Assembly (NCBI GenBank): GCA_944368925.1
Contig: CALVXG010000011.1
Span: 17,083-81,082 of the forward strand
Origin: an uncultured Clostridia bacterium
GTDB lineage: Bacteria > Bacillota > Clostridia > Christensenellales > Borkfalkiaceae
Reading direction: 5' to 3'
DNA: 64,000 bases
Each line of letters starts with the position of its first letter. Within the stretch, counting starts at the first letter, position 1. Positions 1-64,000 of the stretch are shown in pieces. The position numbers were made by a program, and so were the translations under genes. The notes under the pieces are model-generated. The model made no database searches. It saw only the letters and a program-made list of their open reading frames with translations, and was not told where the DNA came from.

Positions 1-2929
1 ATTCTTTTCTCTTCTTGCCCGCAATTATCACGGCAGCCCCTGCCAAAACAACCGCCGACAGTCCGAACACAGCGCTCCCCGCCATGCCGTTACAACCCTT
101 CTCTTCGCCTGTAACAGGTTCTTCCGTTCCGGGTTTTTCCGTCCCCGGTTCTTCTGTTCCCGGCTCTTCCGTTCCCGGTTCTTCCGTCCCGGGTTGATTT
201 TCTTCCCACTTGGCGTACAAAGTTGTATCTTCCGTAATTCTCTGCTCAAAATCGAAAGCGACGCTGAGTTCTGCGTCAGCATACCACCCGACAAACGTAT
301 AACCTTCACGGACAGGCTGTACAGCAGCAATCACCGCGCCGTAATCCACAGTCCTTGCAGCTATTTCATCTCCGCCGTTAGTTTCGAAAGTAACCTGCAA
401 CTGTATCAGCGTCCATTTCACGTAGACGATTACCTCTCCCGTGATCGTTTCGGTTTCAAAATCGAAAGTCTCTGTGAAGTTTGCATCTTTATACCAGCCG
501 CCGAACGTATAACCCGTGTAGGCGGGCGCGGACGGCTCCTGGGCCTTCTGCCCCGCGACGACTTCCTGCGCCGCAATGGCAGGGCCGTCTCCGCTTTCAA
601 AATATACCATAAAGGAATTCAGCGTGCCGAACGTTGTAGCTTCGCTGGAAACCCCTGCAACATAGTCGCTCGTTTCCGCCATGCGGATATAGAACATATA
701 CTGCGTATTCTTGGTAAGCCCTTCGAATACGGGAGAAGTCTGCCATACCTCCCCGTCCATGCTGTATTCCGCCCCCGCAACGGCGTTCAGTTCAATGCTC
801 GTTGTCGACGCTTGTTTCAGCGTGGGCGCCGCAAGCTGCGCGGGCGTCCCTTTCCCGACAGACAGCGTATAATCCGCTTCCGAAGACTTTCCGTTTGCCG
901 TCACAACAATTGTGAATGCATACTCCCCGGCGTGTACGGGCGTGCCTGAAAGACGGTTTTCGGAAAGCGTGAGCCCTTCCGGAAGCGCCGAACCGTCTTT
1001 TATGCTGCAAACATATCCTTCAAATCCTTCCGCCGTAAACGTATAGGCTTCCATCTCTTCCCCGACTTTCGCTCCCGTACCGATCGCACCGCCTTCCAGA
1101 CGGGGCGTACGATAATCGAATTTCAGCCAGTCTACCATGACAGAGCCCACCGTCGTTTCCGAAGGCTCCATACGAACAATATTCAGCCCCGCTTCCAAAT
1201 CGATAAGCGTTTGCGTTTCCGCATAGGCATTCCAAACTGCTCCCGTATCTGTAAAGTCAATGTCCGTCGCATGCTCATCGTTTACGTAGACAGGGCAAAG
1301 AATATTCGTCGCTCCCGTAGCTGCGCCGTTCGCCATCGTGTTTTTCGCGTAGGAAACGATGAATTCGTACGTTCCCGCGTTTTCGACATAAACATACGTT
1401 TCCAGCCAGTACGCAATGCCGCCGAAATGGTAGATCCCGTAATATACGGGATTTTCCCCCGCTTCGTTGCGGGCCACCCCATTAAAGGTGTTGATGTTGT
1501 TGTCTTCTCCCTGTACCGTCTGTCCCAGCAACGCATAATTTTTCGTCCACTTTGCATAGACGGTCGTGTCCTGCGTGACAGGCACGCTGAAATCAAACGG
1601 CGTAACGCACTCCGCTTCCGCATACCAGCCGCCGAACGTATAACCCGTTCTCGTCGGATCCTGCTCCGGCTCCGCTACCCGATCGCCGCCTTCCACTCCG
1701 ACGGGCGCGATCGCGCTTCCGCCCTGCGTATCGAACGTCATCAGGAACGGATTTCTCGTCGAGAACTTTGCCCCTTCGCTCGGTTTGCTCACCATCATGT
1801 CCGCCGTGTCTTTCATGCGGACATAGAAAGTGTATTCGGTTGCCCTCGTCAGACCTTCAAACAGCGGAGAATCCTGCCACGTCCTGGCATCCATGCTGTA
1901 CTCCGCTCCACTTACTGCGTTCAGTTCTATGCTGAGCGCCGTCGCTTCCTTCAGCGTAGGCGCCGCAGGCGTTTCAAACTGACCCTGCACTTCGCGGAAC
2001 TCGATCTTGTCGATCATCATCTCCTGCTGATTGCCCTGCGCCAGAATTTCCACGGCGATCGCATTTTCGCCCTCCGAAAGATCGAGCAATATCGATACAT
2101 CCCTGTAATTGTCCCAGTTGTTCAGGTTAATCCCCTGCTCAAACGTGATGTCCCCCGCCTGCGCACCGTTCACCGATACCTGCGCGTATTTCACGTCGTC
2201 GCGGGAATAGTGGTGCGAATATGTGATAGTCATCGCCGCTTTCCGCGCCGTGTCCGAATAGAGCGACATTGTCATCTTCGCTCCCGCAGCGCCGAATCCC
2301 ATCCACGCCCTGCCGCTTGCGCTCAAACAGTCGTTGATGTTCACCGCACCGTTCGGATCGTTGACAAACTGCACGTCGTCTGCATTTTCCGCTTCAAAGC
2401 GCACCGTGTTCAACCCTAATTTGCTGAACGCAAAATAATCGAAGACCATAACGTTGTCATGCCCGCCCGTCTTGGTCAGCACAAGCGTGTTCTCTCCCTC
2501 CTGCAGATCTACCTGCACGAGAAGCGTCCTGTAAAACTGCCAGTTCGCCCCGATATTCACCCCGGGCAAAAACGTCATTTCTTCTCCCTGTACGATCCCG
2601 TTCACACTCAGCGATGCACTCTTGTCCGGATACGAATAGTGGTTCGAATACCCCACTTCCATATAATATTTCCCTGCAGAAGGAACGCTCACTTTGATCT
2701 GCGCCGTGGCTCCCGTTGCGCCGAACCCCATCCACGTCCCGCCGCCGCTGCCGAGATACGTATCATTGATATTGACCGCCCCGTCCGAAAACGTTACGTG
2801 CGCCGTATCTTCCGCTTCGATCCATACCGGCTCGATCACAAACGCCTTCGCCGGCATAAGCATAATTCCGATCACAAGGCTTATGCAAGCCAAAAACGCA
2901 ATCGACCACTGAAAAATTCTGACCTTCAT
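1..2929 (-). CDS. Large secreted surface protein with carbohydrate-binding-like domains and Listeria-Bacteroides repeats (3' end at window edge)
   Basis: The ATG at 2929 follows AGGAGAAGAAA, and the frame is open to base 1, where a stop may begin, so about 976 residues are visible. Residues 1-29 form a signal peptide. Three beta-sandwich, CBM6/35-like modules follow (openings such as VWIEAED and VRFEAEN, with WMGFGA motifs). Next come Listeria-Bacteroides (Flg_new) repeats recognisable by GYTFGGWY and TTLYAKW, an Ig-like stretch, a linker of repeated GTEEP units and a C-terminal membrane helix preceded by KGCNG and ending in KKRKE. The architecture is typical of a wall-spanning adhesin or glycan-binding protein. 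No catalytic domain is seen. It is the last visible gene of the long operon, 22 nt after its neighbour. Its exact ligand is unknown. Confidence 0.85.
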   Translation of the reverse strand, partial: MKVRIFQWSIAFLACISLVIGIMLMPAKAFVIEPVWIEAEDTAHVTFSDGAVNINDTYLGSGGGTWMGFGATGATAQIKVSVPSAGKYYMEVGYSNHYSYPDKSASLSVNGIVQGEEMTFLPGVNIGANWQFYRTLLVQVDLQEGENTLVLTKTGGHDNVMVFDYFAFSKLGLNTVRFEAENADDVQFVNDPNGAVNINDCLSASGRAWMGFGAAGAKMTMSLYSDTARKAAMTITYSHHYSRDDVKYAQVSVNGAQAGDITFEQGINLNNWDNYRDVSILLDLSEGENAIAVEILAQGNQQEMMIDKIEFREVQGQFETPAAPTLKEATALSIELNAVSGAEYSMDARTWQDSPLFEGLTRATEYTFYVRMKDTADMMVSKPSEGAKFSTRNPFLMTFDTQGGSAIAPVGVEGGDRVAEPEQDPTRTGYTFGGWYAEAECVTPFDFSVPVTQDTTVYAKWTKNYALLGQTVQGEDNNINTFNGVARNEAGENPVYYGIYHFGGIAYWLETYVYVENAGTYEFIVSYAKNTMANGAATGATNILCPVYVNDEHATDIDFTDTGAVWNAYAETQTLIDLEAGLNIVRMEPSETTVGSVMVDWLKFDYRTPRLEGGAIGTGAKVGEEMEAYTFTAEGFEGYVCSIKDGSALPEGLTLSENRLSGTPVHAGEYAFTIVVTANGKSSEADYTLSVGKGTPAQLAAPTLKQASTTSIELNAVAGAEYSMDGEVWQTSPVFEGLTKNTQYMFYIRMAETSDYVAGVSSEATTFGTLNSFMVYFESGDGPAIAAQEVVAGQKAQEPSAPAYTGYTFGGWYKDANFTETFDFETETITGEVIVYVKWTLIQLQVTFETNGGDEIAARTVDYGAVIAAVQPVREGYTFVGWYADAELSVAFDFEQRITEDTTLYAKWEENQPGTEEPGTEEPGTEEPGTEKPGTEEPVTGEEKGCNGMAGSAVFGLSAVVLAGAAVIIAGKKRKE

Positions 2930-2951
2930 TTTCTTCTCCTTATTTTATTAT

Positions 2952-5900
2952 TCACGGATCCAGATCTCTGCCGTCGTATCCGTAGATCACGTCAGGGGCT
3001 AACTGCTTTATCCCCGTACGTTCCTCCGATTTCCCGACGGCGGCAAACCCGAACCGATCCATACCGAAATCCGCCCTCGTTATGATATATCCCTCGCCGG
3101 CCTTCGTTTCCAGCTCAATGATCTGCGCGTCGCTGCGGTATACCTCGTTCCCCTGCGCATCCTTGATGACCACTTCGTTTCCGCCGCCCCAGGGATTTTC
3201 CATGCGCAAGACCTCTCCCGCGTTGCTCTCTGCCGCGACATACTTGACGATCCCGCCCGATTTTTCGCTCGTGATCATAAATCCGCCGCTCGCCATCAGC
3301 GTGAACTTCGCATCGTCCCAGCCGCGGTTCCCCGGATATGCGGGAAAAACCGTTATCAGATCGTTCTGACAGGAAAGCAGCATCGTGGAGACAGACGCTC
3401 CCACCATCGCCAGCCACTCCGTAAGGTACGTGTTTTCGCGCGCCGTTTCAATGTTCATGCCGTTGGGATATTTCTGCCACTTCTTCGTGCCCTCGACCAG
3501 CATCTCCGCCACCTCGTCTTTGAGGCCGAGCTTGATCGCCTGCAAGGGCTCCGGCGTCCATTCGTAAGGCAACTGCAGCCCGCGCCGCTCAAACGTTTCC
3601 CGTGCCGTTTCATACCCTTCGGTATACTTCGAAAACATTTCATACGGATAAAACAGATCGCTCACCGGCTGCTGCCATGCCCCGTTCTCCATCGTGATCT
3701 TCTGCCCGTTCTGCTCCATACTGATGAATATCTCGCCCGCGTCGTCCGTCACAAACGGCTGCAGTTTGTCAAGATAATGCTGCCACTGTTCCATCTGCGC
3801 CGCGTCCGCACCGACTTCGTCTCCCACTTTCAAAAGTATGTTCAGGATCGTGCGGAACGCCCCCAGCGTATTGGTCGACTTCTCCCCGTATTGATTGTAT
3901 TCCAGCGAATTGACGGGGAACAGATCGTAATACCCCTCTTCGTTTTCCCGCGCATAGCTCATCAGAAATTCCGCCACACCCTTCATGAGCGGATACGCTT
4001 CCGTCTGCAAAAACGCGAGATCCTGCGTGTAAAGATAATAATCCCAATAGATCATCGATACGTCTACTCCGCTCGTCAGGATCAGAAATACAAACGTGTT
4101 CTGTAATACGCCCCTGCCGTCATAATTCATCGTCTCCGGCACTTTGATCCCCGTCAGATCCTCCCTCGCATCGGCATCGGGATAAATCTGATGCAGAATC
4201 CCGTCTTCCGTAAAGACCTCGCGCGTATCGTCGACCATCTGCGTCAGCGCTTCCGAATACAGTTTGAAATATGGACGGATCAGATCAAACCGACCTGTGG
4301 GCAGGATCGAATAATACATCGACCGTATGTTGAAATTCCAGAAATACGACCCCCAGTTCTTCTCGTCTTCGTGCGTTGTCCACCCCCTGCCGTTGAACGA
4401 CGGCGGATTCTTCCCGCGCGACGACGCTGCCATCTGGTACAGATTCATATAATACAGGCTTTCCAGATATTCCGCCTCTTCATGACCGCCCAGCGAAAGA
4501 AATGTTTCGTCAAAAACAGAATTCCACCAGGCTTTGTGATTTTCCTGCGATGCGGTGTCTTCTTTCTCCCGCTCGATCAGCTTCGCCGCATAGCATTTTC
4601 CCGCCTGCGTATCCGCCGTAAGCACCGAGGATACATAGATCTTGTAACGGCTTTCCCCGCTGTCCGATCGGACGGAGATCGCTCCGTATTTATTGCCGCT
4701 GCTGTATTCCGTCTCCGCACCCTCGACGCTGATCGCAAGCACATATCCCGTCGTCGTGTTTCCGTCCGTGAACGTCTCGCTCACATACAAAATCCCGTTT
4801 TCCCATTCAAATGCCGCTTTCCTGTCCTGCCAGGTGATCACCCCTGACATACCCGCTCCCCACAGGTTGGCTACGATCTGCCTGTTCGTACCTTCCGCCC
4901 TGCCGTAATCCTGATAATCGATCACCATGACGTCGCGGCAGGCATTCACATACGCCGCGTACGCGATGCCGCTTCCTTCCGAAAGCCCGATCTCCGTCGT
5001 CAGATACCCGTCATAGAGCGAAAGTTTCTGCAAGAACGAACTCTCTTCGGGCGCGCCCGACTGCAACGATATCTTCGCAAGCGCGGGTTGGTTTCCCATG
5101 TCGAATTGATTTAAAGGCTGATCCCCCGCCGGCATCTGCGCGTTCGGGCGGAACAGATCGCTGCGGTTGATCTGGAACGTCGCGTCGCTCCGCACGCTGC
5201 CCGTTTTCTCGTTCCAGGCATTCGCCAGCATCACACCGTTCCCCAACGGCACTCCGTTGCGCCCGCTCTCCGGCCGCGCCGTGTTGATCAGTTCATGGCG
5301 CTTCATGTAATCGCCCATATCCACGGAGATCCTCTGCCCTTCCAGCGCCGTTTCCCTGTCTTCAATCGTCTCCGCTATCGTCAGCTCCGCCGCTTCCGAC
5401 CAGCCGCGGTCATTGACCGCCACCACGTTATATCGGCCCGCCGCGAGTCCTTTCGTGCCGATCTCGCTCAGCCCCTTTCTCGCAAACGTACAAACCGCTT
5501 TGTCCTCTTTTACAAGCTGCTCCAGCCCTGCCGTGTCCCGCACCGTACTGTCCGCAGGATACACATACACGTCGCTGTTCTGCGTTACGTAAACCGTCGT
5601 GCTGTCCCCTTCCAGAATCACGTCCGGCGTCAGATCCAAAAGTTTGCTTGCCTTGTATATCGTCTGCGGCGAAACTTTGCCGTTCGTCATATAAAAATTA
5701 TCCATGATTGCCTTTATTGGCTGCTCCGCACCCAGTCTTGAACCGAGACTCAGCTGACCGATATCGTATAAAATCGGCTCACGCACGTCCCACGTCATCA
5801 CCAGCGCTCTGTCCAGGAAAAGATCTGCCGACTCTTTTGAAAATTGTAACGTGACCTGCACTCTCTTCCCGAACGGAATCTCAAAATACGACGCATTCGA

Positions 5901-7118
5901 CATCATCCCGTTCCCGTAATGTCTGCTGTTATAATACCGCATGCGCCCGTTTTCTATGTCCAGTCGTATGCTGTCTTCTTCCCCGTATGTAAGTTCCAGA
6001 ACGGTACCGTCCGCATTCCCGACAAGATTTACATCAAAATCGATTGTAAAACTTTCGCATACCCCGAAATCACCGAGATCCGCCTGCACGTTCCCGCGCA
6101 GGAAATACAACTCGTTCCCTGTATATCCTTCCTGCACGATCAGATCCCCGCGCCATTGCCCGTCATATGCTTCGTTTCCGTATATATTCCTGACCCCGCC
6201 GACAAGATTTTCAAAATCATATCCCACTTCTTCCGATTTCAGGATCAGCTTTACGTAGTCTATGTCCGCCTTCGCCCGCAGGATCTCCAACTCTATCGTC
6301 CCGCCCTGCGGCCCGAATACAACGCTCTCTTCCCGTATCACCCTGCCGCTCTTTCCGTCGTCCGTCTGCAAAAAGCGCACCTGCTTCTCCTCTCCGTTCA
6401 TCCGCACCGTGCCCTGCGCAGATGCTCCGGAATTGGAATACCCGATCACACACTCGATCCTGCCCTTAAACTCGTTCCCGCATTCCAACACCGCGCGGGA
6501 ATCATATCCTTCCATCGACAGAAGACTCTGATTGGACGCCGAAGGGATGTTGTACAACACTTGCGCATTTTCAAACGCAAAGAGCTCCGCTTCGTATACC
6601 ATCTCCACCCTGCCCGTCAGCGCCGAAATCTCTATGTAATCGATCCCGATCGTGTTCACTGCGTCGATCGGCCCCAACACGATCGTGTTCCCGCCTTCGT
6701 TCAGCAACACCTTCCTGCTGATCGGCGTGAAAATGTTCCACGACCCGGTTGCCCTCAGCTCCATCACGGTTGACTCTCCGTTTACGATCAAGGGAAAAGA
6801 TACGGACGTCGTATACCCGCGCGTATAGGCAACGGTAAACTCATACCACCCCGCTTCCGGCACATCGATCCGATCAAACGTAAGCGTCGCACCCGCAATA
6901 AAATCCACCGCCGCACCGCCGGACGTCCCTTCCGGAAATACGCTGTCCGTCTTGTATGAACCCGTTATGTCCGCCAGCTCCGCCTCATAACGCACCCTGT
7001 CGTATTCCTCCGCGGCAGCTTTGCGCATCGGAAATCCCGACAGCATCCCGAACAGCAGCAATACGCTCATGATCCATGCGAATGCCCTGAAATTTATGTC
7101 CCGTATCTTTTTCGTCAT
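2952..7118 (-). CDS. Very large secreted glycosidase-like protein (GH95/DUF5703-like six-hairpin fold with binding modules)
   Basis: 1388 residues. The start ATG at 7118 overlaps the preceding stop as ATGA. Residues 1-37 are a signal peptide ending AAAEE. Two CBM6/35-like modules (about 40-165 and 170-295, each opening with YEAEL) are followed by a LamG-like sandwich (about 300-480). From about 595 the sequence VPLGNGVMLANAW resembles the N-terminal domain of GH95 and DUF5703 proteins, and the remainder (about 860-1290) has the aromatic-rich helices of an (alpha/alpha)6 barrel, for example MNYDGRGVLQNTFVFL. It probably cleaves a polysaccharide outside the cell. I cannot place the catalytic residues with certainty, so fucosidase activity is not claimed. 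No wall anchor is present. A shorter cytoplasmic relative lies at 17860-20127. Confidence 0.8.
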   Translation of the reverse strand: MTKKIRDINFRAFAWIMSVLLLFGMLSGFPMRKAAAEEYDRVRYEAELADITGSYKTDSVFPEGTSGGAAVDFIAGATLTFDRIDVPEAGWYEFTVAYTRGYTTSVSFPLIVNGESTVMELRATGSWNIFTPISRKVLLNEGGNTIVLGPIDAVNTIGIDYIEISALTGRVEMVYEAELFAFENAQVLYNIPSASNQSLLSMEGYDSRAVLECGNEFKGRIECVIGYSNSGASAQGTVRMNGEEKQVRFLQTDDGKSGRVIREESVVFGPQGGTIELEILRAKADIDYVKLILKSEEVGYDFENLVGGVRNIYGNEAYDGQWRGDLIVQEGYTGNELYFLRGNVQADLGDFGVCESFTIDFDVNLVGNADGTVLELTYGEEDSIRLDIENGRMRYYNSRHYGNGMMSNASYFEIPFGKRVQVTLQFSKESADLFLDRALVMTWDVREPILYDIGQLSLGSRLGAEQPIKAIMDNFYMTNGKVSPQTIYKASKLLDLTPDVILEGDSTTVYVTQNSDVYVYPADSTVRDTAGLEQLVKEDKAVCTFARKGLSEIGTKGLAAGRYNVVAVNDRGWSEAAELTIAETIEDRETALEGQRISVDMGDYMKRHELINTARPESGRNGVPLGNGVMLANAWNEKTGSVRSDATFQINRSDLFRPNAQMPAGDQPLNQFDMGNQPALAKISLQSGAPEESSFLQKLSLYDGYLTTEIGLSEGSGIAYAAYVNACRDVMVIDYQDYGRAEGTNRQIVANLWGAGMSGVITWQDRKAAFEWENGILYVSETFTDGNTTTGYVLAISVEGAETEYSSGNKYGAISVRSDSGESRYKIYVSSVLTADTQAGKCYAAKLIEREKEDTASQENHKAWWNSVFDETFLSLGGHEEAEYLESLYYMNLYQMAASSRGKNPPSFNGRGWTTHEDEKNWGSYFWNFNIRSMYYSILPTGRFDLIRPYFKLYSEALTQMVDDTREVFTEDGILHQIYPDADAREDLTGIKVPETMNYDGRGVLQNTFVFLILTSGVDVSMIYWDYYLYTQDLAFLQTEAYPLMKGVAEFLMSYARENEEGYYDLFPVNSLEYNQYGEKSTNTLGAFRTILNILLKVGDEVGADAAQMEQWQHYLDKLQPFVTDDAGEIFISMEQNGQKITMENGAWQQPVSDLFYPYEMFSKYTEGYETARETFERRGLQLPYEWTPEPLQAIKLGLKDEVAEMLVEGTKKWQKYPNGMNIETARENTYLTEWLAMVGASVSTMLLSCQNDLITVFPAYPGNRGWDDAKFTLMASGGFMITSEKSGGIVKYVAAESNAGEVLRMENPWGGGNEVVIKDAQGNEVYRSDAQIIELETKAGEGYIITRADFGMDRFGFAAVGKSEERTGIKQLAPDVIYGYDGRDLDP

Positions 7119-9451
7119 CTCATTTTCCCTTTCTTCTTTCTGCTATAAATCACGGCCGCCGCGACACAAGCCGCCACCGCCGCCGCGGCTCCCACACAGA
7201 TCGCCGCGATCGCTCCCCCGCTCATTCCGCCTGCAGGCTCATCCGCCGAAGACGCAGGCACCACTTCCACCAAAAATTCAAACGTCCTGTCTCCGTACCG
7301 GAGCGATACCACCTGCTCTCCGATCCGCCCGCTGTCAAATCCGCTTATCATCTCCTTTGTCACGGGAATCTGCCCCGTCATTCCGTCCGCATAATACACG
7401 CAAAGATTCAGTTTGCTCAGATCCAGCGTCTGCTCCTGCGGCAACCGCAGCACGCCGTCTACCACCAGTTGCATATACGTGACCGCTTTCTCCGCGATAT
7501 GCACGACGAATTGTATCTCTTTTCCCCCGAATCCGATCTGCACCGCACAATACCCCGGGACACTGCTGTCAAATCCTTCGACCGTCCAGTCATCTGCAGA
7601 CACTTTGCTCTCTTTTCCGCTCGCATACTTCGCAGTGAGCACCGCCCCGCTCCCGTCAAACGCTTCCCCGACAGCGTATTCCCGCCGCACGGTTCCCGTC
7701 ATTTCCAAATTCTCCACTTGGTCTGCCATGACTTCCACCGCCACGGAAAGTTCAGCCTGCCCGACCCGTATCACAACTTCCTGCTCTCCGATCTGCGACG
7801 CATCATAGCCGGATACCATCGATGCGCTTACACAGACGCCGCGCCATTCGCTTCCGTCCTCTTTCCGTACGGTGATCAATGCGTCGCCCGGGTCAAACGG
7901 CTCGCCTTGATAATAACGCAGTCCGTCCAGTCCGCTCTCCGCCTCGATCTGAACAGCGTCTGTGACCGTCACCGTGCATTCCGCATCCGCATACGCGGCG
8001 TTTGTCTGCGCATCCCCCGCATACGCGAGCCGCACGAGATACGACCCGATCCGCTCCATCGCCGTCACCTTTTCCCCTTCGAAAAAGATCTCCAGTATGC
8101 GCACTTCGCCATCTCCCGCACCCGAAACGGAAAATTCCGCCGCGTCCGGCACAAATTCCGCTCCCATATATTCAAATTGCGCAGGCTCTGCCGTTATTTG
8201 TAGGTCCGCTTTATACGTGCGCCCTTCTCTCCGCAACGAAGGATCCGCACTGCCCGCCTCGTACCCGAAGACACGCTCAAAATCAAGCCCCTCATAACTT
8301 TGGTAAAAAACCGCTCTCTCCTGCGGAAGATTTACCGCCCCTTCCGCTTCCTCTCCGTTTATGTTGTAAACAGAATTTATCGCCATGTCCGTCCCGTCCG
8401 CAATGCGGTCAGAACCGACACTGCGGTTGATCACCCTCTGTATGACCGCTCCTTTCCCGCCGCCGACAAGCAGACCCGTTCTTTCCTGCCGCCCGCCACT
8501 TTCCAGCACCGCGGCGTTTACGCAGTCACGGATCTCTCCGTCCAGAAGATTCCCGCAAAGTCCGCCCGTCTTTTCACCGGACATGCGTATGCCTACCCGG
8601 CTTTCACAGCCGGCGATCAGCGAACCTTGATAGCCCGCTCCCGCAATCCCGCCGACTTCCTCGCTCAGTCCCGCGGCCCGTTCGTCTTCTTCCATGCGGC
8701 CCGTCGCCGTACACCCTTCGATCCGCCCGTAATTCGCTCCGCATATGCCGCCCAGCGTCATGACAGGCTCCGCCGTGACCGCCGTCACTTCCGCACTGCA
8801 ATCTTCGATCGTCCCGTGATTGCTACCCGCAATCCCGCCGGCATTCCTGCCGATGTTCTCCAAATCAACCGTCACGGTACAGTCCGTCACCGTCCCGAAA
8901 TTGCATCCGGCTACCCCGCCGGCATTCATTCCGTCCGCATTTACCGTAATGTCCAGCACCAAACCCGACACCTTGCCGTCCGATCCTATACAACCGAACA
9001 ACCCCGTGCTGCTCCTGCTCTGCATCGGGGATACCGTCAGCGTAAATATCTTCCCGTTCCCGTAAAACGTACCGTCAAACTTCCTGGAATCTTCTTCCGA
9101 CGTAACATAGTCGCCGATCGCATACAGACTCCCTTCGATATCCTCCGCCGCAACAAAAAAGACCCCTTCGAACGTCTCCCGCAAATAATTGACTTCGTCG
9201 GAAATTCTCTTCAGGTCTTCTATCGTCCGCACCGCGTACGGATTCTGTTTCGATCCCGCAGGCTGACTGCCGTCTGCCCGCAGGCTCCCTTCGTCCGTTT
9301 CGAATACCGTGCCGTCTGCCAAAACACCGAATGCGTCCGCCGCCTGCACCGGATCCGCGAACATTCCCCGCATCGCCAGAACCAGCCACGCCGCCGTCAG
9401 AATCAGAAAGATCAGCAAAATCAGATGTTTTTTTGCTCTCTTTGCCCCCAT
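7115..9451 (-). CDS. Membrane-anchored surface protein with GLUG repeats and Ig-like domains
   Basis: 778 residues. The ATG at 9451 has GGGAGGAAAACGTT in front. A signal or anchor helix (about 10-30) is followed by a beta-helix region of GLUG-type repeats (GGVAGCNFGTVTDC, GGIAGSNHGTIEDC, about 130-340). Several bacterial Ig-like group 3 domains follow, with the typical pattern GYDASQIGEQEVVIRVG. A C-terminal helix ends in the basic tail YSRKKKGKMR. This is a wall-spanning protein with both ends near the membrane and no sortase motif. Its stop overlaps the next start by 4 nt, so it is probably co-translated with the large glycosidase-like protein and may help hold enzyme or glycan at the surface. 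The function is inferred from architecture only. Confidence 0.8.
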   Translation of the reverse strand: MGAKRAKKHLILLIFLILTAAWLVLAMRGMFADPVQAADAFGVLADGTVFETDEGSLRADGSQPAGSKQNPYAVRTIEDLKRISDEVNYLRETFEGVFFVAAEDIEGSLYAIGDYVTSEEDSRKFDGTFYGNGKIFTLTVSPMQSRSSTGLFGCIGSDGKVSGLVLDITVNADGMNAGGVAGCNFGTVTDCTVTVDLENIGRNAGGIAGSNHGTIEDCSAEVTAVTAEPVMTLGGICGANYGRIEGCTATGRMEEDERAAGLSEEVGGIAGAGYQGSLIAGCESRVGIRMSGEKTGGLCGNLLDGEIRDCVNAAVLESGGRQERTGLLVGGGKGAVIQRVINRSVGSDRIADGTDMAINSVYNINGEEAEGAVNLPQERAVFYQSYEGLDFERVFGYEAGSADPSLRREGRTYKADLQITAEPAQFEYMGAEFVPDAAEFSVSGAGDGEVRILEIFFEGEKVTAMERIGSYLVRLAYAGDAQTNAAYADAECTVTVTDAVQIEAESGLDGLRYYQGEPFDPGDALITVRKEDGSEWRGVCVSASMVSGYDASQIGEQEVVIRVGQAELSVAVEVMADQVENLEMTGTVRREYAVGEAFDGSGAVLTAKYASGKESKVSADDWTVEGFDSSVPGYCAVQIGFGGKEIQFVVHIAEKAVTYMQLVVDGVLRLPQEQTLDLSKLNLCVYYADGMTGQIPVTKEMISGFDSGRIGEQVVSLRYGDRTFEFLVEVVPASSADEPAGGMSGGAIAAICVGAAAAVAACVAAAVIYSRKKKGKMR

Positions 9452-9616
9452 AACGTTTTCCTCCCCCGCATCTTTTCAAAATCCATGCTTTTTCATCGTT
9501 AGGGTAGCTGATATTCTCCCTACTTTCAAGAACGATCTTGGCCGAATAAGCACAATATTGATATTTTCTGTACTCCCTACACCGCTTGCATACGATTCCG
9601 TCAAAACACAAGCACC

Positions 9617-10675
9617 TTATTTTTTACACAATTTCTCTTTCAGCGAACGAATATAATATTCGTAATTTTCAAAACTCACGATCGGCGGTACGCTGTGATC
9701 GCAGGAAGGAATGTATCTGCCTTTCTTATATAGGCGCACCGCTTTGTCCACTTCTTCGTCGATCTCTTTTTTTCCCGCCGCCAGTTTCAGTTTATCCACG
9801 CCGCCGATCAGACCCAGCAAAGGAAACTTTTCCCGCAACTTTTCACCGTCCATTCCCGCCGCGCGCTCCAACGGCAGCGTCGCTGTAAATCCCGCCCGAA
9901 TCGCGATCGGAAGGATTTCCGTCGTATGCCCGTCGCTGTCCAAAATCACGATCTGCGTTCCTTTCGACTTTACAAAATCAATGATCTTTTTCCATGCCGG
10001 ATATATAAATTCCTCGACCATCGCCGGCGAGATCATGCTCGCCGTCTTATACGCCATATCTTCCCCTAAATATACGATATCCGGCGTGATCTGGGCGTAT
10101 ACCCTGCCGAACAGACCGAGCGTAAATTCGGTGTGAAACTCCACCATCTCGCGGATCAGATCCTCATCATCCGCAAACATATACATCAGATCTTCAAACA
10201 TAATAAGGTCACGCAAAAACGCAAACGGCCCGCGGATCGTAAGCTGCGTGAGCACGTCGTTTTCTTCCGCAAATTTACGAAAAGACGCCAAATCCCCTAC
10301 ACGTTCCTCCGTTTTCCAGTCAAGACGTCCGGTGTATTGCAAGAACGTCTCCCGGTCCTTGATAGGAAAATCAATGTAGTGCGGCATCGCGCTCGTCCCC
10401 TTTTCCACCATGCAGGTGATCCCCTCCGCATTGATCAGCGTGATACGATCCGCCGTCTCTTTGAGGATCTTCTGCTCAAATGCAGGCACCGCCGTAAAAT
10501 TGTACGGAATGTTCGTCGGCGTCTGCACGCCGAAATAATCCGCAAGTTTATCCGTTCCCGCTTTCTCCGAATACGGTGCATAACACTCCGCCCAAAACAT
10601 CATAAATTCAGTCGCCGGAAAATCCTGCGGCTCTTTCCCTAACATGACCGCCATGAAATCTTTTCTGTAACTCAT
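9617..10675 (-). CDS. Uroporphyrinogen-decarboxylase-like (URO-D/MtaA superfamily) protein
   Basis: 352 residues from the ATG at 10675, preceded by GAAGGAGAAAAGG. An ATG-less N-terminal extension of the frame is not credible. The fold family is shown by GRGPF-like and GEDMAYK segments, ILDSDGHTTEI in the place of the usual metal-binding HxC, the segment LGLIGGVDK and the C-terminal motif GRYIPSCDHSVPP. These mark a subfamily common in glycan-use loci of anaerobes, distinct from true haem-pathway HemE. Family members include corrinoid-linked methyltransferases such as MtaA, so methyl transfer from an O-methylated substrate is possible. No corrinoid protein is encoded nearby. It lies 20 nt after the GH63-like gene in the same operon. 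Two further relatives occur in the window. Confidence 0.8.
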   Translation of the reverse strand: MSYRKDFMAVMLGKEPQDFPATEFMMFWAECYAPYSEKAGTDKLADYFGVQTPTNIPYNFTAVPAFEQKILKETADRITLINAEGITCMVEKGTSAMPHYIDFPIKDRETFLQYTGRLDWKTEERVGDLASFRKFAEENDVLTQLTIRGPFAFLRDLIMFEDLMYMFADDEDLIREMVEFHTEFTLGLFGRVYAQITPDIVYLGEDMAYKTASMISPAMVEEFIYPAWKKIIDFVKSKGTQIVILDSDGHTTEILPIAIRAGFTATLPLERAAGMDGEKLREKFPLLGLIGGVDKLKLAAGKKEIDEEVDKAVRLYKKGRYIPSCDHSVPPIVSFENYEYYIRSLKEKLCKK

Positions 10676-10695
10676 TCCTTTTCTCCTTCGGCTTG

Positions 10696-11880
10696 TTATA
10701 CGATCAGCTTTTTCCACATTCCGCTGTCCTTCTCTTCCTGCATAAAATAGGCCAGCAGCGTCCAACCGTAAAACGGATTCAGCCCGCATCCCGCTCCGTT
10801 GGCGGCATAATACTCCCTGTCCCCCGAACGCCGCACAAGTTCTTCCGTCTTTTCGATGATCGCCTGCGCGACGATATCATATCCGTACCGAAGACACCCT
10901 TGCACGATCATCCAGTTCGTAGGCACCCATACGTTCGATCTCCAACAACATCCCAGATCGAACGGCAAAGGCTGCGACGTACCAAACGACGTGTCCGCCG
11001 ACTGCACCGTTACGGGATACTCCGACCAGAATTCCTTCGGATTTAAAAGATGCCGCGTTACCAGCTTTTCCGCCTGCTCACGCCCGGCGATCCCCGCCCA
11101 CATAGGCATAAATCCCGCTGCGCTCTTGTACCCGATCGTCTCTTCCTTCCAGACTTCGTTCAGTCTCGCCCCGGGCATGACGTATTTGCTCTCTTCATTT
11201 CTGCCTGCCCGCACGTTTCTGTCAAAATAAAAGCTCTTGTCTTCCTTCCATAAAGTACGGTTGATCTTCTCCGCATGTTCGCGCGCATAGCGGCGGAAAA
11301 GCTCCGCCCGCTCAGTATCGGAAAACATTTCGCACATCTCGGCATACGCCCTGCATTCGACCGTGAGATAACTGTTCAGATCTGCCCCTTCACAGAAAAA
11401 ATCACCCCAATAACCCGCCCGCTCATGCTGGTTATCCATGCCGCTGTGCGGAGAACTCATCCATTCGCTCAGTCCGTTCCCGTCCTGGTCCATCGGCCCA
11501 AGCCAGTAACGCAGATATTTTTCGAGGCGCCCCATCCGATCTTCATTCAAGATCCATTCCCGCTCCCCGTAAAACCGGATCACGAGCAAACATATCTGGC
11601 ATAAAAAAGGCTTCACGTGCTCTCTCTGCCAGGGCCCCGCCCCGATCGGAACATGCCGCGCAATAAACCCGTCCTCTTCCATGTGTTCGAGAAAAATCAC
11701 CACGCCGTTCCGTATGTATTCCGAATCGTATCCGCAATGAATCTGCACAAGACTTTCAAAATACTGGTCCCAATCGTAAAGCGTATTGTAGCTGTACCCA
11801 GAAAAATATTTCAGACCCGTCTTTGCATCTTCGTGCACTGCGTTCTTCATCTTTTCCCGTATTCTCCCGATATCCGCCAT
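10696..11880 (-). CDS. Cytoplasmic GH63/GH37-like (alpha/alpha)6 glycoside hydrolase
   Basis: 394 residues, no signal peptide. The sequence has the YDWDQYFESL opening, WMSSPHSGMDNQHERAG and AGYWGDFFCEGADLNSYL in the middle, and a late RSNVWVPTNWMIVQGCLRYGYD segment. This series is typical of trehalase, glucosidase and mannosylglycerate-hydrolase-like six-hairpin enzymes (GH37/GH63). It probably acts on an imported oligosaccharide. The gene ends 20 nt before the URO-D-like gene and starts 29 nt after the GH3 gene, in the same operon. The family assignment is by motif pattern; the sugar specificity cannot be told. Confidence 0.78.
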   Translation of the reverse strand: MADIGRIREKMKNAVHEDAKTGLKYFSGYSYNTLYDWDQYFESLVQIHCGYDSEYIRNGVVIFLEHMEEDGFIARHVPIGAGPWQREHVKPFLCQICLLVIRFYGEREWILNEDRMGRLEKYLRYWLGPMDQDGNGLSEWMSSPHSGMDNQHERAGYWGDFFCEGADLNSYLTVECRAYAEMCEMFSDTERAELFRRYAREHAEKINRTLWKEDKSFYFDRNVRAGRNEESKYVMPGARLNEVWKEETIGYKSAAGFMPMWAGIAGREQAEKLVTRHLLNPKEFWSEYPVTVQSADTSFGTSQPLPFDLGCCWRSNVWVPTNWMIVQGCLRYGYDIVAQAIIEKTEELVRRSGDREYYAANGAGCGLNPFYGWTLLAYFMQEEKDSGMWKKLIV

Positions 11881-11909
11881 CAGACTTTCCTCTCTTTATG
11901 CCCTTATAC

Positions 11910-13892
11910 TTACGTCAGTTCCCGCGCATTCTCGTACGTCACCCGTCCCCGCAGGCGTATATCGCGCGAGGATGCCCCGATATACACGTCATACGTCCCG
12001 CCGAACGTGTGCCAAGCCCCCAATGACGGCACGTATACGGCAAGATCTTCCCACTTGAGATCAAACGAAAATTCCTCTTCTTCGCCCGCCCGAATTTTCT
12101 TTTTGCCAAATGCTTTGAGCTCTTTTTCCGGCATCGCCATGCGGCACGACTTGTTTCCCGTATAAACCTGCACGATCTCCGCTCCGTCCATCTTACCTGC
12201 GTTTCTTACTTTGAACGTGATACGCACCCCTCCCTCCTTGGGAGAAATGCAAAGATCCGAATATACGTACTCGGTATAACTCAACCCGTATCCGAATTCG
12301 CACAGCGGCTGCTTGCGCTTCGTATCGTAATAACGGTATCCCGTCAATATCCCCTCCGAATACAACGTCACATTGTCAAATTCATGTTCCGATTCAAAAG
12401 CAGGTATCTCCGAAATATTTGCGGGAAATGTTTCCGCGAGCTTGCCCGACGGATTGACCGCGCCCGTAAGAACGTTTACGAGTGCTTCCCCGCCCAAATC
12501 GCCCGCGTACCACTGCATCAGGATCGCTTTCGCCCTGCGCCAAAACAGCCTCAGATCGACCGCACTCCCCGCCTGCACCACCACGATGACGTTTTCATTG
12601 TTCCTCAACACATAATCGAGCACCTGCAGCATGTTATTCATCATCCCGAGATCCGTACGGTTGAACGTTTCACGTTCCAGATTGTGCTGGTTTCCTATAA
12701 AGAACAACACAGCATCCGCATCTCGGCTCGCACTTACTGCTTCGTTGAGCAGCGCCCCGTCCAGCAATATGCTTGCAGAATCATATCCCCTGCAATATTT
12801 CAGTTCAAAATTTCCCTGCGCAAATTTTTCCAGACAACTATATGCAGATACATACTCGCTCTGTACATGCGCGCATCCACCGCCCTGGTAAGCAGGAATC
12901 TTCGCCAGCTCCCCGATCACCGCAATCTTTTTATACGTTTTGGCCGCGATCGGCAAAATACCGCCTTCATTTTTCAGCAGCGTAATGCTTTCCTCGGCAA
13001 TCTCCCGAGCAAGAGCCCGCCTCTTTTCGTACGCATACCCTTTCGCTTTCTTCGCCTTTGTATATTTCTCTGCAAACCGCAGCATATGTTCTGCCGCCCT
13101 GTCCAGATATTCTTTGGGCAAGTTACCTGAAGCAAGCGCTCCCTTTATTTCCGCCCTCCTGTCACAGGCAGGAGCAGGCATTTCCAAATCCACCCCCGCT
13201 TTCAACGAATTGACACGGTTGTGTATTGCTCCCCAATCAGATACGACTAACCCTTCATATCCCCATTCCTGCCGCAAAACCTTTTGCAGCAGGAATTCGT
13301 TTTCGCAGCAGTATATGCCGTTGAGACGGTTGTACGCCGCCATGACCGCCGCAGGCGCCGACTTTTCTATGACTTTTTCGAACGCCTTTAAATAGATCTC
13401 CCGCAAAGTCCTCTCGTCTACTTCCGAGTTGCGCCCGAACAAAGTGCCGATCTCAGTATTATACGCGGCAAAATGCTTGACACATGCCGCAACACCCGTA
13501 CTCTGCACGCCCTGCACAAACGCCGCCGCAAGCTCTGCCGTCAGACAGGGATCTTCCGAATAATATTCAAAATTCCTGCCGCACAACGGCGTTCTCTTGA
13601 TGTTGATCGCGGGCGCAAGCAGCATATCCACCTTTTTTTCGGCACACTCGTCCCCGATATATTCTCCAAGTTTCTCCGCCAAGCCGCAATTCCATGTCGC
13701 CGCCACCGCCGCTTCGCATGGATAACATACCGTGTCTCCGCCTTCCCAAACCCGTACCCCGTTCGTTCCGTCCGCTAAATACGCCGACGGTATACCAAAT
13801 TCGGGAATCTCATTGGTACGGGACATCGAATACCCCGTTATGAGATCGATCTCTCTGTCCGTATCGAGGTCTTTTGCGCTGATCTTTTTCAT
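11910..13892 (-). CDS. Glycoside hydrolase family 3 (beta-glucosidase/beta-xylosidase-like)
   Basis: 660 residues. I chose the ATG at 13892 because it overlaps the upstream stop as ATGA. The N-terminal GH3 barrel has GRNFEYYSEDP, the substrate-binding pair KHFAAYN (K139-H140) and the nucleophile in VVSDWGA (D219). The C-terminal alpha/beta sandwich has a loop with ERETFNRTD that should carry the acid/base glutamate, and LCEFGYGLSYTEY leads into a fibronectin III-like C-terminal domain. There is no signal peptide, so it is a cytoplasmic exo-acting enzyme working on oligosaccharides brought in by the ABC transporter of the same operon. The order of domains and the length are normal for the family. 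Confidence 0.93.
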   Translation of the reverse strand: MKKISAKDLDTDREIDLITGYSMSRTNEIPEFGIPSAYLADGTNGVRVWEGGDTVCYPCEAAVAATWNCGLAEKLGEYIGDECAEKKVDMLLAPAINIKRTPLCGRNFEYYSEDPCLTAELAAAFVQGVQSTGVAACVKHFAAYNTEIGTLFGRNSEVDERTLREIYLKAFEKVIEKSAPAAVMAAYNRLNGIYCCENEFLLQKVLRQEWGYEGLVVSDWGAIHNRVNSLKAGVDLEMPAPACDRRAEIKGALASGNLPKEYLDRAAEHMLRFAEKYTKAKKAKGYAYEKRRALAREIAEESITLLKNEGGILPIAAKTYKKIAVIGELAKIPAYQGGGCAHVQSEYVSAYSCLEKFAQGNFELKYCRGYDSASILLDGALLNEAVSASRDADAVLFFIGNQHNLERETFNRTDLGMMNNMLQVLDYVLRNNENVIVVVQAGSAVDLRLFWRRAKAILMQWYAGDLGGEALVNVLTGAVNPSGKLAETFPANISEIPAFESEHEFDNVTLYSEGILTGYRYYDTKRKQPLCEFGYGLSYTEYVYSDLCISPKEGGVRITFKVRNAGKMDGAEIVQVYTGNKSCRMAMPEKELKAFGKKKIRAGEEEEFSFDLKWEDLAVYVPSLGAWHTFGGTYDVYIGASSRDIRLRGRVTYENARELT

Positions 13893-15118
13893 TCTGCTCC
13901 GGTCAACTCCTCTCTCGCAATTTCTACCCACCGTGAAGCATTGCGCGGATTATGCCCCAACGTGTGATTGTCTTTCATGATGATCTCCAAATGGCACCCC
14001 TCCGCACGGGCATGCCCGATCTTCGTCCGCAGTTCTTCACGCGCCGCCTCTTCGTTCATCTGCGGCGTCGCAAGATAACTCGGACTCGGCTTTAAACTGA
14101 ATATATACCGATCCTGCAGGTTCTCCGCCATCTTCTTGCTGTCCGCCCAGTGCGATACGCTCACGCGCCTGAGATTCGGGATCCTCTTTACGATATCCCA
14201 TCTGTTGTCCAGCGGTTCACAGCACCCGTAACAATTCAGTCCGAACCGCCCGGCAATCTTTAACTGATAAGGAAATACAAATTCCTCGAACATTGCGGGC
14301 GACACCGACACCGTTTCCTGGCTTTCCGTAAATCCCCACATATCCTTTAAAAGCACTTTCCCTTCCGCCTTCGGCGCAAGACTCTCCGTAAACCCGAAAC
14401 CGCCGCTCCCTACGTACGTGTTTCCCGTATTCTGCGACAAAAGACCGTTCTCTTCCAGATAATCCAGCATCCGCAGCGTCCCTTCGCACAGAAAATTCAT
14501 CAGCGCGTGCAATTCGTCCGGATTATCGTACATGTCCAGCATGAAATTTTCCAGACCGCGCAGATCGATCGCTACGTTCGACAGACCCAGACTCCACCAC
14601 CAGTTCGCCTTGTATCCCACTTTCAGAATCCCATCAAAGACGTCGTGCGCCATCTCCGTCACTTTTCCGATCGTCTCGTAATCCATCCTGATCTCGGGAT
14701 AATGCATCTTCGCCATTTTCGAATAATCGTCCAGCGCCGCTTCCGCCTTGTACGAACCGTTCTCGCCCGATACCATGTGATGACTCGCCAGTCCCCACCC
14801 CGTATTCGTATGATAGTTCGCCACATAGACCGTATCGTCGATCACCTTGTCGTCCTTAAGCACGGTGGCACTGTGTATGTCCCTGCGCAGCATAAATTCC
14901 CAAAACCGCGCCAGACCGTCTTCACACTCAAAACTCTTCGCGGGAAATATCTCGTTCCACCCGTTTTCGGGATCGCACAAAATCATCGGCCTCGCACCCT
15001 TCTTCAAATCGTTGTGCGCCTGCCATGCCCTCGCTTTCTCCGCGTTTTCTTCCGTATGCGCAAGCTCCGCAACCTTGTGCGCAAGCTCCCTCAATATCCG
15101 CTTATCTCTTTCTTCCAT
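13889..15118 (-). CDS. Uroporphyrinogen-decarboxylase-like protein, second copy
   Basis: 409 residues, a longer and more divergent member than the one at 9617. A helical N-terminal extension precedes the barrel. Recognisable parts are NWWWSLGLSNVAIDLRGLENFMLDMYDNPDELH, VSPAMFEEFVFPYQLKIAGRFGLNCYGCCEPLDNRWD and the ending MKDNHTLGHNPRNASRW. Cys and Glu in YGCCEP stand where the MtaA-type metal site is expected. The start lies 17 nt inside the upstream surface-protein gene and the stop overlaps the GH3 start, so it is firmly in the operon between two glycan genes. Substrate and reaction are unknown; a methyltransferase role is an inference from the superfamily. Confidence 0.78.
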   Translation of the reverse strand: MEERDKRILRELAHKVAELAHTEENAEKARAWQAHNDLKKGARPMILCDPENGWNEIFPAKSFECEDGLARFWEFMLRRDIHSATVLKDDKVIDDTVYVANYHTNTGWGLASHHMVSGENGSYKAEAALDDYSKMAKMHYPEIRMDYETIGKVTEMAHDVFDGILKVGYKANWWWSLGLSNVAIDLRGLENFMLDMYDNPDELHALMNFLCEGTLRMLDYLEENGLLSQNTGNTYVGSGGFGFTESLAPKAEGKVLLKDMWGFTESQETVSVSPAMFEEFVFPYQLKIAGRFGLNCYGCCEPLDNRWDIVKRIPNLRRVSVSHWADSKKMAENLQDRYIFSLKPSPSYLATPQMNEEAAREELRTKIGHARAEGCHLEIIMKDNHTLGHNPRNASRWVEIAREELTGAE

Positions 15119-17849
15119 TTTTCTTCTTCCTCAGAACATACACCGCCGCAACGGCAATCGCTCCCGCCGCACATACGGAAAGCACTACGATCCCCGCAAT
15201 CAGAAAACCGTCCGCCGCTCCTCTTCCAGAAAGATCGGCCTGCTGCACGGGTACCCTTTCCCACTTCGCATACAAAACCATGTCGTCCGAAACCGTGTCT
15301 TCCGCAATGTCCCAGCTCTGCGTCAGCGCCGCGTCCGTATACCACCCGAGAAACGTATATCCCGCCCTCGTCGGCATCGTGTGAATCACTACCGGATCCC
15401 CGTAATGCACACTCTTGTCCAAAATCCCTTCCGCTCCGTTCGTCTCGAACGATACCGTCTTGAGATCTCCCAGCCAATACGCATACAATACGATGTTCTG
15501 ATCGGAGACGGGTGTCGAAAAATCATACGGACGCAGATGACCTTTGTCATAGTACCAGCCCGCAAAATAATAGTTCGGCTTTTTCGTCCCGTCGATCTGC
15601 GGATCCGTGAACAGCCCGCCGTAATCCGCCGTCTGCCCTTCCAGCGTGTATCCCTCCACACCCGTATCAAAGGTGACCGAATAACGGTTGACCTGCCACT
15701 TCGCGTAAAGGATCACGTCGTCTGCCGCCTTCTGCCAGTCGTACTGCACCGTAAACGCTTCGTCACTGTACCAGCCTTCAAACGTGTACCCGCGCCGCAC
15801 CGGATCCGAAGGACGTGCAAACGGCTCGCTCTCCGAACTTATCGGATCGTACGTAACGTCCGCACCGTTCATAACAAACGACATCGTGAAAGCATTCGAC
15901 GTCGTCACTTCCAAAGGCGTCCCCGCCTCCGAAGCAAGATACTGATTCGTCTGCTTATATCTCGGATAAATATAATATTTCGTGTTCTTTTCCAGCCCGG
16001 AAAAAACCCTGCCGCTCGTCCACGCGTCGGGCACCTGCCCCGCATCCGCCGTGATCGCGTATTCGTACAATCCGGACGCGTCCTCTTTGAGACGTATGAA
16101 CTGCCCGCCTACAAATTCCGCTTCGGGCGCTTCTTCGGGAGCTGCCTTTGTCGACGTGTTGACCGGCATCAGCGTCAGCTCCGGATGCACGTTTTCATTG
16201 CTCTCCGCACGGATCCGAAGTTCGAACGTCACGTATACCTTCGTCCCGTAATTCTGCAGGTACGTCTTCCCCCAGTTGATCGGCGACGGCGGACTGCACG
16301 GCTCGTCGCCCTGCCCAATCGCCGTCACAACCGTAGAGTCGTCGTTAAACTGAATCGTAATCCGATCCAGATCTTCCGTCGACGCATACGCCGCAACACT
16401 CGTCTGACGGAAATCCGGATTATAGCTGAACCCGTTGTCCGGCCCGTTCCAGTTCGCAATTCCCAGCCCCGTGTTACTGAAATATGTAAAAATATACGCA
16501 TTCTGCGCCGTCTCGTCCAAAGGTACGTCGTACGGGGAAGCACTCAGACGGATCCCCACATAATGCAGGGCAGATATGCCGCTGATATGAAACTGAAGAT
16601 TGATAATCTCGTTTAAGTCGAAACCCTGCGTCGAAGTGATCCGCTCCCGGGTAGACCGCTCCGCCGTTCCGTATGCAAAACGCGCATCATTGAAAATGAA
16701 TGTCGCCGTTCCATCATCGTTCTGTCGAACAGTCGCGCCGTTGAGCGTCTCAAATCCGTTCGCCGATGCGGGCACGATCCGCTCTTCCGCACATTCCGAC
16801 AGTCCGAGCTTTCCTGCCGACATATCCATGGTAAACATAAACTCATACCCGTCCGTTCCTCCCGCAGGCACGGCAAAAGGACGACTGAAACTTGTGTATC
16901 CATTATTTTCAAAAGAAAATGCAAATCTCTCCCCGTTCGCGGTCAGATTGACCTTGATCGGTTTCATGCAATCTGTCAGCTTCAGCGCGTTGCCCGTCAC
17001 TTCCGTAAGTACGCCTTCCCCGCTTCTGACCGTCACCGTCCCGTCCGGTATCGTGATCTGCCCTTCGACCGCATATGCGCCTTTCCGGTATACGAACGTA
17101 TAATTGCCCGACTGTGCGTTTTCCGCACTCAGCGTCGCCGAAAACCCTTGCGCAAGATCGATCTTTTCCGTCCGCACCGCCTGTATCGCCTCCGCGCCGT
17201 TCAATACGAACGAATCGGACGAAACACTTTCCTTTTCGCCTCCCATCCCGCCGATCTGCCAGCCCCCTTCTTCGATGGACAGAGGCATCGCGTTCAGCTT
17301 CAGAGAATGAATGTAAACAAACCCCGCCCACACGTCCATACTCGCAAGCGGATTGTAAATCGCGATCGTATTTTCGCCCGCAGCCAGTTCGAGTGTAACC
17401 GAAGTCGTCATCAGAGGCCCCTTCCTATTGTTCGTGTCGATGCCGCCTTCCCACTCGCCCCGCGCAAAATCATGCATGACGATCTCCGAAGAATCGTTCG
17501 CACACACGGCGATCGGGATATTTTCGTTGATGCCTACCTGCACGAAATATTCCAGCGTCAGCGTGTACATGCCCGCACCCGCCGTGCGGATATGCGACTC
17601 AAACCTGTAACTCGTATCCACCAACGCATCATAAAATTTCAGCGTCTTTGTCCCTTCCTCCGTCAGAACAGGCATATCGTTCACGCTGCCGTTTGTATAG
17701 GAATTTGCCGCATGATCGGCGGTCACCGTTTCGCCTGCATTCGCATATATACCCGTCCATTCCACGGCCGCCAGCGCATACAAACCGGCCGATACCGAAA
17801 CGGATATGACCAGACAAATCATGATAACAAGACTGATGATCTTTTTCAT
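15102..17849 (-). CDS. Secreted membrane-anchored protein with Listeria-Bacteroides repeats
   Basis: 915 residues from the ATG at 17849, which follows AATGAGGAGAATAAA. It has a signal peptide (about 1-27), a beta-sandwich binding-like domain (about 30-180), and two large domains of unknown family (about 190-560, with HYVGIRLSASPYD and DLDRITIQFNDDS). Three Listeria-Bacteroides repeats follow (GYTFEGWYSDEAF, YYFAGWYYDKGH, GYTFLGWYTDAAL), each closing with LYAKW or LYAYW. A final helix is followed by RKKKNGRKR. It is likely a cell-surface glycan-binding or spacer protein. The middle domains look like those of the first gene of this operon (25230-26744). Confidence 0.82.
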   Translation of the reverse strand: MKKIISLVIMICLVISVSVSAGLYALAAVEWTGIYANAGETVTADHAANSYTNGSVNDMPVLTEEGTKTLKFYDALVDTSYRFESHIRTAGAGMYTLTLEYFVQVGINENIPIAVCANDSSEIVMHDFARGEWEGGIDTNNRKGPLMTTSVTLELAAGENTIAIYNPLASMDVWAGFVYIHSLKLNAMPLSIEEGGWQIGGMGGEKESVSSDSFVLNGAEAIQAVRTEKIDLAQGFSATLSAENAQSGNYTFVYRKGAYAVEGQITIPDGTVTVRSGEGVLTEVTGNALKLTDCMKPIKVNLTANGERFAFSFENNGYTSFSRPFAVPAGGTDGYEFMFTMDMSAGKLGLSECAEERIVPASANGFETLNGATVRQNDDGTATFIFNDARFAYGTAERSTRERITSTQGFDLNEIINLQFHISGISALHYVGIRLSASPYDVPLDETAQNAYIFTYFSNTGLGIANWNGPDNGFSYNPDFRQTSVAAYASTEDLDRITIQFNDDSTVVTAIGQGDEPCSPPSPINWGKTYLQNYGTKVYVTFELRIRAESNENVHPELTLMPVNTSTKAAPEEAPEAEFVGGQFIRLKEDASGLYEYAITADAGQVPDAWTSGRVFSGLEKNTKYYIYPRYKQTNQYLASEAGTPLEVTTSNAFTMSFVMNGADVTYDPISSESEPFARPSDPVRRGYTFEGWYSDEAFTVQYDWQKAADDVILYAKWQVNRYSVTFDTGVEGYTLEGQTADYGGLFTDPQIDGTKKPNYYFAGWYYDKGHLRPYDFSTPVSDQNIVLYAYWLGDLKTVSFETNGAEGILDKSVHYGDPVVIHTMPTRAGYTFLGWYTDAALTQSWDIAEDTVSDDMVLYAKWERVPVQQADLSGRGAADGFLIAGIVVLSVCAAGAIAVAAVYVLRKKKNGRKR

Positions 17850-17859
17850 TTTATTCTCC

Positions 17860-20127
17860 TCATTGTCCCAAAGAGCGTCGGAATCCGCATGCACAGAAAA
17901 CTTTTTCCGTTTCGTTTTCCGTATATTCCGTCTCGCTTTCCGTAAATTTCAGGTCTTTCGCGCGCAATACGTAAACTCCGCCACATTCCGTTTTAAAGCG
18001 GATCACTTCGTCCCTGCTTTCAAAAACTTTTTCACCCGCTTCAATTAAAACTGTATTTCCTGCCCCGTACGGATTAAATATCCTGCATTCCTTGCCGTGT
18101 TCCGACACGATCTTAACAAATTTCGCCTGGAACGCCTGAAAATCAAATTCACTCTCCACAACAAATCCGCCCGACGCGTGCAATCTGAATTTCGCCACAC
18201 TGCCCCGCTCTCCCAAACAGACCGCCGGAAATACCCTTATAACCCCGTCGTAACTTTGCAGCATCGTTTCGTTCAGTGCTGTGATCAGATTCCCCGAAAA
18301 TTCATATTTGCAGTTTCCGTCCGTACCAATACCATTCCTGAATACCTGCGACTTTGCTATCTGCCACTTCAGACATTCCCGCGCATCGTCCGCAAGCCCC
18401 AGCCGCGCCGCCCAGATCGAAGAATTATCCCACGTGATACACGCAAGCAACTCGTCCCTGCCGATGCGATATATATAATTGTTCACGATCTCATTGTAAA
18501 ATTCTTTGCCGTTCCCCAACAAATTGTACGGATATACAAGTTCCAGACAAGGATCGTCCCAGTTTGATCTCGGATAATTCAAGCCACCGTCTCCCGCAAG
18601 AAAACGCTTCGGATATCCTCCCATCGAAAAGGGCATCAGGTTTTGCAGAATCTCTTTGTACTCTGCCGCATCCTGCCCTTCACGCTCCATCCAGGCAATC
18701 ACCTTCGGCAACAGGGCACGCAGAGCCCCCAAAGACGTTACGGGATTTCCGATTTTTACATACGATTCGCGCGCATTCGACACACCAGGCCTGATCTCGT
18801 ATACCCCATCTTCCCTGCGCGTCAGCTCATGACTGATCGCAAACCGCAGAACTTTGTGCGCAAACGGAATCGCCTGGTCCCGCAAATACGTCTCGTCGCC
18901 GCAATACTCGCAGTATTCGAACATTTTCAGAGCAATTTCTTCCCCCGTACAGTTGATGAACTCCGCAACCACCGCACCGGGAGAATTTTCACAGAACGAC
19001 CGCCTGCCGTCCCAACACATTGTCTCCGGAACGACCAAACCCTCGCAAGACGGATATTTTTTCCGCGTATCCTGCTCGATTTTGGCGGCGTTTTTCAGAT
19101 ACAGATCAAACTGCGCCTTCCACAACCCGCCGTTGCCGCACGCGTTCAGCCAGCCGTACACGCAGCGCTGGTTATACCACCAGTACGCCACCGCCCAGGT
19201 GATCCCATCGTCCCCGTGACTGCGGAATACGCCCGTTATGAAATGCAGAGGATTTTTCCCGAACATGCCGCACGCCAGAATATATTTGGATAGATAGTAC
19301 ATATTTTCAATATAATCCGACCCTTCCGAATGGTTCACTATGTACGAAGCATTCCAAAAATCCGCCCAGAATTTTTCCGATCTTTGTTTCAGATCCGTAA
19401 AATCTTCTTCCAGCATGCGCAGACATACCGTTCGCGTATCTTTCCCTGAAAAGGCGGACGGATTTGCAATCTTTACGCGATATCTCTGCGCCCCGCAGAA
19501 ACTGACTTGCCATCCGTCCCGCTGCACACGCACCCCGTCGAGCGCAACGCCGAGCGTATACCCGAATACCGTTTCGTCTGCAATATCCTCGTATTCGTCC
19601 ACGCCCTGCTGCCCCGCGCCTGAAGACGACGCCCGCCCGAGCATCGGAATTTCTCCCTCCGACTCGTCTCGGAAATGCACCCAGTCCTGCGGATTTTTTA
19701 CGCACCGTTTCCAACGGAAATCGTTCTGAAAAAGGCATGACGTATCCCAGCCGCTCAGTCCAACCGACGTGACAATCCCTTTGCGGCAGTCGGTGACTTC
19801 TATCTCCATCGCCTCGCCTGCACCGTAAACGCAGAAAGTCACTCCGCACTCATAATCAATCCGCAGTCTGCCTTTGTACAGATCCAGCACCGTACGGCTC
19901 CCGCCATTTAGCTCCGCATCGATCCGCACCGTACCGCTTGACATCTGCGCCTGAGGAGACGCGTCTGCGTTCGTTACCTGCAATACGAGCGCGCCTCCTT
20001 CCTGCCAGACACAGGCCCCCAGTACGCCCGTTCCCACAAGCGCACAGTCATCCCTGCTTTCGATCCTGCCGCCGAACACTACGTTGTGCCGCGCAAGATA
20101 TTTACCTATATCCAGATCGGTATTCAT
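17860..20127 (-). CDS. Cytoplasmic DUF5703/GH95-like six-hairpin enzyme
   Basis: 755 residues without a signal peptide. The start overlaps the upstream stop as ATGA. The N-terminal beta-domain (LVGTGVLGACVWQEGGALVLQVTNADA) matches the style of DUF5703 and GH95 proteins. The helical part has the series GMFGKNPLHFITGVFR, ITWAVAYWWYNQR and VVPETMCWDGRRSF, which parallels the catalytic half of the secreted protein at 2952-7118. It is therefore probably a retained, intracellular relative acting on shorter fragments of the same glycan. Catalytic residues cannot be fixed from sequence alone. Its stop lies 10 nt before the next start. Confidence 0.75.
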   Translation of the reverse strand: MNTDLDIGKYLARHNVVFGGRIESRDDCALVGTGVLGACVWQEGGALVLQVTNADASPQAQMSSGTVRIDAELNGGSRTVLDLYKGRLRIDYECGVTFCVYGAGEAMEIEVTDCRKGIVTSVGLSGWDTSCLFQNDFRWKRCVKNPQDWVHFRDESEGEIPMLGRASSSGAGQQGVDEYEDIADETVFGYTLGVALDGVRVQRDGWQVSFCGAQRYRVKIANPSAFSGKDTRTVCLRMLEEDFTDLKQRSEKFWADFWNASYIVNHSEGSDYIENMYYLSKYILACGMFGKNPLHFITGVFRSHGDDGITWAVAYWWYNQRCVYGWLNACGNGGLWKAQFDLYLKNAAKIEQDTRKKYPSCEGLVVPETMCWDGRRSFCENSPGAVVAEFINCTGEEIALKMFEYCEYCGDETYLRDQAIPFAHKVLRFAISHELTRREDGVYEIRPGVSNARESYVKIGNPVTSLGALRALLPKVIAWMEREGQDAAEYKEILQNLMPFSMGGYPKRFLAGDGGLNYPRSNWDDPCLELVYPYNLLGNGKEFYNEIVNNYIYRIGRDELLACITWDNSSIWAARLGLADDARECLKWQIAKSQVFRNGIGTDGNCKYEFSGNLITALNETMLQSYDGVIRVFPAVCLGERGSVAKFRLHASGGFVVESEFDFQAFQAKFVKIVSEHGKECRIFNPYGAGNTVLIEAGEKVFESRDEVIRFKTECGGVYVLRAKDLKFTESETEYTENETEKVFCACGFRRSLGQ

Positions 20128-21944
20128 GCACTGTACCTGTAATTCATCCGCCCTATCGGTGCGCTGTCGCCATAGACATAGTAACTCATAATATCTTCCG
20201 GCTCCTGCACATTATCCGACACTTTGAAATCAATCGTGAAATCTCCCTTCAGTCCCAACGCTTTCAGAGGAATCTCCACTATCATTCTGTTTCGCTCCGT
20301 ATAATACCGCACGTCTGCCGCTTTTTCAAATAAAGCTCCGTTTCCCGTTGCTCTTTCCAGGCTCGTTGTGCCGTCATTCGAAGGATACCTGTTCACAACA
20401 AAATCATACCCCTCCCAGGTCTCACTCACACCGCGATTGGTATTGATCAGTATATTCATCCAGGTAAGATCCCCTTCCTCATGCGCCGTAATATCGTTCT
20501 TCGTCTCAACCATGATGTACAGCTTCCCGTCTGCCGAGTTCATTACCCGAACACGCGTAATATCATTGCGCGCCGTATCGTCGTAATAATGCACACTCTT
20601 GGAAAATCCCATATAGTCGCGCACGATCACCTCGTCTTCCGGATCGCGATACGTCTGTCCGAAACCTTCCCATTGTCTGTCCGCAAGATACAATCCGAAT
20701 TTTTCGGGCTTTCTGTTTTCATAGCCGTATACCGGGTTGTCGTTCAAAGCCCGCATGTTGCGGATCAGCTGCAGATAAAAGCTGTCTTCGTATCCGCCCT
20801 TCATCATTTCGACATCCCTGGAAAATTCACGCGTCACCGAATCCACAAACATCGGCTCACCCGGCCGCGTATTGTGTTGCAATTTCTGCGCAATCCACTC
20901 GTTCCAGCTCGTCACCATGATATATTGCAAAGACTCTTTATTTTCCAGAGCAGTCCTCCATTCATATTCGAAATTCAGACCTTCGTTCGCCTTTTCAGGT
21001 TTGTTTTCATACTCGTCGTGATCATATCCGCGCCCGTAATTCTTCGCTTTGTCCACAAATGTCGCTCCCGGCCTCACTGAATCGGAAAAAGGCATGCCCG
21101 CATGCTGTGATACCGAAACGCTCATCGCTCCTCCGAAATTCGTCTGCGGATACGTCAGATCGATCCAGGGCATCCCTTCTGTCAGCGTATTTCCCGCAGG
21201 CCAGATACGATCCTGTATGTCAAAAAATTCTTTGATCTCTTCCGAAAGTGCTTCCGTCCCCCGTCCGAGATAATCCCCCGCGGACGGATCTTCGCTCCTG
21301 TCCCAACCGATGATCATCGGCTTTCCGTTCGGAGAAAACCATACGTCTTTGCAAAATCCCTGCGAATACAGCTCCTCGTATAAATGTGTGATCGTCGTGC
21401 AGGATTGTGAACTGCAATAAAATACCACTTCCGGTACCTTCCAGCCCGCTTTTTTGTATTCGCTGAGGATGGGAAGCAGTTTTCTCCAGGTGGAATCGTA
21501 TGTGAAGCCGTTCGTCGCATCCAAAAATAAGAAGTCGATGTCCGCATAGATAAACAGCTCTACATGTTTGCGCAAAACCCATTCGTCCTCTATGTTGTAG
21601 TAGCCGTACAGCGGCTCTCCCCAAAAATGAAATGCGTCCGCCGTCGTGTTCCCCGGATATTGCCAGAACGCTTCCAGATCTTTTTCCATCTCTTTGGTGA
21701 TGTCATATACCTGCGCGTCCGGGGAATTTTGCCATAAAAAGTAGAAGATACCGACATATTGGTCTCTCCTTTCAGGAGACTCGACCGAAAAACTGCGCCC
21801 GAATACGTCTGTCGCCACCGTGTTGCGCACCGTAAAATCAAAATCCGACGCATAGGACGTTTCTCCCTTTCTCGCACAGCCCGCAAACCCTGCCGCCGAC
21901 AAGAGCAACACCGCCGACACAAGCAATGCACAGATCTTCTTCAT
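20124..21944 (-). CDS. GH99/GH71-like glycosidase lipoprotein with CBM9-like domain
   Basis: 606 residues. The lipobox is FAGC at about residue 22. The barrel opens with YVGIFYFLW and contains FHFWGEPLYGYYNIEDEWVL, DFLFLDATNGF and the family-typical YIMVTSWNEWIA, as in GH99, GH71 and WbsX-type proteins, which act on mannose- or glucose-rich chains. A CBM9-like sandwich closes the protein (about 450-606; YYDDTARNDITRVRV, ending SAPIGRMNYRY). It should face outside, tethered to the membrane next to the ABC transporter. Two paralogues with the same layout lie at 28697 and 30513. Endo- or exo-activity is not decided. Confidence 0.78.
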   Translation of the reverse strand: MKKICALLVSAVLLLSAAGFAGCARKGETSYASDFDFTVRNTVATDVFGRSFSVESPERRDQYVGIFYFLWQNSPDAQVYDITKEMEKDLEAFWQYPGNTTADAFHFWGEPLYGYYNIEDEWVLRKHVELFIYADIDFLFLDATNGFTYDSTWRKLLPILSEYKKAGWKVPEVVFYCSSQSCTTITHLYEELYSQGFCKDVWFSPNGKPMIIGWDRSEDPSAGDYLGRGTEALSEEIKEFFDIQDRIWPAGNTLTEGMPWIDLTYPQTNFGGAMSVSVSQHAGMPFSDSVRPGATFVDKAKNYGRGYDHDEYENKPEKANEGLNFEYEWRTALENKESLQYIMVTSWNEWIAQKLQHNTRPGEPMFVDSVTREFSRDVEMMKGGYEDSFYLQLIRNMRALNDNPVYGYENRKPEKFGLYLADRQWEGFGQTYRDPEDEVIVRDYMGFSKSVHYYDDTARNDITRVRVMNSADGKLYIMVETKNDITAHEEGDLTWMNILINTNRGVSETWEGYDFVVNRYPSNDGTTSLERATGNGALFEKAADVRYYTERNRMIVEIPLKALGLKGDFTIDFKVSDNVQEPEDIMSYYVYGDSAPIGRMNYRYSA

Positions 21945-22819
21945 CCTTTTACCCCTCCTATCATGACGCCTTCGATCAGCTGCTTCTGGAATACAAAAAA
22001 CAATACGATCGGCGGAATGGAAAAGATCACCCCTACCGCCATTTTCGCTCCGATCTCCAGATTGGAACCCTCCGCAGTGCCGCGCACAAAACGCATATAT
22101 ATCCCGAACGCGAGTGTGTACATATTTTCATCGTTTATATATAGCAACGGGCCGAAATAATCGTTCCAGCATGAGTTGAATATACCGATTTCCATAAAGA
22201 TGAGTATCGGAAAACACAGCGGCAACGTTATGTGGAAGAAACGGCGGTATGCCGTCGCCCCGTCGATCATCGCCGCCTGATCCATCTCCCTCGGTATACT
22301 GCGCATAAACTGTATGATCAGAAATACCGATAATGCTCCGCCCCCGAAAAAATTCGGTACAATGAACGGCCAAAGCGTGTTCATCCACCCCAACTGGTTG
22401 TAGATGATGAACATCGGTATCTGCAATACCATTCCCGGCAGCATCGTCGTTCCCATCATCACCATGAACAACAGTTTCCTGCCGTGAAAGTCCAGTTTGG
22501 AAAACCCGTATGCGATCCAGGAAGATACCAGCGGATTCATGATCATCGCCACTACCATGATCAACAGAGTGTTACCGAGCCATTGCACCATCTTTGCGTC
22601 GAACAATCCTCTGTAATTCCCTAAATACAGCTCCACAGGGAAAAATTTCAGCGGCAGCGCCATCGATTGATCGTACGTCATGAAACTCTTATTCAGCATG
22701 TATACAACAGGGAACATGAAGAACACGGACACCAATACCAGCAACGTATAAATAAACGTCAGGTAAATCGCCTTCCTTACTTTTATACTCCGCAAATTTT
22801 TCGTCTTTGTCCCTTCCAT
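21941..22819 (-). CDS. Sugar ABC transporter permease, MalG-type
   Basis: 292 residues with six membrane segments. The EAA loop that contacts the ATPase is visible as MDQAAMIDGATAYRRFFHITLPLCFPI. The family is the CUT1 carbohydrate-uptake permeases. It starts one base after the stop of its partner permease and overlaps the lipoprotein start downstream by 4 nt. No ATPase gene is in the operon or window, so a shared MsmK-like ATPase encoded elsewhere is expected, as is usual for CUT1 systems in Gram-positive bacteria. Confidence 0.95.
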   Translation of the reverse strand: MEGTKTKNLRSIKVRKAIYLTFIYTLLVLVSVFFMFPVVYMLNKSFMTYDQSMALPLKFFPVELYLGNYRGLFDAKMVQWLGNTLLIMVVAMIMNPLVSSWIAYGFSKLDFHGRKLLFMVMMGTTMLPGMVLQIPMFIIYNQLGWMNTLWPFIVPNFFGGGALSVFLIIQFMRSIPREMDQAAMIDGATAYRRFFHITLPLCFPILIFMEIGIFNSCWNDYFGPLLYINDENMYTLAFGIYMRFVRGTAEGSNLEIGAKMAVGVIFSIPPIVLFFVFQKQLIEGVMIGGVKG

Positions 22820-23740
22820 TTACATATCCTCGCCAAATTGCACCCAACCGCTCGATTTGAAAATGCACGCAGTCAGTAATGCTATGATCACAAACAATAC
22901 CCACGCCAGCGCACACGCGTATCCCATATTGTAACTCTTGAAAGCTTCGAAATAAATCCTTACGCAGATAAAATCCAGTGAATTTTCCGGCCCGCGCCCC
23001 GTATCTGTCATCAGGAACGATCCGAACGCTTGCAACGATCCTATGATGCTTGTAACCAAGTTGTAAAAAATCATCGGCGTACTCAACGGAAGTGTGATTT
23101 TGAAAAATACCACAAACGGATTTGCACCGTCTACCTTCGCCGCTTCATAGAGTGAAACAGGTATGTTCTTAAGTGCCGCAAGCCATAAAACCATTCCACC
23201 GCCGAGGCCCCACAATCCCATGAATATCATCGTGAACAGTGCCGTATCCGCCGACTGCAACCACTTCAACCGCGGTAATCCCAAAGTTTCAAAAATCTGA
23301 TTCATCAGACCGTAGTTCGGGTCAAATATGTTCGTCCATAAAAGCGCACCTGCGATCGCCGGTATGACGACCGGAAAATACACCAAAACCCTGAACCCGC
23401 TGATTCCCTTAATCTTCGCGTTCAGCAACACCGCCAGCATGTAAGACAGCACCAGCCCGAGCGGTACGCCGATCACCGCATTGAGAAACGTCACCCCGAA
23501 CGAATGAAAAATCGCATCCCCATCGATCGTAAAAATTTTTACAAAATTCTGAACGCCGATAAATTCGGATACATTCATCATATTGTAATTGTAAAAACTT
23601 AGCTGCATCGACTGGATGATCGGGTATATATTGAATATCGCCATACCCAGAATCAGCGGCAGCATGAAGGAATATCCGACAAGATCTTTCATCAGCAGCC
23701 GCTTGAACCTGGCTCGTGACCTCTCTGTTTTTAAAACCAT
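22820..23740 (-). CDS. Sugar ABC transporter permease, MalF/UgpA-type
   Basis: 306 residues from the ATG at 23740, which has AAGAGG about 9 nt ahead. An in-frame TTG at 23758 overlapping the upstream stop is the alternative. There are six membrane helices, with an EAA loop in SLYEAAKVDGANPFVVFFKITLPLSTP. It forms the channel with the MalG-type permease that follows. Ordinary length, unlike the fused permease at 33274-35229. Confidence 0.95.
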   Translation of the reverse strand: MVLKTERSRARFKRLLMKDLVGYSFMLPLILGMAIFNIYPIIQSMQLSFYNYNMMNVSEFIGVQNFVKIFTIDGDAIFHSFGVTFLNAVIGVPLGLVLSYMLAVLLNAKIKGISGFRVLVYFPVVIPAIAGALLWTNIFDPNYGLMNQIFETLGLPRLKWLQSADTALFTMIFMGLWGLGGGMVLWLAALKNIPVSLYEAAKVDGANPFVVFFKITLPLSTPMIFYNLVTSIIGSLQAFGSFLMTDTGRGPENSLDFICVRIYFEAFKSYNMGYACALAWVLFVIIALLTACIFKSSGWVQFGEDM

Positions 23741-23754
23741 CTTCAAACCTCTTA

Positions 23755-25233
23755 TCAATTGTGTTCCATTATATACTGAATGTCAGTATTCAGCTTCTTC
23801 AATTCCGCTTCATAATCAGGCTCTTCTTCTTTTGACAAGATAGAAGTAAATCCAGTGCACGCCGCCTCGTATACCTTCGCCTGCTGGCTCTGCGGCAGAG
23901 AATTCATAAAATCTACGGGCGTGAATCTGTCCGTATACAGAATAAACGCATCATTGTTGATGTCCGGAAATGCCTTTCTCCATTCCCACACTTCTCCGTT
24001 GTCATCCACTTCCGTCAGCATATGTTTGAGAACCGGTACCTGAGAACCCGATTTACCTAGGATCTGCTGCCCTTCTTCCGTAAACATAAACTGCATGAAC
24101 GCCCACGCTGCATTCGGATCTCTGCTGAACCGATACATCGCATACCCGTGAGACCCGCCGCCCATCTTCGGCGACGCCGGATCTGTTTCGTTGATCGCAG
24201 GGAACGGTGCTACGTCAAACTCTCCGTACAGGGGCGATGCTTCATCGTTCCATCCCACGATCGCGGGACGGCTCTGAAACTGGATCGCCGTGTTCTTCGT
24301 CGAAAGAGATTGCTGGTCTGAATACTTCGAATAGTGCAGTACGTTCATCACGTCCCATTGCATCTTCAAAGACGCCGCCACTTTTTCAATATTCCCCTCT
24401 TCTTCCAACACCAGATTCCCTTCGTCATCTATAATCTGCCCCCCGAACGCTTCCATGATCGGAAACATAGTCGCATCCCAGCCAATCGACATCGTAGCCA
24501 CCGACTTCCCTTGACTCGTGAGGCCTTTATCATCATAATTCTTCTTCAAAAGCGCACAGATCTCCATGAAATCATCCCAAGTCCAATCGTTCGCTTTCAC
24601 CTCGCGGAACGTTCCCGCATTCTCACCGTCAATAGGTGTATAACAGAACGTCATGTCTGCCGTCCCTTCGTTCCTGATCTCGATTTTCGCATCTTTAAAC
24701 TGCGCCGTGTTGAACAGTGTCACCACCTGGTCATAGTGCGTCGGCATCAGATACGCCGTCTCCACGCCTTCCTTATTGTTCGTCCTGCCCAACGAAAGTA
24801 TATCGTCGTTCAGATCGTCTTTCTCCAGCACCCCCTTCTCATAACTGTCTTCCAGGTAGGGATTCAGATCTTTCAATACTTCCCCCGATGCAAACGCAAG
24901 ATATGTTGAACTCGTAAAATATAAAATATCGGGCGTCGTTCCGCGCTTGGAAAGCTCCGCCTGCGTCCAGGTCAATACCGTCTGCTCGTCTGACTGGATG
25001 CGAGGTTTCACCTTTATGTTCGGATAATGCACGTTAAATGCCTTTATTAAATTATCCACATTATCCGCTTGTGCCAGAGATACGCCGATCTGTATCTCCG
25101 CCGTGTAATCTTTATCCAGTTTCGCGTTCACTTCTTGCTCTGTCTCTTTCAGACTGTTCGCTAACCCCATACGGCACCCGACTGCACCAAAACACAGAAC
25201 AAGACTCAGCAATACGATCAGAATCCTTTTCAT
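23755..25233 (-). CDS. ABC transporter solute-binding lipoprotein (family 1)
   Basis: 492 residues. The ATG at 25233 overlaps the previous stop (ATGA) and follows GGAGGAAGGTAAA. The signal peptide ends in the lipobox AVGC (Cys about residue 20). The body has the two-lobed family 1 pattern, with ILYFTSSTYLAF early and the late AAWAFMQFMFTEEGQQILGKSG that marks sugar-binding proteins of CUT1 transporters. It captures the oligosaccharide released at the surface for the two permeases just downstream. Confidence 0.95.
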   Translation of the reverse strand: MKRILIVLLSLVLCFGAVGCRMGLANSLKETEQEVNAKLDKDYTAEIQIGVSLAQADNVDNLIKAFNVHYPNIKVKPRIQSDEQTVLTWTQAELSKRGTTPDILYFTSSTYLAFASGEVLKDLNPYLEDSYEKGVLEKDDLNDDILSLGRTNNKEGVETAYLMPTHYDQVVTLFNTAQFKDAKIEIRNEGTADMTFCYTPIDGENAGTFREVKANDWTWDDFMEICALLKKNYDDKGLTSQGKSVATMSIGWDATMFPIMEAFGGQIIDDEGNLVLEEEGNIEKVAASLKMQWDVMNVLHYSKYSDQQSLSTKNTAIQFQSRPAIVGWNDEASPLYGEFDVAPFPAINETDPASPKMGGGSHGYAMYRFSRDPNAAWAFMQFMFTEEGQQILGKSGSQVPVLKHMLTEVDDNGEVWEWRKAFPDINNDAFILYTDRFTPVDFMNSLPQSQQAKVYEAACTGFTSILSKEEEPDYEAELKKLNTDIQYIMEHN

Positions 25234-26744
25234 TTTACCTTCCTCCAAAATTTTTTATATGAAAAGATCAATACCCCCGCCGCTATCAGCACGGATAAAC
25301 CTATCGCCACAACAAAAAATACGTTCGTCGGTTCGGAAAAAAATCCGGCTTCTTTCACCGCCGCTTCCGAATCCGCAAAATCATTGTCCGCCGGCAGTTC
25401 CGTCGGCCTCTTAAGCATAATCTTCAGATTTGCATACAAAAAGCCGTCTGTCATATCCTGCACACGAATCTCCTGCAATTGATATGCGCTCCCGCTGAAA
25501 ATTCTCTCCAGACATGCACTTCTGATCGTCAGTTCCTGCTTTTCCGCATCGTACGAATAATCTCCGCTTTGCAGCTGCGTTTCTCCGTAATACAAACCCG
25601 CTTTGTCTACCGGCATCTGTTTGTACTGCCAGACAAGATCCGTCTCTTCCCCCAAATAATAGTTTTTGATCGAATCCTCGCATTCCATCGGCTCCGCCGT
25701 CGAAACCCGAAGCTCCTGCGTCGTCCCCTGCGTCGTTCCGTTACTGAAAAACGAAAACATCAGATACGCTTTCCCGCCCGGAAAATCACTGCGCTTCCAG
25801 CGTACATTCTCATAAATTCCCCAAAAACTTGCATCGTTGATCGTGATCTTCGTATTCTCTTCCCCGATCTCAACCACAAATTTATCCAGAGAACTGCTCG
25901 TTCCCTGCCGATACGCACAGTTCGGAGACTCCCCGACATGATTCGGCTCCGTTATATACGTGATCCCGCCCGCTATAAATGCCTGGATCCCCAACGGCGC
26001 CGTGTCCGTCGATCCCGTAAACCTGAGATCGTATTTGCTCGTCCCGAATCCGAATCCGTATACGTCGTGCGACGCCTTTGCATAAAATACGATCGGCTTC
26101 GTAACGTCAAACCCTTCCGTCACCACGACCCGGTTGCGCGCACCGATCTGCCCGTATGCATCTCCCGCCGACCCGTTCGTGTACCTCTTGTCCGCAACTT
26201 CGATCCCGATACTGCCGTCCGTATTCCGCACCAGATCCATCTCTCCGTTTACAGCCGTCGTCATCAGTCCGCCCAGCTCGTTCTCCGCCGTCACTCCTTC
26301 ACGCACCGCACCGACCGTCACGCCCCCTGTGGACGTAACCGAAACTTCCGAAAGATCTATCTCTCCGTAATTTTCCCCCAGGTACGGCGCACTCATGACC
26401 CCGTCCACAAACACGACGTATACGTCACCGTCTTTGCGGACATTGATCTTGTGCTCCCCGACCATGGCCGTCGCTACCTCAAAATATGCGTCGGGCTTGA
26501 CGGGCGCATTCCCGTTTGCCGTATAATATACTTCGTATTGCGCGTCCCCGTTCACCTTCACTGTAATACCGTCCCCGTCTTTTCCGCTCGCTATGACGAC
26601 TTCGCCCGCTCCCGCTGCCGTAAAATCAATCTCTACCCCGCCGTCTGCATTCACAGGCATACCTGCGTCCGCCGCCACCGGACCGAACGCCGTCATGGTA
26701 CATACCGTAACCAGAAACAGTACCCAAATCAAAAATTTCTTCAT
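25230..26744 (-). CDS. Secreted, C-terminally anchored protein, first gene of the large operon
   Basis: 504 residues, signal peptide ending AADA, start at 26744 after GCGGAGGAAAG. The body is beta-rich: segments such as EVYYTANGNAPVKPDAYFEV, GFGFGTSKYDLRFTG and KFVVEIGEENTKITINDAS suggest one or two jelly-roll domains of unknown family. A single helix near the C-terminus (VFFVVAIGLSVLIAAGVLIF) is followed by YKKFWRKVK. Placed directly before the solute-binding protein, it may present substrate to the transporter. No enzymatic motif is seen and I do not assign a family. Confidence 0.75.
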   Translation of the reverse strand: MKKFLIWVLFLVTVCTMTAFGPVAADAGMPVNADGGVEIDFTAAGAGEVVIASGKDGDGITVKVNGDAQYEVYYTANGNAPVKPDAYFEVATAMVGEHKINVRKDGDVYVVFVDGVMSAPYLGENYGEIDLSEVSVTSTGGVTVGAVREGVTAENELGGLMTTAVNGEMDLVRNTDGSIGIEVADKRYTNGSAGDAYGQIGARNRVVVTEGFDVTKPIVFYAKASHDVYGFGFGTSKYDLRFTGSTDTAPLGIQAFIAGGITYITEPNHVGESPNCAYRQGTSSSLDKFVVEIGEENTKITINDASFWGIYENVRWKRSDFPGGKAYLMFSFFSNGTTQGTTQELRVSTAEPMECEDSIKNYYLGEETDLVWQYKQMPVDKAGLYYGETQLQSGDYSYDAEKQELTIRSACLERIFSGSAYQLQEIRVQDMTDGFLYANLKIMLKRPTELPADNDFADSEAAVKEAGFFSEPTNVFFVVAIGLSVLIAAGVLIFSYKKFWRKVK

Positions 26745-26766
26745 CTTTCCTCCGCTTTTTTTCTTA

Positions 26767-26794
26767 ATTATATAACAAATTTTATCTCATTCAA
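26767..26794 (-). promoter_or_regulatory. Promoter of the large glycan operon
   Basis: On the minus strand, TTGAAT (26794-26789), 16 nt, then a perfect TATAAT (26772-26767). It lies just before the ribosome site of the first operon gene at 26744. The -35 box is not perfect, which leaves room for activation by the AraC regulator upstream. Confidence 0.75.
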
Positions 26795-26826
26795 GCACTA
26801 TATTTACTTTATTAGTACTATATTAT

Positions 26827-26857
26827 AAAAGCGATCGGAATAACCCCGACCGCTTTT
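26827..26857. terminator. Bidirectional-looking hairpin terminator
   Basis: Arms AAAAGCGATCGG and CCGACCGCTTTT around a 7-nt loop (one mismatch), with U-tracts on both strands. It separates the operon promoter from the small membrane gene upstream. Confidence 0.6.
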
Positions 26858-26968
26858 TTCCATTTTTTTTAAAATTTTACCTTCTTTTTTCATATAAAAA
26901 AAACGTTCTGTACGAGCATTTTTCCCTTACGAGACAAAAAGGAAAGCGGCAACACGATCCCGTAGAGA

Positions 26969-27003
26969 TAAGCGGATAACGAAATCATTTCGTTATCCGC
27001 TTA
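26969..27003. repeat. Near-perfect palindrome in the 366-nt intergenic region
   Basis: Two 17-nt arms meet around a single central base (26986); the core of each arm is AGCGGATAACGAAAT or its complement. The U-tract is poor, so it may be an operator or a processed hairpin rather than a terminator. The rest of 26745-27109 is AT-rich DNA holding the promoter at 26767-26794 and the hairpin at 26827-26857; I see no gene there. Confidence 0.65.
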
Positions 27004-27109
27004 ATTTATGTCCGGCAAAACTCACAACTTCTTTATAAAAATTTAGCGATGATATACCTTTTTGTAATAAACAATCCACTAAAATCACAAATCTGCTATG
27101 TGTTTTTTA

Positions 27110-27487
27110 TCAAGGTATAAAAGAAACGATAAACAAAAAAAGATAAAAAACAGGAATAACGGAAGCTCCCCCAAAGAGCATCCAAAGAATATAATCAAAA
27201 CAAAATTTCCCCAATGGATTTAATATTGCTATTAATGTAATGAAAACACCGTAAAATATAACCAATATAACAGAAGGATATAGAATGCGTTGTTTTGGAG
27301 TAAATTCTTCTTTATCATAAAGTTGAAAATACATAAGAAAAATCGTATAGAAAAAGCAAGTAAATCCACACACTATATTAAGCCAATTTATATGTAATAA
27401 GATATAAAAACAAACAGAGAAAGCAGTGAATAAAACGCCTGAAACCATTATGAAAATTTGCTTTTTTGTAAAACCCTTATCTACCAT
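27110..27487 (-). CDS. Small hypothetical membrane protein, AT-rich
   Basis: About 125 residues from the ATG at 27487. The frame can be extended to a TTG at 27544, and neither start has a good ribosome site. Four hydrophobic segments are seen (FIMVSGVLFTAFSVCFYILL, IVCGFTCFFYTIFLMYF, VILVIFYGVFITLIAIL, VIPVFYLFLFIVSF). Base composition is clearly more AT-rich than the neighbours. No family is recognised. It lies downstream of the AraC gene and could be read from its promoter. Confidence 0.5.
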   Translation of the reverse strand: MVDKGFTKKQIFIMVSGVLFTAFSVCFYILLHINWLNIVCGFTCFFYTIFLMYFQLYDKEEFTPKQRILYPSVILVIFYGVFITLIAILNPLGKFCFDYILWMLFGGASVIPVFYLFLFIVSFIP

Positions 27488-27560
27488 GCAATACAAACTA
27501 TAAATTTTTACTGTTCTTCTATTATCCCTATGGGAACTTTGCAATCCGCCACGCCTTGTA

Positions 27561-28457
27561 TTACGTTTTCAGGTTCAGTCTCTTTCTGTACTCGTTCGGA
27601 GATACGTGCATATACTTACGGAATACTCTGCTGAAATAATTCAGATCGGAAAAACCGACGCTCCCCGCTATTTCCGTAATCGTACTTTTTCCGTCCGCCA
27701 GATAATACAGACTCTCCTGAATCCTGTAATAGTTCAGGTACTCAGTAAACGTCTTTCCGTTGACCTTTTTGAATAATTTGCACACGGACGACTTGGATAC
27801 GCCGAATTGCTCCGCTACGTTTTCCAGCGTTACCTCCGAATCAAAGTTGGTCTCTATATACTGAATGATGGAATCGTACAACTTATAACTCTGATGCCCC
27901 TGTACTTCTTTGCGCATCTCCGTTTTGAATTCGCGGAACGTACGCCCCAAAAATAAGTACAACAATCCCTTGATGATCAGTTCATACCCGTCCCGCTCGT
28001 TCTTCCGCTCCTCGATCATACGCTCGACCAGCATGTTTGTATCTCGATCGTTGCGTATCACTTTCGTCACGTTCAGTTTGCCCGTCACAAGAGGAATAAT
28101 ATAATTGATCTCCCCCGCATCCACATATTTACTTTCAAGAAAATTCAGATCGAATATAAAATTGTAAAACTCCGCATCCGTCGATACATTTTGCAATGCA
28201 TGACTCTCCCGAGGGATCACTATAAATACATCCCCCTCCTGCAATTTATAATTGGACGAATCGATCTGCAACGCAAACTTCCCTTTCGTGATATACCCGA
28301 TCTCCATCTCTTCATGTTCATGCAGATCTATCTCAAACCTGTGATTTTTGTCGCATACGAACCAGCTGTAATCGGAAAGCAGCTTTTTATTCTCAATATC
28401 GATCTCTTCATACTTCACACCCTGGGACGAACTGCCGGTAAATTTACTACGGAACAT
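27561..28457 (-). CDS. AraC-family transcriptional regulator
   Basis: 298 residues, ATG at 28457 after GAGGTGACCGCG. An N-terminal cupin (about 40-110; HEHEEMEIGYITKGKFALQI, GDVFIVIPRESHAL) should bind the sugar signal. The C-terminal AraC DNA-binding domain has two helix-turn-helices (TLENVAEQFGVSKSSVCKLF and SITEIAGSVGFSDLNYFSRVF) and ends PNEYRKRLN. It stands alone between the terminator of one glycan operon and the start of the other and most likely activates the operon beginning at 26744. Confidence 0.95.
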   Translation of the reverse strand: MFRSKFTGSSSQGVKYEEIDIENKKLLSDYSWFVCDKNHRFEIDLHEHEEMEIGYITKGKFALQIDSSNYKLQEGDVFIVIPRESHALQNVSTDAEFYNFIFDLNFLESKYVDAGEINYIIPLVTGKLNVTKVIRNDRDTNMLVERMIEERKNERDGYELIIKGLLYLFLGRTFREFKTEMRKEVQGHQSYKLYDSIIQYIETNFDSEVTLENVAEQFGVSKSSVCKLFKKVNGKTFTEYLNYYRIQESLYYLADGKSTITEIAGSVGFSDLNYFSRVFRKYMHVSPNEYRKRLNLKT

Positions 28458-28497
28458 ACCGCGGTCACCTCATTCTTTATTCATTTGTGTACTTATC

Positions 28498-28526
28498 ATT
28501 ATATTTCATGACTGCCTGTCTGTCAA
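28498..28526 (-). promoter_or_regulatory. Consensus sigma-A promoter of the AraC gene
   Basis: Minus strand TTGACA (28526-28521), exactly 17 nt, TATAAT (28503-28498). Both hexamers are perfect, so the regulator is probably made constitutively. Confidence 0.9.
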
Positions 28527-28663
28527 GGTATTTTTCTGTATGCTTCCCTCCCGCAAAATTTTCCTGCCTTTTGTGCTCTCTTGATCGCACAAAAAAATCC
28601 GTCCGACATTATTTTATTTTGAGCCGCAGTGTCCCGTCCGAAGTTCAGGGTAGCTTTATTGAA

Positions 28664-28698
28664 GAAAGATGCCGCGCATAGCGCGGCATCTTTCTTTT
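28664..28698 (-). terminator. Rho-independent terminator of the second glycan operon
   Basis: 14-bp perfect stem (arms 28664-28677 and 28681-28694) with a 3-nt loop, starting 3 nt after the stop of the last gene. A U-rich run follows on the minus strand. Confidence 0.85.
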
Positions 28699-30511
28699 AA
28701 GACTCTTTCAGTACAAATTTATAGTTCAGCCTGCCGTACGGCGCGCTGTCTCCCTGCGTGTACAACAGCATGACATCCGATGAAAAATCCACGTTGTCCG
28801 TCACTTTCAGCTCAAAGGTCGAAGCGTTTCCTATCGCTTCCTTCGGAATGCACAGCTGCATGTATTTTCCGCTTACCAGCGTTCTTGCTTCCCCGACTTT
28901 CTGCGCAGAATCTCCCAAACTTTCGATAAAAGCATAATTTTCCGAACGGCTTTTGTTGATCACATAATCGTAACCCTCGGTGCCGCTCTGCGTTTTCAGC
29001 CATACGTTCATCCAGTTTGCGTCCGACGGCTTCGTAATATCTTCCGCCGCCGTAAGCAGCAGATAGACGTTTTCCGCATCTTCCGCCACCCGTATTTCCG
29101 TTATGTCGTTCCGCTTGCTGTCGTTCATGTAAACGTCGCTGCCGTCGCTGTTGACAAAACTGCGCGTCTTTTTCCCCGCAAAATCGGCGACGCCGGACGT
29201 CACACCGCTCCATGCGCCGAGAATCGAAGATGCCGACAATTCCGCCTCTTCAACGGCGATCCCGTCCCCCTGTTCCCCTTTAAACAGCCGCATGTTGCGG
29301 ATCATCTGCATATAGAAATTATCTCCGTAGAATCCGCTGATCGGTTCAATATCCCGCGAAAATTCCGGCGTGGCACAATCGAAAAAGACAACCGTATTTC
29401 CGACCCCTTCCACTTCCGTCGCCAGTTTCAGCGCCGACCACTCGTTCCATTCCGTCAAAATCACGATCCGCGCATCCGACGCAAGCGCCACATCCCATTG
29501 CTCCTGGAAATTTGCGCCTTCCGCGACGCGGTCCTTGCTGTTTTTGTCCGCACTCGTGTAGCCTCTGCCCCAGTTTTTGTTGTAATAATCGATACCGTTG
29601 GGGCTTTCTTCGTATTGTACGGAATCACTCATGTGCATGCCCGCGTTCTGCGCCACCGACACGCTGATCACGCCGTTATGCACCGGCTGCGGCCGCGTAA
29701 ACTCAATCCAGGGAAACCCGTTGTCCTTGAACGGTTCGTTCGGCCACTGGCTCGCACGTATGTAAAAGGTCTCCCGCACCGCTTTCGGCAAATAGACCAT
29801 CTCGTCCGTACGCATCGTGATCCACGGCTTCCCTTCCGCATTTCTGCCTTCGTCCGTATCGCAGAACCACAGTTCACGATACCTGCCGTCTTTATAAAGA
29901 AAATCATACAACTGCTGCACCCGCTCGTACGAGCGCGTATTCGTCATGAACATGATCTTAGGCACTTTATACCCCGCCGCGCGGTATGTTTCCAGAATTT
30001 CCAGCAACACGCTGAGCGGCTCTTTATAAATATTGTTATTGGTCGCATCGACCGCGAGAAAGTCCATGCCCGCCGCAATAAACATCTGCACATGCCGCTC
30101 CACGACCCAGTAATCCTGCATGTTGTAATACCCGAACAGCGGCTCCGCGTAAAAATGCATTTTCAGAAAGGGCGAACCCGACCCCGAATAAATATCCGCA
30201 AAGTCCATCTTCGACATGTCGTAGATGCCCTCAAAATAGGGATCCCCTTCGTCCGAATAATCGTTCCCCAGCCACAACAGATAAAATATCCCCACCAGTT
30301 TTCCGTTCGTTTCTCCGGCAGGGAGGATCTGCCTGCCCAACGCATCCGTGCCGCAGAGCGCTTCCCGCACATTGTCGCGCTCCTGCAGCGGTTCAATCGA
30401 AATCTTTTCCGTCATCTCTTCTTCTCCGCTCTCTTCCGTCGGATTGCATGCGCCGCAAAGCAACACCATACATGCACACAGCAACAGACAAATCCATCTC
30501 TTAATTCGCAT
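28697..30511 (-). CDS. GH99/GH71-like glycosidase lipoprotein, second copy
   Basis: 604 residues, ATG at 30511 after GGAAGGTATAGA and 1 nt behind the previous stop. The lipobox is CGAC (Cys about 22). The barrel shares GIFYLLWLGND, MHFYAEPLFGYYNMQDYWVV, MDFLAVDATNN and IVILTEWNEWSALKL with its paralogues. A CBM9-like domain closes it, ending SAPYGRLNYKF. As the last gene of the operon it is followed by a strong terminator. It is a membrane-tethered glycan-processing enzyme; specificity is unknown. Confidence 0.78.
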   Translation of the reverse strand: MRIKRWICLLLCACMVLLCGACNPTEESGEEEMTEKISIEPLQERDNVREALCGTDALGRQILPAGETNGKLVGIFYLLWLGNDYSDEGDPYFEGIYDMSKMDFADIYSGSGSPFLKMHFYAEPLFGYYNMQDYWVVERHVQMFIAAGMDFLAVDATNNNIYKEPLSVLLEILETYRAAGYKVPKIMFMTNTRSYERVQQLYDFLYKDGRYRELWFCDTDEGRNAEGKPWITMRTDEMVYLPKAVRETFYIRASQWPNEPFKDNGFPWIEFTRPQPVHNGVISVSVAQNAGMHMSDSVQYEESPNGIDYYNKNWGRGYTSADKNSKDRVAEGANFQEQWDVALASDARIVILTEWNEWSALKLATEVEGVGNTVVFFDCATPEFSRDIEPISGFYGDNFYMQMIRNMRLFKGEQGDGIAVEEAELSASSILGAWSGVTSGVADFAGKKTRSFVNSDGSDVYMNDSKRNDITEIRVAEDAENVYLLLTAAEDITKPSDANWMNVWLKTQSGTEGYDYVINKSRSENYAFIESLGDSAQKVGEARTLVSGKYMQLCIPKEAIGNASTFELKVTDNVDFSSDVMLLYTQGDSAPYGRLNYKFVLKES

Positions 30512-30512
30512 T

Positions 30513-32399
30513 CTATACCTTCCATTTGTAACTCAAACGCCCGATCGGCGCGCTGTCGCCGCTGACATAATAATCCATTATGTCTTCGGGATGCGTGATA
30601 TGATCCGTCGCCTTGATCTTCAGCGTAAACGAATCGCCCAAACCGAGCATCGCCTTCGGCACCGCGATCTGCAGATACTTGCCGCCGACCAAATAGTCCG
30701 CCTGTCCGACCGTCTCAAACGCATACCCGCCGATGCACTTTTCCACCGACGTCCTTTCTCCGTCCGGCGAACGGTTGATGACATACTGATATCCTTCAAA
30801 CGCTTCCCCTTCGGCACCTTCCACGCCCAGCAGAACGTTCATCCACGTGAGATCCCCTGCTTCGTACGCGGTGATTGCCTCGGCGGCCGAAACCATGATA
30901 TACAGATTATCCGCATCGTACGCAAGACGGATCTCGGAAATATCGTTGCGCGCGGAATCATCGTAATACGTATCCCGATCGGCGGCGTCCTTATAGTTGC
31001 GCACCACGGCGTCTCCCACAAAATCGCGGAAAGATGTCTGCACGCTCTCCCATTGTTTGACAGAACCTTTTACGTCGACCGTCAGCTCCTGTCCCGTCAC
31101 CGTTTCCCCTTCGCCCGTGCCTTTGTACGCGCGAATGTTCTTGATCATCTGCAAATAATAGTTGTCCCCGTATCCGCCTTTCATCGGCTCGATATCCCTG
31201 GAAAATTCTTCGTTGATCGTATCCACAAAGAAGACGCGGCGGTCGGGAAGATTCAGCCTGGAAGGCACTCCCGTCGTCACCGTGATGTCTTCATAAAATT
31301 TGACGGCGATCCACTCGTTCCAGCCCGTCACGAACACGGTGGACGGATCTTCCCGCAGCGCATTGTCCCACTGCTCCTGAAAATTCGCCCCCTCGTCCAC
31401 TTTGGAGGGATCGTTCACGCCCGCCTGCGCCGTGTATCCGCGCCCCCAATTCTCGTTATAATACGTTCCGCCCGATGCAGACGCCACGTCCTTGTACTGC
31501 ACGGAATCGGAAAACGGCCAGCCCGGATGCTGCGATACGGAAACGCTCATCAACGTTCCGCCCGTCACTCCGCCTTTGGGGTATACCTTCTGACTGCGGT
31601 TAAAATCGATCCACGGGAATCCGTCCTCTTTATCCGGCGTCCCCGGCCATTGGCTGGAACGGAAATCAAAGAAATTGCGGATCTCTTCCGAACACCCCGC
31701 CTTATTCGCACAGATGATCAGCGGTTTCCCGTTCGGACAAAACCAAAGATCTTTGTACAGGCCCTTTTCGTACAGCTGCGAATACAACTGCGTCACGCGC
31801 TGCTCGGATTCCGTGTTGGTGTAAAACATGATCTTGGGCACCGCAAATCCCTGCGCCGCAAATTCTTCCATGATCGGGAACAAAACCTGCCACACCTGGT
31901 TGTAGGTAAACTGATTCGTCGCATCGAATACGAGAAAATCAATGCCCGCCATCGTGATCATTTCCATGTGCCTGCGCAAAACATACGGATCCTGCGCATT
32001 GTAGTACCCGAACAGCGGCTCCCCCCAGTAATGGAACTGATTGGGCGGCGACGACAAAATCTCCGTTCCGTCCCAGAACGCGTCCCCGAGCTCTTCCATC
32101 AATTTTGTCGCGTCATAAATATCCGTCTGCTTGGTGCGCTCCTGCCCGTTCCACAAAAAATAAAATAACCCGACATATTTTTCTCCGTTCCTGCCGCTGA
32201 CGGAGGGCACTTCCCTCCCCAGCGCATCCGTCGCCGTAAGACTGTTGACCGTCTGCTCACAGGTGTTGAGCAACACGATTTCATCTTCCTGCGGCTGTGG
32301 CTGCGGCGCAGGTTCCGAAGGCTTGCACGCCGAAAACATCGTAAACAAAAATACGGACGCACATGCCAGGCTTATCCACTTTTTTACCGTCTTTTTCAT
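30513..32399 (-). CDS. GH99/GH71-like glycosidase lipoprotein, third copy
   Basis: 628 residues, ATG at 32399 behind AGGAAGGAAAGGG. The lipobox is FSAC (Cys about 25), followed by a Pro-Gln-rich spacer. The same blocks are present: YVGLFYFLWNGQ, FHYWGEPLFGYYNAQDPYVL, DFLVFDATNQF and VFVTGWNEWIAVKF, then a CBM9-like C-terminus (about 470-628) ending SAPIGRLSYKW. It lies immediately before the second paralogue, which suggests tandem duplication, though the two differ widely along their length. Confidence 0.78.
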   Translation of the reverse strand: MKKTVKKWISLACASVFLFTMFSACKPSEPAPQPQPQEDEIVLLNTCEQTVNSLTATDALGREVPSVSGRNGEKYVGLFYFLWNGQERTKQTDIYDATKLMEELGDAFWDGTEILSSPPNQFHYWGEPLFGYYNAQDPYVLRRHMEMITMAGIDFLVFDATNQFTYNQVWQVLFPIMEEFAAQGFAVPKIMFYTNTESEQRVTQLYSQLYEKGLYKDLWFCPNGKPLIICANKAGCSEEIRNFFDFRSSQWPGTPDKEDGFPWIDFNRSQKVYPKGGVTGGTLMSVSVSQHPGWPFSDSVQYKDVASASGGTYYNENWGRGYTAQAGVNDPSKVDEGANFQEQWDNALREDPSTVFVTGWNEWIAVKFYEDITVTTGVPSRLNLPDRRVFFVDTINEEFSRDIEPMKGGYGDNYYLQMIKNIRAYKGTGEGETVTGQELTVDVKGSVKQWESVQTSFRDFVGDAVVRNYKDAADRDTYYDDSARNDISEIRLAYDADNLYIMVSAAEAITAYEAGDLTWMNVLLGVEGAEGEAFEGYQYVINRSPDGERTSVEKCIGGYAFETVGQADYLVGGKYLQIAVPKAMLGLGDSFTLKIKATDHITHPEDIMDYYVSGDSAPIGRLSYKWKV

Positions 32400-32414
32400 C
32401 CCTTTCCTCCTTCC

Positions 32415-33260
32415 TCACAGTTTCATCCCCGACGCAAAATCGCCGTTGATAAAATATTTCAGACCGATCAGCGAAGTGATCGCCAACGGCACCCCCGCCA
32501 GAAGATACATCGCATACGCTACCCCCGGATTCGTCTTGTTGACCGACTCCGCAAGATATTTCAGCCGCGGCATCAGCGTCTGTATGCCGTCCGTACGGAT
32601 AACCAGTGTCGGCCACAAAAAATCATTGTACATCAGACTGAACGTCCCCAAACCCTGGATAATCAAAACAGGCACCGCCAGCGGCAGCGTGATCTTCGCA
32701 TACATCACAATATCGTTCGCTCCGTCCAACGTCGCGCTTTCAAAAAGCGATGCAGGCTGCTGCGTAAAAAACGTACGGAACAGGAACGTCGCCCCGACCT
32801 GCCCGCCCGCAATGCCAGGCAATATCAGCGCCCAGCGCGTATCGAACAAACCTAAATTCAATATGGTAAGATAGGATGGTGTCATCGTGAGTACGGACGG
32901 CACCATCATCAGCGCAAGAATCAGCGAAAACAATACCTCGCGCCCGAAAAAACGATGCCTCGAAAATACATACGCCGTCACCGAACTGAAAAAAACCACC
33001 CCGACCGTCGTAACGATACAGACAAGAAGACTGTTGAACATGTTCCCCCAGATCCCCTCGAACGCCTCTACATAATTTCCCCACTGCGGATCGTACGGCA
33101 GCCGCCAGATATCCATCATGTGCTCATAGGGAAGTTTCAGCGAATACAAAAACGTGATGACCAGCGGCATCAGAACCAACAGTATGATGATCGAAAGGGA
33201 TATGTAAAGAAGGGTCTGCGCAACCGCGCCTTCAATGCCGTGTTTCCTGTGTTTCAACAT
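32415..33260 (-). CDS. Sugar ABC transporter permease, MalG-type
   Basis: 281 residues, six membrane helices, start at 33260 after AAAAGGAGGGGCGGA. The EAA loop is recognisable as ASLFESATLDGANDIVMYAKITLPLAVP. It follows the fused permease by 13 nt and must be its channel partner. No ATPase is encoded with it. Confidence 0.95.
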   Translation of the reverse strand: MLKHRKHGIEGAVAQTLLYISLSIIILLVLMPLVITFLYSLKLPYEHMMDIWRLPYDPQWGNYVEAFEGIWGNMFNSLLVCIVTTVGVVFFSSVTAYVFSRHRFFGREVLFSLILALMMVPSVLTMTPSYLTILNLGLFDTRWALILPGIAGGQVGATFLFRTFFTQQPASLFESATLDGANDIVMYAKITLPLAVPVLIIQGLGTFSLMYNDFLWPTLVIRTDGIQTLMPRLKYLAESVNKTNPGVAYAMYLLAGVPLAITSLIGLKYFINGDFASGMKL

Positions 33261-33273
33261 TCCGCCCCTCCTT

Positions 33274-35229
33274 TTAAAAATTGCTTTCCGTCTTCTGCGC
33301 CTTGAGATTGATCAGCGTCGCACCGAATACTACGATAAAGAGCAGCATCCCCATCGCCGCCGCCCTCCCGTATCCCGAACCGGAATTGAGCGTCATATAC
33401 ATCTGCAAAGCAGGTATGTTTGTCGCCGTGGTCTGCCCCGTCGTCATGTACACCCGCCCGAAATCCTGAATGGAATTGATAAACGTGATGATAAATACAT
33501 ACTTCAGCTGCGGCCGTATCATCGGAAAATCAATATAGACAATGCTCTTTATCCACGAACACCCGTCCAGCTTCGCCGACTCCTTGTACGACTCCGGAAC
33601 CGACATCAGCGCCCCGTAAAACAGTATGTACTGTCCTACCCAGGGCAACCCGATCAGCACGAGCGACATAAGTGCCGTCTTGTCGTTTCCCAGCCAGTCC
33701 ACCCCTCCGCCTCCGAATAACCCGACCAGCGAATTGAGCAGTCCCATCTCTCCGTAAATTCCCTTCGTCCAGATCAGCAAAACCGCCACGCCCGGCAAAA
33801 TCCCCGGTATGTAGATCAGCACGCGCACCCAGTACTGCGCCTTTTTGCTGTTCAGCGCCAGAATAAACTCCGCAATCAGTACCGCAGGTATCAGCGCCTT
33901 CAGCAGATCCGTGACCAGGAATATCAGCATGTTCCCGATCCCGCCCGTAAAAAACGGATCTTTCAGCACCGCGACAAAATTTTCAAACCCCACGGGCCGC
34001 GTGTATACCCCCGGCACATAGTCAAAAAACGAAAGGATCAGACCCCACACCGTCGGTATGTACATGAACAGTCCCAAAAGCACGAACGTGGGCAATATAA
34101 AAGCATAACTTTTCCAGCTCTTAATAAATCCCGTCCTGAAACGGCGCAGCTGCTTATGCAAACTCGCCCTGCGCCCCTCGTTTACGGAAAACCAGCCAAG
34201 CACCGCACCCGCGAGCGAAATTACCGCAAGTGCCAGCGTCACATACTTCGCCCAGCCGAAAAACAAGAGCGCGTCGACCGCCCCGTATTCGTAACACCGC
34301 GTTCTGAAATCACGGTATTCCGAAAAGACGATCAGCCCGTCCTGCGTGAGCGTTATGCTCTGCACTTCCGTCGGTACGGGGATCTTCTGCACCTGCCCGC
34401 TTTCCAGCCCCACGATAAACCCGTTTCCGCTGATGTTCGCGGCCGCAGCGTAGTCCAAAGACTCCTCCGCCGCAAACGCGCACAGCGACATGCCCGTATC
34501 GATCGTACGCAAAAGCTCCTTTCCCTCAAACACCGATATCGTCCCGACCGTATCCGCAACGATCAGTCTGCCTTCCGAAAAACCCAGCGCAAGCGGCTCG
34601 TACCGCACGGAAACATACACCGATGCGTTCAGCCCGCCCGCCGCGCTTTCTATCACATAAACATTATAATCGGTCGAAAGACCGTACAAAACTTTCTCAC
34701 GGGGATGAATTTTTATGTCGCCGATCACGTTGCTCAGCGAAAGCGATTCGGCCTGCGCCTGCCCGGTATACTCCGAATAATGGTACACGACGCTGCCTTT
34801 CAGCCCGCCCTTCTTTGCCGCTATATACAGATCCGTCTCGTCCGCGTCCACCGAAAGCACCTGGTACGGCACTTCAAAACTCGCCTGTATCGCCCCGTCT
34901 TGCGCCGAAAATACGTCTACCTTTCTCTCCGAAACATAGCTGACCACGATCCGTTCGGAAAGGACGATCACATCGCTCGTACGGTCCGTAAGCTCCGTTT
35001 TCCAGAGCCGCTCTCCGTCTTTGTACGCCGAAAGCGCTTTGGTATCGTCGGACACGTAGAAAACGTCTCCGCCCTTTTGCACGCTGACCGTCTGCACTCT
35101 CCCGGACGGCAGCAAAGATTCCCCGTCATCCGAAGTAAATACAAACCCGAACACCGTCAGTCCCGCAAAAACCAAAAACGCCGCGATCGCCGCTATAAAT
35201 AAAACCGTATTCCTCTTCAAAACGTTCAT
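33274..35229 (-). CDS. ABC sugar permease fused to an N-terminal extracytoplasmic propeller-like domain
   Basis: 651 residues; I use the ATG at 35229, since only a TTG is available further upstream. A first helix (about 10-30) exports a domain of about 290 residues made of repeated beta-strand blades (DDTKALSAYKDGERLWKTEL, RKVDVFSAQDGAIQASFEV, DTVGTISVFEGKELLRTID), which looks like a PQQ/WD-type propeller. After a second helix (about 330-350) comes a full MalF/UgpA-type permease (about 370-651) with the EAA loop VPESYKESAKLDGCSWIKSIVYIDFPMIRP. Ordinary CUT1 permeases are near 300 residues. The propeller could dock the binding protein or glycan at the channel mouth; that is inference. The neighbours are the binding protein (38058) and the partner permease (32415). 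Confidence 0.85.
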   Translation of the reverse strand: MNVLKRNTVLFIAAIAAFLVFAGLTVFGFVFTSDDGESLLPSGRVQTVSVQKGGDVFYVSDDTKALSAYKDGERLWKTELTDRTSDVIVLSERIVVSYVSERKVDVFSAQDGAIQASFEVPYQVLSVDADETDLYIAAKKGGLKGSVVYHYSEYTGQAQAESLSLSNVIGDIKIHPREKVLYGLSTDYNVYVIESAAGGLNASVYVSVRYEPLALGFSEGRLIVADTVGTISVFEGKELLRTIDTGMSLCAFAAEESLDYAAAANISGNGFIVGLESGQVQKIPVPTEVQSITLTQDGLIVFSEYRDFRTRCYEYGAVDALLFFGWAKYVTLALAVISLAGAVLGWFSVNEGRRASLHKQLRRFRTGFIKSWKSYAFILPTFVLLGLFMYIPTVWGLILSFFDYVPGVYTRPVGFENFVAVLKDPFFTGGIGNMLIFLVTDLLKALIPAVLIAEFILALNSKKAQYWVRVLIYIPGILPGVAVLLIWTKGIYGEMGLLNSLVGLFGGGGVDWLGNDKTALMSLVLIGLPWVGQYILFYGALMSVPESYKESAKLDGCSWIKSIVYIDFPMIRPQLKYVFIITFINSIQDFGRVYMTTGQTTATNIPALQMYMTLNSGSGYGRAAAMGMLLFIVVFGATLINLKAQKTESNF

Positions 35230-35304
35230 AAGCAATCCCCATTCCGTACGGAAAGCACGCTTTCTGCCCCTTACAGCAGAAAGCGCCTTCCCTCTTTGCA
35301 AGAT

Positions 35305-38034
35305 TTAATCTTCTTTTCTGCGCAGGCCGATCACCGCGGCACCGGCCGCCGCCAATACCAAAGCGCCCGCCGCGAAAGAACCGCCGTACAGCAAGGATCC
35401 GCTGCATCCACCTTTCTCCGCCGTATCCGACGGATCGTCCGTTCCCGAGCCGCCTTGCTCTGCCGTCACCGTAATCCTGATCTCTTCGCTGAACAGGCTC
35501 CCGACGCGCACATAGATCGTCACTTCGCCCTCTTTGACTGCCGTGACTTTGCCGTTTGCGTCCACCGAAGCGATGCGGTCGTCTCCGCTCGCATACGTGG
35601 GCTTGACGTCCGAAGGATCCACCGAGGCCGAAATCTGATACGTTTCCCCGACTTTCAGCGTTTTAGATTTTTCCGTAACCGTCAGACCGCCGATCACCGT
35701 CACTTCACAGGTCGCGCTCATTCCGTCTACCGTGTACGTGATCGTCGTCTTGCCGCTTGCTATCGCCGTAACCGTTCCGTCGCTGCCGACCGTCGCCACC
35801 GCCGTGTCCGAACTGGTCCATTCCGCCGTCTCCGCCACATACGAATTCGGGTTCGTCTTGCCCGTCAGACGGAAACTCGTCCCCGCCTTCATCTGATGCG
35901 ACGTCCTGTCGATCTCAACACCGTACAGCTTCCCGACGTTGACGTTCTCCACCGCAAGCTCCGCTTTCGCCGAATTCGCCGCAATCGTGTTGCCCAGTCC
36001 GATCGCTATGTTCCAGTTGCCTTCCGCTCCCGCAGATACCGCAGACCAATCAAACGTAAGCGTATACGGCCCGACGTAATCGTACGCCGATCCGCCCGGA
36101 TACGTCATGTTCTCGCTTCCGTCCGGAACTTCACCCTCCGTAAATACGGGCGTAAACGCAATGCAGAATTTATCCGCATCCTTCCACATCTTTACCTGGA
36201 TGCGCGTGCCGTCGCAGAACGCGCGCGCAAAAGCATTCGCAAATTTATCCGTTCCCGTCAGCTCCCCTTTGTTTTCGGGTGTCTGCAAATCGCTGACCCT
36301 CCCGCCGATACCCGTCTGATAAGGCAGCATGAATTTCAGCCCGAAGCCCCACCATTCGTTGTTTGTGCTCAGATTTACCTGCAATCCGCCCGGCGCTCCC
36401 ATCGCAAAATCGGCCGCCGTCAACGTATCGGCATCGCCCGCAACCATCGCTATGCTCAGATACCTGCCAAACTGATTGGCATACGTCGTGTTGTTCGCGT
36501 CGTATTTATTGATAAAATCAAACGTCACCGCCTTCTCGAACGTAATGTCCGTCCCTACGACCGCATACGCCGCGCCGCCCTGGATCGACCCGTTCAAGGA
36601 AATTCCCTCGTCCTCGGACGTAAACCCGTCTCCGCCTATGATCACCCCGTCGGAATACAGATAATGTACGTCATTTTCATGCACGTCCTGCGGTTTTTCG
36701 TACGCGGTCACCGTAATTTCACACGTCGCTTTCAGCTCCAGATCCCCGCTTTCAAAGTTCTGCACTTTCGCCGTGATCGTCGCCGTCCCTACACTCTTCG
36801 CTTCCAGAACGCCGCCGTTGACCGTCACCACTTCATCGTCCGACGTCGTCCAAATCACATTCAGATTCAAGGGATTCGTCGTCGCCGTCAGATTGGAAAA
36901 CTCACCGACCTGCATCTCTTTTTCGGATACGTTCAACGTAATATTGTTGGCAACCGTTATATACGCTTCGCCCTTTCTTCCGTCTTCCGCCGTGACCAGT
37001 ACTTTCGTCGTCCCCGCTTTGAGCGCCGTCACAAGGCCCGTATCCGATACGCTCGCCACCGCGCCGTCCTCCACTTCATAGGTCACGTTGTCTACCGCCG
37101 CCGACGTCGTTACGTCTTTCGCCGTCAATTGTTTGGTCTGCTCCGGTTTGAGAAATACCGAATCCGGTTCCACCGACAGCCCGGGCAGTTCCGCTTCGAT
37201 CGCTGCAATGGACGCGTCCACCGAACGCTCCGCCGCGTTCATGTTCGCAAATTCAAACCCGATATAGTACGGAGACTGATTGCTCGCATCCTGTACCATA
37301 TCCGACAGAGGAAAACTGATCTTCGAATTGCTGATCGCCGGACGTTCCGCCGTACGGTCAACCGTGATCGATACGTAAAGATGATCGACTCCGTTCACCT
37401 TTTCCGTCCCGATCTCCACCGTCACGGGCTTGTTCATCGCATACGCCCATCCGATGTCCGTTATCCCGTCTCCGTGCGTATTGCCGTACATGGAGTCGGT
37501 ATTGACAATATCGCGCCTGCCGAACGTGGAAAGATTGACCATGCTCCTGTGATTTCCGTCCCCGTCCGTGGCAAGATCGGTCGACGTGAACAAATGAAGC
37601 GTCACCCCGTTCCCGCTCGATCTCGAATTCCTGAAATCCGCCGCATTGAAACTTCCGCTGCTCTTGTCTGCCTGCGCAAAGAACATCGAAAAATACACCT
37701 GCGTTTTCAAATCGCCGCCGACCAGCCCACTGTAATCGGCATTGACCGTGAAGTTCGCCGTGACTTTGCTGCCGAGCGGATAGCCGTGATCATAGACGAC
37801 TACCGTACGGCTGTCCTTCTGCTTTCCGGCAACCGTCACCCCGTCCTCCGCAGCCGTCAGCGCGGCCGTGTTCGTCCCGATCGGTTCCCCGCTCTCCCCC
37901 AGCGTCGTATCCGTCAGAAGCACAAATTCGTCCGTGTCTTCGGCCGCATACGCGGGAAGCAGCGCAAGGCACGTCATCACACAAAACAACAATGCCAGAA
38001 CCGCGATCCATACTTGTTTGGTTTTCGTTCTCAT
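35305..38034 (-). CDS. Secreted surface protein with four Ig-like (Big_2) domains and C-terminal anchor
   Basis: 909 residues, start at 38034 after GGAAAGGAGGAAAT. It has a signal peptide (about 1-30), a beta-sandwich domain (about 35-285), and two group 2 Ig-like domains (LSVEPDSVFLKPEQTKQLTA and ITLNVSEKEMQVGEFSNLTA). A second unknown sandwich follows, then two more Ig-like domains (VEIDRTSHQMKAGTSFRLTG and LTVTEKSKTLKVGETYQISA) with typical VATVGSDGTVTAIASG turns. The C-terminus is KGGCSGS, a helix, then GLRRKED, which matches the tail style of the first protein of the window. It probably binds or spaces glycan at the surface. It sits between the solute-binding protein and the permeases. 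Confidence 0.85.
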   Translation of the reverse strand: MRTKTKQVWIAVLALLFCVMTCLALLPAYAAEDTDEFVLLTDTTLGESGEPIGTNTAALTAAEDGVTVAGKQKDSRTVVVYDHGYPLGSKVTANFTVNADYSGLVGGDLKTQVYFSMFFAQADKSSGSFNAADFRNSRSSGNGVTLHLFTSTDLATDGDGNHRSMVNLSTFGRRDIVNTDSMYGNTHGDGITDIGWAYAMNKPVTVEIGTEKVNGVDHLYVSITVDRTAERPAISNSKISFPLSDMVQDASNQSPYYIGFEFANMNAAERSVDASIAAIEAELPGLSVEPDSVFLKPEQTKQLTAKDVTTSAAVDNVTYEVEDGAVASVSDTGLVTALKAGTTKVLVTAEDGRKGEAYITVANNITLNVSEKEMQVGEFSNLTATTNPLNLNVIWTTSDDEVVTVNGGVLEAKSVGTATITAKVQNFESGDLELKATCEITVTAYEKPQDVHENDVHYLYSDGVIIGGDGFTSEDEGISLNGSIQGGAAYAVVGTDITFEKAVTFDFINKYDANNTTYANQFGRYLSIAMVAGDADTLTAADFAMGAPGGLQVNLSTNNEWWGFGLKFMLPYQTGIGGRVSDLQTPENKGELTGTDKFANAFARAFCDGTRIQVKMWKDADKFCIAFTPVFTEGEVPDGSENMTYPGGSAYDYVGPYTLTFDWSAVSAGAEGNWNIAIGLGNTIAANSAKAELAVENVNVGKLYGVEIDRTSHQMKAGTSFRLTGKTNPNSYVAETAEWTSSDTAVATVGSDGTVTAIASGKTTITYTVDGMSATCEVTVIGGLTVTEKSKTLKVGETYQISASVDPSDVKPTYASGDDRIASVDANGKVTAVKEGEVTIYVRVGSLFSEEIRITVTAEQGGSGTDDPSDTAEKGGCSGSLLYGGSFAAGALVLAAAGAAVIGLRRKED

Positions 38035-38057
38035 ATTTCCTCCTTTCCGATTTTATA

Positions 38058-39689
38058 TTACAGATTCGGATCCATCTCCGGCGTCAGATACGCGTCGCTC
38101 TTCCAGCCCAACTGCTTGAAATAGTCCGGTATGTCGTTCTGGAATGCCTTCGTGAGCTGTTCCCCGAATTTCTGTACGGTGATGTCTCCGTTAAACATAT
38201 TCTTGCAGAGCGCTTCGAACGTCTGATACGTCGGGCCGTTCATGCTGCAAAGATTGCCGAAAAACTGCCCCACGGGATTGTTGTGGCACAGACCCGGAAA
38301 TTCATAATCTTTTGCAGGATAGATCTCCACAGGCGTATCCACTTCCTTTACCAGCGAATTTCCGCTGATAAACGCACCCTGCTGCTTCAAACTTTCGTTG
38401 TAAATGTCCTGTCCCTCTTTCGAACCCCAGAACATCATGAAATCCATGACAAGATCGTTCTGCTTTTTGTCCTTTTTCACGACGCCGTACCAGCCGACCG
38501 CACCGCCGACCGAACGCACCGTGTCCGCATCCGGCTTCGCTTCGCCCTCTCCCGTCATCGGCGGAGCCGGGAAAAACCCGATCTCAAACTGGTTCGCATC
38601 CGGCCTTTGGGCAAAAATTTGCTTATACGTATTGAAGAAATCCGTCGTATTGAACACCATCGCGGCATTCCCGCCCCAGAACAGTTCCTCCGCCTGATAA
38701 TAGTTGTTCGAAATAAAATTGTCCTGGCAATACGTCGGTATCAGCTTTTTCAGATTGGTCATCATCGCCTGGTATTTTGCGTCGGAAGGCGTGATCTCGT
38801 TGTTCATGACCGCCTGGTAAAAACGCAGCATGTTCACCGTGTATTTGGACGGAGAATCGTTGTCCTTATCCGTAAGATCAAGCTCCCAGTCCGCATCGAT
38901 GTCCGGATCGTAACAATAATCCCCCGCGATCGCGTGGATCTCGTCTGCGATCCCCCTGTAATACTGGTCCCCGTACATGTTCAGAAGCCAGCTCATCGCC
39001 CCCGTCGTGTACGTCGCTCCTCCCGCAACAAACGGCGTCTTGTCCTGCGTGTTCGATTCGATCTGCGCACAAAATTCCAGCAGTTCGTCCCACGTCGCAG
39101 GAACTTTATCCGTTCCGTCTTCGTTGGTCAGCCCCGCCTGACGCCAGATATCCTTATTGTAGAAAAAGAAACTCATATTCGTCGTGAAACTCATCGAATA
39201 AATGCCCGAACGGTCTACCGACAAGGGATAGGCTTCTTCGTTCAATACGTCCTTCCACGCCGTGTTTCCGTTATACGGATTCGGCTTGACAAGATACGAA
39301 CTGTAATCCACCATCTTCGTCGTCAGATATGAATTGCTGATGAGAAGCGTCTGCACGATGTCCGCATCCGTGACCGACGCGCCCCCCGCAAACTGCGAAT
39401 CCAGCCAGTCTTTATACGTCGATGACGTCTGCCCTTCTACCTTGACCGTCGTTTCCGGATGTTTCTCTTCGTACGCGTCCGCCACCGCCTGCAACGCAAT
39501 GTCTTCGAACGGATAGTCCTTGATCGGCAAATTAATGTTGATCGTCCCATTATAATCGATCGTCTCCGTCGTTTCTCCTCCGCCGCCCGGCGTTACGTCC
39601 GTACCTTTCTTCCCGCATCCGACAACCGAAAATACCGTTCCGATCATCATCAGCATCGCCATCATAACCGCCGCTGCTTTCGCCTTCAT
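38058..39689 (-). CDS. ABC transporter solute-binding lipoprotein (family 1)
   Basis: 543 residues. Signal peptide with lipobox VVGC (Cys about 25), a Gly-rich spacer, then the two-lobed binding fold (DIALQAVADAYEEKHPETTVKVEG, VGGAVGWYGVVKKDKKQNDLVMDFMMFW). It is longer than the binding protein of the first operon, as seen for proteins that take larger oligosaccharides. The start directly abuts the stop of the GH78-like gene. It serves the fused permease and its partner. Confidence 0.93.
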   Translation of the reverse strand: MKAKAAAVMMAMLMMIGTVFSVVGCGKKGTDVTPGGGGETTETIDYNGTININLPIKDYPFEDIALQAVADAYEEKHPETTVKVEGQTSSTYKDWLDSQFAGGASVTDADIVQTLLISNSYLTTKMVDYSSYLVKPNPYNGNTAWKDVLNEEAYPLSVDRSGIYSMSFTTNMSFFFYNKDIWRQAGLTNEDGTDKVPATWDELLEFCAQIESNTQDKTPFVAGGATYTTGAMSWLLNMYGDQYYRGIADEIHAIAGDYCYDPDIDADWELDLTDKDNDSPSKYTVNMLRFYQAVMNNEITPSDAKYQAMMTNLKKLIPTYCQDNFISNNYYQAEELFWGGNAAMVFNTTDFFNTYKQIFAQRPDANQFEIGFFPAPPMTGEGEAKPDADTVRSVGGAVGWYGVVKKDKKQNDLVMDFMMFWGSKEGQDIYNESLKQQGAFISGNSLVKEVDTPVEIYPAKDYEFPGLCHNNPVGQFFGNLCSMNGPTYQTFEALCKNMFNGDITVQKFGEQLTKAFQNDIPDYFKQLGWKSDAYLTPEMDPNL

Positions 39690-42044
39690 TTATACAACCT
39701 CCCTTTTCAATTCTTTCTTGTCCGTATAGTTTACCACAAATTTTACCGGTTGCACCAAATCGGTAAAATCTGCTTCATAACGTATCCCTTCCGGCAAGGA
39801 AACCGTTACGCTGCTCCCCGCCTCGTCTGCCTTTAACCGCATTTCGATCTTCCCGTACCGCGTGGGGACCTCACACTCGATCTTCTTCAAATCCCCGGGA
39901 TGCGGACAGATCTTCACAGACGAAAATCCAGTTCCCGCCGCCTGTATGCCCGCTATATGCCCCGATATGACTCCGCTCACCCCACTGTCCGGATGCGACA
40001 GGTCTCCCCAATTCAGATTCGGTCCGAAATCAAAGGGCGGATTGTGCATACACTCGTACACCGTCTCCGGAAGATCCGGATGGCCGATCACGGACATCCA
40101 GTCCACGCTGCTGTAATAAAAACCGTCTATGTACAGCGGCAATTTCCCGTATAACAGCTTTTTTGCTTCTTCCGCATACCCGTAATCATACAAACCGTGG
40201 ATCATCAGAATCGTTATTTTCCCGTATGCGTGCGTCACTTGCTCCGCATGCGCCGCTATCTGCGCCGCCTGCATCGCATTCACCAAATGTTTTCCCATCG
40301 CAAACGGATTCGCCATGTCACATAACTCTCTCCAACCCTTCCTCTTTATAAATCCGCCCAGTTCGGCATCGTACAGATAACGGAATATTCCTTCCCGCAA
40401 ACGCGCCGCCCTGCCCTCACATTTCGCCGCATACGCCGCTTCTCCCCGCTCTTTCGCGTACGCCGCCGCATTTTGCAGCGCTTCCAACAGGATCAGATTC
40501 GTATATGTGTTCTTGCCCGTATCCCCAAGCACGTGATCCCACAACCCTTTGCTCGTCTCATACCTCTGATCGAACAGTCCGTCCGTTTCGTCTACATACC
40601 GCCACAGGTATTCCAGACAGTCGCGGATCACTCCATACATCTCATGAAAGGCCAGATCGCCGCTCAATCTGTAATACGTAAACGCTGATACCGCAAACCA
40701 CGCCGCAAACATGTCCGACTGGTAATACCCGTATTCGCCGCTCTTGGGTTTTTCCTTATTTTCCGGATAACAGGTGCCGTATACAAATCCTTCGGGATTC
40801 TGATGAAACGCCAGTATCCGCAGCGTATTCATCGCATCCATCTTGTCCCCGTATGCGTACCATCCGCTGTCAAACGCCCAATCCAGATCCCCCGTCCACG
40901 GCAACCTGTCACGCTTGGCTCCGTCCGATATATAATAACCGCTTCGCCCGATCAGAAAATCGGACAGCTTTCCTTTCCATTCATATACCGTCTCCCCGCC
41001 GCTCTCAACACTCAGTTCGTCTACGACCGACCGCCATTCGTCTTCCGATCCGAACCCGATCCGCCCGTCTCGCGCCGTAACTTCCCGCACACTCATGACC
41101 GCGCGACCGTCTTTAAATACCTGCACACCGCTTTCATCCGCCGAAACTTCCAGCCCGCACGGCATATTGTCCGCAATTTCTCCCACAAATTCCTTCCGCA
41201 AAACTTTCCGTATCCCTTGCTCTGTCCGCCCCAGGATCATTTCCCCCGTCTGCATGACGCGCAAATACAAAAAATTCTGCATATCTTTCGCGCTGAATAG
41301 CAGCTCCGCGCCCGTTTCATATTCCGGATTTCTGCATAGCTCGATCGTACACCGTATGCGGAACGGATAACCCGTATTCCTCTTGCCGAGTGCTCCGTAT
41401 TCGCCTTTTGTCAATTTTCGGATAAAAAGTTTCCCGAACAGCACATCCCATTGTTTTGCCTGCACCGTCGCAAGCCGCAGCGTCCGCGCACTCGCCTGCC
41501 ATATCCGCTCCAGCCGCTCATCGTCACACCGAAAACTCCCCGACAGCTCCATCGCAGGCGAATCGTCCGCTATCCCGAACCGCGATACCGTGACCTCTCC
41601 TTCGCTTCCCTTCGGCACCGACAGGCACACAAACCGCTCCTGCCCCTGTATCAGAGGATACACAAACAGCCCCGTCCGCCCTATCGTGTAATCTTCGTAA
41701 CGATAAGGATTCGCAGGCATCACGGGAAGTTCCACTCCGAGATACTGACAGCTCCCCCGCGTAAAATCCCCTTTCTCCATCGTATCTTCCCGCTCGTACG
41801 GCGTCATACGATCCGAATAGGATATGTGCAGCGTCGGCTTTCCCTTAAACGATTTTACGATAAAGAAAGGATATCCGCCTACCGATCCCCCGCCCATATC
41901 ATATACGACATAACTGCCGGGCACAAGCCGCAACGCCCCCTCCGACCCCGCACACAGCGTCTTACCGCCTTCCGCTCCCTTATGTTTTCTGACCGCCGTC
42001 GGATAATTCAATGGCCTGCGTTCCACAATTCTGTCTGCTTTCAT
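39690..42044 (-). CDS. GH78 alpha-L-rhamnosidase-like enzyme with an inserted sandwich domain
   Basis: 784 residues, no signal peptide, start at 42044 after ACGGAGAGATGG. The N-terminal beta-domains reach the family segment RIWQASARTLRLAT (about 181-193). The catalytic-acid motif SDGAKRDRLPWTGDLDW follows only at about 373-389. Between them lies an extra domain of about 175 residues (RCTIELCRNPEYETGAELLFS, NFLYLRVM) resembling LamG/DUF1080 sandwiches. The (alpha/alpha)6 barrel and a C-terminal sandwich finish the protein. It is a cytoplasmic exo-enzyme by context and the first gene of its operon. Rhamnose specificity is likely but not proven. Confidence 0.85.
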   Translation of the reverse strand: MKADRIVERRPLNYPTAVRKHKGAEGGKTLCAGSEGALRLVPGSYVVYDMGGGSVGGYPFFIVKSFKGKPTLHISYSDRMTPYEREDTMEKGDFTRGSCQYLGVELPVMPANPYRYEDYTIGRTGLFVYPLIQGQERFVCLSVPKGSEGEVTVSRFGIADDSPAMELSGSFRCDDERLERIWQASARTLRLATVQAKQWDVLFGKLFIRKLTKGEYGALGKRNTGYPFRIRCTIELCRNPEYETGAELLFSAKDMQNFLYLRVMQTGEMILGRTEQGIRKVLRKEFVGEIADNMPCGLEVSADESGVQVFKDGRAVMSVREVTARDGRIGFGSEDEWRSVVDELSVESGGETVYEWKGKLSDFLIGRSGYYISDGAKRDRLPWTGDLDWAFDSGWYAYGDKMDAMNTLRILAFHQNPEGFVYGTCYPENKEKPKSGEYGYYQSDMFAAWFAVSAFTYYRLSGDLAFHEMYGVIRDCLEYLWRYVDETDGLFDQRYETSKGLWDHVLGDTGKNTYTNLILLEALQNAAAYAKERGEAAYAAKCEGRAARLREGIFRYLYDAELGGFIKRKGWRELCDMANPFAMGKHLVNAMQAAQIAAHAEQVTHAYGKITILMIHGLYDYGYAEEAKKLLYGKLPLYIDGFYYSSVDWMSVIGHPDLPETVYECMHNPPFDFGPNLNWGDLSHPDSGVSGVISGHIAGIQAAGTGFSSVKICPHPGDLKKIECEVPTRYGKIEMRLKADEAGSSVTVSLPEGIRYEADFTDLVQPVKFVVNYTDKKELKREVV

Positions 42045-42177
42045 AATCCATCTCTCCGTTTACTTTTTTATTTTATCACAGTTTTTCCCCCTTGTATTTA
42101 GACGATTTTTTCGTATATTTGGATAATTTTACTGTTTTAAAAGGCACACAGCCGCACTCTGTCCGCCTTTTCTCCAC

Positions 42178-42203
42178 GAAAAAAGCGCCCCTTACGGAGC
42201 GCT
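42178..42203 (-). terminator. Terminator overlapping the end of the AraC gene
   Basis: On the minus strand AGCGCTCC, loop GTAA, GGGGCGCT, then six U. The left arm is formed by the last sense codons and the loop holds the stop codon. The rest of 42044-42192 is AT-rich and holds a likely -10 (TAAAAT) but no good -35 for the GH78 operon, as expected for an AraC-activated promoter. Confidence 0.85.
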
Positions 42204-43115
42204 TGTGTGATTCTTTATGAATGCCGTCGGCGAACAACCGACTTTCTGCTTGAACAACCTCGAAAAATAATGCATGTCGTCATACCCGACCATGTAACTG
42301 ACCTCTGATATGTTGTATTTGTTGGTAATAAACAGCTTCTTCGCCTGCTCCATCCGATAATCAATGATGTATTCCAACGGCGCACGATTCATCTGATGCT
42401 TGAATATCGCACGGAAACGGCTCGGCGATATGCCGTATTCGCTTACAACTTTATTCAGATCGATCGCTTCCGAATAATGATTGGTCATATACTCGATAAA
42501 CCGCGACACGTAATCGGATGCTTCCGCATTTTCTTCGTCCTTCCCGCTCAATTCCTCCAAAAACTCCGCTATAATCAACAGCATGTACGCCTTCGCCCGA
42601 ACCCTGCCGTTTATCGTGTTCTCCCGATACGCATTGTACAATTTGTCAAACAACTCCGTAAAACGAAATTTGTTCTTCACCCGATAGCTTTCCACCATCT
42701 CCATGATCTCAAGTTTGTACCCCTTCCGCTCCGCAAGATCAACACGAATCGGCACCGCGTTCAGCTTCTTTTCACATGGATCCTGGTAAACTTCCCATGC
42801 CGAAAAATCAGGACTGCTTTCGTCAAACATAAAATCAAGATGCACTCCGTAATAAGACGTCCTCACTTGCTCCGGCACAACTCGGGTATGCCTTACAAAA
42901 GGCGGCATTATGTGCAGACAGCCTTCCCCGATCGTATATTCGCTGTCTTCCCTGATCACACATAATTCCCCTTGCGTCACAAATATCACCTCAAAATCAT
43001 ACAAAATACGCCACGGCACTATGTGATTTTCATGCACGGCCCCGATCAGTTTGTTTACATACCTTATATACGGATTTAATTGCGCTGCCCCGATATCGCA
43101 TATTTTTTCATCCAT
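42192..43115 (-). CDS. AraC-family transcriptional regulator, second
   Basis: 307 residues from the ATG at 43115, with AGAGGAC ahead. The cupin-type sensor occupies the first half (ILYDFEVIFVTQGELCVI, GCLHIMPPFVRHTRVV). The C-terminal AraC domain is clear, with DLNKVVSEYGISPSRFRAIFKHQMN and ISEVSYMVGYDDMHYFSRLFKQKVGCSPTAF. It is placed directly upstream of the GH78 operon in the same orientation, mirroring the AraC gene in front of the first operon, so it most likely activates the genes from 42044 onward in response to an imported sugar. Confidence 0.95.
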   Translation of the reverse strand: MDEKICDIGAAQLNPYIRYVNKLIGAVHENHIVPWRILYDFEVIFVTQGELCVIREDSEYTIGEGCLHIMPPFVRHTRVVPEQVRTSYYGVHLDFMFDESSPDFSAWEVYQDPCEKKLNAVPIRVDLAERKGYKLEIMEMVESYRVKNKFRFTELFDKLYNAYRENTINGRVRAKAYMLLIIAEFLEELSGKDEENAEASDYVSRFIEYMTNHYSEAIDLNKVVSEYGISPSRFRAIFKHQMNRAPLEYIIDYRMEQAKKLFITNKYNISEVSYMVGYDDMHYFSRLFKQKVGCSPTAFIKNHTSAP

Positions 43116-43147
43116 GATCCGTCCTCTTTTCCTCTGCTTCTCATTTA

Positions 43148-43176
43148 AGTATACCATATCCCTCCGAAAAAATCAA
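43148..43176 (-). promoter_or_regulatory. Promoter of the second AraC gene
   Basis: Minus strand TTGATT (43176-43171), 17 nt, TATACT (43153-43148), close to consensus and 33 nt ahead of the start codon. Confidence 0.8.
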
Positions 43177-43297
43177 TCCCTGATTTTTCATTCCGATACG
43201 CCGTCCCGCTTTTTCCGCCTCCTCCCCGTGTTTTTGCCGATCGAAAACACGGTCCCCCGCAAAAACAAGCAGCAGATTCCTTATGCGCTTCAAAACG

Positions 43298-43337
43298 GAA
43301 AGTCCGGCGAAACAGAAATCTGTTACGCCGGACTTTC
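43298..43337 (-). terminator. Hairpin downstream of the GH36 gene
   Basis: 12-bp stem (43298-43309 with 43326-43337), one A-A mismatch, five more pairs and an AAAT loop. The U-tract on the minus strand is weak. It stands between the GH36 stop and the AraC promoter. Confidence 0.6.
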
Positions 43338-43350
43338 TTTACCGATATGA

Positions 43351-45438
43351 TCATTTGTTCCTGCGCGTCAGGCGAAACAGGCGCGCCGAATTTTGCTTGG
43401 GCATCAAAAGGTGCAACACATTACCGTCAATTTTGCAGGATACGGAAAAATTCTTCGGATACAGCAATTCCGTGTCGTAATCGCCGTCCAACGGAATTTC
43501 TATTTCTTCTCCGCCCTGCAATCTCCATACGTACAGCAGTTTTTCCTGTCCCGTATCGTCCGATAAAATCAGGGCGTCGTGCAATCTGTCGCTCAGCCTC
43601 GTCACTCCCAACGGATATTCGGCATGTGCACAGCGGATAAACGGATAAATGTGCTTCGAAAGCTCCACGCCTTCCCGTATCAGATTTTTGTTGAATTCGT
43701 CGCAGCAGTCGATCCTGCCCGATAAGTACAACACCCCCGCAAGCCCGTTTACCATGTTCAGCACCGTCCACTCGCCGTCCTTATATTTCGGATCGCCGAA
43801 CACCGCTTTCTCGCCGCTCGCCACAGGATTGGGCATCGCCCATATGCCTAATTGTTCGGGCAAAATGTTTAAAAGGCTTCCCTTTATAATCGAAGGATAG
43901 AGTTCCGCGTCGCTCTGATCGGAAGCACTTTGCATCACGAAATGGTTCAGCGTTGCCCCGTCCGAACGCATTGCGCCCGATCCGCAGTTTTCTATGACCA
44001 GTTCGGGGAATTTTTTATAGAGAGATTCCACAAAATCATAGAATGCTTTCACATTCTCCTGCATGCCGTACGTCTCTTCCTCTCCGAATGCAAAATAACT
44101 GTCGTTATAGTCATTTTTCAGAAAACTAACGCCCAATTCCACAAGCTCCCCGATTCGCCCTTCCAGATAGCTTCGAACCTCGGGATTGGTGAAATTAAAA
44201 AATTTACGGACAGCGCTTCCGAATCTTTTTCCCTTGCGCGTCACAAACCAGTTGTCGGGCATTTTATGCACATTGGACGCTTCCCCACAAACTTCCATTT
44301 CCATCCATACGCCCGCGCGAAGCCCCAACTTTCGTATATCCGAAAGAAATCCGCGCAAACCGCCTTTACCGAAACGGTTGCTGTCCGTGCTCCAGTCCCC
44401 CAGACGGGACGGCCAAATCTCCCCTTCGTTTACAAACCAACCCGAATCCATGATAAACCATTCCGCGCCCACTTCCTTCGCCGCTTTTGCCAGCGCCATG
44501 CAGCTTTCATAATTCGGATTCGCCCAAAGGCAATTCATATAATCGTTGAAAAATACCGTCGGTTCTTCCCCCATGCGCCGACGCCGCGTACGGCGCATCT
44601 TCGTAAGTTCCCTTGATACTTTGTCGATCCCGCCCTTGACGTACCCGAACAGGCAGGGCGCCGCCTCATATTTTTCCCTGGGTCGGAGCAGATGCTCAAA
44701 ATGCAGATTTCTCTCCTCCGCACAGCCGCAGCCGACACAAATGCACCCTCTCGGCTCTCCCCAAAAACGTCGGAAGCCAATTTCGGCATACCAACTCCCG
44801 ATCGGTTCCAATTCAAAGAAAAAACTTTCGTCCTTTTTCTTGTCGCGGATAATGAACACGGGATAGTATTTTGACGTCGTATGCGTCCCTGCCGAAAAAA
44901 ACGATGCCGTGCCCGTCAGCGGCACAGAACGCGAGCCGAAAGTTATGCCCGCTTCATCAAACGTTTCGCAGATCCATTGTCCCTCGCCGTACCAGCTCTG
45001 TTTGCAATACCATAGCTCATAATCACGGGGATCCGCCTCTTCCGAAAAAGAAAAACACGGCAAAGTCGCACTCGAAAGGCCCGTCAGCCAGACCGCATCG
45101 GGACCGACCCCTTCCGCGATCACCTTTTGGCACAGGCACGACGTCCCCTCTATCTTTTCCAATGCAACCGAAACACGAAGACCTTCCCCTTCATATGTTG
45201 CAAAAATGCCTTTCTCCGTTTCTTTCGCCGATACCCCTTTCATCGCCGAAGAATCTCTGTAAAAACTATTGATCGAGGCTTGCATCCCCGTTTCTCCGTA
45301 CATCGTCGCGTATGTAAACGGCAGATGCAACGGCGGCAGACACGCCTCACGCTCTCCTCCGATCAGAGATATTCCGAACGAATTTCCCTCTTCGGGGCCC
45401 CAATAAATCGTCGATTCGTTATGTTTTAAACTTTTCAT
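43351..45438 (-). CDS. GH36 alpha-galactosidase-like enzyme
   Basis: 695 residues from the ATG at 45438, behind ACAAGGAGAGGC. An N-terminal beta-supersandwich is followed by the catalytic barrel: EWFIMDSGWFVNEG (about 327-340), the nucleophile in SFLKNDYN (D443), and NCGSGAMRSDG then SASDQSDAE with the acid/base aspartate (D507 or D510). The C-terminal beta-domain ends near KQNSARLFRL. There is no signal peptide, so it should act on imported alpha-galactosides. Motif spacing follows GH36, but the KNDYN form departs slightly from the usual KWDMN, so an unusual substrate is possible. Confidence 0.88.
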   Translation of the reverse strand: MKSLKHNESTIYWGPEEGNSFGISLIGGEREACLPPLHLPFTYATMYGETGMQASINSFYRDSSAMKGVSAKETEKGIFATYEGEGLRVSVALEKIEGTSCLCQKVIAEGVGPDAVWLTGLSSATLPCFSFSEEADPRDYELWYCKQSWYGEGQWICETFDEAGITFGSRSVPLTGTASFFSAGTHTTSKYYPVFIIRDKKKDESFFFELEPIGSWYAEIGFRRFWGEPRGCICVGCGCAEERNLHFEHLLRPREKYEAAPCLFGYVKGGIDKVSRELTKMRRTRRRRMGEEPTVFFNDYMNCLWANPNYESCMALAKAAKEVGAEWFIMDSGWFVNEGEIWPSRLGDWSTDSNRFGKGGLRGFLSDIRKLGLRAGVWMEMEVCGEASNVHKMPDNWFVTRKGKRFGSAVRKFFNFTNPEVRSYLEGRIGELVELGVSFLKNDYNDSYFAFGEEETYGMQENVKAFYDFVESLYKKFPELVIENCGSGAMRSDGATLNHFVMQSASDQSDAELYPSIIKGSLLNILPEQLGIWAMPNPVASGEKAVFGDPKYKDGEWTVLNMVNGLAGVLYLSGRIDCCDEFNKNLIREGVELSKHIYPFIRCAHAEYPLGVTRLSDRLHDALILSDDTGQEKLLYVWRLQGGEEIEIPLDGDYDTELLYPKNFSVSCKIDGNVLHLLMPKQNSARLFRLTRRNK

Positions 45439-45452
45439 GCCTCTCCTTGTAA

Positions 45453-45483
45453 CGAAGCGGCCAGAATCTCCCCGACCGCTTCG
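45453..45483 (-). other. Inverted repeat just ahead of the GH36 ribosome site
   Basis: Arms CGAAGCGG and CCGCTTCG are separated by 15 nt, within the 144-nt gap between the URO-D-like gene and GH36. There is no U-tract. It could be a weak terminator or a translational control hairpin. Confidence 0.4.
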
Positions 45484-45582
45484 CCGTTGTCCTCTTTTAC
45501 TTGGTGCTTTTTTTTCTTTCTCAAAATTACAGCCGTCGCCGATATAAAATTTTGTACTCTGCACATATGGCTATACCATGTT

Positions 45583-46686
45583 TTACGGCTCGTATGTCCC
45601 GTATTTATGCGCTGCGTTGTACATGGCAATGACGTTTTCTACGGGCGTATTGTCCTGAATCGCATGCGTAGGCGCAAAATGATAGCCTCGCACCTTCATC
45701 ATGGTTTCCAATGTTTCCCTGCATACCTGCTCCGTTTGCTCCGCCGTGCCGTATGCAAGCGGCCCCGCTGTCGATATGCACCCGCGAAAATTCAATCTCC
45801 CTCCGAAATGTTCGGCAAGATAGGCAGGACTCATATTGACCGCTTCCGGCTGCAGCGTGTCCACGCCGCGCACGCCCATTCCGATAAAATCTTCATATAC
45901 CCAACTGCTGCTCCCGCAGGTATGTATGAGCGTCGGCAAACGATACGACTTTGCAAGATCCACAAACATCTTATGGATCGGCTTGATCTGTTTGCGGTAC
46001 AATTCCAGACTGATCATCGGCCCGATCTGCGTACCCAGATCTTCTCCCAGCCAGACAAAATCCAGATGATCTTTGCATTTATCGATGAGCCGTTCTGTCA
46101 TCTTCAGCTGAAATTCGGCACGCCTGCGGATAAAATTCATCGCCGCTTCGTCATCCAGCATGATGTGCACCAACACATCTTCCACTCCCATGATCCTGCC
46201 GTTGCTGTTCAAAACGTCCGGCACACCCGGATTTCCGACATACAGACCATACGCACCGCCGTAACTTTTTGCCTGCGCCAATGCCGCCTCGTAATCAAAA
46301 TCGTCCGCATTCGGCACGGGAAACTTGTCAAACATTTCGTCCGTTGCATCCTTTAAAGGAAAATCACAAAAATCCCAGTATCCGCCCGTTTCATGTTCCA
46401 CCCAGCGCATGACACAGCCTTCCAACGGGTCAACCCGCCTACCTTCCGGCTCGTGAAACAGAGGCTTGCCGATATACGGCGCATTGATCGGACGATAATC
46501 TACCCCCAATGCCTGAAACAAACCCTCATAGTCCGCAGGTTTAAGTCCCAGCGCCTTGCACAGATTTTTATGAATATTCGCGTTCGCGTCGTACCCGATC
46601 GTCACGCGGTCCGTCTTTTCAAAATCAAACGTCCTGCGCACCCTCTCTTTCGCCGTCATCGTCTCTTTGCTCTTGTTGATTTTCAC
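45583..46686 (-). CDS. Uroporphyrinogen-decarboxylase-like (MtaA-type) protein, third copy
   Basis: 367 residues. I prefer the GTG at 46686, which has GAGGGG 8 nt ahead; an ATG at 46659 is the alternative. This copy keeps the MtaA-like metal site: TLIHTCGSSSWVYEDF gives His and Cys, and LNFRGCIST gives the distal Cys, as in zinc-dependent methyltransferases that move methyl groups between corrinoid proteins and acceptors. It lies upstream of the GH36 gene with its own promoter. The other two copies in the window lack this full set of ligands, so the three may not do the same job. Confidence 0.82.
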   Translation of the reverse strand: MKINKSKETMTAKERVRRTFDFEKTDRVTIGYDANANIHKNLCKALGLKPADYEGLFQALGVDYRPINAPYIGKPLFHEPEGRRVDPLEGCVMRWVEHETGGYWDFCDFPLKDATDEMFDKFPVPNADDFDYEAALAQAKSYGGAYGLYVGNPGVPDVLNSNGRIMGVEDVLVHIMLDDEAAMNFIRRRAEFQLKMTERLIDKCKDHLDFVWLGEDLGTQIGPMISLELYRKQIKPIHKMFVDLAKSYRLPTLIHTCGSSSWVYEDFIGMGVRGVDTLQPEAVNMSPAYLAEHFGGRLNFRGCISTAGPLAYGTAEQTEQVCRETLETMMKVRGYHFAPTHAIQDNTPVENVIAMYNAAHKYGTYEP

Positions 46687-46725
46687 TTCTTTTCCCCTCT
46701 CCCGCTCTTTTTGGCGTTTTATTCT

Positions 46726-46753
46726 ATTGTATCACCTTTTTCTCTTTTGTCTA
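46726..46753 (-). promoter_or_regulatory. Promoter of the URO-D-like/GH36 unit
   Basis: Minus strand TAGACA (46753-46748), 16 nt, TACAAT (46731-46726). Confidence 0.65.
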
Positions 46754-46791
46754 CCCTTTTTTTAAATTTGCCGCAGGTGAATTTACACGCA

Positions 46792-46833
46792 AAAGGGGCG
46801 AGCGGCCGAAAATTTTCGGCCGCTCGCCCCTTT
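46792..46833. terminator. Perfect 42-nt palindrome, probable terminator
   Basis: Two perfect 21-nt arms meet at 46812/46813, very GC-rich with AAAATTTT at the centre. It lies 12 nt after the stop of the small coiled-coil gene and ends in CCCCTTTT on the minus strand. Confidence 0.75.
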
Positions 46834-46845
46834 GAAAAAACGGAT

Positions 46846-47088
46846 TCAACGGTTCTTTTTGGCGGCATCGATGCGCGCCTGCGCGGCTGCAATGCGCTCA
46901 TTTGCGCTTTTTATCTGCTCCTCGCGCTCCTGCTGCATCTTTTTTTGCCGCGCCGAAGGAGACATCTTCGCCTCCTCCCAGACCGCTTTTGCTTCCGCCT
47001 TTGCCGCACGGAAATTTGCTTTGTCCGCTTCGTGCTGCAATTTCGCATTTTCCTTCATGTCCCTGAACGGATGAAATCCTTCTGCCAT
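46846..47088 (-). CDS. Small charged helical protein
   Basis: 80 residues, rich in Ala, Lys, Glu and Gln, predicted as one long helix or coiled coil (NFRAAKAEAKAVWEEAK, ANERIAAAQARIDAAKK). The ribosome site is weak (AAGAAT). It lies 15 nt after the small membrane protein gene and before a strong hairpin, so it is probably the second gene of a two-gene unit. No family is recognised. Confidence 0.6.
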   Translation of the reverse strand: MAEGFHPFRDMKENAKLQHEADKANFRAAKAEAKAVWEEAKMSPSARQKKMQQEREEQIKSANERIAAAQARIDAAKKNR

Positions 47089-47103
47089 TTTTATATTCTT
47101 TTA

Positions 47104-47454
47104 TTATTGATGCAATAATTCGTCGCTGAGTTCCAGAACGCGCCCGCCGTACTTCCTTTTTCGCTTTGCAAGGATCGCCCTGTAAATAAAATAATTCGCC
47201 GAGACCATCGCAATGCCGACCAGTCCCACGACGATCCCCAAAACCATCATCTTCGCAATGACCTCCATCGCAAGGCACATGCCGACCCCCAGCACGAGCG
47301 TGCCCGCCGCGCCGAAAATATATCCGAACACCTCCGCGGGACGGCGCACCTTTTTGTCCAACTGCTTTAACTGCTCCATCTTCGTGCGCTCTTCGCTCTT
47401 GGGTTCGTATTGGCTGCGTATGGTTTCCACATACGCTCTTTTCATCTCTTCCAT
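47104..47454 (-). CDS. Small two-helix membrane protein under PhoP-box-like control
   Basis: 116 residues, ATG at 47454 with AGGAGG 9 nt ahead. A charged N-terminus (RSQYEPKSEERTKMEQLKQLDKKVR) is followed by two membrane helices (about 42-68 and 70-92) and a basic tail ending GGRVLELSDELLHQ. The protein at 47688-48071 has the same layout and tail (AAEILRLSDELLGDKK), so they are paralogues. The family is unknown. Four direct repeats like PhoP boxes precede its promoter, which suggests it is a target of the nearby two-component system. Confidence 0.8.
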   Translation of the reverse strand: MEEMKRAYVETIRSQYEPKSEERTKMEQLKQLDKKVRRPAEVFGYIFGAAGTLVLGVGMCLAMEVIAKMMVLGIVVGLVGIAMVSANYFIYRAILAKRKRKYGGRVLELSDELLHQ

Positions 47455-47512
47455 CTTTTCGTTCCTCCTCTTTGATTTTGTACCCGTATTTTACCCCGCG
47501 GATATTTCCGAA

Positions 47513-47563
47513 ATTATAATTTTTTGTAAACATTCCGTAAGTGTTTTGTTAAAATTTTGTAAG
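47513..47563 (-). promoter_or_regulatory. Promoter with four 11-bp-spaced PhoP-box-like repeats
   Basis: On the minus strand, CTTACA (47563-47558), TTAACA (47552-47547), CTTACG (47541-47536) and TTTACA (47530-47525) are each separated by exactly 5 nt. The -10 TATAAT (47518-47513) lies 6 nt further. The third box falls at the -35 position. This is the layout of Bacillus PhoP-activated promoters. Confidence 0.75.
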
Positions 47564-47598
47564 CGAAGAGCGGCGCATTTTCATGCGCCGCTCTTCGC
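47563..47598. terminator. Strong hairpin after the two-component operon
   Basis: 15-bp perfect stem (47563-47577 with 47584-47598), 6-nt loop. The U-tract is poor on the minus strand. It stands between the last gene of the two-component operon and the PhoP-box promoter. Confidence 0.6.
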
Positions 47599-47687
47599 AA
47601 AAAATTCTGTTTTTCATTTAAAAAGATACGCCCCTGTGCTATACGTTCGTTATTTGTTTTTGTCAAAAAAATCGGTATACGTACCTC

Positions 47688-48071
47688 TTATTTTTTATCG
47701 CCCAGCAGTTCGTCGGACAGGCGCAGGATCTCCGCCGCGTACTTTTTTTTGCCTCTTTTTAAGACGGCGTTATAGACGGGATTGGCAAGCAGCATGGGCA
47801 CCGCACCGACCGCGGCCACCGCTATCCCCGCCGCCGTAAGTTCAAAGGCAAGAACCATGCTCAGCCCCAAGCCGAACAGCAGGCACCCGCCTACGCCCAT
47901 GCTCAGCGCGCACCCTGCCGCAAGGTTTTTGACCCGCGCGTCCAATTTTTTCAGACGGAGAAACTTTTCGTCCTCCCCCTCGCCGTAAAACCGCCGTATG
48001 CTCTCGATCTCCCGCCGTTCCTCTTCCGTCGGTGCACGGTAACTGTATTCGAATTTATTCTTCCCGTCCAT
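47688..48071 (-). CDS. Small two-helix membrane protein, paralogue of the one at 47104
   Basis: 127 residues from the ATG at 48071, overlapping the previous gene by 17 nt. It has a charged N-terminal part (EERREIESIRRFYGEGEDEKFLRLKKLDARVK), two membrane helices (about 55-100) and the tail KKKYAAEILRLSDELLGDKK. It is the last gene of the two-component operon. The shared LSDELL tail with the protein at 47104 may be a binding motif. Function is unknown. Confidence 0.8.
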   Translation of the reverse strand: MDGKNKFEYSYRAPTEEERREIESIRRFYGEGEDEKFLRLKKLDARVKNLAAGCALSMGVGGCLLFGLGLSMVLAFELTAAGIAVAAVGAVPMLLANPVYNAVLKRGKKKYAAEILRLSDELLGDKK

Positions 48072-48990
48072 CTTCGCACCTCTCCTCTTTCCACTCTTTC
48101 CGCTTTCGGCTCGCACTTACGATCATCCATATCCCGAGCACGATCGTCAGCGCGCAGACGGCAAACCCCGTCACGGCGTTCAGAACGTTCATTTTGGCGT
48201 CGTCGCCTTCCGAAAAGACCGCAACGAGCGTCGTCTGCAAAGCGATCAGCGATACCGAAGCGTCCGTCAGATTGATATTGCGGAAACTTTGCAGCAAAGG
48301 ATCCTTGTATCTTCGCACCCTGACGAGATTGCGTACGGCGAACGCGACTTTATAAAAAGTATACGCCGCCGAGGCGATCGCCATGATCTGCGTGTGCACG
48401 GCAGGGCTTTCCGACTGCACCATCTGCGTGACGGCAGCCCCCAGCGCCGTTTCCAGCACCAACAGGGCGATGCCGCAGTTTCTGTACAGTTTCAGTTTTT
48501 CCGCATAGCTCTTTTTTTCGTCCGAGCCCGCTCTTTGCCTTATCCTGTACCCGCCGAACAATACGCCGAACCGAAGCCCGCTCAAAAACAGATAATACCC
48601 CGCCAGCGACGCGTACCAAACGGACATCGCCAGCACCGAAAGCACCGCGTTCAGCACCACGTATGCCGCGCTGATCACAAAAGAACACACCGCCAGCACG
48701 ATCGTCCTGTACCCGTAGTCGCGCAGAAGATTTTCCGTAAAGCGGTGTTTTTCGGCCCATGCCGTAAACGCCGCCTTAACCTTAGGCGCCATGCGCACCG
48801 CCGAATAGACCGTGTATGCCAAAAATACCGCCGCGCCCGCGTAGAGCGCGTATGAAAACGCCCCGAATCCGCCGACGGCCGCCGACGCGATCGCACCCGC
48901 GATCAAAAGGGCCGCAAGCACCCATGCCAAAACGCAAAACCAGAGCGGCGGGCTCTTTAAAAATTGTACAATCGCCCCCGCACGCTTCAT
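48055..48990 (-). CDS. Polytopic membrane protein of the two-component operon
   Basis: 311 residues with about eight membrane helices, grouped in pairs (first pair about 14-65, then about 92-150, 173-225 and 250-290). The start overlaps the histidine kinase stop as ATGA, and the end overlaps the next small gene. No known family motif is seen. By position it could be an accessory sensor for the kinase or an effector for the stress it senses. The C-terminal tail is strongly charged. Confidence 0.8.
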   Translation of the reverse strand: MKRAGAIVQFLKSPPLWFCVLAWVLAALLIAGAIASAAVGGFGAFSYALYAGAAVFLAYTVYSAVRMAPKVKAAFTAWAEKHRFTENLLRDYGYRTIVLAVCSFVISAAYVVLNAVLSVLAMSVWYASLAGYYLFLSGLRFGVLFGGYRIRQRAGSDEKKSYAEKLKLYRNCGIALLVLETALGAAVTQMVQSESPAVHTQIMAIASAAYTFYKVAFAVRNLVRVRRYKDPLLQSFRNINLTDASVSLIALQTTLVAVFSEGDDAKMNVLNAVTGFAVCALTIVLGIWMIVSASRKRKEWKEERCEDGREE

Positions 48991-50027
48991 GCGCTCTCCC
49001 CTTTCAATTTCACAATAAAAGTACTGCCTTTCCCCACTTCGCTTTCCACTGCGATCTCGCCGCCGAGTATGTCGATGACCTTTTTTACGAGCGACAGTCC
49101 GAGGCCGTTTCCCTCCTGCGCGTGCGAGGTCTCGCCCTGGTAAAATTTATCGAAGATATGCCGTCCCGTTTCCGCAGAAATTCCGCAGCCCGTGTCCGAA
49201 ATCTTTACCACCGCCTGCCCCCGCTCCGCGCGGACGCTGACCCCGATCTTCCCGCCCGATTCCGTGAATTTAATGGCATTGGAAAGAAGATTGTCCCAGA
49301 CGATCTCCAAAAAATCTGCATCGGACACGACGGTCACTTCTTCCAGATCGCATTCCGGAATCAGTCCCTTTTCGTCCATCTTTTCCTCGAACCGAAGCAG
49401 CGACTGCGCCAGCATTTCGTCTAAACGCACCTTCCCGTACTGCGGCGAAAGTTCCTGGTTTTCCAATTTGTTCAGTTTCAGAATGTTCGTCACCAGACCC
49501 GAAAGCCGCTTCGACGCCGATACGATCACCTGCGCGTAATGCCTGCGCGTTTCCGCGTCCAAATCTTCGCGCTGTATGGCCGCCGCATAGCTCTGCAAAA
49601 CGGAAAGCGGCGTCTTTAACTCGTGCGAAACGTTCGATATGAAATCGTTGTGCACGACTTCCGTCCGCGAAAGTTCCGCCGCCATCTTGTTGATATTGTC
49701 CGCGATCCGATCGTATTCGTCATACCTGCTATACGGATGCGCGACAAACACCCGCGCCGTAAAATCTCCCGACGCGATCTTCTGCGTCGCTTCCAGGATC
49801 CGCTCTGTCGGCCGCTCGACCGTGATCTTCCTGCGCACGGCGTCGATCACCGTGCATACGAGCGCCAAAAATGCGATCGTCACCAGCATCACGACCGACA
49901 GCACCCCTTTATTCCCGTCATATGCGGAGTTGACCGCATCAAAGACCATGATCGCAACCGTTATGATCGCCGCAATGGTCACAAACAGCACCGCGTACCC
50001 CGCCAACGAAAGAAACCGCTTTTTCAT
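48987..50027 (-). CDS. Membrane histidine kinase
   Basis: 346 residues. Two N-terminal helices (about 8-29 and 41-63) enclose a very short outer loop of about 10 residues. A HAMP-like linker follows, then the HisKA box SNVSHELKTPL with H135, and a HATPase domain with N box (DNLLSNAIKFTES), G1 (DTGCGIS) and G2 (GNGLGLSLVKK). With almost no external domain it probably senses through the membrane or through the adjoining membrane proteins. It is translated with the response regulator (ATGA overlap) and partners it. Confidence 0.96.
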   Translation of the reverse strand: MKKRFLSLAGYAVLFVTIAAIITVAIMVFDAVNSAYDGNKGVLSVVMLVTIAFLALVCTVIDAVRRKITVERPTERILEATQKIASGDFTARVFVAHPYSRYDEYDRIADNINKMAAELSRTEVVHNDFISNVSHELKTPLSVLQSYAAAIQREDLDAETRRHYAQVIVSASKRLSGLVTNILKLNKLENQELSPQYGKVRLDEMLAQSLLRFEEKMDEKGLIPECDLEEVTVVSDADFLEIVWDNLLSNAIKFTESGGKIGVSVRAERGQAVVKISDTGCGISAETGRHIFDKFYQGETSHAQEGNGLGLSLVKKVIDILGGEIAVESEVGKGSTFIVKLKGESA

Positions 50028-50695
50028 TTCAGCACCGCCTTGTAACCCAACCCGTGCACCGTCAGGATCTCAAACCCGCTGCACCCCGCCGTCTTTTCGC
50101 GAAGTTTGGACATATATACGTCCACCGTGCGCGACGTCGCCGACGAATCATAGTCCCAAAATTCCTCCATCAGCTGCGTGCGCGTGAACGTCCGCTTCGG
50201 ATACGAGAGCAGCTTGAAGAGAAGATCGAACTCCCGCACCGTCAGCGGAAGCTCCTGCCCGTTGACATACGCCGTGTGCTCTTGCTTGTCCATGCGCAGG
50301 TTCCCGACCGTCAGCTCGCGGCTCTTTTCGATCCCCGCGCGCCGCAGCAGCGCCCCCACCCGCAAGAGAAGTATGTCCGCATCGAACGGCTTTACCACGT
50401 AGTCGTCGATCCCGATCCCGTACCCCCTCTGCTTGGACGGCTTGTCGTCCAGTGCCGTCATGAACAGAATGGGCATCTGCGGATCCGCCCGACGCACCTC
50501 TTCCGCCAAAGAAAAGCCGTCTCTCCTGGGCATCATGATATCGCTGATGAGCATGTCGAAATTCCCCTCTTCCATGCGCCGCAACGCTTCCTCGCCGTCC
50601 GTACAAGCCACCGCTTCGTACCCGCTCCCGACCAGCAACGAACATACCAGTTCGTTCAGCGCACGATCGTCCTCCGCTACCAGTATCTTTACCAT
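50024..50695 (-). CDS. OmpR/PhoP-family response regulator
   Basis: 223 residues from the ATG at 50695, which has GAGGAG ahead. The receiver domain has acidic D9/D10, phospho-acceptor D52 in MLISDIMMP, LFMTALDD and the lysine of VVKPFDAD. The winged-helix DNA-binding domain (about 130-222) contains LTVREFDLLFKLLSYPKRTFTRTQLMEEFWDYD and ends VHGLGYKAVLK. It is the first gene of the operon. PhoP-box-like repeats lie in front of it and in front of 47454, suggesting autoregulation and control of the small membrane protein. Confidence 0.96.
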   Translation of the reverse strand: MVKILVAEDDRALNELVCSLLVGSGYEAVACTDGEEALRRMEEGNFDMLISDIMMPRRDGFSLAEEVRRADPQMPILFMTALDDKPSKQRGYGIGIDDYVVKPFDADILLLRVGALLRRAGIEKSRELTVGNLRMDKQEHTAYVNGQELPLTVREFDLLFKLLSYPKRTFTRTQLMEEFWDYDSSATSRTVDVYMSKLREKTAGCSGFEILTVHGLGYKAVLK

Positions 50696-50738
50696 GATCG
50701 CTTTCTCCTCACTTTTCCTTTCCATTTTACCGCATGCG

Positions 50739-50777
50739 TGTTTCCGTAACGATAAAAATTTGTTAAAAAATTGTAAA
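50739..50777 (-). promoter_or_regulatory. PhoP-box-like repeats ahead of the response regulator
   Basis: Minus strand TTTACA (50777-50772) and TTAACA (50766-50761), followed at the same 11-bp period by the degenerate TTATCG (50755-50750) and GAAACA (50744-50739). A TAAAAT (50729-50724) lies downstream. A second -10, TATAAT, is at 50812-50807. Confidence 0.55.
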
Positions 50778-50848
50778 TACTCCCGTCCTTTAGCCCTCTC
50801 CCTTCCATTATAACACAAACGCCGCAAAAAGCAACCCGAAGAAAAAAA

Positions 50849-50885
50849 GGCGCGGCCCGCTGATTTTCGCGGGCCGCGCCTTTTC
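50849..50885 (-). terminator. Terminator of the Dlt-like operon
   Basis: 12-bp GC-only stem (50849-50860 with 50869-50880), 8-nt loop, then seven U on the minus strand. It follows the acyl carrier protein stop by about 10 nt. Confidence 0.9.
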
Positions 50886-50890
50886 CTATT

Positions 50891-51112
50891 TTACATTTTC
50901 TTTTGAATCATAGCCCACATGGCTTGGGCCGAATCGAAATTCACGGGAATAATGTCCGCAGGCGAAAGCTCCACGCCGAAGGTGTCGCCGATCTCCGCCA
51001 CGATCTCCATGATGTCCAAAGAATCGAGCACCCCCGCCCCGATCAGGCTCTCTTCCTTTTCAAAATCTACGTCAGGCCTGATCTCCTTCAAAAGTTTCAA
51101 CAGTTTTTCCAT
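50891..51112 (-). CDS. Acyl/aminoacyl carrier protein (DltC-like)
   Basis: 73 residues. The four-helix carrier fold is shown by the pantetheine site GVLDSLDIMEIV with Ser31, then DTFGVELSPADI. It starts inside the decarboxylase gene (16-nt overlap), so the two are translated together. In the dlt system DltC accepts the amino acid activated by DltA. Here the decarboxylase sits between ligase and carrier genes, so the carrier-bound amino acid may be decarboxylated before transfer. It is the last gene of the operon. Confidence 0.92.
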   Translation of the reverse strand: MEKLLKLLKEIRPDVDFEKEESLIGAGVLDSLDIMEIVAEIGDTFGVELSPADIIPVNFDSAQAMWAMIQKKM

Positions 51113-52296
51113 ACTACGTTCACTCCTTTTCTGTTTATTTTACTTGTTTCTATAAAATCTCTGAGAAGTTCCAGTTCTCCGCTTTCCGTCAGCCTGTATA
51201 TGCGCGGAAGCCGCCTGCTCAAAAACAATCCGATGCCCTCGGTCACCGAATACGCCCCCGCCTTTTCAAAAATCAGCATGTCGCCCGCGGCAACTCCCTG
51301 CAAAGGCAGGTTCTTTACCAAAACGTCCGCCGACGTACAGAGCGACCCGCATACCGTCCACGACGTCTGCGCATCTTCCGCCGTGTACGCCTGCGTTTCG
51401 GCGGCATCCGCCCTTTCACGGCGCAGAAACGGGTGCTTCATTCCCATCATCTGCCCGTAATAGTTCAGATGATGGATCCCGCCGTCCACGATGCAGAACC
51501 GATTCCCCTGCGTGCTCTTGGTGTCCACGATGCGCGTACAATATTCCCCGCACTCCGCCGCGAGAAACCGCCCCATTTCCAGCACGATTTCGCATTCTTC
51601 GGGAAGGGTGTCCAACAGCTCGCGGAATACGCCCAGCCTGTTTTCCTCTTCCTCCTCCCCGCAAAAATAGTTCACCCGAAGCCCGGGCCCGTATTCGATC
51701 CGACGTAACGGCGTGCCCGCCTGCGCCGCTTGCTCCGCAAACGCTTTCAGCTTACCGATCTCGCGCGCCACCGCTTCCGTCTTTTTCTGCGTACCCGAAT
51801 AATATTGCATTCCGAGTATCTGCGTGTACGAGCCCTCTTTCCGCGTGAGAATCGACGTGACCGTCGCCTCGTCCATTCCGAATTGGTTTCCGCAGGACAG
51901 ACGCAGCAAAACGGGCAGTCTGACCCCCTTCTCCCGCGCGAGCCGTTCGAGCAAATTCATCTGCGATACCGATTCCGCCGTGTAAACCGCTCGTTCACCG
52001 CATTCCCCGATCACCCGCACGACGTCCGCTTCCGCCTTGTACACCCCCGAAAGCACGATCTTCTCCGCCGCGATCCCCGCCGCACGGCAAATATCGTATT
52101 CGCCCGGCGAACATACTTCGAAAAAGTCCACCGCGTCCGCAAGCTCTTCCACAAAAAACGGGTTCGCTTTCACGGCAAAACAAATCTTCCGCGCCTCTCC
52201 CAGTGCCCGCCGCACCGACGCCACGCGGCCCTGCACGCCTTTCGAATCAAATACGTACGCGGGCGTCACGATCCCGCTCTTTTCATAATCCCGCAT
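51097..52296 (-). CDS. PLP-dependent amino acid decarboxylase (fold III, LysA/BtrK-like) in a Dlt-like operon
   Basis: 399 residues, start overlapping the ligase gene by 14 nt. The alanine-racemase-like barrel carries the PLP lysine in CFAVKANPF (K43), then FFEVCSPGEYDI and LRLSCGNQFGMDE. The C-terminal domain has the catalytic cysteine in CGSLCTSADVL and the KAGAYSVTEG segment. The family includes diaminopimelate, ornithine and lysine decarboxylases. BtrK of butirosin synthesis decarboxylates glutamate held on a carrier protein, and a relative with ligase and carrier genes occurs in exosortase-linked polysaccharide loci. A role in making the amine-bearing acyl group for the operon is the most direct reading. 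Confidence 0.88.
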   Translation of the reverse strand: MRDYEKSGIVTPAYVFDSKGVQGRVASVRRALGEARKICFAVKANPFFVEELADAVDFFEVCSPGEYDICRAAGIAAEKIVLSGVYKAEADVVRVIGECGERAVYTAESVSQMNLLERLAREKGVRLPVLLRLSCGNQFGMDEATVTSILTRKEGSYTQILGMQYYSGTQKKTEAVAREIGKLKAFAEQAAQAGTPLRRIEYGPGLRVNYFCGEEEEENRLGVFRELLDTLPEECEIVLEMGRFLAAECGEYCTRIVDTKSTQGNRFCIVDGGIHHLNYYGQMMGMKHPFLRRERADAAETQAYTAEDAQTSWTVCGSLCTSADVLVKNLPLQGVAAGDMLIFEKAGAYSVTEGIGLFLSRRLPRIYRLTESGELELLRDFIETSKINRKGVNVVWKNC

Positions 52297-53809
52297 CGAT
52301 ATATTTCTCCCTTAAATCTTTTCTGTCGATCTTGCCGTTTTCCGTCAGCTTAAAATCTTCCACCTGCACGCACTTTTGCGGCACCATGTAGGACGGAAGC
52401 CGCGCCCGCAGATAGACGCGGATCTGCGCAGGCAAAACCTGCCCCCGATAAAACCCAACAATCTTCTGCGCCGCCTTGTCGTACAGACAGACCGCCCTGC
52501 TCACCCCCGGCGCCGTCATCATCACGTTCTCGATCTCCGAAAGCTCGATCCTGTGCCCCTGGTGCTTGATCTGAAAATCTTTCCGGCCGATAAAACACAG
52601 GAGCCCCTCTTCGTCATAGTACCCGAGATCGCCCGTACGATAAACGGGCTCCGTATACGCCTTGTTCAGAGGATTCTGCACAAATACCTTCCGTGTCGCT
52701 TCCGCGTCGTTGTAATACCCCAGCGAAAGCGCCGTACCCGACACACAGATTTCCCCCGCTTCACGCACCGCCGTGACTTGCTTTCCATCCTCGCTCAGCA
52801 AAAATACCCGCTCGTTCGCAAACGGCTCCCCGATCGGAAGCGTCTCTTTTTCGTACAGACCCTTCCCGAGAATATAATACGTGCAGTTGCACGTAATCTC
52901 CGTCGGCCCGTACAGATTGACGAACATCGCTTCGGGCAAATGCTTCTTCCATACGTTCAGCTGTCTGATCGGCATCGCTTCGCCGCTGAACAAAACCTTT
53001 CGGATCCGCGAGGGAACTTTGTATTCAAATGCGTTCAGTGTCGAAAAGATGCAGAGCGCCGAAACCGCCCAGATCAGCACCGTCACCTCCCGCTCGATCA
53101 GATAATCGATTAGCATCGCGGGAAATGAAAACAACTTCTTCGGAAGGATCTGCATGGTCGCACCCGCCCGCAAAGTCGAATAAATATCCTTGACGGATAC
53201 GTCGAAATCGAAAGGCGCCTGGTTTCCGATCACTTCCTCCGCTCCGATTTCGAAACGCTCCGTAAATTCTTCGATAAAATCGATGACCGAACGGTGCGAC
53301 ACCGCGATCCCCTTCGGCGTACCCGTCGAACCCGACGTGAACATCACGTACAGCGGATCCGCGTCCGTATGCCTTCTGCGTATGCCGCGCAAAAGCTCCT
53401 CGCCCGCCTGCGCGCCCTCCTTGAGTCTTCCGATCGTGATCGCACGATCGCCCGCTTCCTGCGGAAGCAGCGCCTCGCATTTATCCTGCACCACGATCAG
53501 CGGCCTGCCCGTCTTCTCCCAGATCGCTTCCCTGCGCGCCACCGGATGCAGCGGATTGAGCGGCACGTAAAAACACCCCGCATACACGCACGCAAGAAAC
53601 GCCGTAACCGTATCCACGCTCTTTTCCCCGAGCACCGCCACAGGCTCGCGCGGATTTGTCCTCTGCAAAAGTCCCGCCGCCATGCGCTTTGCCTCTTGCT
53701 GCAAACGGGCGTACGTCACCGACTTCTCTTCGTCCGCAAACGCGATCTTGTTCGGATATTTCGCCGCGCTCGCCTCCAGATATTCCAAAACGTTTTTCAG
53801 CCGTTTCAC
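52283..53809 (-). CDS. AMP-forming amino acid:carrier protein ligase (DltA-like)
   Basis: 508 residues, the normal size for DltA. The start is a GTG at 53809, set by AAAGGAGGAAAGAA and by the GTGA overlap with the upstream stop. Motifs are LYVMFTSGSTGTPKG (phosphate loop), NQAPFDFDVSVKDIYSTL (as in DltA), NLYGPTEITC, YRTGDLGYYDEEGLL and the catalytic lysine in TENGKIDRKDL. The selectivity segment reads LFSGEAMP where Bacillus DltA has FCGE, so the cysteine known to help choose D-alanine is a serine. It should load an amino acid onto the carrier protein; D-alanine is doubtful. Confidence 0.92.
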   Translation of the reverse strand: MKRLKNVLEYLEASAAKYPNKIAFADEEKSVTYARLQQEAKRMAAGLLQRTNPREPVAVLGEKSVDTVTAFLACVYAGCFYVPLNPLHPVARREAIWEKTGRPLIVVQDKCEALLPQEAGDRAITIGRLKEGAQAGEELLRGIRRRHTDADPLYVMFTSGSTGTPKGIAVSHRSVIDFIEEFTERFEIGAEEVIGNQAPFDFDVSVKDIYSTLRAGATMQILPKKLFSFPAMLIDYLIEREVTVLIWAVSALCIFSTLNAFEYKVPSRIRKVLFSGEAMPIRQLNVWKKHLPEAMFVNLYGPTEITCNCTYYILGKGLYEKETLPIGEPFANERVFLLSEDGKQVTAVREAGEICVSGTALSLGYYNDAEATRKVFVQNPLNKAYTEPVYRTGDLGYYDEEGLLCFIGRKDFQIKHQGHRIELSEIENVMMTAPGVSRAVCLYDKAAQKIVGFYRGQVLPAQIRVYLRARLPSYMVPQKCVQVEDFKLTENGKIDRKDLREKYIDAGL

Positions 53810-54771
53810 TTCTTTCCTCCTTTTACCTTCCCTTCGTACCGCTTTAAATCTTCCTTCCAGTTCGCATACTCCGGATCTTCCCTGCGGTCTTCCAATGCGT
53901 ATTTCTCTTTCAGATGCCTGCCTATGTACTTGCTTACCTTCAGCGCCCCCGCATAATTGAGATGGTCGCCCTTGTCCCGCGTGTCCGTCTTCCAATCAAA
54001 CCCCAGCTCTTTGAACCGCTGGTTCAGATCGATAAACTCCAGACCGTGCTCCTGCGCATATGCGTTCACTGCGTTGTATCGGCTGCCGTCCCATAAAATC
54101 ACCGACGGCACTTCCAACAGCATCAGTTTGATCTCCCGCTCTTCGCACATCGTGCGGATCTCCTCCAACGCCTCCTTATGCTTTTTCCCGATCGAATACA
54201 CTTTGTCCGTCTTCGTAAATACCTTCTTCCCCGTGTACGGCCGCACCGCCGTATTGTAGAAAAATCCCTTGGTCGCGCTCCGCTCATGCTTCGGCCGCCG
54301 CGTAAACCAGTCCTTCCACCCCGCATGATTTTTCAGGATCGGAAACAATCCGTCAACGGCATGCCTGACCGAATTCGTCAGCACCGTCGTACTCTTATCA
54401 TAAAAAAGATGATCCACTTCCAATACCACAAGCTTCGGCGTCTGCACTTTCAGCAACGCCCGCAGCCATTGCGCCGATTCCCACGGCAGCTGCGCCGGCT
54501 GCGCACACGCGTACGACGTGAAGCCGTATTCCTTGTACATTTCCATCGGAGACAGGGCACTGTATACCCCGCTGTGCCCAAAAAACAACACGTCCAGGGT
54601 TTCGTCCGGCTCGTCAAACACCCGCATCGATTCCTGCGAACGCGTCTTCGACTGCCGCACCGGCGTCTTCGGCAGCACCAGATAGGATACCCCGTGCAAT
54701 ACCGCCAGCAAAAGCAGAAGAAATACCGCCGCTTTCAATACGTTCTTCGCCACAGACTTTTTTTGCAACAT
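53806..54771 (-). CDS. Membrane-anchored SGNH-type protein (DltD/AlgJ-like role)
   Basis: 321 residues, ATG at 54771 behind GAAGGAGAGGGCGCG. One N-terminal helix (about 13-33) places the rest outside. The SGNH blocks are VLFFGHSGVYSALSP (Ser nucleophile) and GDHLNYAGALKVSKYI (Asp and His). In dlt and alginate-acetylation operons a protein of this kind works with the MBOAT partner on the outer face to hand the acyl group to the polymer. It sits 16 nt after the MBOAT gene and overlaps the ligase start by 4 nt. Confidence 0.85.
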   Translation of the reverse strand: MLQKKSVAKNVLKAAVFLLLLLAVLHGVSYLVLPKTPVRQSKTRSQESMRVFDEPDETLDVLFFGHSGVYSALSPMEMYKEYGFTSYACAQPAQLPWESAQWLRALLKVQTPKLVVLEVDHLFYDKSTTVLTNSVRHAVDGLFPILKNHAGWKDWFTRRPKHERSATKGFFYNTAVRPYTGKKVFTKTDKVYSIGKKHKEALEEIRTMCEEREIKLMLLEVPSVILWDGSRYNAVNAYAQEHGLEFIDLNQRFKELGFDWKTDTRDKGDHLNYAGALKVSKYIGRHLKEKYALEDRREDPEYANWKEDLKRYEGKVKGGKK

Positions 54772-54787
54772 CGCGCCCTCTCCTTCC

Positions 54788-56326
54788 TCAGAAATTCCCG
54801 TATATGAAGGGTACCACCGAATACATATCGCCGTACGCCCCGAACAACACCAAAAATACCGCCACCGTTATGTAAGACGCCCACCGGACCGGGAGCACCG
54901 CCGCCGTGATCTTTCCGCGGATATCCACGCCCCGCTCTTTCATGATCCCTACGGCAAGCATCGCCGCTATCCCGATCAAGGCAATGATCCATTCCTTGTA
55001 GTCCAGCCCCAACGCAAACACCGACCCGCCGTACGGACGGAATACCGACGTCAACAGGTATATCCCGTCGCTCAGATTGTTCGCACCGAATATCGTCTCG
55101 CCGATGAGTATGATCAGAATCGTGCGCACATGCCGAAATACGCGAAGCGCGATATGATTTTGATCGATCTTTCCCTTTGCGTACAGTTTTTTGAACAGAG
55201 GCTCCGCCAGCATCCCTGCCGAAATGATCACAAAATAATACATTCCGTACACGATATACTTCCATTCCGGCCCGTGCCACAATCCGTTGCACACCCACAC
55301 CGCCAACAGCGCCACCAGCGTCGGCAGCATCTTCGTGAAATGGTTGCGCACCTTCTTTTTCAGCTTCGCCGCAGGCCCCGTCACGCGCGGCGACAGCGCC
55401 ACCGAGTAAAAAACGTATTCTTTCAGCCACGCCCCCAGCGTTATGTGCCAACGCTGCCAGAACTCCTGCGCACTCTTCGCAAAAAACGGCTGGCGGAAAT
55501 TTTCGGGCAGCCGTATCCCGAAAAGTTCCCCGCTCCCCAGCGCTATGTCGATAAACCCCGAAAAATCCGCGTACAGCTGTATCGTGTAACAGACCATGAA
55601 CAGTACGCTCGCGATCCCCGAATACGACGTGGGCGCGCCCCCGATCGTCTTGACCAACAGATATAACCTGTCCGCCACCACCATCTTCTTGAACAGCCCC
55701 CACACGATCCTCTGTACCCCGCGCATCATCCCCGCCGCGTCCGTGCCCTGTCCTTCCCACAGCATGCCCGACGTCTGATCATACCGACAGATCGGCCCTT
55801 CCAGAATCTGCGGGAAAAAACATAAGAACAAACAGATCCGCCCGAAATTTTTTTCCGCCGCGTATTTGCCGCGGTGTATGTCCACCATGTACCCGATCGC
55901 CGACAACGTATAAAACGAAATGCCCAGCGGCAATGCCAGCCGCAACAGAGGAATTTCTGCCTTCAACCCGAACAGCGCCAGCAACGAAGCAAACGTCTGC
56001 CCGAAAAAATTGTAGTACTTCAAAACCCCGATCAGCGCAAGATTGAATAAGATCGTCAGCACTACCGCCGTCTTGTTCCGCTTTTTTAAAGACTTCTTCT
56101 CTTCTTCCCCCGCATCTTCCCGCACCGGCCGTATCCAAAACCGCGCCGCAAGATATACGCTCAGCGCCGTCGCAAGAAGAAATACGATCAGATATGTACT
56201 GATCAGCACATAAAACAGCAGACTGAACGACAAAAGTACGATCCATCTCCCCCGCTTCGGTACAAGATAATATACGGCAACCGCCGCCAACAATACCCCG
56301 AAAAAAATCAACATAACTGTGTTCAT
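54788..56326 (-). CDS. MBOAT-family membrane acyltransferase (DltB/AlgI-like)
   Basis: 512 residues with about eleven membrane segments. MBOAT marks are FFPQILEGPICRY, the loop AQEFWQRWHITLGAWLKEYVF and the catalytic histidine in CNGLWHGPEWKYIVYG. In this family DltB passes D-alanine from DltC across the membrane and AlgI/PatA pass acetyl groups. With the carrier protein and ligase in the same operon a DltB-like transfer of an aminoacyl group is expected. The start ATG at 56326 directly follows the U-tract of a terminator hairpin, and the only ribosome-site candidates lie in the hairpin arm. Confidence 0.93.
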   Translation of the reverse strand: MNTVMLIFFGVLLAAVAVYYLVPKRGRWIVLLSFSLLFYVLISTYLIVFLLATALSVYLAARFWIRPVREDAGEEEKKSLKKRNKTAVVLTILFNLALIGVLKYYNFFGQTFASLLALFGLKAEIPLLRLALPLGISFYTLSAIGYMVDIHRGKYAAEKNFGRICLFLCFFPQILEGPICRYDQTSGMLWEGQGTDAAGMMRGVQRIVWGLFKKMVVADRLYLLVKTIGGAPTSYSGIASVLFMVCYTIQLYADFSGFIDIALGSGELFGIRLPENFRQPFFAKSAQEFWQRWHITLGAWLKEYVFYSVALSPRVTGPAAKLKKKVRNHFTKMLPTLVALLAVWVCNGLWHGPEWKYIVYGMYYFVIISAGMLAEPLFKKLYAKGKIDQNHIALRVFRHVRTILIILIGETIFGANNLSDGIYLLTSVFRPYGGSVFALGLDYKEWIIALIGIAAMLAVGIMKERGVDIRGKITAAVLPVRWASYITVAVFLVLFGAYGDMYSVVPFIYGNF

Positions 56327-56383
56327 AAAAAAACCGCCGTCCTCATGTGTTTCTACTTACTAAACACACGAGGACGGCGGTTT
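56327..56383 (-). terminator. Long terminator hairpin touching the MBOAT start
   Basis: 22-bp stem with one mismatch (56331-56352 with 56362-56383), 9-nt loop, then seven U on the minus strand that run into the ATG at 56326. It ends the anti-sigma gene transcript or acts as an attenuator for the Dlt-like operon. Confidence 0.85.
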
Positions 56384-56394
56384 GTCCACCAAAT

Positions 56395-57126
56395 TTAAAA
56401 ACTTTTTACAACTTCTTCCAGTATATCGTACAACAACGGCTCCTCCGCCGTATAAATTACCATGTAATATTGATAAATATCGTATTCAAAATAAATGTAA
56501 GTCTGACTCTTTTCCCGGTTTACGTCAATGTATAAAATAAGCTCGTCCGTTTCATAATCGTCGCTGCCGTCCGCATAGTCCTCCAGATCTTCCAGCTGAA
56601 AACCGTCCGACTCGATCAGCAGATCTACCTCCACACCGTACGATTCATACTGCACATAGTACAGAACGATGTCCCCTTCGTACTCGTCATAATACGGTGA
56701 TTCCTCGTTCAGCCCGAATTCGTCGTAGCGGTTGACCGAATCTTCCGACACAAACGGCAGAAAATCTTTCTTCTCGTACGAAGCCGTATTCGTCACCTTG
56801 TTCAGCTGCGACCAGTTCAACACGATCTTCTTCGACGTGAACGCCTGCGCCAAAAATAACCACAGCACCAGCAATACCGCACACCCGAAGACCGCCGCCA
56901 ATATCACCGTCTCCCTCTTGCGCCGCCGCGTCATGTGCCCGAATGATCCCGTCTTGCCCGCATTTCCCGCTGCCAACGGCTCCGCTTCCTGCACGGGTTC
57001 CTTCTCCGCGGCAGAATTTAACAGCGCCTCCCGCGCTTTCTCCGTCACCCTGCGATCGGGCGCCTTCCCCTCCGCCAGATAGGCACCGAATAATTTATCC
57101 AGTTGTTGCACTTTCTGTCTTTTCAT
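56395..57126 (-). CDS. Single-pass membrane protein, probable anti-sigma factor
   Basis: 243 residues, ATG at 57126 after GAGGGGAAG. The cytoplasmic N-terminal part (about 1-70) is charged and helical (LDKLFGAYLAEGKAPDRRVTEKAREAL). One membrane helix follows (about 75-95), then an outer domain rich in Asp, Glu and Tyr (about 100-243). This is the usual plan of an anti-sigma factor next to its ECF sigma gene, 35 nt upstream. It lacks a ZAS zinc motif. The outer acidic domain may sense wall state or cationic compounds; this is inference. Confidence 0.7.
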   Translation of the reverse strand: MKRQKVQQLDKLFGAYLAEGKAPDRRVTEKAREALLNSAAEKEPVQEAEPLAAGNAGKTGSFGHMTRRRKRETVILAAVFGCAVLLVLWLFLAQAFTSKKIVLNWSQLNKVTNTASYEKKDFLPFVSEDSVNRYDEFGLNEESPYYDEYEGDIVLYYVQYESYGVEVDLLIESDGFQLEDLEDYADGSDDYETDELILYIDVNREKSQTYIYFEYDIYQYYMVIYTAEEPLLYDILEEVVKSF

Positions 57127-57161
57127 AGGAATTCTTCCCCTCTACCCATTAAAACAACTTC

Positions 57162-57713
57162 TTACTTGTTTTTGTCCACACCTTTTTCCAAACTTCTTTT
57201 CATCTGCTCTTCCGCTTTCACGATTACCTTCGATACGTACGACTTGGACTTACCCAGTTCCTTGCCGATCTCCCGCACCGTCATATCCAGAAAATATTTC
57301 CTGTATATCATTTCCCGCATCTCTTCGCTCAGCTCACCCATCAGCTGCTCCACAAGCACCGCCGTCTCCGTCTTTTCTTCAAAACTGCACGCCGCCGCCC
57401 CCTCAAATTCCCGCAGCTCCTGCCACGTCCTGCCCGCACTGCTCTTCCTGTGGTTCAATGCCGTGTTCCGCACTATACGGCACACCCACGCATACCCGTT
57501 CGTCCCGCCGCGGTACTGCCGTATGTTCATGACAACTTTCAGCAGACTCTCCTGCACGACATCTTCCGCCGTATGCGCGTCGTGAACGACTCCGTTCGCA
57601 ACAAAAAGCATCACCCTGCCCATCACACGATACAGCGTCTCTATGCCCTCTTCCTGCTTCAAACGGATCTGCTCCAGCGCGTATTCAATTTCTTTGCGTG
57701 CCTGTCGATCCAT
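57162..57713 (-). CDS. ECF-type RNA polymerase sigma factor
   Basis: 183 residues. Region 2 is seen in AEDVVQESLLKVVMNIRQYRGGTNGYAWVCRIVRNTALNHRK, and region 4 in EEMREMIYRKYFLDMTVREIGKELGKSKSYVSKVIVKAEEQMKR. It pairs with the single-pass membrane protein that follows. It may control the Dlt-like operon downstream, since ECF factors often govern cell-envelope charge genes in Bacillota. The ribosome site is weak. 57714-57838 holds no gene that I can support. Confidence 0.9.
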   Translation of the reverse strand: MDRQARKEIEYALEQIRLKQEEGIETLYRVMGRVMLFVANGVVHDAHTAEDVVQESLLKVVMNIRQYRGGTNGYAWVCRIVRNTALNHRKSSAGRTWQELREFEGAAACSFEEKTETAVLVEQLMGELSEEMREMIYRKYFLDMTVREIGKELGKSKSYVSKVIVKAEEQMKRSLEKGVDKNK

Positions 57714-57838
57714 AAACCCGTTTTCTTTGGTGTTTTTCTTTATTATACCATATTCCCCCGCCTCTGTAAAGCGACTTTACTCTTCACGTTCCGGCCGCCT
57801 GCCCTGCCATCTCCTCTCCCTTCCTCAGACATATAAAA

Positions 57839-57867
57839 TGCCGAGGGAGATTTATGCTCCCTCGGCA
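57839..57867 (-). terminator. Terminator of the xylulokinase gene
   Basis: 11-bp stem TGCCGAGGGAG with CTCCCTCGGCA, 7-nt loop, then UUUUAU on the minus strand. It is 90 nt after the stop; 57868-57956 shows nothing else. Confidence 0.85.
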
Positions 57868-57956
57868 CTTTGCATTTTAAAAATTAAACCGTTTACTTGT
57901 CAATCTGCAGAATCCGCACCTTTCCTTTTCATCAGTCCGAAATTTTGCAAATCTTA

Positions 57957-58748
57957 TCAGTCCGCGAACTGCTTAAAAACTGTTTTCAATGCAGGGTACA
58001 ATTCACGGAATACGTCATACCGCTTTTCGTACAATTCTGCGATTTTCTCATCGGGATAAACCGTCTCCTTGACCTTTACGATCTGTTCCGCGGCATCCTT
58101 TACGGAAGCATACTCTCCGCAGCCGACCATTGCAAGCATTGCGCCGCCATAGGAAGGCCCCTGCTCTGTCTGCGGAATTTCCACAGGCAGGTTCATCACA
58201 TTTGCCACAATTTTTCTCCACAGAGGACTTTTTGCCCCGCCGCCGCAAAGTTTGGTCTTTTTTACTTCGATCCCGTTCTTTTTTGCCGCTTCCAGGCAAT
58301 CTCTGAGCGCAAACGTCACCCCTTCCAATACGGCAAGCGTCATCTGCTTTCTTGTGGTGTCGGGGCGCATTCCGATAAACGCTCCGCGTGCATTCACGTC
58401 GTTATGCGGACTGCGCTCGCCCATTAAATACGGCAGAAAATACACATCGTTTTTTCCGAGATATTCTTCCAACCCTTCCTGCTCTTTTGCATAGTTATTT
58501 GTTTCCAGAATTTTGTCCGACCACCACGCATTGCAAGATGCCGCGGACAAGATACACCCCATCAGATGCCAGCCGCCGTCCGCATGACAAAAACTGTGCA
58601 GGGCGTTGGCCTTATCTTCTTTGTACTCCGTTGCGGACACAAACAGCGTGCCGCTCGTACCGAGAGAAATATTGCAGCCGCCTTCGCCGACCACACCCGT
58701 ACCGACTGCCGCCGCGGCATTATCCCCTGCGCCCCCGCAGCCAACCCC
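57957..58748 (-). pseudogene. xylB: Xylulokinase, 3' half, cut by an integrated element
   Basis: About 264 residues of the C-terminal half of a FGGY carbohydrate kinase are present. The reading begins at GVGCGGAGDNAAAAVGTGVV and continues with GEGGCNISLGTSGTLFV, YFLPYLMGERSPHND, the adenine-binding KLCGGGAKSPLWRKI and GPSYGGAMLAMVGCGEY, all typical of xylulokinase, which phosphorylates D-xylulose. Upstream of 58749 the frame loses kinase similarity and meets a stop at 58799-58797. The N-terminal half, with the first catalytic aspartate, is missing from the window and should lie beyond the element. A protein could start at a GTG at 58694 but would not be a kinase. Confidence 0.88.
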
Positions 58749-58849
58749 AATAGAACAATAAAAAAGATGGCTGCTTAAAAGAGGATAATCTAATAGTTAT
58801 GGCTATTATACACCTACCCCCCTGTCAAATCTTTGACAGGGGGATCTCC

Positions 58850-59137
58850 GAATTTTCCCGTTCCCGTTGTGGCTATGGTAGCATAGCTCCTCGCCCAAGT
58901 CAACGGTCAGAAAATCCTGCTTAAACCTTATATCTCCAATACACTATCAGAGCCGAGCAAGGTCATCCTTGCTCGGCTCTTTTTTGTTTTTCAGTATTCT
59001 ATTTTGCACGCAGCATTTTCTTCTGCTCCGTTGACTTGCGCTGCCTTACTTACATTTAACTTTCCCTCCACCGTCCCTATGCTCTTTTCGCCACAACCGG
59101 AGAACGGTAAATAGAAAATTTCGGAGGTGTAGGTTAA
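58850..59137 (+). repeat. Leader repeat, copy A
   Basis: Shares with 61915-62156 the blocks TCTCCGAATTTT, GGCTAT-GTAGCATAGC-CCTCGC, GTCAA, GAAAA-C and TTGCTTAAA-CTT in the same order, and a CCGG-hairpin plus TCGGAGG before the start codon. Confidence 0.65.
58949..58991 (+). terminator. Plus-strand terminator without an obvious gene before it
   Basis: 14-bp perfect stem (58949-58962 with 58967-58980), TCAT loop, then TTTTTGTTTTT. It could end a small RNA or block transcription entering from the chromosome. Confidence 0.85.
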
Positions 59138-59764
59138 ATGGCAAAGACAGAAGTGAAAAGGGATTTCAAAGTGTTGGCGGAGAAAATCTCTCCCGAAAAC
59201 GTACTGGTGATGTCGGAGTTGTTGGCGATCAAGGAAACAAAGACGCTCACCCGCTTTATGGGGAGCCTTGCCGAGAAAGCACACGAAAAGCTCTGCTGCG
59301 GCGTGTTCCTTAAAGATTTGAGGGGATATGTACTGTCCGACTGCTACGACATGGTACAGAGCGTGGCGGCTTTCCTCTGCGAACATTTCGGAGAGTATTT
59401 GGACGATTTCCTGTATATCTCCAACAGAGGGAAAAGGATCTCGATAAAGGTAGAATGCTACCTCATCATTGAGAGGGCGCTGTGCGGGAGATACCGTACC
59501 GCGAAAAGATGTATCAGCCTCGAAAGGGTAAAATCGAAACTTCAATACATTGTAGAAGAAGATAAAGAGGAAGAAGACTATTCTCTGGTGGATGCGGTGA
59601 TAGCATCGCTGAATCTTACGGAAAACATGAACCTTGCTTTGGATTACAGGATGTCGGGAATGAGTTACCCGGATATAGCGAAAATGATGTCGCGGGCGAC
59701 AAGCACGGTCTATGAGTATTTCATAAAAATGCGGGCAAGATATTCGGCTATCTACGGAGGATAA
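59138..59764 (+). CDS. Sigma-factor-like helix-turn-helix regulator of the element
   Basis: 208 residues, ATG at 59138 behind TCGGAGGTGTAGGTTAA. The N-terminal two thirds are helical with no family I recognise. The C-terminal part (about 160-205; LTENMNLALDYRMSGMSYPDIAKMMSRATSTVYEYFIKMRARY) has the form of a sigma region 4 helix-turn-helix. A regulator of this type is common at the end of conjugative elements, where it controls excision or accessory genes. DNA-binding is likely; a true sigma role is less sure. Confidence 0.7.
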   Translation: MAKTEVKRDFKVLAEKISPENVLVMSELLAIKETKTLTRFMGSLAEKAHEKLCCGVFLKDLRGYVLSDCYDMVQSVAAFLCEHFGEYLDDFLYISNRGKRISIKVECYLIIERALCGRYRTAKRCISLERVKSKLQYIVEEDKEEEDYSLVDAVIASLNLTENMNLALDYRMSGMSYPDIAKMMSRATSTVYEYFIKMRARYSAIYGG

Positions 59765-59851
59765 CAAACGCCGCTTAATTTCGTATTCTCATTGCCTTTT
59801 TGCTCCTGCCGCAAAATAGCAAAATAAAAATTTTTTATCGGAGGTTTTCAA

Positions 59852-59878
59852 ATGATTTGTTGGAACGACAGCAGTTAA
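59852..59878 (+). CDS. 8-residue mini-ORF with a strong ribosome site
   Basis: ATG at 59852 behind CGGAGG at ideal spacing, reading MICWNDSS then TAA. It lies in the 171-nt gap before the gene at 59936. It could be a leader peptide or the remnant of a deleted gene that kept its leader. Confidence 0.35.
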   Translation: MICWNDSS

Positions 59879-59935
59879 GTTAAAAAAACGTACCAAATCC
59901 CATTTAATAATAACCATGAAAAGGAGTATTCAACT

Positions 59936-60727
59936 ATGTTTTACATCACTTATAAATCAGACGGCACCACCGCCTGTAAAAAACAAATCGGCGCTTCCCG
60001 TCTCATTGAAGTCGGGAAAACCAAATCAGGCACAACGCTTTACTGCACGCCTTCTACGGAAAACGACGGCACACCCTACCGTTGGTTTTATACCGTGGAA
60101 GGTATATGCGGACTTTTGGAAAAAACGAACATATCCCCTTACGCCGAACCGGAGCAAGTACGCGCGGCTTTGGATAGTATGTCCGAAAGCCAAGCCGTAC
60201 AAGCGTTTCCGAACGCGGCAACTCGGCTCGAACAGATCAAACTCGCCGTAGCAAACAAATCCTGGACGAGCAACGCGGACGCCCTTTTCTGCGAAATCTT
60301 CGGTGATTTTGCAACGGCTAATGCCGTGCGCCTTAACAGGGCGGAATACAAAGCCAGACAGAAAAAAGAGGAAGAAAAGGAAGCAGCCGCCGAGCAAGAG
60401 CGCATAGCAAAGCAAAAAGCCGAAGAAGCACTCGCTGAAAAGCAACGGCTCGACAAAGCGGAAACAGACCTCAAAGCAGGCAAATCCATCTCCCCCGCCC
60501 TGTTCGAGAAACTCGCGGAGAGGTACGTCATTCCCCTGCCAGCAAAGTTTTTGGGCTGGCTGCGGCAATGGTGCGGCGACATCTCCATAACCCGCCACAC
60601 CGAAGAGCTGCCGCCCGGCGTCGCATGGGAGAATCAATACGATACCATATATTATTACTCGAAAGGTCATAAAAGTTCAAGCCTGTTTACCTATGCAGAC
60701 AAACTCGCACAAGCCGTCGGCATTTGA
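59936..60727 (+). CDS. Element protein with central coiled coil, function unknown
   Basis: 263 residues, ATG at 59936 behind AAAAGGAGTATTCAACT. A globular N-terminal part (RWFYTVEGICGLLEK) is followed by a highly charged coiled coil (about 140-185, KKEEEKEAAAEQERIAKQKAEE) and a C-terminal domain with PLPAKFLGWLRQWCGD. No family is recognised. The small genes after it follow closely, so this is the first of an accessory cluster. Confidence 0.75.
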   Translation: MFYITYKSDGTTACKKQIGASRLIEVGKTKSGTTLYCTPSTENDGTPYRWFYTVEGICGLLEKTNISPYAEPEQVRAALDSMSESQAVQAFPNAATRLEQIKLAVANKSWTSNADALFCEIFGDFATANAVRLNRAEYKARQKKEEEKEAAAEQERIAKQKAEEALAEKQRLDKAETDLKAGKSISPALFEKLAERYVIPLPAKFLGWLRQWCGDISITRHTEELPPGVAWENQYDTIYYYSKGHKSSSLFTYADKLAQAVGI

Positions 60728-60744
60728 AAAAAGAGGGAACAGTC

Positions 60745-61026
60745 ATGAAATACATTATTGAAGTTAAAAGGCGGCGCAGTTCGGTCACGCAGGGTTCGGC
60801 TCATGTCTTAGTCAACGGCATCGAGGTAGCGGATTTTTACGACGAGATCAAGCTTCTGAAAAAGGGCGAACATTATTACGGCGAAAACATCGACGGCTGG
60901 GCGAGCGTCACCCCGAACGAATCGTTCATCAAAGGAATGCTCTTCCACCCTTTTGAAGAGCACTACCATATGAGTGAAAAATTTAGGAAAATGCTTGACG
61001 ATGCCATCGAGGAGACTAATAGATGA
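60745..61026 (+). CDS. Small element protein, function unknown
   Basis: 93 residues from the ATG at 60745, with GAGGGA ahead. It is a compact beta-alpha protein (YIIEVKRRRSSVTQGSAHVLV, then GMLFHPFEEHYHMSEKFRKML). The stop overlaps the next start as ATGA, so translation is coupled. No family is recognised. Confidence 0.75.
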   Translation: MKYIIEVKRRRSSVTQGSAHVLVNGIEVADFYDEIKLLKKGEHYYGENIDGWASVTPNESFIKGMLFHPFEEHYHMSEKFRKMLDDAIEETNR

Positions 61027-61862
61027 AAACGACGCTTGAAGAATTGAGGAACAACAATATCAGTTATGCGCTCGGCAAAGACGGAATCACCGAAGCGGAT
61101 CTTCACCTTGTAAACGATATCATCTGTAAAATCGAACAGACGAGAACGCGAAAGCCGCAGCCGCTCGATGCAGTCGAATACACGAACTCCTTCGGCTGCT
61201 ACTACCCGAACGCGATCATAGACGGCGATACCTACCGGAACGGCTCCACGGTATTGTGCGAGTGCGGCTCCGCCTATGTTTCGGTTTCGAGAGACGGCAC
61301 GCTCTGTAAAAGCGTTTCGGGCGGCACATTCCCGGTCATCGACAAAAACAAACTGCGGTATCTCGGCAAAAAAGAAAAATTGTTCTGGACGTTTTCAACG
61401 CTCGGCGCGGGAGCACACCGCGGGTTGTATTTCAAAGCGGAAGTTTCCTGTTTCGAGCTGAATTTACGAGAGGAGCCGCTCAAACGATATACCACCAAAG
61501 ATTACGACTGTATCTATGTGCAGGACTGGGGCAACCGCACCTCCGAGTGCGGCTACAAATACACGGTCGAAAAAGGCCCATATCCGCATTGCGCGTTCCG
61601 TACCGAAGAAGAACTGAACGAATATCTTTCGCTCTACGAGGCGGTCGAGGAGCCGTACTTTGATAACGACAACCTGCGTAAGAAATACTGGATTTTGAAA
61701 AGCGCTTTCGTTTCCGTGTGGACGGAAGACGAGTTCGAGAAGATAATAGCCGACCGAACGAAAACCAGCCTGTTCAACGGACGGCAAGTACCTAACAAAT
61801 ACATCAAAGACGGTACGACACTGTTGCGTTATGTATTGCGGGCAGATGAAACCAGACCGTAA
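61023..61862 (+). CDS. Element protein with Cys/His residues, function unknown
   Basis: 279 residues, start overlapping the previous stop. It contains EYTNSFGCYYPNAIIDGDTY, LCECGSAYVSVSRDG and DWGNRTSECGYKYTVEKGPYPHCAF, with several cysteines that could bind a metal but not in a pattern I can name. Proteins of this sort are frequent in conjugative elements of Bacillota and Bacteroidota. The gap after it (61863-62156) holds leader copy B and no gene. Confidence 0.7.
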   Translation: MKTTLEELRNNNISYALGKDGITEADLHLVNDIICKIEQTRTRKPQPLDAVEYTNSFGCYYPNAIIDGDTYRNGSTVLCECGSAYVSVSRDGTLCKSVSGGTFPVIDKNKLRYLGKKEKLFWTFSTLGAGAHRGLYFKAEVSCFELNLREEPLKRYTTKDYDCIYVQDWGNRTSECGYKYTVEKGPYPHCAFRTEEELNEYLSLYEAVEEPYFDNDNLRKKYWILKSAFVSVWTEDEFEKIIADRTKTSLFNGRQVPNKYIKDGTTLLRYVLRADETRP

Positions 61863-61914
61863 CAATCTTCCAATGCTTTCGGGGAGGAACAGGAGGCGCG
61901 ATAGCTTCTTTTTT

Positions 61915-62156
61915 CCTCTCCGAATTTTTTTACCTTTTCCGTTTCGGGCTATCGTAGCATAGCGCCTCGCGTCTGTCAATTCCGCTCCGAAAACCATTGC
62001 TTAAAACTTCATCTGTTTTCACTCTCACGCAATCGTTTTCTCCGCTCTTTTGACAGACGCATTCCGACAGATAAAACGCTTTATGTTTACCGGCCTATGC
62101 ACTCTGCCCGGTGCCGGAAAAGGCAAAAAATAAAAAAAATCGGAGGAATAAAACCA
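61915..62156 (+). repeat. Leader repeat, copy B
   Basis: Counterpart of copy A. It ends with the small hairpin TGCC-GGAAAA-GGCA, an A-rich run and ATCGGAGG just before the gene at 62157. Confidence 0.65.
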
Positions 62157-62450
62157 ATGAAAAAAGTAGTTTACAGCATTTCCAGATTCGGTAAGTTTGG
62201 AAACACCAAGATGACCGGTGTAGGATTTATCACCGATGAAGACCTGATCATCGCCTGCGTCAGTCAGAAAGGCAATCCGTATATCCGCGTATTTGAAGAT
62301 TGCGTTAAAAGCTGCCATGCGATACCGAACCGCGATGGCGAGTTCAAAGGCGCGCATTACGAGATCCGCGAAGTCGAAGTTGAGAAAAACGGTTCTTACG
62401 ATACACGCGAGATCGAGATCGAATATTCCGTATGGTACAAGCTGGTCTGA
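62157..62450 (+). CDS. Small element protein, function unknown
   Basis: 97 residues from the ATG at 62157, behind ATCGGAGGAATAAAACCA. It is beta-rich (VVYSISRFGKFGNTKMTGVGFI, GAHYEIREVEVEKNGSYDTREIEIEY). It is the first gene of a string of five or six small genes that share orientation and tight spacing. Not recognised. Confidence 0.75.
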   Translation: MKKVVYSISRFGKFGNTKMTGVGFITDEDLIIACVSQKGNPYIRVFEDCVKSCHAIPNRDGEFKGAHYEIREVEVEKNGSYDTREIEIEYSVWYKLV

Positions 62451-62463
62451 AAGGAGACACGAT

Positions 62464-62694
62464 ATGAAAAACAAGTTTTATCTCAAAGAGTTTCAGTTCT
62501 TCGACGGAGAAGATACCGTCGTATTCAACATTGTAGCGGTTGACGATGGCAAGATCACCGTCGCCGTCACCAAATGCGGCAAAATCAGCGTTTCGGAGTA
62601 TGACCTGCATTCCGATAAAAACGGGCTGTACTTCGAGTACGGCGTTGCAGGGAAAGAGCATATCCACATTGATGACTTTGAGGAGGCTGAATAA
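62464..62694 (+). CDS. Small element protein, function unknown
   Basis: 76 residues from the ATG at 62464, with AAGGAG ahead. It is acidic and beta-rich (EDTVVFNIVAVDDGKITVAVTKCG), ending HIHIDDFEEAE. The stop shares one base with the next start (TAATG). Not recognised. Confidence 0.75.
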   Translation: MKNKFYLKEFQFFDGEDTVVFNIVAVDDGKITVAVTKCGKISVSEYDLHSDKNGLYFEYGVAGKEHIHIDDFEEAE

Positions 62695-62858
62695 TGGAAA
62701 ATTGCGAAAAACACAGCAAAAAACTCTGCGCATACTGCAAACATTATGACTACTGCGACCGCGCCAGCCGTTGCGACGGAAAATGTTACGACTGCGACGA
62801 TAACGAATGCGAAAATAATCCCATGTACAAATTAAAAACACGAAAAGAGGACAACTGA
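62694..62858 (+). CDS. Cysteine-rich 54-residue protein
   Basis: ATG at 62694 overlapping the previous stop, TGA at 62856-62858. Eight cysteines are spaced as LCAYCKHYDYCDRASRC then KCYDCDDNEC, with histidines between them. This suggests a small zinc-binding (ribbon or knuckle) protein. Tight coupling to both neighbours, with a start 2 nt after its stop, supports a real gene despite its size. Function is unknown. Confidence 0.7.
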   Translation: MENCEKHSKKLCAYCKHYDYCDRASRCDGKCYDCDDNECENNPMYKLKTRKEDN

Positions 62859-62860
62859 AC

Positions 62861-63187
62861 ATGAAAACCTTGAAAACATCTATTTACGACAATTTAGAGT
62901 TTGTTTTCACCACAAGCACCTACTCCACCACCGGCAATACCTATGTCGGGATCCACTGCAAAGAGAATGACTGCATCGAACCGTACTGCAATCTGACGGT
63001 CAATCTGGATATGCAGCTCGGCAAAGGGTTGGCGTTTATCGACGTGAACAACGCAGACAAAAGGTTGCTCCTGTTTTTGGAAGAACAGGGCTTTATCTCT
63101 CCCACGGGCGTAACGAAGCCTTCTGGGTTTGTCGTCTATCCCCTCTATCGGCTCAACCTCGATAAAATCGGGGAATATAAATTTTAA
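62861..63187 (+). CDS. Small element protein (DUF4313-like)
   Basis: 108 residues, ATG 2 nt after the previous stop. The pattern NTYVGIHCKENDCIEPYCNLTVNL followed by GLAFIDVNNAD and a late FVVYPLYRLN recalls DUF4313 proteins of mobile elements; I give the family only tentatively. Function is unknown. Confidence 0.7.
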   Translation: MKTLKTSIYDNLEFVFTTSTYSTTGNTYVGIHCKENDCIEPYCNLTVNLDMQLGKGLAFIDVNNADKRLLLFLEEQGFISPTGVTKPSGFVVYPLYRLNLDKIGEYKF

Positions 63188-63200
63188 GGAGAATGCAGTT

Positions 63201-63515
63201 ATGGTAAACAAGCAATATGTCTATCTTATAACGCTCGACTGGGCTACCGAAGACGACAAAGGATTTGAGTTCGATATTTGCAGTACACCCAAAAAAGCGT
63301 TTGAGACCTTTCGTAAACGGATTAAAGCAGAGAAAAACCCGAATAAATCCTGGGTAGGAGAAGAAGCATTCGCCGAAGACGGGAGCGTGAACAAAGGTTA
63401 TACTCTCGACGCTCTGGAAGATCATATCTTCTCCCAATCCAGCCGTTGGTGCGTTTCGGACGATACCAACGGTCGATTTTCCGATATATACCTAAAAAGA
63501 GTCCCTTTGAAATAG
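63201..63515 (+). CDS. Small element protein, function unknown
   Basis: 104 residues from the ATG at 63201, with AAGGAG ahead. An alpha-beta protein with YLITLDWATEDDKGFEFD and a C-terminal RWCVSDDTNGRFSDIYLKRV. Not recognised. It directly precedes the antirestriction gene. Confidence 0.75.
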   Translation: MVNKQYVYLITLDWATEDDKGFEFDICSTPKKAFETFRKRIKAEKNPNKSWVGEEAFAEDGSVNKGYTLDALEDHIFSQSSRWCVSDDTNGRFSDIYLKRVPLK

Positions 63516-63527
63516 GAGAAAAAGCAT

Positions 63528-64000
63528 ATGAACGCAATTAAAATCATAATCGGTTCGTGGGGATCGTACAGCGCCTGCAATTCGCGGGCGCTCGGTTCTT
63601 CCCCTATCAATTTGTCTGACTGCTCCGACTGGACGCAAATCGAGGATATCCTGAAAAAGCAAGGCTTCGAGCTTAACGGCATAGACGCGGAGTTGTTCGT
63701 GCAGGATATAGACGGCCTACCGAACGGCTGCGCGGACTGGGATTACATAAACCCGAAAGAACTCTTTGAAACTCTCAAAAAGAGCGGCGCTCTCGAAAGC
63801 GATTATCTCTATACCGTACTCTGTGCCTATCTGGAAGTTCGTACATTTGACGAGTTCGCGGAACGCGTCGGACGGCTCGGCGATAACTGGGACAATGATA
63901 TCTATCTCTATGAGGGCTATGACTGGGAAGATTACGGCAAAGAGTTGTTTGAAATCTACGAACAGCGACTGGACGACGACCTTATCGACTACTTCGACTT
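63528..64000 (+). CDS. ardA: ArdA-type antirestriction protein (3' end outside window)
   Basis: 157 residues are visible from the ATG at 63528, behind TAGGAGAAAAAG. ArdA proteins are acidic DNA mimics that block type I restriction-modification enzymes and protect incoming conjugative DNA. The sequence is strongly acidic, with SWGSYSACNSRALGS at the start, ELFVQDIDGLPNG, and the family-like tail DNWDNDIYLYEGYDWEDYGKELFE. About 10-15 residues are probably missing. It supports a conjugative origin of the element. Confidence 0.82.
   Translation, partial: MNAIKIIIGSWGSYSACNSRALGSSPINLSDCSDWTQIEDILKKQGFELNGIDAELFVQDIDGLPNGCADWDYINPKELFETLKKSGALESDYLYTVLCAYLEVRTFDEFAERVGRLGDNWDNDIYLYEGYDWEDYGKELFEIYEQRLDDDLIDYFD

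Follow-up and report, generated by a model that had tools for sequence, protein, structure and literature searches.

What does a Dlt-like surface-modification operon do with an amino acid decarboxylase? The question is raised by five genes in a stretch of 64,000 nucleotides (the window) from an uncultured Clostridia bacterium.

Organization of the locus

As originally predicted, the MBOAT, SGNH, ligase, decarboxylase and carrier genes follow one another from 56326 to 50891, all five on the minus strand and joined by overlaps or a short gap. The MBOAT and SGNH genes are 16 bases apart, the SGNH stop overlaps the GTG start of the ligase (GTGA; the start codon was assigned by reading the sequence), and the ligase/decarboxylase and decarboxylase/carrier overlaps are 14 and 16 bases, respectively. 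No Rfam match at the gathering score and no tRNA gene were found within the 64-kb window. The features are as follows.

57162-57713, minus strand: ECF sigma factor (profile matches), just upstream of the operon
56395-57126, minus strand: membrane-type protein of 243 aa, just upstream of the operon
56331..56383, minus strand: terminator-like 22-bp hairpin, its T-run touching the MBOAT start codon
54788..56326, minus strand: MBOAT acyltransferase (DltB/PatA-like, 512 aa); PF03062, 55 bits; TIGR04091, 153 bits
53806..54771, minus strand: SGNH-fold transferase (DltD-like, 321 aa); AlphaFold2 model and PDB matches
52283..53809, minus strand: stand-alone adenylation ligase (508 aa); PF00501; TIGR01733, 349 bits
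51097..52296, minus strand: fold-III PLP decarboxylase of BtrK / TIGR03099 type (399 aa); TIGR03099, 174 bits; BtrK match
50891..51112, minus strand: acyl/peptidyl carrier protein (73 aa); PF00550, 33 bits
50845..50884, palindromic, listed on the plus strand as terminator-like: GC-rich hairpin of 16 pairs at the operon 3' end

The decarboxylase

The decarboxylase scores better with the Exosortase-A-associated model TIGR03099 (174 bits, cut-off 478.45) than with the LysA model TIGR01048 (144 bits, cut-off 297.9), and falls under both cut-offs. Its closest solved relative is BtrK (E 3.8e-26), an enzyme acting on a glutamyl carrier protein, with which it shares the stretches QFGMDE, GTQ, GxLCT and GGxHH; by family it is thus a fold-III PLP decarboxylase of the BtrK type. 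At the signature stretches, nine LysA rows carry HIGSQ, GGMxDNxR and CCESGD instead, and the operon enzymes shown lack GGMxDNxR and CCES. The LysA rows also separate from the operon decarboxylases in the tree with a support of 100, and a true LysA (459 bits) is encoded elsewhere in the genome. A housekeeping LysA was rejected on these grounds, and the separate LysA and the signature residues disfavour the housekeeping diaminopimelate decarboxylation that the original prediction had named as a way in which it might fail.

Relatives were retrieved with two peptide patterns, and the best-scoring 80 named-genome loci of at least 557 confirmed relatives were compared, a sample that is not unbiased. 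The PLP lysine Lys43 and Cys320 (in GSLCT) are kept in all 80 decarboxylases. The Pfam N-terminal model of alanine racemase is also matched over its cut-off (37 bits against 24); this assignment was rejected because two decarboxylase models give higher scores (57 and 54 bits) and because all 80 sequences retain the decarboxylase cysteine. PMC7857480 places BtrK, SbnH, AcsE, FigC and MccE in one clade with diaminopimelate decarboxylase (DAPDC) and D-ornithine decarboxylase, and describes the first five as decarboxylating residues joined to larger groups.

The ligase and its substrate pocket

The ligase exceeds the cut-off of the generic adenylation model TIGR01733 (317 bits) and stays well under that of DltA (TIGR01734; 303 bits against 559.85). 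Its structure model (pLDDT 87) has GrsA and DltA among its best PDB matches. The pocket reads Asp233, Asp235, Val236, Lys239, Ser300, Gly301, Cys330 and Asn331, in what we take to be GrsA numbering, positions being assigned by motif alignment. Three of these conserved residues, Asp233, Lys239 and Ser300, differ from nine DltA-like ligases. Lys239, which is Met or Leu in those nine, occurs in 76 of the 77 ligases with letters there (of the 80 loci, two are gapped at this position and a third yielded no ligase); the exception, in L057, is a ligase that does not adjoin its decarboxylase. Ser300 (77/78 rows with letters) takes the position of the cysteine that is present in 8/9 DltA-like rows and that PMC9338922 ties to D-Ala selectivity; the cysteine-bearing D-Ala pocket is thus not found here. 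With its low score and this pocket, canonical DltA was rejected as the identity of the ligase, and the pocket disfavours a D-alanine-only ligase, the other outcome against which the original prediction had been set.

Asp233 accompanies the decarboxylase (76/77 ligases) and is replaced by Tyr in four relatives from loci in which no decarboxylase was found. One of the four, ligase L134 of locus L168, has Lys239 and adjoins an Asp/Glu racemase, which gives only indirect support because no carrier matching the profile is found in L168. In a similar trio from S. meliloti, the ligase pocket is different. Asp235, equivalent to Asp198 of DltA, is kept, and this position presumably holds the alpha-amine of the substrate. 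Because of it, loading through the alpha-carboxyl may still occur. In DltA, Asp198 contacts the D-alanyl adenylate (PMC9338922).

The MBOAT, SGNH and carrier proteins

The MBOAT match to the DltB model TIGR04091 covers residues 9-414 and lies under the cut-off of 375, so the protein does not qualify as DltB. His351, in GLWHG, is present in 62/62 rows with letters (2/64 are gapped). The protein ends in FIYGNF (Tyr509), the motif associated with acyl shuttling in PatA and DltX. The 80 loci hold 64 MBOATs, of which 62 close with Y-x-x-[F/Y]; the remaining two are a fragment (L074) and a reading frame broken into two pieces (L082). PMC12148441 demonstrates the shuttle role in PatA and reports it for DltX.

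No Pfam match was obtained for the SGNH protein. Its AlphaFold2 model (pLDDT 91.8) has the SGNH fold, and SGNH hydrolases come first among its PDB matches (E <= 0.001), with DltD (6pfx) at rank 26 (E 1e-4). It has an N-terminal membrane-type helix, and Ser67, His270 and Asp266 are kept in 64/64, 63/64 and 62/64 rows, respectively. The two proteins hence have the make-up of an MBOAT-SGNH pair: the histidine and C-terminal shuttle tyrosine in one, and Ser and His in a separate partner. The carrier matches AmcB (30 bits) and DltC (24 bits) under their cut-offs, and its phosphopantetheine serine, Ser31, is present in 74/74 rows.

Occurrence in other genomes

The complete five-gene set, which many gut bacteria carry, is found in 61 of the best-scoring 80 loci, in Lachnospiraceae, Oscillospiraceae, Erysipelotrichaceae and Coriobacteria; because all five occur together so often, the grouping is not due to chance. 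The order ligase-decarboxylase-carrier-MBOAT-SGNH is found in 48 of the 61, the order of the window (MBOAT-SGNH-ligase-decarboxylase-carrier) in 12, and another in 1. The original prediction would have suffered if related genomes kept the decarboxylase apart from the other genes. They do not in these 61 loci; in 9/80 the decarboxylase and ligase occur without a full MBOAT, and the trio of ligase, decarboxylase and carrier can therefore serve other acceptors. Trio loci without an MBOAT sit in capsule-type clusters.

A second set of 398 genomes, drawn separately from the phylum and including the window's own, gave three other matches at E <= 1e-50, two of them with an MBOAT beside the trio. Within its own family the operon is patchy (9/201 genomes). 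One scan of viral contigs gave three pattern matches, none of them confirmed. A plasmid scan at E <= 1e-30 gave 22 records (19 Sinorhizobium, 3 Streptomyces), with 28-31% identity among the 15 matches listed. No description of the operon or its trio was found in the open-licence literature, in such parts of it as were accessible.

DltA and the acceptor polymer

Neither this genome nor any of 18 operon-bearing isolates yielded a DltA above the family cut-off (best match in the isolates, 330 of 560 bits), and the operon apparently stands where a dlt operon would in the genomes examined. As to the acceptor, the genome encodes an LtaS-like protein, weakly matched along 70 residues (E 5e-5), and a search of it for a PF04464 glycerophosphotransferase gave none. 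MBOAT-SGNH pairs modify many polymers, as PMC12148441 describes.

Proposed pathway and alternatives

The proposed pathway builds on the genes that are present and their conserved order, on the residues of the active sites and the shuttle, on the family placements and on the lack of a DltA over the cut-off in the genomes searched; from these we infer substrate, on-carrier decarboxylation, export and acceptor. One of the acidic amino acids, Asp or Glu, would be adenylated by the ligase and attached to the carrier by its side-chain carboxyl, so that the amino and carboxyl groups at the alpha carbon stay free. The alpha-carboxyl would then be stripped from the carrier-bound residue by the BtrK-type enzyme, giving a beta-alanyl (from Asp, preferred) or gamma-aminobutyryl (from Glu) carrier. 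At the outer face of the membrane, the C-terminal tyrosine of the MBOAT itself would take up the acyl group, and the SGNH protein would pass it on to a hydroxyl group in a polymer of the cell surface (lipoteichoic acid or some other polysaccharide), which would gain positive charge from the beta- or omega-amino acyl ester. GABA thioesters are prone to lactamise and no protecting enzyme is seen in the operon; for these reasons beta-alanine is somewhat more likely than GABA, the example given in the original prediction. That prediction is supported in part, namely in its view of the operon as Dlt-like, devoted to aminoacylation and equipped with a decarboxylase of the BtrK type, and we give a probability of roughly two in three to surface-polymer aminoacylation with one added carrier step, decarboxylation.

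The decarboxylase might instead use free Asp or Glu, making beta-alanine or GABA, respectively, and the ligase would load the finished product. The end product would be the same. Gene content alone does not discriminate here, and in a macrolactam pathway IdnL3 decarboxylates free beta-glutamate prior to loading (PMC11284099). This is rather unlikely, since BtrK and the VinO precedent use carrier-bound substrates, and the conserved Lys239 would fit a carboxylate that the finished product lacks. Quite unlikely is a diaminopimelate-like residue loaded by one alpha-carboxyl and decarboxylated at the distal end, which would put lysyl on the polymer: the retained Asp235 and the diaminopimelate decarboxylase in BtrK's clade (PMC7857480) would agree with it, and the missing LysA stretches argue against it.

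An ordinary D-alanylation operon, with a decarboxylase functionally unrelated or used in lysine or polyamine synthesis, would account for the overall Dlt-like gene set and a ligase fold near DltA. The ligase score and pocket, the true LysA elsewhere and the presence of the decarboxylase within the set in 61/80 loci make it highly improbable. A pathway identical up to the aminoacyl carrier may also end on a capsule, glycolipid or secondary wall polysaccharide and on no teichoic acid, a reading that overlaps ours, in which the acceptor is left open. The MBOAT-less capsule-type loci, the lack of PF04464 in the genome and the range of polymers modified by such pairs (PMC12148441) point that way; the weakly matched LtaS-like protein, and the lack of a DltA over the cut-off in the operon genomes searched, point the other way, and as a separate explanation it is very unlikely.

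Several known systems resemble the operon in part. With DltABCD(X) the operon shares a ligase, carrier, MBOAT and SGNH in one operon, the ligase and SGNH folds and the tyrosine shuttle logic; it differs in the added decarboxylase, the non-DltA pocket, a shuttle motif fused to the MBOAT where Dlt has a separate DltX, and ligase, MBOAT and carrier scores under the Dlt cut-offs. PatA/PatB and other MBOAT-SGNH acyltransferases have the same FxYxxF-type C-terminal shuttle and separate SGNH partner, but their donor is acetyl-CoA, whereas a carrier-bound amino acid is expected here. The beta-amino acid macrolactam enzymes VinN/VinL/VinO (and FlvN, an Asp enzyme) likewise comprise a stand-alone ligase, a stand-alone carrier and a PLP decarboxylase. 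There, 3-methylaspartate is loaded onto the carrier and decarboxylated on it by VinO, as described in PMC11284099, and the same role is proposed for our decarboxylase; their product enters a polyketide, whereas the trio in the window is accompanied by MBOAT and SGNH genes. Butirosin biosynthesis (BtrI/BtrJ/BtrK) offers the nearest decarboxylase and a precedent for converting glutamyl-carrier to GABA-carrier, with loading by BtrJ, no adenylation domain and no surface export. BtrJ is an ATP-grasp ligase. Finally, the Exosortase-A-associated TIGR03098 ligase and TIGR03099 decarboxylase form the same pair, and our decarboxylase scores best with the latter, albeit far under its cut-off; an S. meliloti example of this type is surrounded by glycosyltransferase genes, and neither an MBOAT nor an SGNH gene is listed in its 15-kb stretch.

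D-alanylation tunes wall charge, cationic-peptide resistance and host signalling. If gut Lachnospiraceae and their neighbours use another amino acyl group, a dlt-based picture of their surface would be wrong. By chemical reasoning, the amine of a beta-alanyl or GABA ester would be more basic than that of D-alanine and the ester itself more stable, and since beta-alanyl and alanyl are equal in mass, mass-based surveys could have logged alanine. On-carrier decarboxylation, a natural-product trick, would here be joined to a cell-envelope export machine, and the pathway is open to direct test in cultured isolates. We regard as evenly balanced the broader view that D-alanylation has been widely replaced in gut Clostridia and Coriobacteria by beta- or omega-amino acyl groups made on the carrier, as a branch of a modular Dlt-like class in which the tailoring enzyme beside the ligase sets the surface charge chemistry. 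The shuttle tyrosine of the MBOAT itself, the lack of a DltA over the cut-off in the genomes examined and the trio in capsule-type clusters are additions to the original prediction.

Neighbouring elements

The 22-bp hairpin upstream of the MBOAT gene is present in 5 of 9 loci read, with 4 of its 22 pairs changed on both sides (0 in slid controls), and has a single copy in the genome by exact pattern; it is a possible attenuator of the operon. The 16-pair hairpin at the 3' end possibly marks the transcription end. The ECF sigma factor and the 243-aa protein are possible regulators; the same two lie ahead of the operon in L010, L012 and L015. Beside ligases elsewhere, other candidate tailoring enzymes are encoded: a GNAT-domain protein in L165, and an amidotransferase along with the Asp/Glu racemase in L168.

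Layout of the operon

The five genes that the original prediction had placed side by side with overlaps or short gaps are indeed present on the minus strand. The ligase gene overlaps the decarboxylase gene by 14 bases, and the latter overlaps the carrier gene by 16. For the ligase, GTG 53809 is the most probable start; it overlaps the stop codon of the SGNH gene. Among the matches listed, uncultured Clostridia are the window's nearest named relatives.

Features of the window
48987-50827, minus strand: response regulator and histidine kinase (two-component), directly downstream of the operon
56326-50891, minus strand: five-gene operon (MBOAT, SGNH, ligase, PLP decarboxylase, carrier)
56331-56383, minus strand: terminator-like 22-bp hairpin, its T-run touching the MBOAT start codon
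56395-57713, minus strand: ECF sigma factor and 243-aa membrane-type protein, upstream of the operon

A Pfam search gave no match for the SGNH protein; its AlphaFold2 model (pLDDT 91.8, 38 sequences) matched SGNH hydrolases among solved structures, with DltD at rank 26. The sigma factor and membrane-type protein recur in three loci of relatives (L010, L012 and L015), and sigma/anti-sigma control of the operon is possible.

The hairpin has one exact copy in the genome and is kept in five of the nine loci read. Across these five sequences 96.4% of cells pair, and four pairs changed on both sides, which was equalled in 11/500 shuffles; slid controls gave no double changes. The covariation score was equalled in 0/500 shuffles and the count of further pair types in 127/500. 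GGCGG in the 3' arm is possibly a ribosome site.

Spread of the gene set

The decarboxylase was detected (E <= 1e-20) in 9/201 genomes of the window's family, its own genome counted. The complete MBOAT-SGNH-ligase-decarboxylase-carrier order is found in L010, L012 and L015, and is held up to the contig end in L013 and L014. Partial copies occur in L011 (truncated ligase) and in L016 and L017 (middle genes missing), reflecting either decay or assembly faults.

The original prediction had proposed searching genomes for the five-gene set. A scan of named genomes gave at least 557 confirmed relatives, and in the best 80, which were kept and all carry the decarboxylase, the five genes lie on one strand within 7 kb in 61. 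Their order is ligase-decarboxylase-carrier-MBOAT-SGNH in 48, the window's in 12 and another in 1. The other 19 were sorted by our own reading: a contig end cuts into or beside the set in eight (L019, L043, L050, L057, L059, L068, L075, L089), in nine the decarboxylase and ligase are there but a full MBOAT is not (L049, L062, L072, L074, with a 57-bit MBOAT fragment, L076, L077, L078, L081, L087), no ligase was detected in L035, and no carrier in L067. L020 and L023 appear to duplicate the contigs of L012 and L014, both of which fall outside the 80. When 398 genomes from the phylum were drawn separately, the decarboxylase search matched three others: L169 has all five genes, L170 four and a nearby unmatched 349-aa gene, and L171 only the ligase-decarboxylase-carrier trio.

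Placement of the decarboxylase

The best NCBIfam score of the decarboxylase was 174 bits for TIGR03099 (the exosortase-A-associated decarboxylase model), followed by LysA at 144 bits, both far below cut-off. Among solved proteins BtrK came first (E 3.8e-26), then 6knh/6knk, then LysA. In the excerpt available of PMC7857480, 6knk is SbnH, and BtrK is grouped with SbnH, AcsE, FigC and MccE, all of which decarboxylate a residue that is joined to another moiety; DAPDC and D-ornithine decarboxylase belong to this clade as well.

Assignment as LysA was rejected on its score, on signature stretches that tell LysA apart from the remaining decarboxylases, on the tree, and on a true LysA (459 bits) on another contig of the same genome. 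The tree covers 44 proteins and was built by a quick method, which flagged two long branches; a branch with support 100 sets the nine LysA rows apart, and the S. meliloti and two Streptomyces relatives are on the operon side of it. Operon and non-MBOAT decarboxylases are intermixed (five changes of the MBOAT label), so either the trio has switched partners repeatedly or this part of the tree lacks resolution.

Ligase pocket and probable substrate

Ligase rows came from 79 of the 80 loci, L075 and L080 being gapped at pocket positions; the numbering, set by motif alignment, we take to be that of GrsA. Asp233 and Lys239 are found in 76/77 ligases with letters there and Ser300 in 77/78, the sole exception being L057, whose ligase does not adjoin its decarboxylase. 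Nine DltA-like comparison ligases (four over the DltA cut-off, TIGR01734, 560 bits; a fifth only with neighbours in frame; four not) have Ser233 and Met or Leu at 239, and 8/9 have Cys300 in place of the operon's serine. This cysteine is tied to D-Ala selectivity in the available part of PMC9338922. Four further relatives came from the search that gave these ligases, and their loci yielded no decarboxylase; they have Tyr233, with Lys239 in L132 and L134 and Leu in the other two; L134 adjoins an Asp/Glu racemase and an Asn-synthase-like protein.

The pocket, together with the context of L134, points to an acidic amino acid as the probable substrate. That Asp233 accompanies the decarboxylase suggests that the substrate amine is moved, as would be expected if the side-chain carboxyl is the one activated. 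VinN takes L-Asp at low efficiency and FlvN is listed for Asp (PMC11284099, in part). Carrier-bound Asp would be decarboxylated to beta-alanine, or Glu to GABA, as with BtrK in the butirosin route. GABA thioesters lactamise (the butirosin pathway reportedly uses an extra glutamyl cap) and no such capping enzyme was seen among the operon genes; for these reasons beta-alanine is our first choice, before GABA.

Export and possible acceptor

The window MBOAT ends in FIYGNF and extends ~100 residues beyond its DltB model match, as expected for the fused, shuttle-bearing type. Of 64 MBOATs in the 80 loci, 31 end in F-x-Y-x-x-F and 31 in Y-x-x-[F/Y] with a different first residue; the two others are L074 (fragment) and L082 (frame split in two). 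In the available part of PMC12148441, the motif tyrosine of PatA is shown to be acylated and the same role is reported for DltX. PatA shares the motif on the MBOAT C-terminus, whereas DltX carries the tyrosine motif that in the window is fused to the MBOAT.

The assembly (2.7 Mb, 93.7% complete) holds no ligase over the DltA cut-off, and the sole MBOAT found is the operon's own. DltA over cut-off was likewise absent from 18 named isolates that we chose from five-gene loci (best 330 of 560 bits), a wide gap that outweighs the cut-off itself, since some DltA-like comparison ligases score 529-549 bits, just below. As an LtaS-like protein is present (weak match) and no PF04464 glycerophosphotransferase was found in the genome, lipoteichoic acid is a possible acceptor.

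The trio outside the operon and related variants

Without MBOAT, the trio lies amid a sugar transferase, DegT aminotransferases, glycosyltransferases and EpsG in L087, beside GtrII in L077 (also with DegT) and L081, and alongside WcbI-domain proteins in L049. The L087, L077 and L081 trios are inside capsule-type clusters; L076 has neighbours of similar size. On S. meliloti pSymB (L141), a TIGR03098/TIGR03099 ligase and decarboxylase pair lies amid glycosyltransferases. Given its presence in such clusters, the trio looks like a module that makes an aminoacyl carrier and that, in the operon, is wired to an MBOAT-SGNH exporter. In L087 and L077 it perhaps acylates amino sugars from the neighbouring DegT aminotransferases. 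Each part is already known, and so is the logic of the decarboxylation; aimed searches of open-licence literature gave no description of a widespread envelope operon that combines them.

Features of other loci
L141:8128-8455: carrier-like stretch (LDSF) in the unannotated gap that follows the pSymB decarboxylase, broken across two frames
L165:1791-8613: Dlt-like variant in which a GNAT-domain gene takes the place of the decarboxylase between ligase and carrier, followed by MBOAT and a 600-aa polysaccharide deacetylase-domain protein
L168:345-7179: MBOAT, SGNH, Asn-synthase-like, Asp/Glu racemase and Lys239 ligase (L134) in a row

The ligase of L164, the sister locus of L165, is the Lys239 ligase read as L132. 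The carrier profile gave no match in L168, which may be a further system for decoration with an acidic amino acid.
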